Source: Tachypleus tridentatus (lineage: Eukaryota; Arthropoda; Merostomata; Xiphosura; Limulidae). Taken from it: a DNA stretch of 64,000 nt. Positions 1 through 64,000 of the stretch are shown here, in pieces. Location of the stretch: assembly GCF_004210375.1 (NCBI RefSeq), contig NC_134835.1, positions 71,516,447 through 71,580,446 of the forward strand, read 5' to 3'. The notes under the pieces are model-generated. The model was not told the origin of the DNA, did not search any database, and saw nothing but the letters and a program-made list of their open reading frames with translations. Within the stretch, counting starts at the first letter, position 1. Each line of letters begins with the position of its first letter. Position numbers and translations under genes: made by a program.

Positions 1-105
1 GGTACATCTTGTATCCCACATTATAGCTTGTACCCTAGGATCTTGTTAACTATTGCAGAGTTTTTTCTTTATTATTTTATTTTTATTTTGGCTTATTATT
101 AGGTT
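1..105 (+). repeat. Interspersed repeat R3, cut by window edge
   Basis: This resembles 29117-29245 and the reverse complement of 28676-28790. Shared landmarks are a TATCCCACA-TATA stretch, CTTGTACC, GGATC, and then a T-rich run with TTTGGCTT or TTTGGGCTTG. The family is not recognised. It may be the 3' end of a LINE or the arm of a fold-back element. The left part lies outside the window. Confidence 0.5.
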
Positions 106-328
106 ATTATAAACATTTATATATGTATAGTAAACTCTATGTAACATATTTCCTGAATGAATTGTAGTTTTGTAAAATAGTGACACTCAAAGTTATTTAA
201 AATTAAGATTTAAATAATCAATAAAATGTTATATTTCCTAACATTATAACAACATGCCTACTGTTAACCCAAATCACTTGATTTCAAACACCTCCCTTTG
301 AGTCTCTACTCCGTAAACAACGTGACTA

Positions 329-452
329 GCCCCCCAGTGGCTCAGCGGTATGTCTGCGGACTTACAACGCTAAAATCCGGGTTTCAATACCCGTGGTGGG
401 CAGAGCACAGATAGCCCATTGTGTAGCTTTGTGCTTAATTCAAAACAACAAC
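329..452 (+). mobile_element. SINE-B (short tRNA-derived SINE), intact with TSD
   Basis: This is a ~124-bp SINE. Its tRNA-like head carries an A-box-like TGGCTCAGCGGTATG and a B-box-like GGTTTCAATACC, and its tail ends in (CAA)n. A 13-bp target-site duplication, AACAACGTGACTA, lies at 316-328 and 453-465; part of it could also be read as the CAA tail. The last ~45 bp (CAGATAGCCC, GTAGCTTTGTGC, AATTCAAAACAA) are shared with the longer SINE-A family. This is one of the two best-preserved SINE-B copies here. Confidence 0.85.
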
Positions 453-465
453 AACAACGTGACTA

Positions 466-1420
466 TTTGAAAAAACTCTCACTGCGTGATATCACGAGAA
501 ATCTTGTTGCTGACAAACGAAAGTAGCCTCTACATTGAGAGTCGGTATAGAAAATCACTTAGAACTTGGTTGATCTATCATTGATAGAGTGTGGACTAAC
601 AAGCAACTCACTACCGAAGTAGGAAGGCGTTAAACGTATTGTCACGTCATCCATTCTCTTTCTTCTTTTCAAACTATTCTCTTTGATTCTCAAACCATTA
701 CGTAAGAAATTGCACAAAAATATTAATGTTAATGTTTGTTATTTCTTACTTTATATGAGACAATCTGCGTTACCAGTACTTTGTTGGTGTTACGAACTTT
801 CAAAAATGTGATGGTAGATGTTAACTTCCACACAAGTTATTTATAACATAACACATTATTACAGTATTTATTAGCTCACCGAAAGTTTTCCATAAGCATT
901 AAGAAGTCACTATCTACATACTTAAAATCTGGTATACAATGTGTGATGGTAAGGGTGACTTTGTAGGAAGAGGTAGCAGGCAAAGTCATGACGATAGATG
1001 TGGTTTATATTATCTGATTTTAACACCAAGCTCTTAATGTCTTTCCACAGTGTTTTATGTAATTACTTAATTGATGGTCATTGGCCAGTGAAGTATTTTA
1101 TGGACCAAAGTTAAAAGATTACAGATCAAAGTTGGACGCTTAAAAAAACAACTTTGTGTATCAGCCTAATGGTGGCTGTTGAAGTATAACTTTCAGCTGC
1201 ATTTATATATTGTTGCAATATTGGCATCCATTTGTTTTCATTGCGTTTCTCCGTAAAAATCTTCTTTCACACACTTGTGAGATATATAAGACGTTTGTGT
1301 ATCCTCCTCCACATTGTGTGTATGTTGTGTTATAGAAAATTTATTTTTTATCATGATATAAGGATGTGGCGCCATCTATGAGTATAGTTATTGCACACTC
1401 ATTCACAATAATAATGGAAA
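466..1420. other. Unannotated AT-rich sequence
   Basis: No gene, RNA or repeat was recognised. No reading frame of useful length is open on either strand. Confidence 0.6.
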
Positions 1421-1570
1421 TTGTGGGCATTGTTAACCCCTAATAACATGCTACTTGTTCCAACCTATCATCCTACAAAGTTTGGTTGAGATTGGCTTGG
1501 TAATCTATGCGTAATTAGATAACGGACAAGCAGACAGATACATATTTTGTCCTTTATATATAAAGCACAA
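1421..1570 (+). repeat. Interspersed repeat R4 (LINE 3'-end-like)
   Basis: It shares CCTACAAAGTTTG, GAGATTGG and a GA(C/A)AGACAGA tract followed by TTTTATATATA with 3519-3650 and 40612-40741. A conserved block, then GACAGACA, then a short tandem A/T tail is typical of 3' ends of RTE-type or other non-LTR elements. The assignment is inferred from layout only. Confidence 0.45.
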
Positions 1571-1589
1571 GTATATATATATATAAATC

Positions 1590-1866
1590 ACTCTGGCAAA
1601 CACTTTATGGTAACTGCACACATAATGTCTATATCGAAAACAGTACCCATATTGTTTACATTGGTGTAACATAAAACAGGGTGTTTATATCGATGTGGAA
1701 TAAGATTTTAATACACTATGCGGGATGTCTGTATTGGAGAGAAGTACATTTTCTGATACTGTCACTAGTGTGTCTATGGAAGTGCTACAAAAAATTCATG
1801 TATACAGCACCTGATGTATTTATATAGGAGCTACATACGTCAGGTGATAACAGAGCCCATAGTGTC
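1590..1866 (+). repeat. Degenerate ~46-bp satellite, short block
   Basis: It contains recurring phrases such as GGTAACTGCAC, TGTCTATATCG, TTGGTGTAACATA and GTGATAACAGAGCCC. These match the consensus of the larger satellite block at 6620-8620 (GTGATAACGGCACCCAGT, then TGTCTATATCGGTGTGACAT). HSX copy A begins exactly where this block stops, so the transposon probably inserted into or beside the satellite. Confidence 0.5.
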
Positions 1867-2061
1867 ATTACACAATGTAACAAAATTTTTACTTTTTCTT
1901 GTTTCTGGGGCAGAAAGTGTTATTTCTCAATTGCTTAAGCCTAGAGTAAATAGAAAAGTCCTATTTTTCTCTTCAAACTTTGCTTTTGTGACCTGGGTAA
2001 CGAAATTTTCAAACTTACCCATTTTTCAGAAAATTCCAGGTAGATTTAGTGCTGAGTAGCT

Positions 2062-2181
2062 GATAGAGAATTTTCTCGAACTAACAAGAATTTTAAAGAG
2101 CTTTCTAGAATGTTGTAGAACTTATGAGGATTTTCAAAAACCTTGTAGAATTTTCTAGAACTTTCCATAGTAATATATATA
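2062..2181 (+). promoter_or_regulatory. Heat-shock-element-like array plus TATA, copy A
   Basis: GAA triplets recur at exactly 10-bp spacing: 2068, 2078, 2088, 2108, 2118, 2148 and 2158, with decayed units at 2098, 2128 and 2138. TTC or TTG triplets sit 5 bp before many of them: 2073, 2103, 2113, 2133, 2143, 2153, and 2163 at the end. Alternating nTTCn/nGAAn pentamers are the known binding layout for heat-shock factor trimers. A TATA-like run at 2171-2181 follows immediately, then CAGGGGCTCACCACT, a plausible start region. About ten decamers are present, the longest array of the three copies. Function is inferred, not shown. Confidence 0.6.
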
Positions 2182-2257
2182 CAGGGGCTCACCACTCACC
2201 ACTTCAGTTTAGCTCTAGCTGCCAAAGTGAGCACAGACATATCTGATTTTATGAGAG

Positions 2258-2946
2258 AAGACATCAAGAAGCTGCAAGCATTCACCAGACGCATTCTGCT
2301 ATGTATGTGGCCAAATTATCAAGACAAGAGCGAAAAAGAACTCTGTGACAGCATCTGCTAAAATGTGTGAAGCATACATTGTGGACCTTCAGAAGGTGTT
2401 GTTCCCATCATTGCACATAAAACTGGCTCTCATGAAACAATTTATCACAACTCTTGATAAGGAGTCTGCAGCCTTCAAGTACCTTCAAAACTTCTTCCAT
2501 AAGCTGTCTGAGGCAAAGGTCAAAGCTGGTGTCTTCGTTGGACTACAAATAAAGAAGATCCTGGAGTGCACAGAATTCCCCAAGAAGTTCAGTAGGAAGG
2601 GATAAAAAGCTGAAGCAGTTTTGTTGCAATGGTTCGGGGCTTTTTGGGCAATCACAAAACAGAAAATTATGTGGAACTGGTTGAGGCTCTGACGAAGAAC
2701 TACGACAAAATGGGCTGCAGGATGTCCTTGAAAGTCCATACCCTTGACGCTCACCTTGATAAATTCAAGAACATGAGATCATACTCAAAGGAGCAAGGCG
2801 AGCGCTTCCACCAATATATAAAGGACTTTGAACGCCGCTACCAAGAACCGTATAACGAAAACATGATGGAAGACTATATTTGGAGGCTGATATGTGAAAG
2901 TGATTTACATTACAGTCACAAATCTCGAAAAACTACTCACTTCTAA
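2258..2946 (+). pseudogene. HSX protein remnant A (uncharacterised Cys-rich family)
   Basis: This is a broken copy of a protein gene that I recall as multicopy in many invertebrate genomes and with no assigned function. The N-terminal part reads SCKHSPDAFCYVCG in one frame after loss of the start codon (ATGGCATCAAG in the other copies, AGACATCAAG here). After TASAKMCEAY the sequence jumps straight to a distal segment (PSLHIKLALMKQF, VFVGLQIKKILE). A stop follows SRKG near 2602. A second frame from 2629 carries the C-terminal part, with GFLGNHKTENYVELV, GCRMSLKVH, SKEQGERFHQ and SHKSRKTTHF. A deletion, a stop and a frameshift make it non-functional. The fragment order matches the family as I remember it. 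Confidence 0.7.
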
Positions 2947-3309
2947 ACATTTTTGCATATCTTTAGTATAAATACATGTAAATCCTGATTCATATGTTGT
3001 TTTATTCAGTCCTTATGCAAATGAAAATGTGCAAAGTTTCCCGTTTTTGCATAGAAAATAGGTTAATTTCTAAATTTCATTATCCAGGTCACAAAAGCAA
3101 AGTTTGAAGGGAATGATGGCCATTTTCTGTACTTTTACAACATAAGCAATTACGAAATAACACATACTATCCAGGAACAAAATTTGTGTTACATAGAGTA
3201 ATAGAAGCTGAGATAAATTTATCTGTTATGTGTTATGTTTTAGTAAATTTAATAAAGGTTTTTGTGTATGTAAGAATATAGCACTATATATTTAAGTTGT
3301 TTGTTTTTA

Positions 3310-3425
3310 TGAAGTTGAGAGCAAGACTGAAAAATGGACTATCTGTGCTATGCCTACTCTTGGTATCGACACGCAATTTCTAGCGTTGAACGTCCGCAGC
3401 CACACCGTTGTGTCACTAGGTGCGT
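3310..3425 (-). mobile_element. SINE-B, degraded
   Basis: Reverse-strand SINE-B recognisable from GACTATCTGTGCT, GGTATCGACACGCA, TTCTAGCGTTGAACGTCCGC and TGTGTCACTAGG. The tail end is eroded. It has a paralogous copy at about 40408-40518 within the segmental duplication. Confidence 0.65.
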
Positions 3426-3518
3426 GAATGTAATTAACGTTAACTTGCTTCAAAATAAATAAAAACTCAAATGAAGCAATAATGGAGAGTGAATATGATT
3501 GTGAGCCTACCATTAACA

Positions 3519-3650
3519 TGCCCCTTGTTCCAAACTATCGTCCTACAAAGTTTGAATGAGATTGGCCCAGCTACCTAAGAGGTAGTTATATAACAGACAG
3601 ACAAACAGCCACACAGATTTTTTGCTTTTCATAAAGAGATTATATATATT
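3519..3650 (+). repeat. Interspersed repeat R4
   Basis: Same block as at 1421-1570: TTGTTCCAA, CGTCCTACAAAGTTTG, GAGATTGG, then AACAGACAGACAAACAG and a TATATATA tail. It is duplicated at 40612-40741. Confidence 0.5.
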
Positions 3651-4611
3651 TCAATTATTCTTTAATTATTTGTTTATTTATTTTATTATATAGACTGGTG
3701 CAGCAAAATGGCACTAACATAGTATTGTACATAGTACTCGAAATTTCATTTCTATTTGAAGTTAAATTTTGTAAACATAATATCCCCATTTTCATAACAA
3801 AACACGTTTTCAGTCTTGAACAGTTGGCTATCCATTTAATTACAAAATACTTAATCAGTAAATGCAAAATGTGAGTCTATAAATCGAGTTGGTGTAAACT
3901 AGACAAAGCTTTCGTCTTAGTCTGCTCTAACCTTTCATCTCTCCTCAATAAATAAACCAAAAATTAATTTGATCACATGGATTCATATTTAATTTTTGTA
4001 CATAATTTGCAAAATTAAATAAGTAATTATATTTTTATAGTTAATACTTGTTACACAGTTAGTTATCACAATTGCTTCAAGAGCTTTAAATAATTGCCTC
4101 TTTTTTTTCGTTAAAGCTCACACAGGCAGCTTCAATTACTTTGAAACACAATTTAACAAGACAAATTTTCCTTCTCTACTTTGTTATCACAATACATTCT
4201 ATTACAATTCCACTTTATGCTCTTTATGGCTAAACTCATAATCATGCAGACTAGATCTTTCTAATTTTCAAACTAAATTTTCTGCGTGTATTGATACACC
4301 TACAAAGATATAGAACGCTCCAAACACTTCTGGACATTATGATGTAACAACGCCTAATTAAATAAACAAGAAAAACTAAGAAAGGTGCAGTAACATGACG
4401 CAATAGTATAATAATCGCTAATTCGCAACAACTGAGCCATACAACGTATAATTCATAATCATTTACTTAAAAAACTTGCGATAAACTGTCGCTTCTAAAA
4501 ATAACTATATTTAACCCGCAAAATATGTAAACTATCTAATTTACAACACTCGCATCAAACGTATACTGAACCAGTCGTGTATATCTAATATTAACATTTT
4601 TAGATGGGTGC

Positions 4612-4885
4612 TTGTTTGTTTTGTATTTCGCACAAAGCTACTCGAGGGCTATTTGTGCTAGCCGTCCGTAATTTAGCAGTGTAAGACTAGAGGAAAGGCA
4701 GCTAGTCGTCACCACACACCGCCAACTCTTGAGCTACTCTTTTATCAACGAATAGTGGGATTGACCAACACATTATAACGCCCACACGGCTGGGAGGGCG
4801 AGCACGTTTGGTGCGACCGGAATTCGAATCCGCGACCCTCGGATAATTAATCGAACGACTTAACACACCTGGCCATGCGGAGCTC
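4612..4885 (-). mobile_element. SINE-A (tRNA-derived), copy at duplication edge
   Basis: Full-length reverse-strand SINE-A. The tail (TTTGTTTTG, TTTCGCACAAAGCTACTCG) is on the left and the tRNA-like head (GGCCATGCGGAGCTC) on the right. In the matching duplicate at 41704-41980 the SINE is flanked by the TSD AGATTGGTGC on both sides. Here only the left copy (AGATGGGTGC) remains and the right flank is unrelated DNA, so this SINE marks a recombination breakpoint. Confidence 0.85.
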
Positions 4886-4924
4886 AGTATAAGAGATAAG
4901 ATTTAAGAAATCTAAACTGGTTGG

Positions 4925-6540
4925 TATCACAGGATATTTAAAAGATTATAGAATATCAAGAAAGTTGGTGAAACATGAACTTAGAACGTGGAAAAGGATG
5001 CATGAGAAAAAGTTGGGTGAAATGTAAAAATTAACAGTAAGGATTTATTTAAATACATTAAGAGTAAACAAATAGATGGGATGAAGGTAGGACTCTTGAA
5101 GGATGATAAATTAAGGCTCGTATCTAATGATTATGAGATGGTTGGGTTATTATTAAATTTTGTTTTTTCTTCGGTTTTTACTAAAAAAAGTTAAATGTTA
5201 TTCTACATCTTTGACAGTTGATAGATGGAAGAGAGATTGAACAAAACGATTGCATTAATTCTGAGTTGATTAAGATAAAAATTGGGAAGTTTCGAGAACG
5301 ATAAGACTCTTGGGCTAGATGATATTTCTCAAAAGGTTTTGAAGAAAGTTAAAAATTAGATATGTGAACCACTTATTACTATTTTTTTCTCAGTCCTTGG
5401 ATAGTGGGCATGTATAAAATAAATGGAAGTTAGTTAATATAACTCCTCTTCCAAGAGAGGTGATAAAATCTGTCCCAGTAATTATAGACCTACTAGTCTT
5501 ACATCATTTGTGAGAGAACTTTTGGAAAATCCGGTAAAATATGCTTTGTAAAGTCGTTTATCGAAGTTTAGAATTTTATTGGTTATTCAACACAGTATTA
5601 CTAAGGTTGTTTTGTTGTTGATTTTATAATTAAGCACAAAGCTACACAAATGATTATCTGTGCTCTGCCCGCCACTGGTATCGAAACCCAAATTCTAGCA
5701 TTGTAAGTCCGCAGACATGCTGCTGTGTCACTGGGTAGTGTTAATAAGGGAATATGTTGCCTTACAAATTTTGTTTACGTTCTTTAAAAATGTTACTGAT
5801 TATATAGATGAGGGTAAAAGTGCATATCTGATGTATACGGATTTTTAGAAAGCACTTGACAAGATACCACATGAAAGGCTTGTGAAATAAACACATGGAG
5901 GATAATTTAGCAAATTGGATAGAAGAGTGGTTAGATGGAAGAAATCAGAGAGTCGTCACAAATGGAGTTTAGCCAAACTGGATTAATGTCACAAGTGGTG
6001 ACCTTAGGACTTAGTATTGGGATATTTTTTATTTACATCAATGACATAGATGAATTAATAATCAATAAATTACCCAAATTTTCTGGTTATATTAAGGTTT
6101 TGGCTGTTGCTGGTTGTGAGAAAAATGCTGCTGATTTACAAATAAATTTAGCTTATTTAGTGAGTTGGACAAATAAACGACAGATGGGTTTTAATTATAA
6201 TTAATGCAAGATAATACGTAGGGGTTATCATAATTATAGGTAGAATTTAGATCGGAATAAGTTTAGCATTGTCATGAAAGAAAGGGATCTCAGTGTAATA
6301 GTTAGTTGATCAGTCTCTTAAGCCATTCAAGCAGTGTCCTGCTGCTAGTGTTAGAGGAAGTAGGACTGACTAGACCAAGTTTGAAATACTATGTTCAGTC
6401 CTGGGCTCTTTACTCTAGGAAATACATTGAAATGTTAGGAATGTGTCAGAGAAAAGGTTCTAGAATGGTGCCTGGATGAAAGAATTGTCATATGAGGAGG
6501 GATTGAAATCTTTCAGATTGTTTTCTTTTGTATAAACGCC
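4925..6540 (+). pseudogene. CR1-like LINE reverse transcriptase, dead and truncated
   Basis: Conceptual translation across frameshifts gives the non-LTR reverse-transcriptase series. An upstream region near 5280-5480 has a GLDDIS-like block and NITPLP and NYRPTSLTS motifs. Further on come YTDF-KALDKIPHERLV (about 5836-5883), NWIEEWLDGRNQRVV (about 5913-5957), a decayed SGVPQGS box, FIYINDIDELI (about 6033-6065) and LVSWTNKRQMGFN (about 6154-6198), then tail fragments resembling AIQAVSCC and YSRKYIEMLGM. The catalytic FADD box is not preserved; LAVAG occupies its place. Many stops and indels are present, and a SINE-B sits inside at 5607-5736. The clade (CR1/Rex-like) is judged from motif wording only. 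Confidence 0.7.
5607..5736 (-). mobile_element. SINE-B nested in LINE
   Basis: Reverse-strand SINE-B with TTGTTGTTGATT tail, TAAGCACAAAGCTACAC, GGTATCGAAACCC and GTAAGTCCGCAGACATGC. The flanks GTATTACTAAGG (about 5594-5605) and GTGTTAATAAGG (about 5738-5749) look like a decayed target duplication. The LINE reading resumes after it. Confidence 0.75.
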
Positions 6541-6612
6541 TTGTTTGTTTCTTGAAATTAGCACAAAGCTACTCAAGGGATATCTGCGCTTTGTGATACC
6601 AGCACCCACCAT
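6541..6612 (-). mobile_element. SINE-B fragment
   Basis: It starts CTTGTTTGTTTCTTGAAATT, then AGCACAAAGCTACTCAAGG, ATATCTGCGCT and CCAGCACCCACCATG. The head half is missing. It abuts the truncated end of the LINE. Confidence 0.6.
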
Positions 6613-6619
6613 GACTACA

Positions 6620-8620
6620 TTCACACGAAGGATGTGTGACATACACTGTTTTGATAACAATACCAGCGTGTTCTCATTACATTTCATATTACCATTACTA
6701 ATTTTGTCAATATAAATGTGACAGTAATTTTATGACAGTATCGTTTAGTGTGTTTATAGTATTGTTTTATATATCATGTGATAAGGAAACCCAGTTTGTC
6801 CGTATCGGTGTCATATACACTTTGTGATAACGGCACTCAGTCTCTCCTTATCGTTGTAAAATATATTTTGAAATAACAGTTTTTACAATGTAATTATTGT
6901 TGTAACATACACTTTGTGCCAACGAAACCAGGTTTTTCTGTAAACATGAGTAGAGTTTATGATAACGGCGCCCTATTGTGTTTTTATCAATGTGATACAC
7001 ACGTTGTGATAACAACACCTACTCTAGCTAAATCAGAGTGGCATAAATTTTAATATCAACATTTAATTTGTCTTTATCGGTGTGACATAGATTTTGTTGA
7101 ACAAAATTTGTACTATCAACAGTCATTGTTGGTATGTCCGTGTAACATTCCACATTTGAGGTCACAAAAAATCCAGCATACTTATGTTCATCTGATTGAA
7201 ATCAACATTTTGGTAACAGTAGCGCAGGTATTATACAGATTTGGCACCCAGTTTGTTATAACGTTAACAAGTATGTCTACATCAATCTTACATTAATTTT
7301 TGCCTTCTTGCCCTTTCAGCCGTGGGGGCCGTAATCCGAGGGTCGCGGGTTTGAATCCCGGTCCCACCAAACATGCTCGCCCTTTCAGCCGTGGGGACTT
7401 TATAATGTGATGGTCAATCCCACTATTCGTTGTTAAAAGAGTAGCCCAAGAGTTGGTGGTGGGTGGTGATGACTAGCTGCCTTCCCTCTAATCTTACACT
7501 GCTAAATTAGGGACGGCTAGCGCAGATAGCCCTCGAGTAGCTTTGCGCGAAATTCAAAACAAACAAACTTTATTTGCTTTATTTTTTATCATTTTAGCTG
7601 TTGTGACTTCACTCATTCAGGCTGAAAGACTTGCTTTTTTTAGTTCTTATAAATGATACCAAACTGAACCGAAATTAACGTTTTGGATAAAGAATTCGTG
7701 ATAACAACAAAATGAACGAAAATATTGTGTTATATATCCTTATCTTAATTCTGGCTTTTAAATGATCTTAATAAAAATAGATAATAATTACACTATTTGT
7801 TTGTAATTACGTTTCGTAATAACAACACAGAATATTTAAGTCGGTCTAGTATACAATTTGTAGCAAAAGCATCAAATAAGTAGCATGCTTGTTTTCGTAA
7901 CAGTATTAAGAATATCTATACCACTGTGGTGTCTACTTAATGATAACAGCACCCGATGTGTCTACATCTGCCTGGATTACACTTCGTGATAACAACATTA
8001 AAGGTCTTTTCTTGTTTGTTGCATATACTGTGAGATAACGTCACCTGTGGTTTTGGTTTCGCACCCAATGTGTCTAAAATCGGTGCGACAAACAATTTTT
8101 CTTCATCAATGCGATTTACTTTATAAAATAACGGCAAACTTTGTGTTCACATCGGTGGCGACAAACATTTTACCGTAACACTTAGTTTGTCTACACTTCT
8201 GTCATACATATTGTGTAATAATATCCACGTGTCACTCATTTTTAATAACACTCAATGACTAATATATAGATTATATTTTCTAAAACAATAATCGATGTGT
8301 TTAACAGTATTCGGCACAAAGTTTTCCACGTATATTTTGTAATAACGACATACAGTTTGCCCGTACCGGCGTAACATCAATTTTGTGAAAACAACATCTA
8401 GTTTCTTAATGTCACTGTTACGTAATTTTTGTGACAACACCACCCAATGTCTATATCGGTGTGAAATACATTTTGTAATCCTAGCATTCAACAAGTCTAC
8501 ATCGGCATGACATACTTTAACAATAACAATTACACTGAAGGCATCTATATGAATGTTACATAGATTTTACGATAACAGCGACCAGCGTTTTTATTATATA
8601 TAAATATATACGTGTCTGTG
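6620..8620 (+). repeat. Degenerate ~46-bp satellite array
   Basis: A unit close to GTGATAACGGCACCCAGT, then TGTCTATATCGGTGTGACAT and ACATTTT, recurs throughout. Clear anchors are GTGATAA at 6778 and 6824 and TGAAATAAC near 6870, giving a 46-bp step. Further units are legible at about 6960, 7005, 7935, 7985, 8030, 8150, 8340, 8430 and 8570. Divergence is high, so the array is old. It is interrupted by a SINE-A at 7309-7568. Short open frames within it are artefacts of the repeat. The same satellite occurs at 1590-1866. Confidence 0.65.
7309..7568 (+). mobile_element. SINE-A with rearranged head
   Basis: The body and tail are well preserved (GGTCGCGGGTTTGAATCCCG, ACCAAACATGCTCGCC, TTTGCGCGAAATTCAAAACA). 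The first part of the head is replaced by CCCTTTCAGCCGTGGGGG, a segment that normally lies ~75 bp further in. It then joins CCGTAATCCGAGG, so the 5' end looks like a template switch or partial duplication. Confidence 0.8.
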
Positions 8621-8750
8621 TCTGAATGAACTGATATATAAACAGATAATGCGTATGGATTAAAAGATGTATAAGATGAAATTTGTAGTGAAATATTTCA
8701 AGTTTTAAGTGATCTTTTTCCGTAAAAAGCAAAAGGATTCTTAGTTTAAT

Positions 8751-8953
8751 ACATGACGAGGTGGCTAGGTCGCTCGACTCGCAATCTGCGGGTCGCGGGT
8801 TTGAGTTTCTGTCCCACCAAACATGCTCACCCTTTCAGTCGTAGAGTCGTTATAATGTCACGTTCAATCCAACTATTAATTGGTAAAAAGTAGTCTTTCA
8901 CTGCTAAATTAGAAATGGCTATCTCAGTTAACCCTCGTGTACCTTTGTAAATC
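8751..8953 (+). mobile_element. SINE-A, internally deleted and decayed
   Basis: The head reads GAGGTGGCTAGGTCGCTCG with B-box-like GGTCGCGGGTTTGAG. The middle is recognisable (AACATGCTCACCCTTTCAG). Most of the GCCCAAGAGTTGGCGG-to-CTAGTCTT block is missing before CACTGCTAAATTAG. The tail ends near CCTTTGTAAAT. Confidence 0.7.
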
Positions 8954-8959
8954 AGATTA

Positions 8960-9143
8960 TTATTCTAAAGATGGATCTGGTATGGGTACTAAACTTTAAT
9001 GAAAATGAAGTACAGAACAACATTTTGACCTTCTTAGGTCATCTTCAGGTTAACAAAGATATAACGATGACCTAAGAAGGTCGAAACTTTGTTCTGTACT
9101 TTAATTAAAGTTTCAATACCAATACCAGTCGTCTTTATAATAC
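8960..9143. repeat. Inverted repeat / fold-back element
   Basis: The left arm (about 8960-9045: ACTTTAAT, AAGTACAGAACAA, GACCTTCTTAGGTCATC) pairs with the right arm (about 9060-9143: GATGACCTAAGAAGGTC, TTGTTCTGTACTT, AATTAAAGT, CCAGTCGTCTTTATAAT), with a short spacer. A related phrase, ACGTTTTGACCTCCTTGGG, appears once at about 31070. It could be a small MITE; no flanking duplication was identified. Confidence 0.6.
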
Positions 9144-9150
9144 GTTTTTA

Positions 9151-11362
9151 CTTCAAGTGAGGTTCTCGTCATCATAAGCGAAACCAGTTTAGTACATTAA
9201 GTAAGGAAAGAATTTTCAGTAGTTGGAAACCTTAAAAAAAAAGGTTGAAATTGTAATATTCTACCGTTAGGCTTCAGGTGGAAGGTTTAAACTATCATAC
9301 AGTTTAATTCATTTACTTTGTTGTTTTATCATGAACTGTTATCTCCCATGATTTAAGTATTTTGTATTAAACATATATTTAAAAAAATATATAAACATGT
9401 TAGTGCCGTCCTGAACCTTCAATGACAAAAAGTATTTTACAAAAACCTCTATTTTGATTTTATTTATTAACGTTATTGATTTCCCACACTTAAGGTTGAA
9501 ATATATCTAACGATTTCTTCACTGGTATCATTTTGAAAGTCAAATAAAGTCGGCTAATTCAAATAATAAACGAATCTTTCGTTGTATTTTAGAAGTATTT
9601 GTTTTTGTTTCTGAGATAAATATTTGTACGGAAATTTATCAGATTAAAACATACACACAATATTAATAAGTATAAGCTCATTAAATAATATTTACAATTC
9701 ACAGCAGAAATGTTCGTACATTTATTCTCAGTTAGACGAGATACCATACACAATTTAATTACTGTTCGAAATTGTCAGGCCTCCAGCCTTTGCTACCTCA
9801 GAAGCTAATCTACTTGAAACCTGTCTGCTGTACCATTTAAAGATTTTACTGCACTTATGTTAACATTGCACTATAGATCACTCTAACGTGTAAAAATTTA
9901 GGAAATAAAAATACGCAGAAAAAATCTTTTTTCTAGGCTTTGAACTTTTCCAGAGGAATTTGAGTATATTATTTCAAAAGAAATAAATTACAGAATTATC
10001 TAAAGTTGTTCCAATAACGGTGTTCAAGATGGTCAAAGAACAGTGATATATAGTGAAGTGGATGTTTTATTGAAATCTCTGTAACGAAAACTAAAATGAA
10101 CCATTTGTAAGTTGACTGAGCATCTTTTTTGTTAATAAGCAGTTTTTATGTGGACACTATATTTGTCATTCGCATTAATTACGATCTTAGAGAAATTTAA
10201 ATAGACGACCACGTCAAACTCGAAAAAAGTATTGAAACATACAATATTTGATTGTCACCTTTGAACTTAACATTCACGCATATTTGTAGCTCTCTTGTGA
10301 TAAGGCCACAATAATCTTGTGAGAAGCAAAGATATATAAAGTGATATTTAACACTAATATTTTTCATGTTCATAACAAACAAAAGTCATACGAAGTGTAA
10401 GAGTAAAACGTATTTAACAATATCTAAATTGATTCAGAAGTTCGAAGACTTTAAAAAGAAAGGATAGAAATATGGTTTTATGATTGTATTCTGTTTTAAT
10501 ATCAGAAAAATATAGTGTGAAGGATATTCGAACTTAAAATAGGGTCTTATTTCGTAGTTGGGTAAGTTGTTTCAAAAAGCCTATACAATACTTCCCTTTT
10601 CTCTTAACGAATAGAGTCTACACCTGTTATTCAGATAGCTACAAATAACAAACAGTTTTTATGATAACATCAGAAAAATAATTCTTTCCTCGTTATCGTT
10701 TTAGTTTTATCTTGTTCTTCAGGAAAAAATAATAAATGCTTGTCATTTTAAAATCGTGCTATGTTTGGGCTATTAGTATATTAATGATACTAGCATAAAA
10801 ACCTAAACATTTGAAACAAAGACTGTTTTGAAAACTCATAACTTACTGTATTTATAATACTTTCATCTTTTAGTACTTTATGTCAGAATTTATAATAACA
10901 AAAAATCACAAGTTGATTGTCAACGACATTTCTTATAGAAGACTGAATTTAGAAGTAAAATTTGAAGTAACGTCAACGAGATACCCTTCACTTTTCTTCA
11001 AATCAAAATAAATAACTCGATAACTAAATTATGCTACTCACCGAAAGGCGGTAAGAAGAAAGACTAAAATTAATATACTTGAATTATAATTTAAGATGTG
11101 AGTTTTACTATGTAGTGAGCCGTAACTAGATATCAGTGTTTAAATGTTTTGTTTTTTTATATTTTTTGAAAGTGATTTTTTCAGCATACACTTTTCGGTG
11201 CTGAGAATGCTAAATATCTACTGAACATTTTAACCTGCTTTAAAAATATACCTACAAAAACTAAGATAAATTATTACATTAACAGGTAGGATCCAATAAA
11301 ATTAACAAACATAAAACACATCTTAACATCATTAATCTATACCAATACATTTTGGTTTGAAT
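9151..11362. other. Unannotated AT-rich sequence
   Basis: About 2.2 kb with no recognised gene, RNA or repeat. The longest frame (61 codons at 10197-10382, minus) shows no family feature and is not called. Confidence 0.6.
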
Positions 11363-11636
11363 TGTTTGTTTTTTTTTAATTTCGCGCAAAGCTACACGAG
11401 GGCTGTCTGCGCTAGTCGTCCCTAATTTAGCTGTGTAAGACTAGAGGGAAGGCAGGTAGTCATCACCACCCACCGCCAACTCTTGGGTTACTCTTTTACC
11501 AACGAATAGTGGGATTGACCGCACATTATAACGCCCCCACGGCTGAAAGAGAGAGCATGTTTGGTATGATGGGAATTCGAACCAGGGTCCCTCAGATTAC
11601 GAATTGATGCCTTAACTACCTTGCCAGGCCGGGCTC
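11363..11636 (-). mobile_element. SINE-A, full length
   Basis: Reverse-strand copy. Tail TTTAATTTCGCGCAAAGC on the left, then CCGTCCCTAATTTAG, GACTAGAGGGAAGGCAG, CAACTCTTGGG, AACGAATAGTGGGATTGACC and the head GCCAGGCCGGGCT on the right. Confidence 0.85.
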
Positions 11637-12518
11637 AATTCGAATTTATAAATTTTATAAAATGAATTATTGGTACGACAGGTGATAAAAAATATGTGAG
11701 ATTTAAAGATACAAAAAGCTTATTTCTTGTCCTCTCCAAGTGTAATAAGCCCTAGAACATTTCAGAAAGATCTTCTACATTTCTAAAAACATTTCAAAAA
11801 TAGACAGACGCCTGGTCCATTACATTAGCAACAACTGAACAACTTCATAACTAAAACAACGAGCTCTAGAACACTGAATAGTATAATTTATTCATCTGCA
11901 CTAACGTCATAGAGTTCAACGAATAAATAACGTACAGTTGCTCATTAGCTAGATTTTAACTTTTTCAGAAATCTGCTCAATGAGCTATCAACCTCTTAGG
12001 CCGCTAATAACGCAACCTGTTAGTTTGGTGTTCGTGTTTAAAGAAAAATGAACAAAATGCACGTTCTGTATTCTTGGTGATGTAAAAATATGAAAAGCAT
12101 ATCTTAATTTGTGTAGTTCGTGGCGGTATATCATCAGAACTTCAGAACACAGCAACAGCTGTAATAATGATTATTATGTCATTATGCAATGAATTTAACA
12201 GAACCACAGATCCGCAGAAAAATGCATTTAAGGAAGCGCTGAAAGAAGATTAAAAGCCAGAAAATTAAATAAAACAAAAGTAACTTCAATTTAGTGTAAA
12301 TGGCTGCTTAGATATTTATATGTAACAATGAAAACGGTCGAGCGATTTATGCAATATATTGAGTGTTCTTTTGAATATACCATAACCATTTCAAAAATAC
12401 ACTGAATCTAAAAGAAGCGCTGTCTTACTTTAATTGCTAAAGGCATATAAAATACAGTGTGTTTCTGTACTCGTATGAACGGAACAAACATTTGCAAAGC
12501 TTATAGGCTAACAGTTGA
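11637..12518. other. Unannotated AT-rich sequence
   Basis: No gene, RNA or repeat recognised on either strand. Confidence 0.6.
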
Positions 12519-12763
12519 GTTTGTTTTAAATTTCGCGCAAAGCCGTCCCATATTTAACAGTATAAGACTAGAGAGAAGGCAGCTAATTATCACAACCCAC
12601 CGCCAACTCTTGGGCTACTCTTTGACCAAGGAATAATGGGATTGATCGCATATTATAACGCCCTCAGGGCTGAGAGAGCGAGCATGTTTGGTGTGACGGG
12701 AATCCGAACCCGCAATCCTCAGATTTCGAGTCGAGTGCTTTAACCACCTGGCCATGGCGGGCT
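12519..12763 (-). mobile_element. SINE-A, small deletion in tail
   Basis: Reverse-strand copy in which CGCGCAAAG joins directly to CCGTCCCATATTTAACAG, losing the CTACACGAGGGCTATC segment. The head is intact (CACCTGGCCATGGCGGGC). Flanks ATAGGCTAACAG and ATAAGTAACAG may be a decayed target duplication. Confidence 0.8.
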
Positions 12764-15700
12764 TTATAAGTAACAGAGCCTCACTGTTAAACAAATTTCC
12801 TCAAAAAAAAAATTTTTTTCACTTGATAACAGGTTTTTTTTGTAACATTGGTTATTGAGTTTTTAAACAGGATTTTTTTCTATTAGTAATCAACTATTTC
12901 CCACTGATAGATAGTTTTATATTTCTGCAACTAAAATACAAATATTTTTTTCTCCGTGAAAAACTATCATTAATACTTGTCTGCCACGGCAGGTTTTTTC
13001 TTCTTCTTTCCAGCGAATTTCCTTAATATTTTAAATATATTTATATTTTTAGAAACGCAAAAAGCAGTATTTACAAGATTCTTAATTATTTTTATTTACT
13101 TCTTAATCAAAATTTATACACACATACATTTCAATTTCGTTCCAAAATCTCAAGTTTAACCATCATGTAATAGAACCAACAAAATTTGGAAGAGTCGTCT
13201 TAGACAGCACTTTCAGGTGTGGAACATTAAACACACTGTCAGAGAAGCTCCTTGACTGGTGGTTATTCTTTTCTGTTTCTTACTTCCTTCTCCTCTTCAG
13301 TTCTGAAAAGAAAAGAAATAGTTCTACATCTCTCTTTGAGATACAAATGTCGAATTTTAAATGCGCGCAGGAAAGGAAAACAAATATAAATCACATAAAT
13401 CTGAAACAGAATAGTTGTATTTAAATTAACGTTGTTTTTTAGTATCTATTTCTAGAAACTAGAAAGCTAAAATGAATGAAATTATACGCAATCTCGCCAT
13501 TAACAAAAAAAAACACAATAAAACAACATGTTAAATTGGACTGAAAGCTAATAGTTATATGTTTTATCTCAAGTTGCTTATGAGTAAAATATACTCGCAT
13601 TGTTGTTTCTAGTTCCTGCCAATAAAGTTTTCCATGGAAAGCAATTTGTATACATCACGAATTTCCCTTGCCAAAGTTGAGTATAAGAACTCAGCTATAA
13701 GTTGTCAGCTATCTTATCCATTCATCTCATAAAATTTAGACAAAGCTTGTAATGTCTTGTTTGCTCTGCCGTTACACAATATAACTGTTTTCTACCACGG
13801 CAACTACTCATACAGTTCCATCGACGAGCTTCAGTAATAGAGTTAGGTTTAACAAGTATAGCAGAAATATCCAATGTTTTCGACAACGTCCGTGAGTAAG
13901 CTGTTTGTAAAGCAGAATCATTAAGTTTAGCGGATTTACTTTACGTGCAGACAAGTACAGCAGTTGTAGACGCGCCACTAACTTAATGATGATGAGTTTC
14001 TGTCTGCTGAACAGGATGACTCCAGCGATTTTCTCTGATCGAAAGACTTTACACACAAATATAGTATGTTCATATAAATACACTTCGCTCTTTTCTAAAA
14101 TTGTAGTTAATGATATCAAATTAGTCATAGCTTTCGAAAAGAAAACGTTAGTTTGAAAAATATAATAATATAAGACTCCGTCTTTAGGTTTTAAACTTGC
14201 TTCATCTGTGTTACAAAACTTGTTAGAGAACTCTAAGTTTGTCATTTCAATTTGTTTGTTTGTGTTAGAATTTCGTGCAAAGATACGTAAAAATTATCTC
14301 AGTATTTTGGTCTAAATGAGTAGATAGAAGGTACCAATTTTATTTTTCTATTCGCCATTCTTGTACCTCATCCGAACTGCGGAGCGCGTGTCAGAGGCAA
14401 CTTTTCGCAAACCATGAATCCTAAAATTCACAGGTTGATCACGCTCACCAGTAGATTAACTCATGCGCATCTATAGTTTGAATTTCTTTACTTTACTTCT
14501 CACTAACGCTTGGTGTTAAAAAGCCAGGACTGTGTTGTAGATTCACAACAACAGATTTATTGGTAAACTTGTTCCATTGAGTTCTGCCCTTAATAAACTT
14601 TCAAACTGTGAGGCAACTTATATATCTTACACTTTAAAGAGAGGCATTTGCAGTTACGATGAAAATATCAGCTATTAGTTATTGTTGTTACTTCTTTAAA
14701 AGTCAACTATATATAGAGAGAAATTTTACATATACATGTATATATTGGCTCTGTAGTAGAGATTTAGTTTATCTAGTTGGGTAAAGAGTGACAATTAGTG
14801 CCTTAGCAGCGGTGAATGATAAAATGCTAATGACTGGCTTGAAAAACTTTGTCATAAGACTATGGGCCAGTACTTGGAACGATAAGGTGTTTTTAACTGA
14901 AAAGTAAGTTACTTATTATATTAATAACTGAATAATAAGGATCAGTTAGTAAATCTAAAGCAACCTTAAACCAGGTAATTTGCACATAAATCACAAGATC
15001 ACTTGGCAGTGTATTGTAGATCGTAGATACATTGATTTTTCAGTCTTATCTCCAAGTAGAGTGAGCTGCAAAAAATAGCGAATAAATCTTAACGACTGTG
15101 TGTGTAATTAGTCAGTGAAGGAGACACACTGTTTGACACACTATGAAAGAAGTACTAAAAACAAATTAAAATTAATAGGATTGGATGAGCAAAGTTTATA
15201 TAGTGACTTGTAGTTTCTAATTACTGTTGTAATTAATTTAAGCCTATAATGATATAACCTTTCCCAGGTTCAGTAATTGTGGATGAACTAACCTAGCTCT
15301 TAATTTTTGAGCCACAATAAAACTGTCGTTATGAGCTACCAAACAAATATCAACTATTTCATACTTCAGCCAGCAAGTTACTTAAGCCTAAGCTGGACCC
15401 TACAAGATGTTAAAGTGAAACTGAGGATACTTATATTGTTCTCCATCGAGGGTTCTCCAGTAAATTAGAAAACCCATCTTCTATAGCTGTCGATGTTCAT
15501 TTGTCAAATTTCTTTTCAATCTCTTGAATGTGAACGATTAGAGAAAAAAAAGAGGACAATGTCTGTGAATGAAAATCAGATATTTTTAGATCATATAGTA
15601 AGTAAGAAATTAACCAAATTATTTCAATTCTTTCTTTCTTTTTCATATTCATTAATCAAAATGCTTTTTTTTTATTTTTTTGTGTTACTTTTTAAACTTA

Positions 15701-17967
15701 TTTGAAATTTTAGTCTCACATGAAATGTTAATAAAAACGAAACATTTTATATGATAAACCAAATCAACTACTACACAATTTTGTATTGTTTAGTTGCACA
15801 CTGAAATGTTTTGAGCATAGAATTTCCGTATGTTTTATCTACTTAACTATATATCAATGGAAGATTATTAAGCTGTATACATATATATTAATTTTTCGTA
15901 AGAAATTTCGCAAGTTTTCACATTTATAAGATACCCCAAACCACATTTAACCTTCTATTCAGATGTTGCTTTCATAACACACTACACAAAGCAATAAATC
16001 TCCAATCAGAATACGAAATATTTTAAGTGAGAAAAACAAAATGTCAACCCCCCTTCAGTTTACTCTTAAAGATATCAGGCAGTTTCTGGCAAGTTTGCTA
16101 CGAGTGTTTTGATGTGGTACTGCTGAAACCATCGCCACAGCTGTTCGATAGACATCCATAACAAAGGAAAACAATTTTATCTGTTGGTTCTATCTCGCTG
16201 CATTGTGGAACACTTTCTTCAAAATGAGTAAAGTAGTTGAAACTTCAACCGGACTAATTTTCAATGTAAAAACGATTAGAAACGGATTTAACAAGCCAAC
16301 TCGTATACCAGACGTCTAGTGAGAAACACTCAGTTCACGGTACGGCACAAAACAGTTAATCTACAATGGTGACTTTAATTGTTAGCGATACATGGACAAG
16401 TATTCCTTTTATAGACAAGTACAACTTAACCCTGCAACCAGATTATATTCATTATGATAAACTCTGGAACCATATCCAATCTCATTATCAAACAAGAAGG
16501 AGAGGTATACGACCGTTGCACAAGTATGATTTGAACAGGTATAAGTATTGATGGATGTATTGGTCTCTAACCTTGATAAACGATGTTATTAATGGAATAT
16601 ATCTTAGACACCACAACCTAGGACACTTGATGATCCACATGCTGATGAAATTGGCTCTGATTTCGGCTTGATGAATTACAATGCCCACTTCTTGTGCTTC
16701 ACACATTCTTTAAAAAAATAAGAAACTGAACGAAGGGAGTTGTCTCTATTTCTGCAAGAGTTCAATCTCACTGCGCATGTATGGGATATTTTTGATAAAG
16801 GTATCACATTTCGTTACTTTACTTTCCTCACTATAGGCGAACTGGAAACAGTTCTTTTTTGAGAGTGTACAAAGTTACCTAAGACACTAAAATGTAGCAT
16901 TGGTATCATCACGCCACACCCTCTTCGTTCATGGTGACCATACCTCATAATTTTATTGAAGTAACTTTCGTGAACTTTAAAAGCGTAAATCTACCTTCAA
17001 CAAATGCTCATTTATATTTGCATATCACATCATATGACGGATTACTAGATACGTAATTTATATGATAAAAATCCGGGGATGTGTTACTGACGTGATTTTA
17101 ATAACAGTGGTTTTTTTTCTTTGTCGTAACGAAAATATTATAAATTCCAATCATACTTTAATTATATTGAGTAACCTGCACTCTAGAAAAATCCATAATT
17201 CACTTTGTATTAATTAAATCAAGTTAATCTGGCATAGGTACAGTGAAGCAAGCTGACACGCCACAAGTACTTGTTCTATGATCTACGGATATTAAAATAC
17301 GCACAGAAAAAAAAAAAAGCAGTTATTGGTAAATGAAATAAGTAGGAAACCAATATGTGTACTGTTATTGTAGGCTATCTAGACACGAGAGAATCGATCC
17401 TCTGGTTTTAACGTTGTAAGACATAGCTTAACAAAGGATAATTTAAACTCTAGTGTAAGGATTGTCCTTGACGTAATTACAATGAAAGATAATATTAAAT
17501 AGAAAATAAATTATGTTTCATTATTTTGATAATTATTTTAATAGCAAATAGTAATTTAGTTCTTACGTTTTCCTATGACGCTTTATTAGTGTGAGCAAAC
17601 GGCCGAGTTTTACGCATTTATATTGTTTTGTGACATAAAAGCTTGAACAATTAGGCATGAAGTATTATTTTTACAAATTTATGTTTATACTATATTTATT
17701 TTAATACTTCGGAAAGTGTGTTTTGTAATCTTATTCGCTGTTTTATTTTATACTTATTCAAATGTTTCTTACTTATTTTATTTTTAAGGGATAACCTGAT
17801 AAATGCCTCCGTTGACTAAATGAGCCATTTTGATTTTATTTAGTCGTAGGAGTGATTACACATTTTTTATCTCATTTCAAGAAATAGGTTCTAACAAGAA
17901 ACCTACATTTTGCTCGTTTATTTACACAAAGGTTATATACATATAGGCGTTCTATAAATTTGAAATG
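12764..17967. other. Unannotated AT-rich sequence, 5.2 kb
   Basis: No gene family, RNA gene or interspersed repeat was recognised. The only long frame is 13808-14245 (minus), listed separately. Homopolymer-rich patches occur near 12805-12850. A host intron or intergenic DNA would look the same. Confidence 0.55.
13808..14245 (-). CDS. Unrecognised ORF, 145 codons, doubtful
   Basis: This is the longest open frame outside the chitin-binding gene and the minisatellite. The translation is hydrophobic and rich in Leu, Lys and Ile (for example LIIIKLVARLQLLYLSARK and HWIFLLYLLNLTLLLKL), with no domain, signal peptide or repeated motif I recognise. Other frames over the same stretch are also partly open. 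It lies within 5 kb of otherwise featureless AT-rich DNA. Chance is the simplest explanation, but it is listed because its length is unusual for such composition. No splice sites or promoter support it. Confidence 0.15.
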   Translation of the reverse strand: MTNLEFSNKFCNTDEASLKPKDGVLYYYIFQTNVFFSKAMTNLISLTTILEKSEVYLYEHTIFVCKVFRSEKIAGVILFSRQKLIIIKLVARLQLLYLSARKVNPLNLMILLYKQLTHGRCRKHWIFLLYLLNLTLLLKLVDGTV

Positions 17968-18038
17968 ATGATCTGTTTGTTTGTTACACAAAGGGCTATC
18001 TGTGCTACACCCACCACGGGTATCGAAACCACTTGGGG
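17968..18038 (-). mobile_element. SINE-B fragment
   Basis: It holds TGTTTGTTTGTTACACAAAG, GGCTATCTGTGCT, CACCCACCACGGGTATCGAA and ACC: the tail and B-box part of a reverse-strand SINE-B. The head half is lost. Confidence 0.6.
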
Positions 18039-19765
18039 GCTTGAAATGATGAGCCAGAGGGAAAGAAACTATTCAACAACTTTCGTCGGACCGATTATAG
18101 AATATAATGTTTTCACTGTCTCAAAGTGTGAGGCACATTTTTACACAAACAGGCAGTGAGTTCTTTAATTCACACTTTGTGCACATTAATTGTTTGGCAA
18201 ATTAAAGACTGAATTTTTTGCATTAAATACTTATAGAAACTGGAATTTTACTCACGATTTCGTTAATTCGAGTTTTACCCTACAAGGCATTGCAAGTTGT
18301 TTCGATGCCTAAAGGATAAATTAGAGTTTTCTATACAGTGCTATTAAAATACTGCTTATCTTGTCTCTACCATAATCGTGATTTCTTTGACACAGACGAA
18401 GTATTGTAAACTGGCAGTATTTAACTTTAAAACTATTGTGTTGTTTAAGATACACATACTTCAGTATTTCTTGTTGCTGTTCATGTGTATTCATGGAATC
18501 TGTTTCAAACTTTTGGCCGCACATGCTGAAGGTAGGGGAATATTTTAATACACTAGTGGATTATTTAAAACTATTTTTACTTTGTCTTGATAGAAGTATT
18601 TTTTCAGTTGTTTTAAGTTTTTATAAAAAATAAATCTATATGTAAATTTGTGTAATGTAATATTATTTGTAGACTTCATATAAACTGGTAGAAAGTATAT
18701 AATATAGTATGCAATAAGCTATATCTAAATACATAGATAGATAGATGTGTGTAAATACGTTAATTTTCAATATATATATAATTTTTGTGATTACTATTAG
18801 CGGATACTGGGCGTATATTTTGCAGTTGAGTACTTAGTTTCATATTCACATATTTTCTTATGTCCAAGTTCAAGTTCCAATAACATTAAACATATTAAAC
18901 ATCTCTAGAATTAGGGTTTACACATACAAAGATTTCGCAGACGGTTACTACCTGTTAAATCTTCTATTTGTTACCAGAGGGTGCTCTACGCCAGGATTAT
19001 ATCGTTTTATAATCGGCAAACAGCCATTTTGTCTTTCCCAATGCTAACTTCACACACATCAGTTTGCGAAAACTCTAATCTAAAGATAATTAAGTTTATA
19101 TCTGTTGGTATCCACAGTATTTTCCTATCATCGATTAATGAAATTCAATTAGCTTTTTATCTAATCTGCAATAACCAAAAAACAGAAATCTGTAATTGTT
19201 ATCATAATTGTGTTGATTCTAGAAAATAGTTAAAAGTATTACTAATTGTGTTGCATAACAACCCTTCATTTAACACTTTGTGCTACACATCTCAGAGAAA
19301 CATTCGCAAATTATTAGTGAAAATTCTCATTAATTTAACATAACAATAACTTAAACTTGTAAAACTGTATTTCCATTTTCAAGTTTTAAATCTAGTAAAG
19401 TTTATACAATTATGTATTGCTTTGTTCATCACACACCAGAGTAAAGTTAAGCTCACTAAGAGATAAGGATCGAACAGAAAATAAAAAAATTAATACACAA
19501 TAATTTTATTTATATCGTGTTAAAAGATTAAATCATAAATCTTATAAATTATTTTACGTTATATTAATCAAGTCAGCCTTTCTGTACACCTTCTATTCGC
19601 ATTAACAAAAATAAAATGGATTACGCCTTCCATATTATGAGAAGCTTGGGAGTACCTCACGCACGAATTGTGTGTTATAATAAATATCTTACTGGTAATC
19701 TTCGGCTAACTTCATTACTTGTAATCATGAAAAGCAACAAATATGGCGTTACAAAATATGTTAGA
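18039..19765. other. Unannotated AT-rich sequence
   Basis: No gene or repeat recognised. Short frames at 18321-18633 and 18981-19229 overlap on opposite strands or lack any recognisable feature. Confidence 0.6.
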
Positions 19766-19886
19766 GCTGTTTGTTTGCTGTTAAATACAAAGCTACACAA
19801 TGGACTATCTGCCCAGCCCACCATGAGTATGGTAACCCAGTTTTTTAACATTATAAGGCTTAACGTTGATCCACCAAGAGGCATTT
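19766..19886 (-). mobile_element. SINE-B, degraded
   Basis: TGTTTGTTTGCTGTTAAATA, CAAAGCTACACAATGGACTA, CAGCCCACCATGAGTATGG and AACCCAG identify a reverse-strand SINE-B. The head end (TTGATCCACCAAGAGGCA) is divergent. Two overlapping short frames here are repeat artefacts. Confidence 0.6.
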
Positions 19887-21884
19887 GTTAAAAATAGAAA
19901 GAAAGGGGGGGAAAAATGCGTGTATTTGATTAAGGTTATCATATATTTTATTATATGTTTGATCAACACAAATAGAAATTTAAAAGGTGATACAGATATG
20001 TGTATGACGATTATTAAGTGACCCTCAAAGGAAGGTCGAGACAAAAAGCTATTTTGGTAGATTAGTTTCCAAACATAGATTTGTGGCGCTTACTTTCTTT
20101 AATCGTCTGAACAGAGATTTGAGCATCTTTTCATAAATCACACCAACTTGGCCGAAAGCTTACTAGTTAGTTACACACCAACTTACTAGTTACTAGCTTT
20201 TGAATTTGTAAGTCTCATACTCTACCTAAAACTCTACATAAAACAAGATAAAGATAGCACATGTTACACAATATTATATATGATTTCTCTGCACATGTAA
20301 AATGTATATATGGTTTCTCAGCTCTATAATGTCATTTATCCGTGGTTGTCGCAAATTGTATTGATAGAGGTGGCGGGAAGGAAACATGTACACTCATCAG
20401 TGTCTTTGTTGTAATGGTGTCTGCTCAAAATCGCACACACATAAGTTAAGTCAGTTGGGAAAGCTAGTTTGGTGTGATGAGGATAAGATAATATTAATAG
20501 AAACAGCAGTAGAAATACCACTAAGGCAACATCACCGCCCCCCCCCCCCCCCCCGCATATAGGAATGTGAGCCAATCAGTGGTTTATTTATGTTTTAAGC
20601 CAATCAGAAATAAATATTCATAAGCGATTTTTATTTGACCAATCACGGTACACCAACATGAACAGTTTTGAGAAGGGGATTATTTTGGTAGTAAATTGTT
20701 TTTGTTGTTGTTGTTCTGGTGTAAATAGATCAAGTCTTTTATTGGAGATACTTTTTTGTTCTAGTTTGAATGCAAAACACTTTAACGGCCTTCTTTAGCG
20801 TGCTTAATTCCACGAATTCATTCTCATTCACGGACTAGATGTCAATATCGAACAAAACAATATTGCATTTCCATTACTTAATTTTTCGTTTAAATGTTCG
20901 CAGCGACATCTCTAGGAACTGAATTATATAACTATTAAATTCTATTCGCAGCTTGTTTACCACATTTTTAAACATTGTATTTGTGTAACCCACCTCAACC
21001 AGATACGGCTCTTTTACCATAAATATAAAACTCTGTGATATAAGCAGTGGGCTTTGTACAGCAATTATATATATATATGTGAAAATACTCAATTTCTATA
21101 AATACTTGATAAATTTTAGGTTTATTAGTATTCATATCTGAGAATTATCAGTTTTAGCAATTATTAACTTCTTCTTTTACAATATTATTTTGAAATATTA
21201 TCACTAAAATGTATTTTGACTACGGCCGAATAGAAACTAAATGAAATAAATGAAAGATTTGTCCATTCACCTCACATAAGGAATCCTGTTAATATATTTT
21301 AAAACATATTTGTACAATTGTTACGCTTTTAACATAGAATCAAGAAGAAAAAATCAAACTTTGTTACACTTAACTATGCACATAAGTTTGTCGTTAATGT
21401 GATAAGCTAGAATTGGAACTCATCTCAATTTGCTGAACTCTTTCCAAACAAATAGGTTTAATAAATCCGGGTACTTACTTGTAGCCCAATGATCATATAC
21501 TTAAACGAAACTTTTTTATTAATGTCTTCTCTAACAGGAAAGAAACATGCTCGCTCAAGAAAACTGACAAGATATTATACTTGAAAGTTTCTTCAAAATT
21601 AACACTAAAATTATGTTGTACTAAAATCATTCAAAAGTATCGCTACGTATATTTTTATCACATAGAAATAAATTACACAACACGTTGTTGTAACTTAAGA
21701 TATTCAATCAAAGATTTCATATTCACTCTAACAATTTACATGTATGTTAAATTATTTGATCACTCAAACTATTTTATCTTGTAACTATTAGAAAACGCTG
21801 TAATACTTTGTATCTACACTAATGTAACACCGTTAAATTTATATATGCACTAGTGTCGACATTTCACATGCCCTCTTCAATCTA
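19887..21884. other. Unannotated sequence with a poly-C run
   Basis: A C run of about 18 bases lies at roughly 20537-20554 in otherwise AT-rich DNA, and a short TTG repeat sits near 20701-20716. Otherwise nothing recognised. The poly-C tract creates a poly-Gly stretch in a minus-strand frame (20336-20575), which is not a gene. Confidence 0.6.
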
Positions 21885-22087
21885 TTGTCACACCAAACGT
21901 GCTCGCTCTTTCAGCCGTAGGGACGCTATAATGTGACGGTCAATCCCATTGTTTGTTTGTTTTAAACTTGCTCAAAGCTACACAAGGGCTATCTGCGCTA
22001 GCTGTTCCTAATTCAGCAGTGTAAGACTAGAGGGAAGGCAGCTAGTCATCACCACCCACTGCCAACTCTTGGGCTACTCTTTTATCC
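21885..22087. mobile_element. Two SINE-A pieces joined in opposite orientation
   Basis: 21885-21948 is a plus-strand middle piece (CACACCAAACGTGCTCGC to TGACGGTCAATCCCA). At 21949 it joins directly to a minus-strand piece (GTTTGTTTGTTTTAAACTTG to GGGCTACTCTTTTATCC, ending 22087). Neither piece has a tRNA-like head. Confidence 0.75.
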
Positions 22088-24547
22088 AGGGTCTGATGTG
22101 GTGCTCAAAACCTTTAACTTATATATTATTCATTTTTAGAAAACTACAAAAAAATGATAACATTTATATTTTGGTTTGAATTTCTTGGGAAAATTTCATT
22201 CCTAATTATTTTCATTTTACTTCTTCCAAACAGTTTGAAATTGCTAAAACTATTCTAAGCACAAAATATTTGTTCGCGTGTGCACTGATCACTATAACAG
22301 TAACAGGAATTTTTAGAATTAATTTCTTATTCAGAATTGTTATGCAAAGTTATACAAAGATTCTTTGACCAAAGCAGTTCCCGAGCAGGAGCTAGTATAC
22401 AGATATTTAACATAACCACTGCCAGTTCTTGGGCTTTTCCTATCTAATTGAATAACAGGATTTGATCGTCGATCTTACAGAGCATCTATGGTCTTAAAAT
22501 AAAAACTTACATGTTTTTCAGCAATGGGGCACGAACACTGAATCAGTCTGTTTACGATAGAAACACGATCAATTTCATTTTAATGCATTTTTTAATAAGC
22601 CATGAAAGAAATGTCATGAAACGCTTGAGAGTAAATTTCAATTCATACGCAAAAAATGGTTAAGATGTATAACCATTCTTAACCCTTATATATAGTTTTG
22701 TGAAAAACAAAAAATTGAATATCTCTTACACTTTCTTCCTACATTTCAAATACACATTGTAAACTATTCAAAATTTCTTAGTTGCCAAACTAAATAGATA
22801 TTATTTTCTAAGAAATGTATAATAAAGATATCTCAGTATTTCAACATATTTAGAGAGTTTTGTCTATGTACACTATTGTAAATAATTATATAACCGATGA
22901 GGAAAAAAAGTAAAAACAGTGAAATCCTACAGAAATGAGCTGCAAAGGTTAAACTCATATGTTAATAATACTGTGATTGGTTGTCATAGAATCAATCAGA
23001 AGGTGCTGTATCACCATAAAGCCTATAAATGCATATGCTGTACTATGGCCAGTAGAAGTAGTGTGAAGACTGTTATGGCTTCAAAGACTGAATTTCGCGA
23101 AAATACTCGATAATCAAGGATAGTATCTGAAAATGTTGTGGCAACACTTATGGCAGCACTTGTCTGTCTCTTTGTTGGTCAAGTCTAATTTCACGTTTCA
23201 TAGCAAAATAAAATAAATAAATTTTGCGAAATACGCTGGTATTCTTTATAAAGTTGTCGTTGATCGATTACAGGTTTTGCAAATGACCTTCCTCTAAATG
23301 CGAATGTTGTCTCAATAACAGAAAACATGCATTAGCGCAAAGTGATCTCGATCGATGTGTATCTGCTCTGGAAGCACTGTCAAGAAGAGGTAACCAAACC
23401 AAGAGGTTGAAATAGTATCAGAGAACAAATAACGAAATTATTCAAGCTGGAGACGTGTTTTATGTACAAATAAATTCACGTTCGAATTGTCTGCCAGCAA
23501 TCAAATACAGTTTTTTTTTCCCGATGGTAGAGAGAAAACTGTATAATGGCATTCAATATACAACAACATCAGTCGGTGACCTGTACAACTTCGGGCCTAC
23601 ATCTTAATTAAAAATGTCAATAATCGAAATAGATCTGATAACACTTTGATTATGAAAAGCATCCAAACTCTGATCCTCCATTCCATTCCCTCAGAAACAT
23701 GATGGAGATTCATCGTCCGAGAAGACAATGATCTCAACATAATACAATGAATTTATCTTCAAAACGAAGATACGGGTGGAACACTCACAACCATATCTTA
23801 GTCTGCACAAAATCAATAAACGAACATCTATGATGTCACGTGGGCTTATGTGAATGGTTAAAAGATAACCAATGAACTTAGAACAGTATTCCCCAATCGT
23901 ATATTGATGACCTGTATTTAATATAAAAGTCACGTGCAAGAGCATAGACAAAATATTGATGCATTGTACAACTCATCTCCATTTCTTTTGAATTTTTCTT
24001 GATAATATTTTACACCATTAATATAGCATCCATCTAGTTTGAATTACCTGATGTGTGACTCATAAATATACAGCGCTTATGTTTCCATAAATAATTTCAT
24101 AACGAATATTGTTGTCTCCCCCTGTGATAATCATATTTATAAGCAAATATATAAATTTGTTGAAAAATGTATCAGTGATGAAAGGGTTAGTTTTCAAATG
24201 AATTAAGTTCTATCCTAGCCAATAGCTTTTCTGTTGTTTTGCCTTCCTAATGACTGTTGAGATTCTAAGTAGATTATACTTGCAAGTCGATCAGACGATT
24301 TTACCCGCCATAGAAGAATATCTGGAATTAAAATAGTTCCAAAATAACAATCAGTTTTAATTTTTAAGCAGTTTAAAAATTTAATCGAAATTTAAATTTT
24401 CACCCTGAAGAACAACTTATGATTAGAGAGAGAAGATGGCCAATCAGCAGCATAAACCACCACAACTCAAAATATTTGTCCAGCACACTTCGAACCACAA
24501 AATGCGATTGGCCGTCAATTTTATAATAAGTTCACAAGTGAAAGTGT
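22088..24547. other. Unannotated AT-rich sequence
   Basis: No gene or repeat family recognised. Short frames (22919-23113 plus, 23691-23951 minus) have no recognised features. Confidence 0.55.
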
Positions 24548-25137
24548 ACCAATAAATATCAAATATATAATGTTTATTTGTGTATATTTTGTACCAGTAA
24601 ATATCAAGTATATAATGTTTATTTGTGTGTATTTTGTACCAGTAAATATCAAATATATAATGTTTATTTGTGTGTATTTTGTACCAGTAAACATCAAGTA
24701 TATAATGTTTATTTGTGTATATTTTGTACCAGGTAACATCAAGTATATAATGTTTATTTGTGTATACTTGGTATCATGTAACATCAAGTATATAATGTGT
24801 GTTTGTGTATATTTGGTACCAGGTAACATCAAGTATATAATGTTTATTTGTGTATATTTTGTACCAGGTAACATCAAGTATATAATGTTTATTTGTGTAT
24901 ACTTGGTATCATGTAACATCAAGTATATAATGTGTGTTTGTGTATATTTGGTACCAGGTAACATCAAGTATATAATGTTTATTTGTGTATATTTTGTACC
25001 AGGTAACATCAAGTATATAATGTTTATTTGTGTATACTTGGTATCATGTAACATCAAGTATATAATGTGTGTTTGTGTATATTTGGTACCAGGTAACATC
25101 AAGTATATAATGTTTATTTGTGTATATTTGGTACATA
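24548..25137. repeat. 45-bp minisatellite with 135-bp higher-order unit
   Basis: About 13 tandem units contain ATCAAGTATATAATGTTTAT and TTGTGTATATTTTGTACCAG. The first four units are near-identical. After them, three variants repeat as a block: the landmark GTATACTTGG starts at 24762, 24897 and 25032, exactly 135 bp apart. Because 45 is divisible by three and the unit lacks stops in one frame per strand, both strands show a 193-codon open frame. These are artefacts of periodicity, not genes. Confidence 0.9.
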
Positions 25138-25139
25138 AT

Positions 25140-25899
25140 GTTTATCTTTAAGACTGTTTAAACCAACTAAACTACTTCACCTTTAAATATTTTAGAAATA
25201 GTGTAACCAAGTTTGTTTTTACTCAACCAGCTGCTGTATATTGTACTTAATAGTATTTAAATTGCCAAAGACATAATATGTTTTTTTAGTTATAAATTTT
25301 TTTATCTTTTGCTTTCAACTGTTTTCAAACATTTTTGCCACTGATGAAGACTGTAGTTTAATCTCTGGTACTCACTGATTCTTATGATGGCAGAAATAAA
25401 GTTCTTATAATTGTTTTTTGAAAGTTAAATCAGTTTTACTCCTCACATAAGAAAGACAAGGGCTGAGTATACAAGAACATCGAATACTCCATATGTTCTC
25501 TCTTCCACATCACCAGAAGCAGATTAATGTTCTTTGCTACATATTTATTGATCAAGGCTGGACTGCGTAGCTATAGTATATAATTTTCTCTTGGAATTCG
25601 CGTTAAAATTGCTTCATCCATCGTATCATTAATGTCCTTGCTATACATAGGCACCTGCTCACTTTGGTCTAAGCTTTGTAGGTCGAGTAATTTCTCTCAG
25701 CAATAATGTTCATTGTTTTTGTTGATTTATACTTAAAATTATACAATCACTTTGAATAATATTACTTTATTAATCTGTAATGTTTGTACGTGTCAATTAA
25801 ATAACTATTTTACAAATGAGAGAAACAAACGATAAATATATGTATCTAGCTACATTAAAGATGGTAAATAACAATACATCATTAATACTACTGGTAAAA
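25140..25899. other. Unannotated AT-rich sequence
   Basis: No gene or repeat recognised. Confidence 0.6.
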
Positions 25900-26119
25900 A
25901 ATCATGCACAAAACGTTTAATATGTTTTTACTGAAGTTAGAGAGCAAACTCGTTATGCCTCAAATCAGGTTCTTATAATGCCTATTGGAAAATTGATACA
26001 TAATTAATACCACTGTTATGTATTAACTTTCCAATGGGCATTATAAGAACTTGTTTTGAGGCATAACGATTTTGTTTTCTAACTTCGATAAAAACATATT
26101 AAACGTTTTGTGTATGATT
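25900..26119. repeat. Near-perfect palindrome (fold-back/MITE-like)
   Basis: Two arms of about 100 bp (25900-26003 and 26017-26119) are reverse complements with only a few mismatches. The left has ACAAAACGTTTAATATGTTT, GTTATGCCTCAAA and TTCTTATAATGCC. The right has GGCATTATAAGAA, TTTGAGGCATAAC and AAACATATTAAACGTTTTGT. The loop is about 13 nt. No terminal TSD is obvious. A transcript would form a very long hairpin. Confidence 0.8.
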
Positions 26120-26310
26120 GTTGTTGTTGTTGTTGTTTCTATTTATTGACTTTACTTCTTTTTTGTTTGTTGAGCTGATCATTACTCAGGCTAATGATTG
26201 AGAGTGTGAATCAGTGAGTCTGTTACTGTCCAGTTACACGAAAGATAAATTCTTTTGACACTGTAGTGCAATGTTTGCGATATATATTATACAAGTAATT
26301 TTTGTTTTAT

Positions 26311-26490
26311 TTTTGAATTTTGCGCATAGCTACATGACAGCTATCTGCGTTAGCCGTCCCTAATTTAGCAGTGTAAGACTAGAGGGAAGGCAGCAAGTCA
26401 CCACCGCCCACTTTGAGCTATTCTTTTACCAACGAATAGTGGGACTGACCATCAAGACTAAAAGAGCGACCTTGTTTGGTGTGGCAGGGA
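26311..26490 (-). mobile_element. SINE-A, head missing, internally deleted
   Basis: The reverse-strand tail (TTTTGAATTTTGCGCATAGC) runs to GTTTGGTGTGGCAGGGA. The CAACTCTTGGG part is reduced (CCACTTTGAGCTATTC), the ATTATAACGCCCCCACGG block is lost, and the tRNA-like head is absent. Confidence 0.75.
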
Positions 26491-26820
26491 TTGTATAAAA
26501 ATGACAATCAGGCATTACTATTCGGTTAAATAATAATAACCAAATTTTGTCAATAAGAATCTTTATTTTAGTCTATCACACCAGAATTAGTTACCTCTGA
26601 ACATGACTTACGTGTAACTTTGCACGAGCATCCAAAAAAGAAAATGAAAGAAAGCAAGCTTTTGTTTGTTGTAATGTAATCGTTACAACAAGTCGATTGT
26701 GAGGTAAGCCATTCAAATAATTTGTTTATTGAAATCTTACACGGAAAGCATTTTTTCAAAGTGTGTTGCAACATGTTTTTATACCAATCTGCCCGAATGT
26801 ACTTTTTCTCTTACTACAAA

Positions 26821-26889
26821 ATAGGGACAACTAGCGCAGATAGCTCTCGTGTAGCTTTGCACGAAATTCAAAAAACAAAGAAACAAAAC
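26821..26889 (+). mobile_element. SINE-A 3' end fragment
   Basis: AGGGACAACTAGCGCAGATA, then GCTCTCGTGTAGCTTTGCAC and GAAATTCAAAAAACAAAG. Only the tail domain is present, fused to unrelated DNA on its left. Confidence 0.65.
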
Positions 26890-27544
26890 GTACTCAAAAT
26901 TACTTTTGCATGTCTTGAAATAATAATTAAATTGATTTGAAAACTTATTTCGTTCCTATAAGCCTCCTGGCTCAACATTTATCAAATTAATATATAATAC
27001 ATGTTGAATTGCGCTTTGATCATCGGCCTTTCTTGTACTCCTAAATATTTCATATTCTGGATTCAAGCTGTTACGAACTGATAAACTGTTTACAGTTTCC
27101 TGTACTCTGGTACTGAATACGAAGTATTACTAACTATAGAACATCATGCAAAAGCTTTCAAAGTGATTGAAAGTTTCAAAAATTATTGATTGTAAAAGGA
27201 AAAGCAACTGTAACATATACCAGAAACAAAATGCGTGAATGTTAAATTTCGATACGTCATCTTAAACATTTTTTCTGTGTGTGTATGTGTAGCTTGTTTG
27301 TTTGTTTTTTGCATAGCGGCTGAATGGCGAGTTTCTTCAGAGATAAGAAATTTGTTAATAAGAAAGTGTTTTTTTTTAGAAAATTTCGATTGATATCGAT
27401 TTTACAGAATTAATCTAATATCTTTTAGAAAAGATAAAAAGAAAGTTTAGTACAGTATATTAATATTTTTTTTCTAAAAATGAGGTTGACATGAATGGCT
27501 TTAAAAACACTGACAAAACGTAGGTGCTGTACCGTGAACTAATT
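26890..27544. other. Unannotated AT-rich sequence
   Basis: No gene or repeat recognised. The stretch just before 27545 has long T runs. Confidence 0.6.
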
Positions 27545-28090
27545 GACACGCATAAGAAGTTACTTGCACGTGACTGTAGACTGAAGGGCCCAGCATGATC
27601 AGGTGGTTAAGGCACTCGACTCGTAATACCAGGGTCACAGGTTCAAATCCCCGTCACACTAAATATGCTCGCCCTTTCAGCAATGGGGGCGTTATAATGT
27701 TAGGGTCAAGTTCACTTTTCGTTGGTAAAAGAGTAGCCCAAGAGTTGGCGATGGGTGGTGATGACTACTTACCTTCCCTCTAGTCTTACACTGCTAAATT
27801 ATGGATTAGACTCTTGGTCAACTTTTTTACCAACGAATAGTGGGATTGACACTAACATTATAACGCCCCCATTGACGAGCATGTTTGATATGACAGGGTT
27901 TAGAACCCGCGATCCTATACGAGGGCTAACTTTGCGCGAAATTCAAGAACCAAACCTGTAGACAGAGCGGAGAGGAACCGACATATGTAAGGAGTTACTC
28001 GCGTGTGACTCTGTAGACCAAGTGGAGAGAAACCGACATATGCAAGGAGTTATTCGCACGTCACTTTGTAAACCGAGTGAAGAGAAAGTT
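27545..28090. repeat. 55-bp tandem repeat interrupted by a SINE
   Basis: Units begin near CTGTAGACAGAG (27956), CTGTAGACCAAG (28011) and TTGTAAACCGAG (28066), with a 55-bp step. They contain GAGAGGAACCGACATATG and AAGGAGTTA. A partial unit (GACACGCATAAGAAGTTACT) lies at 27545-27585. The rearranged SINE-A at 27586-27953 therefore sits inside the tandem array. Confidence 0.75.
27586..27953. mobile_element. SINE-A with an inverted SINE-A segment inside
   Basis: 27586-27804 is a plus-strand SINE-A from its head (GGGCCCAGCATGATCAGG) to CACTGCTAAATTATGGA. 27805-27927 is minus-strand SINE-A (TTTACCAACGAATAGTGGG to GAACCCGCGATCC). 27928-27953 is a plus-strand tail (CGAGGGCTAACTTTGCGCG). The structure is plus-minus-plus and could form a long hairpin. 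Short frames here are spurious. Confidence 0.8.
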
Positions 28091-28675
28091 GCTAAGTTTC
28101 GCGCATAACATATTCGGAAAAAAATCCATGTCAAGAATCTGTAATTAGTTTCCCAATCAAAGGATCTGGTGGCATTGCTTCATCAATCTTTGACTGTTTT
28201 CAGTGTAATAACAGGGTGTGAGTAATAAATCACAATGACTTTCCATGTTAGACATTCTCCTGAACGACCAGTTCTAAGTAAATAGTTTCCTCGTTACATT
28301 GGAAGAAATAGTAGAAGGAGACTAATAAAGTTTTAGATTGTGGAGACTATTGTAAAGAAAATTAATTTAGTGTTACGTTTGCTTTCCTCGAAAAAGCAAT
28401 TTACCGTTGAAAGCTCAAGCCCCTCATTTCCAAGTATTAATCTGGTTAAGTGCTTTAAGTGTACAGATCCGGTTTGCCAGAAAGAGACATTATTTGAAAA
28501 TCATGCAAGCTAGTGTGTATGCGATATTCTGAATGGGTTAAGATATAAAATGTTTCATATATATATATATAGAATATTAATACTGAACAGTCAAGTAAAA
28601 TAAAACAAAATCAAAAGGAAGGACTGCGTTAAAAACAGCAAATCCAAACCTCTGACTAATTATATTAGTTTGTTA
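28091..28675. other. Unannotated AT-rich sequence
   Basis: No gene or repeat recognised apart from a short (AT)n run at about 28560-28570. Confidence 0.6.
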
Positions 28676-29245
28676 TAAACAAAAACAAGCCCAAAGAAAA
28701 ATCAAAAGGATCCCCATGATATAAGTTATAATGTAGGATATAAAATGTACCCTAGAATTTGGAGGTGGTGACTGCAGAAGTAGGTTCCAGAATAGCATAA
28801 TCAGTGCACGACAAACTGCAGATTGGCGTGCAAGTAACTTCTTACATATGTCAGTTTGCTCGTTTGAAGTTAAGCACAAAGCTATATTATAGGCTATCTG
28901 TTTGAAGTTGTTGTTTTTGTTTTTTTGTTTACTTTAGAGAGCAGTAATCTTCCCAAAACTGTCTGTAGGCAGTGAAGGGTGATATAGATGTGGAACGTTG
29001 TAGGCTTGAGTACCTTAATCTCCAACTTCTAATTTATATTTCTATTCATTTGATTATTTGTTTATTGGCGAACGGAGTTTAAGACTGAAAGACGGTGTAT
29101 CCCCACCGTAATGTGGGTTCTACTTCCTCAGTCACCTCCAAAACTTAGGGTACATTTTATATCCCACAATATAACTTGTACCATGAAGATCCTTTGGATT
29201 GGTGCAGCGTTTTTTTATTTTTTCTTTGGGCTTGGTTTTGTTTAT
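28676..29245. repeat. Inverted pair of R3 repeats
   Basis: The minus-strand R3 at 28676-28790 (AAACAAAAACAAGCCCAAAG, AAAAGGATC, ATATAAAATGTACCCTAGAA) faces a plus-strand R3 at 29117-29245 (TAGGGTACATTTTATATCCC, CTTGTACC, CTTTGGGCTTGGTTTTGTTT). About 330 bp lie between them, including a small minus-strand SINE-B tail at 28860-28905. The pair may be one fold-back element or two independent insertions. Confidence 0.6.
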
Positions 29246-29250
29246 ACATA

Positions 29251-29629
29251 TATACAAGACTATTTTATGTTAATTTTGAAAATGTAATTGTACGGTAAGT
29301 GTATCATAATTTTATCCCGTACTTGTTTAAACTTATGAATTAAAAACAAACATTAATGTAACTCTCTTTCACATCGGTGTTACCAGAAAGATGCGGGTAA
29401 TACGATGAATATAAAAGCTAGAATGCATAATACTTACATAGTCCAGCGCAGAGCATGCGTAGCGTATCTTTATATATATTCATTAAGGTTTAGACTATTT
29501 TATATTCATAGTTAAATACAACTGAATAGATATAAAAAGCAATATTAAAACTATGATCAATATTGTCTGAAAGCTTCTAGTAAACATTATACCTTGTTCA
29601 TTAGTCTTTCGCCTCCTATCTCTCTACCC
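29251..29629. other. Unannotated AT-rich sequence
   Basis: Nothing recognised. Confidence 0.55.
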
Positions 29630-29738
29630 TATGGTTCAGAGATAAGTCTGGAGGCTTATACTGCTAAAATCCGGACTTCCGTTCAGGCACAGCACAAAGA
29701 GTACATTGTGTAGCTTTGTGCTTAAAACAAACAAAAAC
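29630..29738 (+). mobile_element. SINE-B, degraded
   Basis: Plus-strand SINE-B: ATGGTTCAGAGATAAGTCTG for the head, CTGCTAAAATCCGGACTTCC, then CATTGTGTAGCTTTGTGCTT and an (AAAC)n tail. Confidence 0.65.
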
Positions 29739-29739
29739 T

Positions 29740-31011
29740 AATCTTTCTTCCCTACATTATCAACTTCTCAGTATGTTCAATGTATGCTTAATACCTACAC
29801 GGATGAAAAATGTTACTGATGTAGTCTAAGGAAATAACGAAATAGCTATCACATCCTATTAAATATCAGTAAGTCTATTCTCTTACTTCTGACGCTCTTT
29901 CTTTAAATAGATAAAAAATGTAGTGCTTTTTTGAACAGTGGAGTTAAATACTAAAACACGTATGTATATCTATATGAAAGAAATAAGCTTCTATTCTTTA
30001 GTTATTCGTTTAACAATATTATAATATTGTTCATGGATAGTTTGCACGTTTTACGTTTATTTGTTTTTGTTTGTTGTGAATATTTCGTTAACCACATGCA
30101 AAAACATAAACAATGGTAATATTTTAACTCCTCTAAAGCTTCGTTACTGGTAGCAAAGAGTAATATATTTCATTGTTATGATTTATATTCTAGTTATCAT
30201 GTTCTGTACCTATATATAACTCAATATACCTGCAGAATCAAGTTATTTACGTTGTAACCATTTTATGCAAAAATTTACTACATTAGTGAACTAAAGCATT
30301 TAGAAGTTCTTTTTTTTTTATCCTATACTATAGGCTTTATTTTCAGAAATTGAGTTCTGAGTTTTACAACCTATACATCGTTGTTTTTAAAAACGAAAAT
30401 TGTTTTATAGCAACTTGTTTGAGATATCCTTCTTTAATCACAAGCAGGATGTAATTTGTGTTTGTTTTATTTTTGTTTTTTACATGGCTATGCTACTTTC
30501 AGTTTCAGAAGAATATCTTGTTAGTTTTAATGAACTTACTTGCAATCCTCAATAAATTGACGTAACATTCATGCAGCTGTGAAATAAATTCACACTCGGT
30601 TGCTCTTTAAGATGTCTGATGCCGAAGATTTGAACTTCGAATGAAAACTTGTCATGTCGCAAGCAGTTTAATTTGTTTATAACTTAGTGCTTCAAAAACT
30701 GGTAACCTAAAAAGAACCATTTTTAAAGATGTAGCGGATCAGTGAGGCGTATAACAGCAAGACTAAATTTGTGGGAAAAAATAAGAAGTTGCTTTTTTTT
30801 CGAATGTTTTGTCAGATGTCCTAGAGAAGTGAAAAAAAAATCAAGAATGTCTGAAGAACAATTAATTAAATTAAATATTTCAATTTTTATGACAGGACAT
30901 CAACTGAATAATAGATAAAAATTCATAATATACTGTCCAGAATTAATATATATATATACAGTAGAAATGGTCGATATGGGTATCAAAAACTTTAATTTAA
31001 AAGACAAAATA
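29740..31011. other. Unannotated AT-rich sequence
   Basis: No gene or repeat recognised. Confidence 0.6.
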
Positions 31012-31060
31012 AGTAAGCGCAGATAGCTCTCGTGTAGCTTTGGATAAGATTCAAAAGAAA
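31012..31060 (+). mobile_element. SINE-A 3' end fragment
   Basis: AGCGCAGATAGCTCTCGTGT, AGCTTTGG and ATTCAAAAGAAAA: the tail domain only. It is followed directly by ACGTTTTGACCTCCTTGGG, a phrase shared with the inverted repeat at 8960-9143. Confidence 0.55.
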
Positions 31061-31139
31061 ATGAGTGATAACGTTTTGACCTCCTTGGGTTATCATGAAG
31101 TAAAAAGTGTTTCAAAGATGACGTTTCGGTTTCTAACCT

Positions 31140-32476
31140 TCACCAAAGCAGAAATTTAATTAATAAAGAAAAATTTTATTCTGGATTTATAGATCATTTT
31201 TGTGTTTTTAATCTGTAGTGAAAACTAAATTAAAAACTTTACAATCCTGACGTTTTTTCATCTCGAATTAAAATTTATCTTCAAAATTATGAATACAATG
31301 TACGAATTAGCGTTAGGGAGTTATTGTATAATGTATAGAGTAAAGAGTAAGGTTACATTTTATCAGATCTCGCATAAGATTACCAATTTCCTTATCACGC
31401 ACTGGATTGAGCAACACTGCACTTTATCGTGCATTGTATAAGGATTAGACTTCACGTAGTGAATGGACAATATATTCTTTTTATTACACTGCTAAAATCC
31501 GTCTTTTATAAAACTAAAAGTAGGATTCCATATTAACCTCCACTGAATGGATGTGTCTTCATCTTCTCATTCATAGAAAATAGAATTTAATTTTAGCTAT
31601 GTAGTGAATAAATATAATAATCCTATATGGTAAATTACATGAACAAATAAAAGCTATTATATTTTTAATGATAAAGTTAGAGATCAAACATATTACAAAG
31701 CTGACAAGTTAATGAAAAAGCTAGGACTTCTTTTGTCCATCCGCCAGACAAAAGGAGATTAAATTATTAGTGTTGATGTATGAGTAGGTTTTAATCTTAT
31801 ACTGTAGTTAATGAAAGTAAAGGCTTTATTTTATCATGCGGAGATGAAACTTATGATGAAGCACATCGAAATAAGCTGTTGTATTTCCTTGCGAGTTTTT
31901 TTTTTTTTTTTCAATTTAAGGTTAATTTTATGAATGACTGATTGAAAGAAGGATTTATAATGTAGATATGTAACAAAGGTTCTGGATTTTCACTATATTT
32001 TCTTATATGAAGTACTTTGACGAAATTATCCAGGAAAAGAAAATGTTTCCCCAGTAGTGTTAACTTTATGGCTAGTTCTATTTATATACAAAATGTTGTA
32101 GATTTTCATACTTATATAATTTTCTGTAGTGTAATATCAGATAATCTAATCTAATTCCCCGTGTTCAGTCATCACTATCACTTTTACAACTTAACTTTTA
32201 AAGGCTTACAATAAATGGTCAGATCTAGCTTGGAAGGTTCACATCTGACTTACCAACGCTACATAGTCTGTTATAGGTATAAGATACTAAAATAACTGTA
32301 TTGAGTTCTCTTATATTTTTCGCAAAGGTTCATTATAAAGTATAAAACAGAGATTGAGTGTAGAAGATGCATTTTTCCTTATTTATTTGTTTTTCTTCTT
32401 TCCAGTCATATTCAGAATATTAAATCACAAACTGTTCTGTAACAACTCATACAACGAAACGAAAAAAATGTATTTA
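31140..32476. other. Unannotated AT-rich sequence
   Basis: No gene or repeat recognised. Confidence 0.6.
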
Positions 32477-32492
32477 TACATATATATATATA

Positions 32493-32523
<31 letters not shown>
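32477..32523. repeat. (AT)n(GT)n(AT)n microsatellite
   Basis: Alternating AT dinucleotides flank a short GT run and then resume as AT. The overlapping 65-codon frame is an artefact. Confidence 0.9.
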
Positions 32524-34529
32524 TAATGTTAACTCTCATAAATTTCCTTAAACTACACATGAAAACAGTAAATATATGAATAGTTTGTTTTGATGATAAA
32601 TATATAAGTGCCAGTAACACGTATTAGACAAGTATTATAATTATAGTTATTACTAGAACTAGGTAGGCACTAGGCCTGTGGAAGAAAGATAATGATAAAC
32701 GAAAATAAGAACTCTTAGTTTTAGATATTCACCAGTTTTCGACTTCGAGACACTCTGGTGAGCTGAAAAGCGGTATATACACTAAAGATAGAGCGACTAT
32801 CCAAGACTATTCATGTTTAGTTCCTGATTACCTGTAGAGAAGAAAATCCAGATGACTTTTGCATTGCTTTAATATGGGCGTCCGTTCCATCCCTATATAG
32901 AGAGTGATAGTGCACTCTCCGATTTATATACTAAAATGTCTGATTTACATGAAACAAAACATCAAAACTTATAAGACAGAGAAAGCTTCAAATCTCATCC
33001 GGCAAAGTTATTAAAGTCATATAGTAGAGAATTAAGGTTATATATATATATACCAAAGAATTGAAACTCACAGAACAATGCATCAAAAATCGTTAAGAAA
33101 AACGTCTAAACTCGTGCAAAAAAAAACACAACTAAACCACTTTATCTCTTAGAGTTGAACTCACACCCTCTATCGTCAAACAACTCTTGCAGCAAAGTAT
33201 TTACATTCGTTCCTACATACTCATTTAAGAAATAAACCATAATTACACTATACAACAAAATGATTAAATACATGAAATAAGAATTTATGGTCATGCAGCA
33301 AGAATCATAGTTCCCAGAGTAAAACTCACACAATATATAATTTAATTCATCATACACAAATACTGTACACTAATTCTGCCACCCCACACCTTCCAGTTTG
33401 TGAAATTAAACCTCCATTTAAATATCGAAACTCATGATTTCAAATAGCGAGCCAAACATAAAATTTAGTGAATCTTAACCTGCACAGAAAAACATTTGAA
33501 ATAAAGCAATACATGGATAACACTCGTGGAGAAAAGCATTTAAACACAAGAGGTAAAGTTTTTAAGCGAGTACAACAAAGTTGAACAAAAACAAACTATT
33601 ATTATAAAATAATGTCAACCAAATGTTTTATTTTTCTTCCCGCAGTTCATCGTCATTCCATTCAGACACCTGATGATAAATCATATAATATGAAATTCAG
33701 ATGACGAATCGCTCAACCTTGTGACATAAATATATACATTAGTGGTCTCAGAGTTTTTATACCAATTGTTTCTTTGAAATGATAGAATTTTAAGTTTTAC
33801 AAATTTTCCATTAAAAACATTTAGTTTTTTTTACTCGTGTGAAGGAAATTTGGTAACCGGCCAGTCGCAAAAGGATGTTGTGAATTGGCTATAAGTGTTA
33901 CAAAGTGTCTTTCACAGACGAGGAACTGCTTCTAAGCCACAATGGTACACTTTATAAAACGTGAGGAGAAGGACAGTTATCATTTACAACACTGCTCCCT
34001 TCAATCGATTTTGATGCGCAAAATTCTGGTGCATATTACGAGACTGGATCAGTTCCAGTTGAATTTATGGCATTATAACAATGATTAGAAACAAAATTCA
34101 CAACCTCTATGACAGACACCTAAGAAGGAGTACTTTACATGCAGCAAAACACTATTGACTGAAATAGTGGAGTAACATTTTTTTTACGTATTAGTCGTAT
34201 TTCATTTGCAGCCAGATAAGAGATTTATATACATTTGAAGAGAAACTGAAATGGTCCAAACCATCCATCTCCATTTGCAAGCAGAAAGCTGATACACATA
34301 ATGGTGACGAAAGAAACAAGCATCGGTAGATGTACTGACATCTGTATCTTAAGGAATGATGACATTCATCGCATACATCATACAGACCACGATCTATACT
34401 GTGGCCATTTTTGTTGTCGTATCTTCATGTAGTTAGTCCTAACTTCATCCAAATGAATATTCCTTAATGAAGCGGAATTCAGCTGAATGCACGCTCCATG
34501 GTCATAATCACTTGCACATGTATGAGATG
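32524..34529. other. Unannotated AT-rich sequence
   Basis: No gene or repeat recognised up to the hAT target duplication at 34530-34537. Confidence 0.6.
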
Positions 34530-34802
34530 CTCTAGCACAGGGCTTCTCAAACGTTTTAGACCTACGGAGCTTCACATCAGAAAGAAAAAAAAACTTTCCG
34601 GAGTCTTAATAAAAAAATACACTAAAAATAGAAACAATCGATCATTAGCACCAGATAAAGTTTACTTCAAGCTTTTAGAATATAAATTTATTTAAAATAT
34701 CAGTATTTAAAGAAAAATATTTACTTCTACTTACGTGTTCAAAAATTTCTGCTTGCAAAATTTATATCAATAAAAGTACAGTCTACTTATTCATTTATTT
34801 AT

Positions 34803-36513
<1,711 letters not shown>

Positions 36514-36598
36514 TCTTTTGTTGTTGGCCCGGCATGGCCTAGCGCGTTAAGGTGTGCACTTCGTAATCTGAGAGTCGCGGGTTCGCGCCCGACTCCAC

Positions 36599-37026
36599 AG
36601 TTGCGACACTCACTCCTGACTCGTTCCAAACTGATTCGGAAAGCAACGTCAGCACAAGAACTGTTCGTCGGGATCTTCATGAAATGGGTTTCCATGACCG
36701 AGCAGCCGCACACAAACCTAAGATCACCATGCACAATGCCAAGCGTCGGCTGGAGTGGTGTAAAGCACACCACCATTGGACTCTGAAGCAGTGGAAACGC
36801 GTCCTCCGGAGTGATGAATCACGTTTCACTATCTGGCAGTCTGACAGACCAATCTGGGTTTGGCAGATGCCAGGGGAACACTACCTGTGTGAATGCATGG
36901 TGCCAACTGTAAAGTTTTGTGGCGGGGGAATAATGGTATGGGGCTGTTTTTATGGCTTAGGCTGGGCTCTTTAGTTCCAGTGAAGGGAAATCTTAATGCT
37001 ACAGCATACAATGACATTTTAGAACT
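36599..37026 (+). pseudogene. Tc1-like transposase fragment
   Basis: The frame from about 36603 gives [72 protein letters not shown] and IMVWGCF. These are the central part of a Tc1-family (DDE-type) transposase, including the WSDE-like block with the first catalytic Asp (here RSDES). A stop at 36972-36974 and a frameshift follow, then NLNATAYNDILE in another frame. The N-terminal DNA-binding part, the second Asp, the last acidic residue and both terminal repeats are missing. Confidence 0.85.
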
Positions 37027-37304
37027 GGCTCGGCGTGGCCAAGTGTGTTAAAACGTGCGGGTTTGAGGGTCGCGGGTTCGCATCCCCGTCGCGCCAAACA
37101 TGTTCGCCCTTTCAGACGTGGGGGCGTTATAATGTTTCGGTCAATCCCACTATTCGTTGGTAAAAAAGTAGCCCAAGAGTTGGCGGTGGGTGGTGATGAC
37201 TAGCTGCCTTCCTTCTAGTCTTACACTACTAAATTAGGGACGGCTAGCACAGATAGCCCTCGCGAAGCTTTGTGCGAAATTCCAAAAACAAACAAAAAAC
37301 AAAA
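37027..37304 (+). mobile_element. SINE-A, nearly full length
   Basis: GGCTCGGCGTGGCCAAGTGT, GGGTCGCGGGTTCGCATCCC, then the standard body and tail CGAAATTCCAAAAACAAAC. The right boundary is set by the TSD at 37305-37317. Confidence 0.85.
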
Positions 37305-37766
37305 TCTTTTGTTGTTGCTATTTCACTACTTTTTACGTCATCCTGTGTTTAAGTACTTGCACTCTACGATAACGCCGATGAATTCGTGTTAGGCCTAGGC
37401 CTAGAAAGATTTTTACTCGTATCAGATTTATTACAGATATTCAGCTACTTATCCATTATAACGGTGACAACTAATTATTAATTCGTCTTGAAACGTATTG
37501 TTATATCTTTGACACTTCAAAAGCATTTTCACGGACACAAAATTGTTTTTCAATGAAAACTTTTTCAAGCACTTAAGTTTTATCATCATACAGTGACACG
37601 CTGACCTAAGATGTGTTGCCATAACGAACTCAAAAATAAAGATTTGTGAAAAAAAAGGCTATGGCGCTAGAACAATATTTTTTTAAAGGAAAAAGATAAC
37701 TTACTATTTTTACATTTTGTTTTGTTTTTTACAATAAAATTTAAACCAAATAACAAAATATTAAGA

Positions 37767-38063
37767 CAGATCTGATGTGCGTCTAGATCTCGAATGAAAT
37801 AAAATGAAACATGACGTCATGCGGGCGTATGACATAATAGAGCTCACTGGTACCAAGTTTATCTAATTAAACTACAACGAATCTAACCTTAGAATTACCA
37901 ATTATAATTGTCATAAATATAATTATACTTCATATAAATACACTTTGAAATTGAAACAATTGATACTGCATCTGACTGCTTCACAATATTTCAAATTTGG
38001 ACAAGTTTCAGCTATGACGTCATATTTCATTTCGTTCGAGATTTAGCCATTAATCCAGATCTG
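37767..38063. mobile_element. MITE-like element with ~50-bp inverted ends
   Basis: Both ends start at the palindrome CAGATCTG (37767-37774 and 38056-38063). They continue as inverted copies through AAATCTCGAA or TAGATCTCGAA to ATGACGTCAT. The interior is AT-rich and noncoding. Each arm carries a TGACGTCA palindrome, which matches a CRE/ATF site. It lies within the 5' part of the hAT element, so it is younger than that insertion. No clear TSD was seen. Confidence 0.65.
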
Positions 38064-38469
38064 GCTTTTAAAAGACAGTTGGCATCGCTACCCAGAGTTG
38101 ACCGATGTTTCATACGAAAAATGCTAGGCTATCTTGCATCTTTAATGACGCATGTGATCTTGAGATAGTGCCATATCTACTAGCAACCAGTGATGCCACT
38201 GTCGAAGTTAATGGAGTTTGTGTAAACACTTTCACCACAAAAACTTCCCTGAGCTGAATAAAATAGTCTGGCGTTAGGCAAAATAAAATACTGAAAGGCC
38301 CAATGCCCAATAAACGTGTTACATTAAAGATATATTTTACTTTTTACTTTTTTGTAAAGCGTATTCTGTTTAAATTTTATAGTTTTAGGAAAAAATTTTA
38401 ACATTCTAAAATTTCCTCGCGAAGCCCAGCGGCTCCACGGAGCATAGTTTGAAAAACGACGCTCCAGCA

Positions 38470-38814
38470 GACACGTAACGTCCTGTAATATGACTTCAGG
38501 AACTGAAGATTTACAAAAAAATCTTTCACGTGAATAACTAAAGATACTTCATTACCTCTCAACGCTATTACTTTGTATATCAAATGTTGGTGCTAATCTT
38601 TCACTATTCTTCATGATGTCCATATCCTATACTAAAGTAAAAAGCTACAAAAACGGTAACGTTAAAACTGTTTCTACCAAATATTAACTTATGAGATTCA
38701 GTTGGATAAACGTACATTCATGTGATACGATAAATCATGAGATATTGGAGTTCCATAACAATTAGCTTAAGCAGGTAATTTACAATGTTTAATAAAAACT
38801 GTTTTATTTTATAT
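38470..38814. other. Unannotated AT-rich sequence
   Basis: The spacer between the hAT target duplication and HSX copy B. Nothing recognised. Confidence 0.6.
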
Positions 38815-39012
38815 ATTACACTATATTACAAATTTTTTACTTTTTCTTGTTCCTGGGTAAAAAGTGTTATTTTCCAATTGCTTAAGCCTAAAGTAAATGG
38901 AAAAGATCTATTTTTCTCTTCAAACTTTGCTTTTGTGACCTGGGTAATGAAATTTTCAAATTTATCCATTTTCCAGAACATTCCAGGTAAATTCAGTGCT
39001 GAGTAACTGATA

Positions 39013-39105
39013 GGGAATTTTCTCAAACTTTTCTAGAATTTTCTAGAATGTTGTAGAACTTACAAGAATTTCCTAGAACTTTCCATATTAATATATATAT
39101 ATATA
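39013..39105 (+). promoter_or_regulatory. Heat-shock-element-like array plus TATA, copy B
   Basis: GAA triplets at 39036, 39046, 39056, 39066 and 39076 are exactly 10 bp apart. TTC (or TTG/TAC/TCC variants) sits 5 bp before each, at 39031, 39041, 39051, 39061 and 39071, with a final TTC at 39081. The core reads TTCTAGAATTTTCTAGAATG. This is a textbook alternating nTTCn/nGAAn layout for heat-shock factor. A long TATATA run (about 39088-39105) and CAGGGGCTCACCACTC follow. The exon 1 start codon is at 39185, about 75 bp further on. Confidence 0.65.
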
Positions 39106-39184
39106 CAGGGGCTCACCACTCAACCACTTTAGTTTAGTTCTAGCTGCCTAAATGTACATAGAGACCTATCTGATTTTATCAGAG

Positions 39185-40030
39185 ATGGCATCAAGAAGCT
39201 GCAAGCATTTTCCAGACGCATTCTGCTATCTGTGTGGCCAATGTATTAAGACAAGTGCGAAAGAGTACTCTGTGACAGCATCTGCTAAAATGTGTGAAGC
39301 CTACAAGGCATATTTGGCCATGTCTGTCGGGGATCAACACAAACCCTGGATACCTCATTTTACCTGCGAGTACTGCAGAAAAACTCTAGAAGGTAACACA
39401 AACAATTTTGCTTGCTTGAATAGTAAGATTTTATATCATACAAATGTTAGACCTTTTAAATTTAAATATCCTTTTTTATTTCCAATAGTATAGAAAAAAT
39501 ATCATATATAAAATATTTTGCACGAACCTCTTGCACATTAGTTGTGGATGACATAAGTTTATTCTTCATAATAATAATTTTATTTTGTTCTTTTGCAGGA
39601 TGATAGAGAGGGGGAAAAGAGAGCCATGAAGTTCGCTATTTGAATAATTTGGCATGATCGCACTGACCACTCAAGCAATTGCTACTTCTGCATGGTGGAC
39701 CCTTAAAACGTTGGACTGGCAAGAATGTATCTGCTATCATGTATTCGGACCTTCCATCATCCATCGCCCCAGTGCTCTGGGATCCCTGTATGCACTCCGT
39801 CAGAGAGAGAAAATAGCCACTTTCAGAGGAGAGCAGCAAATCATAAGAGGAGGTAGATGTTGAAGATCCAAATTACAATTTCAGAGATGCAGTTGGTGAG
39901 ACAAACCCATACTACACCAACCAAAGAAACCTTGGTCTAAAACAGTCGAATGCCGAGACTATATTTGGGGGTGATGCGTGAAAGTGATTTACATTACAGT
40001 CGCAAATCGCAAACAACTACTCACTTCTAA
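39185..40030 (+). pseudogene. HSX protein remnant B, intron-containing
   Basis: Exon 1 (39185-39392) starts ATGGCATCAAG and encodes MASRSCKHFPDAFCYLCGQC, TASAKMCEAYKAYLAM and PHFTCEYCRKTLEG. The paired CxxC motifs (FCYLCG, TCEYC) suggest a zinc-binding N-terminus. Intron 39393-39598 (206 bp) has GTAACA at the donor and TTCTTTTGCAG at the acceptor. Exon 2 begins at 39599 but is frameshifted; pieces such as DHSSNCYFCMVDP and DPNYNFRDAVGETNPYY are legible in shifting frames. The middle and most of the C-terminal half are deleted before the final SRKSQTTTH-like end. The protein is non-functional and the family's function is unknown. Confidence 0.7.
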
Positions 40031-40286
40031 ACATTTTCGTATAACTTTAGTATAAATACATGTAAATCTTCATTAATATGTTGTTTTACTCAGACCTTAT
40101 GTAAATGAAAATGTGCAAATTTTCCCGTTTTTACATATAAAATAGTTAAATTTTTAAATTTCATTATCCGGGTCACAAAAGCAATGTTTGAAGAGAATAT
40201 TGGCAATTTTCTGTACTTTTACAACATAAGCAATTAAGAAATAACACATACTATCCAGGAACCAAATTTGTGTTACATAGTGTCAT

Positions 40287-41976
40287 AGAAGCTGAGATAT
40301 ATATCCTTTGTCCACTGTGTGTGTATTATGTTTTAGTAAATTTAATAAAGGTTTTTGTGTATATAAGAATATAGCACTATATATTTAGGTAGTTTGTTTT
40401 TATGAAGTTGAGAGCAAGGCTGAAAAATGGACTATCTGTGCAATGCCCACTCTTGGTATCAACACGCAATTTCTAGCGTTGAACGTCCGCAGCCACACCC
40501 TTGTGTCACTAGGTGCGTGAATGTAATTAACGTTAACTTGCTTCAAAATAAATAAAAACTCAAATGAAGCAATAATGGAGAGTAAATATGATTGTGAGCC
40601 TACCATTAACATGCCCCTTGTTCCAAACTATCGTCCTACAAAGTTTGAATGAGATTGGCCCAGCTACCTAAGAGGTAGTTAGATAACAGACAGACAAACA
40701 GCCACACAGATTTTTTGCTTTTCATAAAGAGATTATATATATTTCAATTATTCTTTAATTATTTGTTTATTTATTTTATTATATAGACTGGTGCAGCAAA
40801 ATGGCACTAACATAGTTTTGTACATAGTACTCGAAATTTCATTTCTATTTGAAGTTAAATTTTGTAAACATAATATCTCCATTTTCATAACAAAACACTT
40901 TTCTAGTCTTGAACAATTCGCTATCCATTTAATTGCAAAATATTCAATCAGTAAATGCAAAATGTGAGTCTATAAATCGAGTTGGTTTAAACTGGACAAA
41001 GATTTCGTCTTAGTCTGCTCTAACCTTTCATCTCTCCTCAATAAATAAGCCAAAAATTAATTTGATTACACGGATTCATATTTAATTTTTGTACGTAATT
41101 TGCAAAATTGAATAAGTAATCTTATTTTTATAGTTAATACTTGTTACACAGTTAACTGTCACAATTGCTTCAAGAGCTTTAAATAATTGCCTCTTTTTTT
41201 CGTTAAAGCTCACACAGGCAGCTTCAATTACTTTAAAACACAATTTAACAAGACAAATTTTCCTTCTCTACTTTGTTATTACAATACATTCTATTACAAT
41301 TCCACTTTATGCTCTTTATAGCTAAACTCATAGTCATGCAGACTAGATCTTTCTAATTTTCAATCTAAATTTTCTGCGTGTATTGATACACCTACAAATA
41401 TATAGAACGCTCCAAACACTTCTGGACATTATGATGTAACAACGCCTAATTAAATAAACAACAAAAACTAAGAAAGGTGCAGTAACATAACGCAATAGTG
41501 TAACAATCGCTAATTCGCAACAACTGAGCCATACAACCTATGATTCATAATCATTTACTTAAAAAAATTGCGATAAACTGTCGCTTCTAAAAATAACTAT
41601 ATTTAACCCGCGAAATATGAAAACTATCTAATTTACAACACTCGCATCAAACTTATACTGAACCAGTCGTGTATATCTAATATTAACATTTTTAGATTGG
41701 TGCTTGTTTGTTTTGAATTTCGCACAAAGCTACTCGAGGGCTATTTGTGCTAGCCGTCCCTAATTTAGCAGTGTAAGACTAGAGGGAAAGCAGCCAGTCA
41801 TCACCACCCACCGCCAACTCTTGAGCTACTCTTTTACCAACGAATAGTGGGATTGACCATCACATTATAACGCCCCCACGACTGAAAAGGCGAGCATGTT
41901 TGGTACGACAGGGATGCGAACCAGAGACCCTCAGATTAGGAGTCGCACGCCTTAACACGCTTGGCCATGCCAGGCC
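40287..41976 (+). repeat. Segmental duplication, copy 2 (matches 3203-4885)
   Basis: Near-identical to 3203-4885 with small indels. It contains the same decayed SINE-B (about 40408-40518), the R4 repeat (40612-40741) and the AT-rich block, ending in a SINE-A. Here the SINE is followed by its second TSD and a continuous flank, so this copy keeps the ancestral right junction. Confidence 0.8.
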
Positions 41977-41980
41977 AATC
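41704..41980 (-). mobile_element. SINE-A with TSD
   Basis: Full-length reverse-strand copy from TTGTTTGTTTTGAATTTCGC to GGCCATGCCAGGCC. The 10-bp duplication AGATTGGTGC lies at 41694-41703 and 41981-41990. Confidence 0.9.
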
Positions 41981-41990
41981 AGATTGGTGC

Positions 41991-43000
41991 AAATATCATA
42001 TTATTTTAATGATATTTTTCTCTTGTTTTATATTTTACATGAAAAGATGGAACCTGAGTTGTTAATATATAACATATATGTTTGAAAATAAATTATTTTA
42101 TCAAATGTTATGTGGGTAGATGAAATTTAAATATTGAAAATGTCAAACAAAGATAGCCTATTGTGTACCTTTACGCTTAACTTCAAACAAACAATTCTAG
42201 CTTAAACTTCTAACCGACTTAAACATCGTTCAGTTAGATTTTAACTGTAAAAGGAAATACTATCTATTTAAACCACGATACTTATAAATAAAGCAATTTG
42301 TTCAGTGGAGTCGAACTGCAAACTCCATCCTTACATAGTCTGAGTTTTAAATCAATATCATTAAATTCTTGAAAATAATTTTCTGCGTTACTGTAGCTAG
42401 TTTCAGCGTTAAGACTTTTTATCTAGAATAATACATCTCTTCCAACCATTCTCTCTATTTTTAGCTTTCGCCTTCCTCGAGTCTCATTGCCTAGTCAGTA
42501 ATAACTGTTAGAGTTTAGGGCTGCTGTAATTCATGTCTCTACCTGACAGCCGAAAACTGATGGCTGCAGCTACACTGAGCCATCAGATTTTTTAACTTGT
42601 ACAGGAAGAATAATGAGATGATTTCAAGTGCTAATCAAGGTAATAACGCTTCGAAGAAAATTCATGATGCCAGATTAATCAGTAGTTTATATAGATACGT
42701 TTTGTAAAGTATGTGAAAAATAAACATTTATTTCGCAAGCAACTCAATTATGATTACAATATGCTTTCTCGTACAACATTTATAACTTAATAAACGTATC
42801 TATTTCTCTTCGGATACTGTAATAAAGGTCATATAGTACATTCAATAAGCTAGTTCATGTAGCTCTCATGAAAACGTAATTGAAAATTTGCCACTGAATG
42901 TGTGAATGAGTAGCTATCAGTAGCATTGTTAAGCAAGTAGATTCGTGAGTCAGAAATAGTGATCTGAAGATGAACAACACAACTACATAAATGGCGAACA
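41991..43000. other. Unannotated sequence with a SINE-B tail scrap
   Basis: A short plus-strand SINE-B tail (AGCCTATTGTGTACC, TTTACGCTTAACTTC) lies at 42153-42192. At about 42995-43080 the phrase AACGTTTTGAAATACACACG loosely resembles the 31070 repeat. Nothing else recognised. Confidence 0.5.
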
Positions 43001-43262
43001 ATAAAATATTTATTGAACGTTTTGAAATACACACGTTTCGGTTTCAACAAGTTCCAACAACAGACGCAGAAAAAATAGTTATTTATAAGTGATATAAAAT
43101 GAACAATTAATTGAAATGTCTGTTCTTCAATAATAAAGTATCAAGCCAGTAAATGAACATTGATTTATATATTTTCTTAAGTTTGCTCGATTTTCTTTTC
43201 ATTGATTACATGTCGGTACATTACTCAAATTATTTATCACAGGTCTTTGTCCAAGTTCATTT

Positions 43263-43536
43263 GGTCCGGCATGACCAAGTGTGTTAAGGCGTTCGTCTCG
43301 TAATCCGAGGGTCGCAGGATCGAATCCCGGTCGCACCAAACTGCTCGCCCTTTCAGCCGTGGGGGCGTTTTAATGTGACGGTCAATCCCACTATTCGTTG
43401 GTAAAAGAGTAGCCCAAGAGTTGGCGGTGGGGTGGTGATGACTAGCTGCCTTCCCTCTAGTCTTACACTGCTAAATTAGGGACGGCTAGCGCAGATAGCC
43501 CTCGAGTAGCTTTGCGCAAAATTCGAAACAAACAAA
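43263..43536 (+). mobile_element. SINE-A, well preserved, 12-bp TSD
   Basis: GGTCCGGCATGACCAAGTGT head, B-box-like GGTCGCAGGATCGAATCCC, full body and AAATTCGAAACAAACAAA tail. CCAAGTTCATTT is duplicated at 43251-43262 and 43537-43548. One of the best consensus-like copies in the window. Confidence 0.92.
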
Positions 43537-43548
43537 CCAAGTTCATTT

Positions 43549-43986
43549 ATTGGTTTTATTCTTGTTTTGTCCCTCGGTTTCACGTTCGTTCCTCTTGGTG
43601 GATATTTCACAGATAGTCCATTAATGATAAACAAATAATACACTTATTTCAGAGTGTTTTTTATCTCCTGAAGATAGAATGTTTCTTTTCCGAAACATTC
43701 GATAAATACCTTATTATTCGTCACTTTTGTGGTTATACCCATAGCAACAGTGTAGCATAGGTGTTCTACAACCGTAGGACGCCCTCTACATGGTATCACG
43801 GAGCAGTTGAAAAGAGGCAACAAATAAATCTCTTTCAAGTTGTTGTTTTACTAAACACAAATATATGCAAAGACCGTGTTAATCTTCTAAACCTCTTCAA
43901 CGCCGTGTAATATTACAGAGAAAGCATTTTGTTTCAGTTGGGTTACCGAATAGGAAACGCAAAAATTGTGTACAAGTTTAGTTGTT
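43549..43986. other. Unannotated AT-rich sequence
   Basis: Nothing recognised. Confidence 0.55.
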
Positions 43987-43998
43987 TTGTGTTTTGGG

Positions 43999-44221
43999 TT
44001 TGTTTGTTTGTTTGTTTTGGAATTTCGCACAAAGCTACTCGAGGGCTATCTGTGCTAGCCGTCCCTAATTTAGCAGTGTAAGACTAGAGGGAAGGCAGCT
44101 AGTCATCACCACCCACCGCCAACTCTTGGGCTACTCTTTTACCAACGAAAAGTGGGATTGACCCTCACGTTATAACGCCCCCCACGGCTGGGAGGGCGAG
44201 CATGTTTAGCGCGACGCGGGC
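43999..44221 (-). mobile_element. SINE-A, 5'-truncated on insertion, TSD
   Basis: The reverse-strand copy lacks its tRNA-like head, stopping at TTTAGCGCGACGCGGGC. It is still flanked by TTGTGTTTTGGG at 43987-43998 and 44222-44233. A 5'-truncated copy with an intact TSD is the signature of incomplete reverse transcription by a LINE enzyme. Confidence 0.88.
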
Positions 44222-44460
44222 TTGTGTTTTGGGCTTGTTTCTTTCTTTCTTTTTTGCTCATGGTATTAAGATAGCAGAATAGAAACACCAACATCTACTT
44301 TTTTAGTAGCGCAATAGGAAGAATGATAATTTTAACGTGTGTGATACATATTTAAGTTTGTTTAAGTAAATTACATTGTATAAAGTGATAAGTGTCTGTG
44401 AACGATATTAGGGAACACGCACTGAGCCATTATATAATTTACATTTATAAATATTAGTTT

Positions 44461-44575
44461 ACAGTTAAGCGCAACGTTACAAAATAGGCTATTTCTGTTA
44501 TTATCACCCCAGGTATCGAGATCTGGTTCTTAGCGTGGTAAGCCATCCAACTTAACACTGTGCATCTAGAGGCAT
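44461..44575 (-). mobile_element. SINE-B, degraded
   Basis: CAGTTAAGCGCAACGTTACA, GGCTATTTCTGT, CCCAGGTATCGAGATCTGG and TTAGCGTGGTAAGCC identify a decayed reverse-strand SINE-B. Confidence 0.6.
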
Positions 44576-44620
44576 TTATATAAAAAAATTGTAATGACCG
44601 TGTGTCACTCTCTCAGCAAC

Positions 44621-44796
44621 GGCCCGGCATGACCAAGTGTGTTAAGGCGTTCGACTCGTAATCCGGGGTGGCGGATTCGAATCCCGGTCGCACCAAACAT
44701 GCTCGCCACCCTTCAGCCGTGGGGGCATTATAATGTTACGGTGAATCCCACTATTCGTTGGTAAAAGAGTAGTCCAAGAGAAAAGCGAAAACGAAA
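44621..44796 (+). mobile_element. SINE-A with internal deletion, TSD
   Basis: An intact head (GGCCCGGCATGACCAAGTGT) runs to AGTAGTCCAAGAG, then jumps to a short tail remnant AAAAGCGAAAACGAAA, losing roughly 110 bp. The flanks CTCTCAGCAAC (44610-44620) and CTCTCAACAAC (44797-44807) form an 11-bp TSD with one mismatch. Confidence 0.82.
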
Positions 44797-44807
44797 CTCT
44801 CAACAAC

Positions 44808-45877
44808 GACAGAGGTGGAACAGATAGAAAAGTTGAGCTCTGACTGTATTTGTCTTGGTCTGAAGTGTTGCAGAGCGCCATCTCAAAGAAAGTTTTGTGT
44901 TGGAAGAAAAATAATAATTTTAAGAGAACTGACTTCAAAGTTCTGCCAACTGTAAGAAAGAGGAGTGTGATTAGCCTAAGTTCGTGTTCAAGTTGCATTA
45001 ATTACTTCACGCGCTGGCGGATGCAACGGAATGTTTCCAGCTAAGTATCAGGTCATCATTTACATCCGAAATATCAATATATCTTGAAACACGTGTATTC
45101 TGAAATTTTGTTTTCAACTTGGGATCATTCTGCTAGTTTTTACTTGTAGTTTTATGTGGATGATGCTTTTCTTTCCTTATATTCACTTCTTCGCCAGCAA
45201 TAAGTGGATTAGTCCTCTGTTTCTGTTTCACTGAAGCATAAACATTGGTATTAAGACTAGCACATCACCCGTTACTGCAATTAGCTTTGTACTACTGCCC
45301 ACAATGATTGCTCGTGAACATTAGTGTAATATTAATAAAATTATTATATCATATTGGATAACATTAGTAAAACTTTCTTCTTGTTAATAAAAATTTACAT
45401 GAGTGCAACAAATAATTACATGTAATTTAGAAGAATAATGGTAATTTTTTTAATGTTGTATTAATTTAAGAATAATCTTCAGTACTTAGAGGTCTGTAAG
45501 CAGTAACACATTTGTAAGTAACTATAAGAAAATAAGAATATTTTAACGTGTTTTTCTTCTTTATTAATAGAATATATTGGGAGTTATCACCGTGCATGGC
45601 TAAATTGCTTTGAAAATAAATTCTGGTTTATAGCATTCAGGCTATGTGTATGTGTTTATTATTTCCAGATATAACAATTTAAACAGATATGTCCAGGTTA
45701 AATAGCAGTTATGTAGGTGTTCTATTCAAAATTTAATATTTCTATCTAAACGGAACTTATGAACCATTAGTAAACTTCGGCTTTATTGGCACAAGCGGAT
45801 GAAAATGATGGCATATTCTTTCTAGAAGGGATAGCAGTCCATAGCAAGTTATCCTTGACCTGACAACCGGTACTCAT
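44808..45877. other. Unannotated AT-rich sequence
   Basis: Nothing recognised; short frames near 44850-45044 have no family features. Confidence 0.55.
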
Positions 45878-45883
45878 GATACT

Positions 45884-46159
45884 TGTTTGTTTGTTTTTGA
45901 ATTTCGCGCAAAGCTACATGAGAACTATCTGCTCTAGCAGTCCCTAATTTAGCAGTGTAAGAACAGAGGGAGGGCAGCTAGTCATCACTACCCACCGCCA
46001 CCTCTTAGGCTACTCTTTTACCAACGAATAGTGGGATTAACCATAACATTATAACACCCCCACGGCTGAAAGAGTGAGCATGTTTGGCGTGACAGCGATT
46101 CGAACCCGCGACCATCGGATTACTAGTCGATTGCCTTGACCACCTGGCCATGCCGGGCT
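45884..46159 (-). mobile_element. SINE-A, full length
   Basis: Reverse-strand tail TTTTTGAATTTCGCGCAAAG on the left, full body, and head GACCACCTGGCCATGCCGGG on the right. The flanks TGATACT on each side may be a short TSD. Confidence 0.88.
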
Positions 46160-46362
46160 TCTTGATACTGCTTAATAGACTGAAATATTTAGAATTAAGT
46201 GTTTTGCTTAAGGACACAACAGCCCAGCAAGTCGTTATCCAGCCTGGAACTTGCAACCATCCAATTAGGAATAACAAAAATATATTTTCCTGTTCACACG
46301 AAAGTTTTTGGTTTTCATGTAATTAAAACTAATTAGCTTGTTTTGCCGTTATTATTTCAAAA

Positions 46363-46572
46363 TCCCGTCGCGCCAAACATGCTCGCCCTTTCAGCTGTGG
46401 GGGCGTTATAATGTGACGGTCAATCCTACTATTCTTTGGTAAAAGAGTAGCCCAAGAATTGGCGGTGGGTGGTGATGACTAACTGCCTTCCCTCTAGTCT
46501 TACACTGCTAAATTAGGGACGGCTAGCACAGATATCCCTCGAGTAGCTTTGTGCGAAATTCAAACCACACAC
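46363..46572 (+). mobile_element. SINE-A, 5'-truncated on insertion, TSD
   Basis: It starts at TCCCGTCGCGCCAAACATGC, immediately after the B-box, and continues to the tail GCGAAATTCAAACCACAC. The flanks ATTATTTCAAAA (46351-46362) and ATTATTGCAAAA (46573-46584) form a 12-bp TSD with one mismatch, so the head was lost at insertion and not by later decay. Confidence 0.87.
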
Positions 46573-46584
46573 ATTATTGCAAAA

Positions 46585-46822
46585 ACAAAAATAGTCTTAA
46601 AGATACGAGGGTAGCAGAAGTTAGCCAGCGTAAGCGTAGTCACTCTGTTTTACTTTTACTTCGATCCAAAACATGGAATTATTGAACCCACGAGATAGTT
46701 TGAAGTAAGAAATAGAAGAAAAACATAAACAGTTGAAGGATTTATTTTTTCCAATCGACCGACTTCTAATCTTTCTTAATACAAATATGTTGTACACAAC
46801 CTAATTAGCTACACAAGATTAT
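46585..46822. other. Unannotated sequence
   Basis: Nothing recognised. Confidence 0.5.
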
Positions 46823-46946
46823 TTGTTTCTATATAATTAAACACAAAGCTACACAACTGTCTATCTGTGCTTTTACCACCATGGGTATCGAAACCCAGTT
46901 TCTAGCGTTATAAGTCCATAGACGTACCAATGTACCACTAGGAAGC
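46823..46946 (-). mobile_element. SINE-B, nearly full length
   Basis: TTAAACACAAAGCTACACAA, CTATCTGTGCT, ACCATGGGTATCGAAACCC, CTAGCGTTATAAGTCC and GTACCACTAGG define a reverse-strand SINE-B. Confidence 0.8.
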
Positions 46947-47495
46947 AGCTACCTAACTACTTGCAGCTTATGAAAAACATATGGTGGTTGAGCTTACATT
47001 AAATTTTCGTGTTACAGTGATAACAAGAAATACAACATTTTAACATGTTAGCACACAACTAAATCATCGTTTCAAAATAATATAATTTCTGTTAGTGGGC
47101 AATGTAATATATGTTCTTATACCCGACTTTATAGAAGTAATGCAACTACTAATTTAAGTCTGATCACTTTATAGGGACAAATTTCTTTGCTACAACATAA
47201 TCACTTAATTTGTAATGGGGTATACGTTAACGCTACGGTAATCTTTGTTACACCGCAACAACTTTACGAAAAATTCTTGTTTAACTAACACTGCTAACGT
47301 AACTATATTCATTCTTCAAAGAAACTTTTTACAAATTATCTGCATTTGTCTAAAACACCTTTAGTATCTGGTAACTTTGCAGAGGGAGCGAAAAAACAGT
47401 TGAAAACATGACACCCCTTAGATCCTAAGAGAGATGAGTCAGGGAAAAAAAAATCAATGTCAGATTCGTGTTAGGCAACACTCAAAAGCTGTTCT
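46947..47495. other. Unannotated AT-rich sequence
   Basis: Nothing recognised. Confidence 0.55.
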
Positions 47496-47507
47496 AATAT
47501 CCCTATC

Positions 47508-47630
47508 GTTCCCCCCAGTGGCTCAGCGGTATGTCTGCGGACTTACAACGCTATAAACCAGGTTTCGATACCCGTAGTGGGCAGAGCACAAATAGCCCAT
47601 TGAGTAGCTTTGTGCTTAATTCAAAACAAC
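47508..47630 (+). mobile_element. SINE-B, intact with TSD
   Basis: The head CCCCCCAGTGGCTCAGCGGT, B-box-like GGTTTCGATACCC and tail GTGCTTAATTCAAAACAAC are almost identical to the copy at 329-452, so the family was active fairly recently. The TSD is AATATCCCTATC (47496-47507) and AATACCCCTATC (47631-47642). Confidence 0.88.
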
Positions 47631-47645
47631 AATACCCCTATCATG

Positions 47646-47735
47646 CTTAGGTTATCTTACCATACTTAGGTTATCTTACCATGCTTAGGTTATCTTATCA
47701 TACTTAGGTTACCTTATCGTACTTAGGTTATCTTA
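47646..47735. repeat. 19-bp tandem repeat, five units
   Basis: CTTAGGTTATCTTA restarts at 47646, 47665, 47684, 47703 and 47722, a constant 19-bp step. It begins immediately after the TSD of the adjacent SINE-B. Confidence 0.9.
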
Positions 47736-48925
47736 CATGCGCATTTTATTCGTGCATTATAGTCCCTTATTAGATAAGGACACACTCGTACCATCAGGAG
47801 TCAATATGCTAGATTTTGTTAAGCTAAATACAAAATTTTAAAAGTTCTCGGATAACCAAACAAATAAATTATCACTTAATACGAATTAATACAGGATAAT
47901 AAGGGTTATGTGGTTTCTTTTATATAACATCACAGTGTTGTATTCAAATGATGGTTACTTAGCGATTATAAACACAATTCCCCACGCTGGAAACATTTTC
48001 AGATGACTATAAAATTTATTACATATTATCTCTGTTTACTGTTTCTCTATATTCTGACGTTAATTTTACACTTAATGAAAATCGTTTTACTACAGATTAA
48101 AGAAGTATACTTTATAAAATCAGCGTATTAACTGATAACAAATAAAATAACCTGAGATCGCCTTTCTTCATCGAAGATAATTAACACGTTAAGCTCGCAC
48201 TTCCTTCTCTTTGTCTCCGAGAAACCCAATCACACTTGCTAAAAATAAATTACGTAACTATTATTGTAATATCTTTAAACCAAGAAAATTAAACTTTGAG
48301 CTTATAATGGAAATTTAGCTGTTATAAAAGGAAGTATTCGAGCTGAAAATGAATAATTATACAGTAAGTAAAACGTTTGTTCGCGGTTCTAACATTAGTG
48401 GAGATGGTCTAGCTCGTAATGTTTATCAAGGTACTCTATATATTAAAGCTCAAAACGTATTGCTTTGTTTGAATTATTAGAATCAAATGTATTTGCATTA
48501 TCTTTGCATACTGCTATAACTTATTTTAAGACAATACATATAATTAATAATAATTTCGAATATTGTCCCAATTTAAGTAAACCAGACCAAACTACAACTT
48601 GGAATTTATTACATTTGTTTACCAGTTATTTCTGCTCATGTGACACACTTGTTTGTTTCTGTTTTAATGACATAGTACGCTCGTTTGAGGATTATAATAC
48701 AGAATCTTAAAATGTTTCTACACAATTACATATATTGATTAAATTTACTAATTTTTTTACCCCATAAAATACATGTTTTATACGTTATTGTAGTTATAAA
48801 TAACATATAAAAATAAACACCATTGGTAAATAGTATCAAATTTATGTATTTCTTAATACTATAGACTACGTTTGAATAATACAAATCGTGCGTTATCTAA
48901 CAATAACCTACTCTTTAACAAAATA
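47736..48925. other. Unannotated AT-rich sequence
   Basis: No gene recognised. The 81-codon frame at 48465-48710 has no recognisable feature. Confidence 0.55.
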
Positions 48926-48982
48926 CCTGTGGTGATGCAGCACATATAAATCATTGTGTAACTTTGCGCTTAACTACAAACA
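48926..48982 (+). mobile_element. SINE-B 3' end fragment
   Basis: GTGGTGATGCAGCACATATA, AATCATTGTGTAACTTTGCG, CTTAACTACAAAC: the tail half only. Confidence 0.55.
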
Positions 48983-49805
48983 ATACATATAGAATTTAAT
49001 AACTATCCTAAATCAATTCTGAAAGCTGTTAAAAGACAAACTCACACCCTTAAATTTGTCAATTATCAGTGCACCAGTAAGGCCCTTAAAATTTCAATTA
49101 TCAACGCAATGGTAGATATATTCGTCGTATAATCCTAGTGCTGTCTTCTTTTTTTAAGATAATGTCTATCAGTCTATAAATGATGACTTCAAAAAATCGT
49201 AGACACTTTTTAAATAGAATAAGTTATACTAATAAATTTTATTTAAGAACCTATAAATTCTAATAGCAGCGAAATCATTTGACATTTTGATTATGTCAAG
49301 GCGTATATACCGTTTTAATAGACAACTATGTCAGCCGATAAATACCTATGATGATGGTAATCACGACTCAGATCTTATAATTTGAACTTCCAACATTATT
49401 GAGCGAAATAATTCTTGTTTTATTTTGAAATAGTTCTCTCACGTATGAATAATGCCAAAACAAAAAGGTTAAAACAAGCAGATATTAAATTGGACCCTGT
49501 TACAAGTTAATGCCACTGGTTTAAAGTGACTATAGAGGAGAATAAATTAGTGTTCTGCAGCAAGTGTCTTCATTCGTTGTTCAGTAGATAGTCTATCATA
49601 TTAAGTAGTTACCGAGTTTCTACGTTAACGTCTTTCTTTGGGATCAATTGATGCAAAACAAACCAATGAACGTCTTAATAATCCACTCCTATAAAACAAG
49701 TAATATATTCGGAACTAACTTATTAAAAAAAACACTGAATATCTATGTAACAAAACGATAAGAAAAGGGAAACAAGGAACATCTTCGAAGCCTACTGATA
49801 CAAAA
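48983..49805. other. Unannotated AT-rich sequence
   Basis: Nothing recognised. Confidence 0.55.
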
Positions 49806-49937
49806 ATATAACACCTTAAGAACATACTGATATGAAAAGTATAACACCTTAAGAACATATTCATATGAAATATATAACACCTTAAGAATATACTGATATG
49901 AAATATATAACACCTTAAGATTATACTGATATGACAA
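49806..49937. repeat. 33-bp tandem repeat, four units
   Basis: ATAACACCTTAAGA restarts at 49808, 49841, 49874 and 49907, with ATACTGATATGAAA in each unit. As 33 is divisible by three, it gives a repetitive minus-strand frame of about 100 codons (49715-50017) that is not a gene. Confidence 0.9.
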
Positions 49938-49977
49938 ACATATTCAGTGGATACTGACATAAAACAAATATTTGTTT

Positions 49978-50133
49978 CGTTGAGTTTTGTGCAAAGGTAT
50001 TCGAGAGTTTTGTGCACCAGCCGTCCCTAATTTTGAATTGATAAATTAGAGGGAATGCAGACAGTCAACAACACTCAATACTAATTCATGAGCTACACCA
50101 ATCAAATTGTGAAATTTGACCGTAATGTTATAA
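49978..50133 (-). mobile_element. SINE-A, heavily decayed
   Basis: GTGCAAAGGTATTCGAGAG, CCAGCCGTCCCTAATTTTG, AAATTAGAGGGAATGCAGAC and TTTGACCGTAATGTTATAA are recognisable remnants. The head is absent. Confidence 0.6.
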
Positions 50134-50239
50134 AGCAATTAAAGTTCCAATGCGCAAGATACGATTTTTTTTATATTTCGCGAGAACAAAGTGCGAACCA
50201 CGAAACTTCAAATCCACATTCCACTGTACCTTAGTGGTA

Positions 50240-50611
50240 GACCCGATATGGCCAGGTGGTTTGGATGCTCGACTCATAATCTAAGGTTCATAGGTTCGAA
50301 TAATCATTACGCCAAATATGCTCGCCGTGAGGGTGTTATAACGCGAAGGTCAATCCCACTAAAAGATATGTCTTCCCTCTAGTCTTATACTGTTAAATTA
50401 GGGACGGTTAGCGTAAATAGTTTTATGTCATCGCCACTCACCGCCAACTCTTAGCTTACTTTTTTTACCAATGAATAGTAAGATTGACCATCACATTATT
50501 ATAACGCCTCCATGGCTGAAAGGGCTAGCGTGTTTCGTGGGACAAGGATTCGTACCTGTGACCCACAAATAGCAATTCGAACGTCCTAACTGCCTGGCTA
50601 TGTTAGACCCC
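50240..50611. mobile_element. Inverted SINE-A pair joined tail to tail
   Basis: The plus-strand SINE-A at 50240-50424 (ACCCGATATGGCCAGGTGG to ACGGTTAGCGTAAATAGT, internally deleted) meets a minus-strand SINE-A at 50425-50611 (ATCGCCACTCACCGCCAACT to TGCCTGGCTATGTTAGACCC, lacking its tail). The two heads face outward, forming a long inverted repeat. Confidence 0.78.
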
Positions 50612-51491
50612 GACGTGTTCATCATTTATTAAACATGTTTTTCTAAGTTGTTTGTGTACTGTTACGTATTTTCTATTACATATTTATTTTGATATTGATG
50701 TTTGTTTTAATCAAATATGTATTTAAAAATGTGTGTAACTTACACTGTTAAGTGTGTATTACTAAAATATCGCCTATTCTCTAAATTTGTAGAAGATTCT
50801 CAAGCGTAAGAATCAACAAAGTACGATGTGTATATGAAATATGATTGTCAGTATTATCACCAATTTAAATAAGAAGAGCCTTGCCTAATTATTATAAAAA
50901 GTGATCATCGCAACGCGAAGACAGTTTTGTATTGTTGGTTTGCTACAGTTAGCGTACTATAAACCTCGGAAGCTATAACTGTGATATATGCATATCAATC
51001 GGGGAACTACAAATATTTAACCAAAAACGTTTATATATTTCAAACATTATAGACCATTTAACTTCAGACGTTGATATTTCTACAAGGGCATTAAATATCT
51101 TTCTCGGTGAAAAGTCAGCTTGTAAACGGAGTGATACCAGCAAAGAATAGAACTAGCTAGTCACTAAGTGAACTGCAGTAATATCACTTCAAACTAATCG
51201 CTTATCGTGTACCGTCGATAAAATATTCAGTTCCAGACCAGATGAAAGAGTCAGTCTTGGTTGTATGTTTGCAAAACTTTTATATATTTAAATTATTATT
51301 TGTAATAACCGTTATTATAAACCATATTACTCTTTGTATATTAAAATATATTTATGTTAAGAAAGAAAATTGTGTGTCTCAATCTTGTTGGTAAATATTA
51401 TAAACGTGATACGTATCGACATTTAATTAATTTCTAAATTTGAATTACAAGTTAACTCGGGTTCAGGCCATTTGAACTCGTAATATGTAGC
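50612..51491. other. Unannotated AT-rich sequence
   Basis: Nothing recognised before HSX copy C. Confidence 0.55.
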
Positions 51492-51687
51492 ATAACACTC
51501 TGTAACAAAATGTTTATTTCTTCTTGTTCCTGGGCAAAAAGTGTTGTTTCCCAATTGTTTATGCCTAAAGTATATGGAAAAGACCTATTTTTCTCTTCAA
51601 AATTTGCTTTTGTGATCTGTGTAATGAAATTTTCAAATTTACTCATTTTCCAGAACATTTCAGATAGATTCAGTGCTGAGTAGCTGA

Positions 51688-51745
51688 TAGAGAATTGTCT
51701 CAAACTCAGAAGAATTTTCTAAAACTTTCCATAATAAGATATATA
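51688..51745 (+). promoter_or_regulatory. Short heat-shock-element-like array plus TATA, copy C
   Basis: Only about four decamers remain: GAA at 51692 and 51712, with decayed AAA units at 51702 and 51722, and AGAATTTTCT as the best pair. An ATATATAC run and CAGGGGCTCACCACTCAACC follow, as in A and B. The array is shorter than in the other copies, so decamer number varies like a tandem repeat. Confidence 0.5.
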
Positions 51746-51824
51746 CAGGGGCTCACCACTCAACCACTTCAGTTAAGTTCTAGCTGCCTAAGTGTAAATA
51801 GAGACCTGTCTGATTTTATCAGAG

Positions 51825-52487
51825 ATGGCATCAAGAAGCTGCAAGCATTCTTCAGACCCATTCTGCTATCTATGTGGCCAATGTATCAAGACAAGTACGA
51901 AAGAGTACTTTGTGACAGCATCTGCTAAAATGTGTGAAGTCTACAAGATATATTTCGCCATGCCTGTCGGGATCAAGACAAACCCTTAACATCTCATTTT
52001 TCCTGCGAACACTGCAGAAAAACTCTAGAAGGTAACACGGACAATTTTTGCCTGCTTGAATAGAAAGATTTTATATTATGCAAATTTTACCCTTTTAAAA
52101 TTTAAATATGTTTTTTATTTCCAATAGTATAGAAAAAATATCATATATAAAATATTTTGCATGAACCTCTTGCATATTAGTTGAGGATGACATAAATTTA
52201 TTCTTCATAATAACAATTTTATTTTGTTATTTTGCAGGGTGGTACAGAGGGGAAAGAGAGCCATGAAGTTCGCTATTCCAAGAATTTGGTGTAAACCCTC
52301 TGACCACTCAAGCGATTGCTACTTCTGCGTGGTGGACTCTTTCAAACGTCGGGCTGGCAAGAATGCATTTGCTATCATGTATCCGGCCTTTCCACCATCC
52401 ATCGCCCCAGTGCCACACTGCCCTGAGCTCCCTGTATTCACTCCGCCAGAGAGAAAGCAGCCATCTCGAAAAACTACTCACTTATAA
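51825..52487 (+). pseudogene. HSX protein remnant C, intron-containing
   Basis: Exon 1 (51825-52031) encodes SCKHSSDPFCYLCGQCIK and TASAKMCEVYK, then frameshifts near GTCGGGATCAAGAC. Intron 52032-52237 is 206 bp, the same length and position as in copy B, with GT and TTTTGCAG borders. Exon 2 reads GWYRGE, then a one-base loss shifts frame; the other frame continues RAMKFAIPRIWCKPSDHSSD, CYFCVVDSFKRRAGKNA and APVPHCPELPV to the stop at 52487. The CYFC motif adds to the cysteine pairs of exon 1. The central and C-terminal regions are deleted. Confidence 0.72.
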
Positions 52488-52753
52488 ACATTTTTGTTCT
52501 TTTATGTATAACTTTAGTATAAATACATGCAAATCTTGATTCATATGTTATTTTATTCAGTCCTTATGCAAATGAAAATGTGCAAATTTTCCCGTTTTTT
52601 ACATATAAAATAGGTAAATTTCTAAATTTCATTATTCAGGTCACAACAGCAAAGTTTGAAGGGAATAATGGCCATTGTCTGTACTTTTACAACATAAGCA
52701 ATTAAGAAATAATAATACTATCCAGGAATAAAATTTGTGTTGCACAGTGTAAT

Positions 52754-53022
52754 AAATTGGAGACTCGTTCAAGATAAATTGTAATACGTGGCAGTATCAA
52801 ATCACTTTTGTGTTGAAGACTGTTGGTTACAACTAAGGTCCCAAATAACATACGATCTGTAAATAGCAATGCCACCATTACTGTGATTAATAATACTAAA
52901 TGACGACATAGTCTCAAGTGTATTTTACCTATAAATATGATATTTCATCAAGATTTGTATCGTAATATGTAAAAACAAATTTTTTTCATAATTTGAATCA
53001 ACGTGTGGATCCTATAAATAGC
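52754..53022. other. Unannotated AT-rich sequence
   Basis: Nothing recognised. Confidence 0.5.
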
Positions 53023-53165
53023 GTTTGTTTGTTTAAGATTTTTTGTGCAAAATTATACAAGGTATATTTGCATTTCCTCACATCAATCCTAGAGAAAGGT
53101 AACCAGTTAAAAAAGCGCCGACTGTCAACACATGGGATACTTTTACCTTGTCTAATAGAATAATT
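53023..53165 (-). mobile_element. SINE-A, heavily decayed
   Basis: GTTTGTTTGTTTAAGATTTT, TTGTGCAAAATTATACAAGG and a following GCCGACTGTCAACACATGGG-like body fit a reverse-strand SINE-A that has lost its head. Confidence 0.45.
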
Positions 53166-53296
53166 TAGCAGACACTTTTACAGAACACTCACAACTTTAA
53201 ATCTAAACCACGCTCAATCCTCGAAGATGATGAACGACCTTGTAGGTTGGTTATTTAATGTTAAATTAACAAACAGGAAGATTCTTTGCGAAATGC

Positions 53297-53355
53297 TTCT
53301 TTGAAGTCAAGAACAAGGTGCACAATGGAATATTTGTGCTTTGCCCGGATTTTTG
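53297..53355 (-). mobile_element. SINE-B fragment
   Basis: GAAGTCAAGAACAAGGTGCA, CAATGGAATATTTGTGCTTT, GCCCGG: the tail half of a reverse-strand SINE-B. Confidence 0.5.
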
Positions 53356-53822
53356 CTTTGAGTAATGAATGGTTAGTTGTTCAATTTGAGAAGGTTTTCA
53401 ATAACTGTGCAAATAAGTATTTCAATTTGAGTAGATCAGTAACAACATTATAACAAAACAGTTCATATTTAACAAGTCATTATTAACTAAGCTTTTAAAC
53501 CAAAAGAGAAATTTTAAAAATCAAAAGTAAAATATAACTGCTAATTATATCTTTAGATGTAATAGTTAAATTACAGATTTCAATAAAGACACTGCAGTCA
53601 TTTTTATCACGTATTTTTATTACTTATCTTGAGACCATTCTTTACCACAATTAATTTTATAAATTAATTTTCCGTCCACTTTTAACCACATATCATAATA
53701 CATATTTCTAATTGAATGTTTCCTGTATTTTTAATGTTTGAAACGTGTTCAATTGAAAGAAAAGTTGTAATATGTTTTTAGAACTAATTCATCTCAGAGA
53801 GCAAGACTTATGAAGCTGAATA
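53356..53822. other. Unannotated AT-rich sequence
   Basis: Nothing recognised. Confidence 0.55.
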
Positions 53823-53835
53823 CGTTTGTAAGAAC

Positions 53836-54120
53836 GTTTTTTGTTGGTTTGTTTTTCTTAATTTCGCACAAAGCTACACGAGTACTATCTGCGCTAGCCG
53901 TCCCTAATTTAGCAGTGTAAGACTAGAGGGAAGGCAGCTAATCATCACCACCCACTGCCAACTCTTGAGCTACTCTTTTACCAACGAAGAGTTGGATTGA
54001 CCGTCACATTACAATGCCCCCACTGCTGAAAGGGCGAGCATGTTTAGTAAAACGGGGATGTGAACCCACGACTCTCAGATTACGAGTCGAACGCCTTAAC
54101 CCACCTGGCCATGCCGGGCC
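53836..54120 (-). mobile_element. SINE-A, full length, TSD
   Basis: Full reverse-strand copy from TTTTTCTTAATTTCGCACAA to CACCTGGCCATGCCGGGCC. The flanks CGTTTGTAAGAAC (53823-53835) and CGTTTGTAAAAAAC (from 54121) are a slightly decayed TSD. Short frames on both strands here are SINE artefacts. Confidence 0.88.
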
Positions 54121-54159
54121 CGTTTGTAAAAAACTCACAACTTCATTTACAAAGAGAGC

Positions 54160-54270
54160 CTCCGTTGTGAGTCTTAAAACTTGTAATGCTAAAACACAGG
54201 TTTTGATATTCGTAGTTAGCACAACACAGATAGACCATAGTGTAGCTCTGTGCTTAACAGTAAACACAAA
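54160..54270 (+). mobile_element. SINE-B, degraded
   Basis: AACTTGTAATGCTAAAACAC, AGGTTTTGATATTCGTAG, AGACCATAGTGTAGCTCTGT and GCTTAACAGTAAACAC match a plus-strand SINE-B with an eroded head. Confidence 0.6.
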
Positions 54271-56727
54271 GAGAATCCTAACAAAAACTAAGACCCTTAC
54301 TAGCTAATTTTAGAGAAAGATAAAATAAATATTGTTTATTTACGCTTGACAGTCTTAATGGAAACTGTCTGAGAGTTATGAACACAAAAGTAAAAATAGG
54401 ACTATATTTAATTAACATTTTAATTCTATAACTATGAGCAGTAAAAATGACTCCTGAATGATCCAAATATTGAAAACAGTATTAATGTCTAAATCTGACA
54501 TACGAAAGGATGCAATATTCTTACATATAGTATTCACCTTCCTACAGCGAGAATTAATAGCATTGGAAACTCAACTGAATTTAGGATTTTACTTGTCTGT
54601 ATAATTTCATTACTTTCTTTTGATGTACTCCAGTTATGAAATGGTTTTATCTCTACTTTCTGTAGCTTTGTTGCAGTACTACTGAACTTTGTCGAGGGCG
54701 ACATGATCAGTAGGCAACAAACTGAAAGAATCTGTAGCCACAAGATTGTCAGTTGTATTGCACAATATAGCTACAAGTATAATCAATGCGATTACTGAAA
54801 TGGAATAAAGTTCACTTTCGAAGGCAGGAGAAAAGTTGAATTAGGAAGTTTTCCTAAGCCGCTAGTCCATCCAGTAAATGACTTCGCTGCGTTGTCATTG
54901 TCTTCTGTGTTTCTGTATCTCATAAAAATAAAAACTATTATGTCATTTATTCTGAAAGGAATCATCATGGCTGACAGGCTATCCTATCAGTATGGACAAA
55001 ATTCTGAATTTATGCAACAGTGAGCAAAGTTGCAAGGTACTTTGATAATAATAGTTACGTTTATAGTCGTCACAACGGTGTGACTAGTGATGACTGGCAC
55101 CAGCGAACCTACTGTTACTAGTATTGTTAAAAGAATTGCTTCTGTATATGATACGAGCAATTTTCACATGTTAACGTAATGTCTAAAGCTGGCCTACTGA
55201 TCAATTATAAATCAGGGTCGATCAGTTCTTTCTTCATAAAAGAACGATTTGTGACTTAGTATATAAATTATATCTCATATTTATGAACGTGATCCTTTCT
55301 GCAACTACAGAAATCATAATTAATAAAGAAATCGAATAGCTAATACTAAAGCGAAATACAATCACCTTCAATGCTCCCAAGTACAAGTTCGTCAGCTTCT
55401 TGTAAATAATGTCAAATATACATCTTGTATTTTAGTTTGTATACCACATTTCAAAACCTCTCTTCTGTATTCGTGATTAAATATTTTCTGATTTTATGCC
55501 ACTTTTTAAATTTATAAGTAAGTTATTATCCAAATACAAATACACTTCAAATATATAGGTTGGATAATTGCACTGGACTTTTGTTTGTACCACGACTTGT
55601 GTTTATTTGTAAAGTTGTACTAAACTGAGTTATAAAGATGCTTGTTTTGGGGATATGTTATAATGGATTGATTTCTGCCTATATTCTTCATTTGTTTAAT
55701 ATTTTGACCTTTATTAAATGTTAATCATTGGAACCATATTTTAAGGAAGGCTAGTATAACTCGTCTTTTGTAAAGGTCGTTGGATCCTTTTTATGAAATT
55801 CGTTATACCTTGTATATATGATTCTAGGCGCTAGCTCTTCTATCCAAATCGACTTTTATGAATATATGGCTTAAAACTAAGTAGAATGTATACAAACATT
55901 TCTCTTATATATATTTCAGTTGTTGGGTTTACATTTTAATTTTTATTTTGCTGTATTTATAGCTTACATGTTTCGATAGGATAATAATTTTAAATATAAT
56001 CTTAGCTATCTGAACAGACAAACGGGCAGAAATGTGCAATTTTTAAATTTAAAAAATAATCATTCATATTTTTAATTCTATGATAATCAAAATTAAATTA
56101 CATTTTTAAAACGTTAGCCGTCTTTAAAAGTCTTATTTTGGTTTATAGTAGCAAGTATCCTGAGATTGTTACACCTATTTAGAAATAACCGCTCTAGACT
56201 GTGGTTGTGTTTTTATCAGTCTGTTAAGCCATGCTTGAAAGCTGACCTTTAAGGTTTTTGATCCTATTTCCTCATGGCAAAACAGAATGGTCATCGACTT
56301 TTAATTTGTTCAGACTGGTAGAACTAGGTGTAGTGATACATGTTTATGAGTACCATATTTTGTTTGTGTGATATTTTCTATAACTTGAGTCTTTTTTTTT
56401 GTTTGATATAGTCTTGTGTAAATTAAATTTTATATTGGTGTCCATTGACGTTTCAGATATATTGCTAAATTAGTTTTAATCTCTATGTTTTTATGCATCT
56501 TTGTTTCGTTCACTTGGTATTACACCTTAACTATTACCTGTATTCATTAACTATTTGATCACCTGCTGACCAAATCTGGTCCAACCTCCTTTTAACTGTG
56601 GTAGTAGCTTACCTGAATGATAAACAAGAAACACTGTACAAGAGTCGACCCATATAGTTCAACTTTTATGTAACTTAAATGTTTTTATACCATCCTGGTC
56701 TTTCTCCATAATTTATTTCTATGATTA
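54271..56727. other. Unannotated AT-rich sequence, 2.5 kb
   Basis: No gene or repeat recognised on either strand. Confidence 0.55.
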
Positions 56728-56830
56728 GCTTGTTTGTTTGCTAAACAATGGACTATTTGTGCTCTGTCAACCTCGAATATAGAAAACCAATTTTTAGGTT
56801 TTCTCAGATTTGCCGCTGAGCCACTGAAGG
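56728..56830 (-). mobile_element. SINE-B, degraded
   Basis: GCTTGTTTGTTTGCTAAACA, ATGGACTATTTGTGCTCTGT, TTGCCGCTGAGCCACTGAAG: a reverse-strand SINE-B with a decayed middle. Confidence 0.6.
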
Positions 56831-57426
56831 CTACTTCTAATAAATAAACAAACGATTTATAACATAAATTTAACTTTCCCAATTTCTGCGTAGGAAGAAA
56901 GAAGTAAAGGAGTGTTTTGTTACGTTATTATCATTTTCAGCTTTAAAATATATTTTAATATGTTAGTACTTATCACTCTAATTTGTTTTGTAATCTCTCA
57001 TTTCACGTTATTCTTCTCTCGTCTTCGAAGAATTCACGCACTATTAAATTGATTTCAGCGACATCTTAATATATGAGATAATTTCATCAAAAACTGTTTA
57101 CTGAAAATACCTTTAAATTTTAGAATTGTTTTGAACAATTAATATTAAGAAGTACTGCAGTATGCATACCTGCTACATGAATTAATAAGTATTTATATCT
57201 CTATTTAAGTTAATAAACTCATTTGGTCCATAACAATACCAATATTTTCGCGGCAATGAACGCTTAACCTTACAAGTAATATTATTAGCATAAAATACAA
57301 GTTAAATTTCTGTAAAAGTTGTAGTTATCGTTTCTTATTGGTAACAAATTAAAAATTCCTCAAGGACAAACTTCAAATAATAGAAAAACCCTATTATGTT
57401 GATGGCTCACGAGTAGTAGTGGAATT
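56831..57426. other. Unannotated AT-rich sequence
   Basis: Nothing recognised. Confidence 0.55.
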
Positions 57427-57556
57427 TTTGTTTGTTTGTTTGTTTGAAGTTAAATACAAAGCTTAAATAAGGCTATTTGTGCTTTGCCCATCACAGGTGT
57501 CGAAACGCAAATCCTAGCATTATATGTCCGCAGACACATCACTGTACCACAGACGA
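57427..57556 (-). mobile_element. SINE-B, nearly full length
   Basis: (TTTG)n tail, GAAGTTAAATACAAAGC, GGCTATTTGTGCTTTGCCC, GGTGTCGAAACGCAAATCC, TATATGTCCGCAGACACATC and TGTACCACAG. Confidence 0.72.
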
Positions 57557-57660
57557 AATGATGTGAATTTGTTTTATTAAAGAAAAGCATTTGTATTTAC
57601 AGACAAACTATAAATAAAACATGGTTACTTAATGAAGTTTATCAGGTAATAGAATATGTT

Positions 57661-57703
57661 TTGTTTTGTTTGTTTGTTTGTTTGTTTGTTTGTTTGTTTG
57701 TTT
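57661..57703. repeat. (TTTG)n microsatellite
   Basis: About ten near-perfect TTTG units. Confidence 0.9.
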
Positions 57704-58127
57704 TGACAAAAATAGGCTAGAAGTATGTTTATTTCACCTATCAAATTTCAGTGTGGTAATATCACAAGCATTGTTAATTACTGATAAATCAAAAAAAGTA
57801 GAAATTTAACGTTAATCACACATAGTTACTGACCTAAATGAAAAAACAATCTTTTGTTTATGGCACGAGCTAGTTGTCACATGAATCTTGTTGGTAATTA
57901 CTTCTTTATCACAAAAGATAGTCTTTTGAAGTTTTATTGGAGTTTTAATAAATTGTTAAGGAATTATCAAGTGTGAGATACTCTATTAGCTATTTTTTCT
58001 CATTTAAATTTGCTCTTTTGAGTAAGCAACTCATGTTATCAACTCCTCCCTGGCACCCCAAAGCACACATTCACTGTTTGTTTGTTTTTCTTATGTTGGG
58101 ATGCTCATTTAAATAGTCTAAGAGTTA

Positions 58128-58133
58128 TTTTAT
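58128..58133 (-). terminator. Candidate polyadenylation signal
   Basis: AATAAA on the minus strand, about 110 bases past the stop codon of the chitin-binding gene, placed as expected for a short 3' UTR. Chance AATAAA is common in this AT-rich DNA. Confidence 0.45.
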
Positions 58134-58241
58134 TAAACAACCATTATGTAAATATCCCTGCTTTGAGAATGATAGAACTCTTCCCAATTTGAACATATTC
58201 TGAGATTCGATTCTCAGTCTTGTGTTTGTTTGTCACGTGCA

Positions 58242-61200
58242 TCATAGCTGTTCCATAACGTCATCATTTGTGGGGGAAGTACAAGTGACGTTTTCTTCAA
58301 AGTCACACATTCCTAATTCGGAATTGAATAAAAATCCTTGCTTGCAATAATGTGAAATCTTTTTTCCAGCTTTACACCTATAGAATACGTGGCAAAATCT
58401 CGCATAATCAGGGTAGAAACCGTCTGGCCTATTAGAGCAATCGAACAAAAAACGGTGGGGAACGCCATGAACATGAGCTGGTTTGGACATTTTGTCAACA
58501 ACATTGCTGGCTGTTGGACTCACTGTGAAACTTGTTGTAGATTTCTCAGGATCAACACAAGAAACAGTTTCGGCCAAGTCACAGGCCATTGTTCTAGTAT
58601 TGAAACGTTTTCCTGTGGAACAAGTGTATAGAAATATCTGATCTTGAAAACAAGCATAATACTGTCGACATCCAGATTTAAAATCTGGATAATATACATT
58701 CATTCTTTCACCGCATTTGATATTTTTTACACTGGAAAGCTTTGGTGCCTGGCAAAAGACATTTTTAGGAAGGTCGCAATTTTTTGACTCAGGGTTAAAA
58801 AGTAACACACTTGGACAGCTGTATGTTTTTTTGATATTTCTGTAACAAATATGAAACTGTTTACATCCACTCTCATAGTCTGGAAAGAAACCAGTTTCTC
58901 CTTCGGGACATTCAAATCTATATTTATTAGTCAGTGATAAATCTGATGTTGTTTTATCAGATTGGTGTATTGATGAAAAACTGAAATCGGTTTCTCCTCT
59001 TGAATACTGCTGAGTGCTAGCAGAGGGGTTTGTTACGGTTGATAAAAAAGTGTGACGATTCAGTCTATAAGTAACAGTGTGAGGTTTTCTTGTCGACCCT
59101 GGGAAGAATGGTGACTCTTCTCCAAATGTAAATTTACGCAATGGTGATAAAGTGTTTTCTTGGGAACTCATTCTTGTTATAGGAGAATAGGATTTTTGAC
59201 TGACACTGTCGTTTGGCTTTAACTTTACATTTGATTTGTCAATTGACGGCTCTGGGCTTCTACCTTCATATTCAGTACTGCTGCTCGGTGGAAAGATTCT
59301 GCTTCTCATACTGGGTGTTACTAGGTGTTTCTCCTTCACGTTTTTCACAACGCTGTTTGTTTCGTTAGTAGTTCCTAACCCGACAGGTTGCGCTGTGTTT
59401 CGAACGTATTCTAATCCTTCTTTGAGAACGGATGTTGTAATGTGTGGAACTGACACCGTGGTGGCGATGCGTGGTCTTTCTATCACCGTTCCGCCTTCTA
59501 TTTTAATGTTGTATGAGGTATCATATTGGTTAATATCATCGTATTCTAGGCTTTTGTAAGGTAGTTGCGTTGCATAAAAACTTTCATCTAGTACACCATC
59601 TTTATTCTTGTCCTGACGAATATCAGCAATCACCACAACTCTATCATGCATACCATATGTTTCTCCTTGTTTTTCTACATATGACTCAGGAGTATCATAG
59701 ATTTTGTAGTTAAAATATTCATAATCATGAGGCATACTTGTTGTTGCTAGTACGTCGCTAAAAAAAGAATAGTTTATTTCTTTCATCATTTCCTCTCTTT
59801 GATAAATAGGATATTTCTCAGTAACCATCTTATCATGATGAAGTTGTTTTTCATTCGTTAGTCGCATTTCATCTCTTAGGTTTTTCTCATTTGAAAAGGC
59901 ATTAGTTTTGTTTTGAGTCTTAGTAAATTCTATTGACTTAAAGTCTTCGGAAGAATCACTTCTATGTGATTGGTCAGTTGCAGAATTGTTACTTTTTCTT
60001 TTATCTGTTATTATATGTTCATTAAAATCTTCTTGTGGTACCTGGTACTCACCATAAAGTGGTAATCTACACTGTACCTGAGATTCCAGCTCACAAACCA
60101 TTGTTAAAGTGTTAAATAAATGATGCTTGGGACAATAAACTGTCATTTTTTGTCCGTTTTCGCAGATGAAATATTTTTGACAGTTTGTGGAATAGTCTGG
60201 ATACATACCGTCTGTTTTAAAGCTGCACGAAAAGTCATCATTATCCTCTGTCCACGGGTCCTGTTGACAATTTACCTGAATAGGATCATCACAAGATTCA
60301 GTTCGAAGATTATACATTAGATTTTCGGGACACATGTAGGAAAATGTGTATTCATTAGCACATATGTGGAATAACTTGCAACTTAGTGCCCCGGCAGAAT
60401 AAATACCATTGATTTTTTTGTGGCAACTAAATGTAGTGTCCGTTTTCTGTAACACGCGGATAATTTGCGAGTTAAATGTATAAGGACGAAATATCTGTTC
60501 TCCAACGTTTTGACATTGGTCCTTGTCAATGAGATCACAAGAACGTGTAACCACATTGAACCAGCTACCTGTGGGACAAAGGTATGTCCATCCACTCTCT
60601 CCCCAACACTCATGCCATTTCGTGCAACCACTTTTCACATCCATATAGATTCCTTCATCACCTTGCAAACATCTGAAATTTCCAAGGATTTTCGGAGCTA
60701 TGCAGGAAACTGAATTAGCCTCTTGACATTGTTTGGTCACATCACTAAATTTCTTACCTTCTGGACACTTCAAAAGCTCTTTCCTTCCGTATGCACAAAT
60801 GTAGTAACGATTACAGTCAGAAAAGAAATCTGGAAATAATCCTATTCGACCTTCACAACCATAATGAGACTGATGAAAAGAAGAGAAGACAGGGCTATTT
60901 TGGCAATTGACAAGAGTGGATTCCAAACATCTTCCAACTGAGGCATCAAACAAAGTTGACTGTGGACAATACTTAGCTAAGATTCTACGGTGGCTAATGC
61001 ACAAGTAGTAGGCAGAGCAATCGGTGTTAATATCAGGGTACAGGCCGTCGGGTTTACCTTCGCAGTCAGGATCCTTTGCTGAAGAGCATTTCACCAACGA
61101 ACGATGGTCACATCTCCAGGTTGCTGGATTCATCAGTTTACCCTGAGTACACGCTCCGAGATGTGTCACGTGGCCATCTCTGCAAATCAAAAATTCCCGA

Positions 61201-61708
61201 CAACCAGTTTCCTCCAGGATGTATATCCCATTAGACTTATTTCGACATTCTGAAATTGCAGGCTTCTCACAGTTTGTTTTAGATGGATAATCGCAAGCTA
61301 GAGGGCGTTTGCTGAAAGCTAAGTTTGCAGGACAAGAAAAACTTTTCGGTTTGTTTTTAATGCACAGATGAAACGCTCGGCAGCCGTTATCATATTGTGG
61401 ATAATACCCATCAGGCATGCCATTACAATTAAAAGTAGAGGAATTGAAGCACCGTACTCGTTTGGGATGATCACATTTCAATGTCTGTTCATTAAAAATT
61501 TTCCCTGGAGGACATATGTACTCTAATCTTTCACTGTTACGGCATAAATAATATCGCTTACAGCCTTCTATATAATCAGCATACAATCCGTCAGGCTTGT
61601 TCTCACAGGACAATTGCAAACAAGGTACTTCCTGTATGTCCCGACATGACCCTATCCTCCAATCAAAGCGTTTGTTTTCGGGACATCTAAAGTCCAGTTT
61701 TTGTCCGC
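58242..61708 (-). CDS. Multi-domain peritrophin-type (CBM14) chitin-binding protein, terminal exon
   Basis: Encodes 1154 residues ending at a TGA at 58242-58244. No start codon is used here. The frame is open upstream of the TTG at 61619 to a splice acceptor (TCTTCTTATTTTTAACTAG on the minus strand), so the exon begins at 61708 with two bases of a split codon. Numbering from the first full codon, residues 8-29 are the second half of a CBM14 domain cut by the intron. Eleven complete six-cysteine CBM14 domains follow: 34-86, 94-146, 154-207, 215-268, 284-335, 346-398, 428-480, 494-546, 933-985, 998-1050 and 1090-1142. Most show the PDGxYPD and aromatic YYxC/FxxC pattern. Residues 547-932 are a Ser/Thr-rich, cysteine-free linker containing DKNKDGVLDESF, which resembles an EF-hand loop. 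CBM14 proteins bind chitin in arthropod cuticle or gut lining, so an extracellular role is inferred. The signal peptide must lie upstream. Confidence 0.92.
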
Positions 61709-62675
61709 CTAGTTAAAAATAAGAAGATTTTACTCAACTTGTAAACAGATGTTTAAACATAAATAAATATATTTTGTAAAAAGAAATTATTACACGTTTT
61801 CAAAACACTTTTCTTCTACGACATTACTCCAATCAGATAGTTCGTGTTTCTACTTAAATAACATATTTTATTTATTGCTATTTTCTTTCACGACATCGAT
61901 TATACTATTTTGTAAATTGAATTTCCTTGTTTGTTGTTTTGATTTGATGTTTGTCATTACACTTTTACTATAAAGATTTATTTGCATTATTAGCTTAACG
62001 TACGTATTTAGGATTAACCAATATCTCCTAAATTGTCTGAAACCCCTGAAATATTACTAATATTGTTGCTCAACATACGGTTAACAACAATGGTACCCCA
62101 TGAGAAAACAATGTTTTTTATCTTTATAAACAGAAACTTAACATACGTATATCTAATTATCTCAACTTATAGTCAGGCTGATTTTTAGTTTCGATCTAAT
62201 TACACAGCTTGCTCTGGTAAGAATATAATGTTCTTTACTTCACGTGAAAATCACCGTTAAACACCATTTTTATAATTCATATTTAAGTATGCCAAAATAT
62301 TTCTTAAACATATTTTTCGTAATAGCAAATAAAAATGTCGAGATTTAATCTGTATCGTTTTTCATCTTTAAAAGCGGTTTCCTACTAAAAATAACAGCTT
62401 TATATGAAGCCGAATTAACATTAACTATTACGTAATTAGGTGTCACTGGTATTTGTTATTAATAGATGTGTATTAACTTGTTTACAAAGTAGTTCTTCGA
62501 CCCATCAAACGTGCAAAATATTTCCATATTTAAAAGAAATTTTACAGCATAAGTTAGTGTTCATGTTAATCTGTGTTAATATACTGTTGTTTTGTGTGTG
62601 TGTGTCTAAAATTTATGTAAATACAAAGGCATTTCTGAAAGGTGCAGCAAAGTATATTTTACATTTCCACTAAGC
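61709..62675 (-). other. Intron of the chitin-binding gene (5' limit unknown)
   Basis: It begins with the acceptor AG at 61709-61710 and a pyrimidine-rich tract. I found no preceding CBM14 half-exon on the minus strand within the window, so the donor and upstream exons probably lie beyond 64000 or are too short to recognise. Confidence 0.6.
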
Positions 62676-62686
62676 TGTCTCTTGGA

Positions 62687-62951
62687 GATCCGGCATGGTC
62701 AGGTGGTTAGGGTGCTCGACTCCTAATCTAAAGATCGCGAGTTCGAATCCCCATCACACCAAACATGCTCGCCCTTTCAGCCGTGGATGCATTACAATGT
62801 GATGATCACTCTCACTATGTGTTGGTAAAAGAGTAGCCCAAGAATTGGCAGTGGGTGGTGATGGCTAGTTGCCTTTCCTCTAGTCTTACACTGGTAAACT
62901 AGGGACGATAGCGTTGGTGTAGTTTTGCGCGAAATTGAAAAACAAACAATT
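62687..62951 (+). mobile_element. SINE-A, full length, perfect 11-bp TSD
   Basis: Head ATCCGGCATGGTCAGGTGG, B-box-like GCGAGTTCGAATCCCC, full body, tail GCGCGAAATTGAAAAACAAA. TGTCTCTTGGA is duplicated perfectly at 62676-62686 and 62952-62962. Probably intronic to the chitin-binding gene and antisense to it. Confidence 0.92.
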
Positions 62952-62962
62952 TGTCTCTTGGA

Positions 62963-64000
62963 ATTATGATGTTTGTTGAGTAAACATTATTTATAGTCAC
63001 ATTGCCGTAGGAAGCAATTTTTTGTTGGCCAAACCGTAGATACATCTGAACAATGTGACTCACCATATGTGCAAAGCACACTGCAGGCATTAAAAGCATG
63101 CCATTTCTAGAGGGTAGTTTTTCAAAATTTAATGCTATGAGATTGAATCTCGAAACATTTTAAGTACAAATACTAAGTACACGCAACGTTATTTATTGAA
63201 TCAAAAGAAGCAAGTTTTAACATACCAGTTGCAACCGTACATGACATGAAAAAGTGGTCAGGCCATGGCCTAACTGGCCTTACCACTTCCTACGACCCTG
63301 AATCAGAATTCATAAGGTTGTTCAGAGTAAAACTCTCTCGAATGAACAACAGCTAGGGATAAGTTTATCATCTTGGTGGCAGCTAAAGCTACGAAAAAAA
63401 TGGATCTTTTTTATGTAAATTATATTTCACACTACCTTATTCCTAAATGCCTCTCGAACGTTTTTCAAACCATCTCATGGGTATTTTTTATGCAGATGAT
63501 GGATCGAATAAAACGATATTTTAGTCAGTAATAGTCGTTGTTTCAAGATGACTTCAAACCAATTTTTGATCGGCCCTAATACCTTTACTTGACTGCTTGA
63601 AACCATTTTTAGTCATTGTCATTGTCATTGGTTACAAATCATTTTTTAGTTAATACCAACTAACTGTTTTACAAAGTTATTTTAGAGAGTATCTTCTTAA
63701 AATTTATCATAAATTAAGTTTAACAATTACTTATAAATTGCTTACAATTGTCTATTGATAAGCATTAGTACTTCGGAAAAATTGGTTTAAATTATACATT
63801 TTGTCAGTTTCAGTATCACTGTTCGGTTAACTACCAATCGTCATTTAGTCAGAATCAGTTTCTCCATTGTATTAGTTGTAAGTTGGTTAAAATTGGACAA
63901 CTGCTGGATAGATTTCAAATAACTCCAGACAGCGTCAGTGCTTCTATGGTATTTTTTGTTGAATGCTTTTAGTCAGAAATAATATTTCTGATGAACTGAT
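62963..64000. other. Unannotated sequence with a small hairpin
   Basis: An imperfect hairpin at 63252-63288 (AAGTGGTCAGGCC against GGCCTTACCACTT) is the only structure noticed. No exon recognised. Confidence 0.5.

What the first reader, a model, noticed from the sequence alone, without database searches (positions are those of the whole stretch)
2062..2181. Transposon promoter built as a 10-bp-periodic heat-shock-element array
Seen: in HSX copy A, GAA falls on an exact 10-bp grid (2068, 2078, 2088, 2108, 2118, 2148, 2158) with TTC/TTG 5 bp before many. Copy B has the same at 39031-39083. A TATA-like run follows at once. Known: heat-shock factor trimers bind alternating nGAAn/nTTCn pentamers, and Hsp genes place such arrays just upstream of TATA. 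Inference: the element's gene was heat- or stress-inducible. I know of plant and insect elements with stress promoters, but not of this family having one. The decamers act both as a tandem repeat and as a binding array.
Basis: partly seen in the sequence, partly recalled or inferred. Interest (0 to 1): 0.82.

Follow-up and report, generated by a model that had tools for sequence, protein, structure and literature searches.

The report
Transposon with heat-shock-type promoter array
A DNA transposon present in many copies in this animal's genome carries, right before the start of its own gene, a long ladder of the DNA sites that heat-shock genes use, which suggests that it switches itself on with the host's stress alarm.

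Summary
In copy A, GAA lies on an exact 10-bp grid; the decamer reads nGAAnnTTCn, the heat-shock-element (HSE) unit, directly upstream of a TATA box and an initiator. The host genome was searchable. Of 40 copies found with a query outside the array, 39 beat all 100 shuffles over 8 HSE units; array lengths run from 10 to 150 bp, 34 of 40 exact multiples of 10. All 20 copies read from a left-end query have it. TTC-N2-GAA occurs 120 times against 3.6 in shuffles; other spacings are at background. Six near-identical host HSP70 promoters carry the same motif before TATA but score lower over eight units (18 against a mean of 21.8 of 24). CAC...GTG ends and TWA duplications fit a Chapaev3-type transposon. 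The array was not seen at the right end, so a promoter is likelier than a transposase-binding repeat. HSF binding and heat induction were not tested. HSE-driven transposons are known (Helitron1_CE, DIRS-1, ONSEN); this is a new variant in another class.

The parts
1871..3198 (+). HSX copy A, internally deleted Chapaev3-type element, CAC...GAG ends, flanked by TTA and TAA
1871..2025 (+). left terminal inverted repeat of copy A (inner border approximate)
   Evidence: inverted repeats I1 and I2
2024..2036 (+). distal HSE-like site, 8 of 9 core positions
2067..2166 (+). array of 10 decamers nGAAnnTTCn (20 alternating pentamers, 50 of 60 core matches)
2174..2181 (+). TATA box (TATATATA)
   Evidence: read; genome consensus
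2204..2209 (+). initiator-like TCAGTT, A at 2206, 28-32 bp from the TATA registers
   Evidence: read; genome consensus and spacing
2255..2943 (+). remnants of the transposase gene in copy A (two open stretches in different frames; the start codon seen in B and C is not there)
3055..3198 (-). right terminal inverted repeat of copy A, no HSE array beside it
38819..40282 (+). HSX copy B
38971..38983 (+). distal HSE TTCCAGAACATTC, 9 of 9 core positions
39014..39084 (+). array of 7 decamers in copy B, one extra base in the second
39129..39134 (+). initiator-like TTAGTT of copy B
   Evidence: read
39185..39394 (+). open stretch of about 70 residues that starts the transposase gene in copy B; a GT at 39393 looks like a splice donor (by eye)
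51496..52749 (+).
51648..51660 (+). distal HSE-like site of copy C, 8 of 9
51691..51730 (+). array of 4 decamers in copy C
51740..51747 (+). TATA box of copy C (TATATACA)
   Evidence: read
51769..51774 (+). initiator-like TCAGTT of copy C
   Evidence: read

Best explanation
HSX is a Chapaev3-type cut-and-paste DNA transposon whose transposase gene is driven by a heat-shock-type promoter: a distal HSE, then a run of HSE decamers just inside the left terminal repeat, then TATA, an initiator and a leader of 54 nt in the consensus. Most likely, when host HSF trimerises under heat or other proteotoxic stress, or when it is active in germ cells or embryos, several trimers bind the array cooperatively and drive transposase transcription, so that transposition coincides with HSF activity. 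Shown: anatomy, phase, presence in the genomic copies read, spacing, resemblance to host HSP70 promoters, element ends. Inferred: HSF binding, induction, coupling to transposition.
For: HSE chains far above shuffles in the window. Of 40 copies found with a query outside the array, 39 beat all 100 shuffles over 8 units and 38 over 6; 20 of 20 copies read from a left-end query score 21-23 of 24 (no shuffles run there). Only the HSF spacing is enriched: TTC-N2-GAA 120 against 3.6, GAA-N2-TTC 141 against 3.4, spacings 0, 1 and 3-7 at background. The consensus of 26 equal-length copies has GAA in 10 of 10 decamers and 56 of 60 core matches, better than any of the 26 (49-55). CAGTT is present in 56 of 70 copies, and TATACA lies 28 bp before its A in 55 of the 65 in which a spacing was measured. 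The 6 host HSP70 promoters fetched, near-identical to each other, have a perfect 4-unit HSE 13 bp before TATAAATA and a distal GAGAATTTTCCCGAA that differs by one base from HSX GAGAATTTTCTCGAA. Host HSF domains found. No array in 33 right-end stretches. Helitron1_CE shows that HSEs in a transposon's promoter can be HSF-driven.
Against: No expression or binding data. The window copies are dead derivatives. In inserted copies the core positions are no better conserved than the spacers (5.7% against 3.8% divergence), which neutral decay would give but which is no sign of selection. Rotating the core mask over the window decamers does not single out the HSE phase (1.287 against 1.295). The TTC side is weaker than the GAA side (6 of 10 perfect in the consensus). 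A decamer passes as an HSE unit by chance in 0.3% of cases (window decamers) to 0.8% (letters of the unit permuted). The copies read are the best-scoring ones, not a random sample.
Confidence: 0.78

Rival explanations
1. The decamers are subterminal binding sites for the element's own transposase or an accessory protein, as in plant CACTA elements (recalled), and the match to HSE is incidental.
For: The array lies just inside the left terminal repeat and is present in the 20 of 20 left ends read; by its ends the element belongs to the Chapaev-Mirage-CACTA group.
Against: The right end shows no such array: 33 right-end stretches average 13.5 of 24 over 8 units, largest 15, close to the mean of 13.5 for shuffled upstream stretches; some of the 33 were located only roughly. 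The spacing is exactly that of HSF sites, and the array abuts TATA and initiator.
Confidence: 0.1
2. HSF does bind, but the purpose is germ-line or embryonic expression rather than response to heat.
For: HSFs act in gametogenesis (HSF5 paper PMC11059408, start of abstract seen in the listing), and a transposon gains only from germ-line activity (general knowledge).
Against: No tissue data. The promoter has the same build as the host's multi-copy HSP70 cluster, though nothing here shows that this cluster is heat-inducible.
Confidence: 0.25
3. The array is a minisatellite that arose by slippage and resembles HSEs by chance; it has no role.
For: Length varies by whole decamers (34 of 40 exact multiples of 10), as slippage would give; core letters are not protected in inserted copies.
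Against: A decamer reads GAAnnTTC in some phase in only 0.3-0.8% of cases; a separate HSE lies outside the array in all three window copies; the array sits next to a complete core promoter; the consensus fits HSE better than any of the 26 copies behind it.
Confidence: 0.07
4. Phased A/T tracts give curved DNA that excludes nucleosomes or aids transposition.
For: AATTTT tracts stand in 4 of 10 consensus decamers, at multiples of 20 bp (read).
Against: Six of ten decamers lack the tract, and curvature does not explain the specific GAA and TTC letters at two-base spacing. Curvature was not computed.
Confidence: 0.04

Closest known systems
Helitron1_CE of Caenorhabditis elegans (PMC6927752 and PMC6765114, passages seen)
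   Same: DNA transposon whose own Rep-Helicase gene has many HSEs (14 reported for F33H12.6) in its promoter region; motifs consistent with tandem, overlapping HSEs; HSF-1 binding and heat induction shown there.
   Different: Helitrons are rolling-circle elements without terminal inverted repeats or target duplications (the latter recalled); HSX has both. HSX has one decamer array at a fixed place before TATA. Induction is not shown for HSX.
Chapaev3 transposons (PMC4079192, passages seen)
   Same: CAC...GTG ends, TWA target duplication, A before and T after the duplication.
   Different: The passages seen say nothing of an HSE promoter (they were picked by other terms); HSX transposase phylogeny was not tested here.
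DIRS-1 of Dictyostelium (PMC2685390, passages seen; the original papers only as references)
   Different: A retrotransposon of a slime mould; promoter layout not compared.
ONSEN of Arabidopsis (PMC8376061, listing and start of abstract)
   Same: Element activated by heat; the paper holds the terms HSFA2 and heat shock element.
   Different: Retrotransposon in plants; HSEs in its LTR are recalled.
Hsp70 promoters, of this host and of Drosophila (PMC2871787, passages seen)
   Same: Alternating nGAAn and nTTCn upstream of the gene; in this host just before TATA, with a near-identical GAGAATTTTCYCGAA stretch.
   Different: Drosophila HSEs reach 11 subunits; the HSX consensus has 20 in register (16 perfect), and HSX outscores the host HSP70 promoters over 8 units (21.8 against 18 of 24).

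Membership tests
Heat-shock element array | at least 3 contiguous alternating nGAAn/nTTCn pentamers | tested here: met
   9 of 9 triplets at 2068, 2148, 2153, 39031, 39036; definition from PMC2871787
Heat-shock element array | G of nGAAn and C of nTTCn intact | tested here: inconclusive
   G intact in 10 of 10 consensus decamers, C in 8 of 10 (two of these with TAC for TTC); TTC complete in 6 of 10
Heat-shock element array | within 400 bp upstream of the transcription start | tested here: met
   array ends 40 bp before the predicted initiator A at 2206; the start is predicted, not mapped
Heat-shock element array | bound by HSF and induced by heat | not testable with these tools
   no binding or expression data
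[quoted passage not shown]
   by eye, CAC in 26 and GTG in 24 of 31 copies whose two ends were located (the ends were sought with a pattern of that kind, up to 4 changes); inverted repeats
Chapaev3 transposon | TWA 3-bp target duplication | tested here: met
   identical 3 bp in 18 of 31 (3 of 31 at 2 bp, 0 at 4 bp); where both sides are TTA or TAA they agree in 17 of 20
Chapaev3 transposon | A before and T after the duplication | tested here: met
   15 of the 18 copies with identical 3 bp, counted by eye
Chapaev3 transposon | DDE transposase grouping with Chapaev3 | not tested
   Pfam gave nothing above its cut-offs for five fragments; the protein search of the genome did not complete
Helitron | no terminal inverted repeats and no target duplication (recalled) | tested here: not met
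   inverted repeats and TWA duplications are present
CACTA-type subterminal transposase-binding array | repeats at both ends (recalled) | tested here: not met
   array at the left end, none in 33 right-end stretches, some located only roughly

The most novel reading that the evidence does not exclude
The element carries one of the longest HSE arrays of any promoter, longer and better matched than the host's own HSP70 promoters, and whole-decamer gain and loss makes it an evolving dial of HSF response. With more than two thousand candidate copies it has spread HSE arrays through the genome, where they may bring neighbouring genes under HSF control or compete for HSF.
Probability: 0.25. Interest if true: 0.85.

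Novelty: new variant of a known kind. Interest (0 to 1): 0.68.

Why it matters
If HSF does drive it, this would extend HSF-driven transposons from Helitrons and retroelements to a cut-and-paste element in what looks like an arthropod genome, suggest that transposons reach the same stress switch repeatedly, and offer a natural series of promoters with about 1 to 15 decamers for testing how HSE number sets the strength of the response. It would also make testable whether stress waves left bursts of insertion in this lineage.

Tried and rejected
Relatives outside the genome: viral contigs by two transposase pieces and by two exact DNA patterns, genome contigs by two exact patterns: nothing; these collections hold viruses and prokaryotes, so this says little. 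Pfam on five fragments gave only sub-threshold hits. A STAT-type reading (TTC-N3-GAA, spacing recalled) was rejected: 4 against 2.7 in shuffles. Selection on core positions inside inserted copies was looked for and not found. The mask-rotation test of conservation within decamers did not discriminate (one search is an earlier run of it with copy B out of phase). Automated array lengths are off by a unit or mis-anchored in some copies (for example L048 and L069); the lengths quoted are. The duplication column printed was misaligned; one search replaces it. Structure prediction, fold search and Rfam were not used.

Full report
Observation. Copy A of the element (1871-3198) has ten consecutive decamers at 2067-2166. 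The unit is nGAAnnTTCn, that is two alternating HSF pentamers. Over 20 alternating pentamers copy A matches 50 of 60 core letters; the largest value in 100 dinucleotide shuffles of the window is 35. A four-unit TTCnnGAAnnTTCnnGAA occurs once in the window, in copy B, and in none of 100 shuffles. A separate HSE lies upstream of the array in all three copies (9 of 9 in B, 8 of 9 in A and C). Short HSE-like sites also occur elsewhere: one perfect triplet, at 5286, lies outside the elements, which is what chance gives (0.7 per shuffle).

Core promoter. The array is followed by TATATATA and a TCAGTT initiator. The consensus of the 70 loci L001-L070 (69 places, since L015 and L068 are the same) shows the same; CAGTT is present in 56 of 70, and the distance from the last TATA register to the initiator A is 28 bp in 55 of the 65 for which it was measured. 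In that consensus the start codon lies 54 nt after the predicted start of transcription (counted by eye).

Genome-wide test. The window's genome (2.17 Gb) was searchable with difficulty. A query holding the array gave 2777 first-look candidates, one downstream of the array 2919, one upstream of it 2466; these are candidate counts, of which the best 40 were scored each time. From, whose query does not touch the array, all 40 scored copies were read (window copies B and C among them): 39 of 40 beat all 100 shuffles over 8 pentamers and 38 of 40 over 6; the exception at 8, L075, has a single decamer left. In an earlier run with 250 bp upstream and 50 shuffles on 30 of these copies, 29 of 30 passed at 8 units and 28 of 30 at 6; window copy C failed both. 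Array lengths are 10 to 150 bp, 34 of 40 exact multiples of ten, the other six off by one or two bases. From, the 20 places after the window's own copy were read (20 of 40 scored): 20 of 20 carry the array, 16-17 of 18 over 6 units and 21-23 of 24 over 8; no shuffles were run on them. In 8 of these 20 the promoter anchor is missing; by eye the array there runs straight into other sequence that looks like later coding sequence. All these are best-scoring copies, not a random sample.

Specificity. In the 40 copies TTC-N2-GAA occurs 120 times (3.6 in shuffles) and GAA-N2-TTC 141 times (3.4); spacings 0, 1 and 3-7 are at background (0-6 against 2.6-4.5). This is the HSF register. The consensus of the 26 copies with a stretch of exactly 114 bp has GAA in 10 of 10 decamers, TTC in 6 of 10, and 56 of 60 core letters, while the single copies have 49-55, mean 52.9. 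The copies thus point back to an ancestor with a better HSE array. These 26 come from the 40 loci found with the array of copy A as query, so they favour its length. Against a strong claim of selection: inside inserted copies core letters diverge as much as spacers (5.7% and 3.8%); rotating the core mask over the window decamers does not single out the HSE phase; and a decamer would read as an HSE unit by chance in 0.3% (window decamers) to 0.8% (letters permuted) of cases.

Host control. The genome has 77 exon-level matches to HSP70, among them a cluster on contig 8, and five matches to the HSF DNA-binding domain, one over the whole domain. Six HSP70 promoters of the cluster were fetched; they are nearly the same sequence and so amount to about one observation. 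All six have TTCGAGAAACTTCGAGAA, a perfect four-unit HSE, 13 bp before TATAAATA, and a distal GAGAATTTTCCCGAA. Best scores there are 12 of 12 over 4 units, 15 of 18 over 6, 18 of 24 over 8 (no shuffles run); HSX averages 16.6 of 18 and 21.8 of 24. In Drosophila, HSEs run from 2 to 11 subunits (PMC2871787, passages).

What the element is. Inverted repeats, CAC...GTG ends and 3-bp duplications: among 31 copies whose two ends were located, out of 70 loci, the 3 bp agree in 18, against 3 of 31 at 2 bp and 0 at 4 bp; where both sides read TTA or TAA they agree in 17 of 20. PMC4079192 (passages) gives CAC/GTG ends, TWA duplications and flanking A and T as Chapaev3 hallmarks. The transposase could not be classified here. 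That the host is a horseshoe crab or near relative is my recollection of its repeats, not a test.

Mechanism. The best reading is an HSF-driven transposase promoter. Anatomy, phase, presence in the copies read, spacing and host parallel are shown; HSF binding, induction and coupling to transposition are inferred. The main rival, transposase-binding subterminal repeats, is weakened by the lack of the array at the right end (33 stretches, mean 13.5 and largest 15 of 24 over 8 units, some only roughly located). Germ-line use of HSF is compatible with the main reading and overlaps with it.

Novelty. [quoted passage not shown] DIRS-1 (PMC2685390, passages), ONSEN (PMC8376061, listing) and putative HSEs in LTRs of Cryptococcus retroelements (PMC12810828, passages) are further cases. 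That last paper also describes a mobile element, CNEST, of the same supergroup as Chapaev, and finds that heat raises the mobility of a subset of its elements; in the passages seen the HSEs are in LTRs. The lists shown (20 of 55 papers; 8 of 8; 8 of 14; 8 of 17; 15 of 1,667) hold no paper that, by title or start of abstract, reports an HSE promoter in a Chapaev element or in a transposon of horseshoe crabs; since most of these lists were cut, the absence is weak. I rate it a new variant of a known kind.

Noticed in passing
window 3203-4878 and 40287-41970: Copies A and B share about 1.4 kb of right flank at 95-96% identity, ending in a SINE-like repeat (88%), while the elements themselves agree at only 89-91% and the left flanks do not match.
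   Followed up: partly
L088, L093, L094, L097, L098, L099, L100, L106: In 8 of 20 copies chosen by the left end the promoter anchor is missing and, by eye, the HSE array runs straight into other sequence, as if the repeat were a hot spot of internal deletion.
   Followed up: no
L081-L086 (contig 8, 132.8-133.8 Mb): A multi-copy HSP70 cluster with near-identical promoters.
   Followed up: partly
window 4609-4888 and more than a dozen further places: A SINE-like repeat family present many times in both orientations.
   Followed up: no
window 24558-25134: A 45-bp tandem repeat, 12.8 copies, with a 135-bp higher-order unit.
   Followed up: no
window 1444-1580, 3514-3649, 40607-40742: A short repeat of about 137 bp; the first place is 74-75% alike to the other two, which lie in the shared flank of copies A and B.
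   Followed up: no
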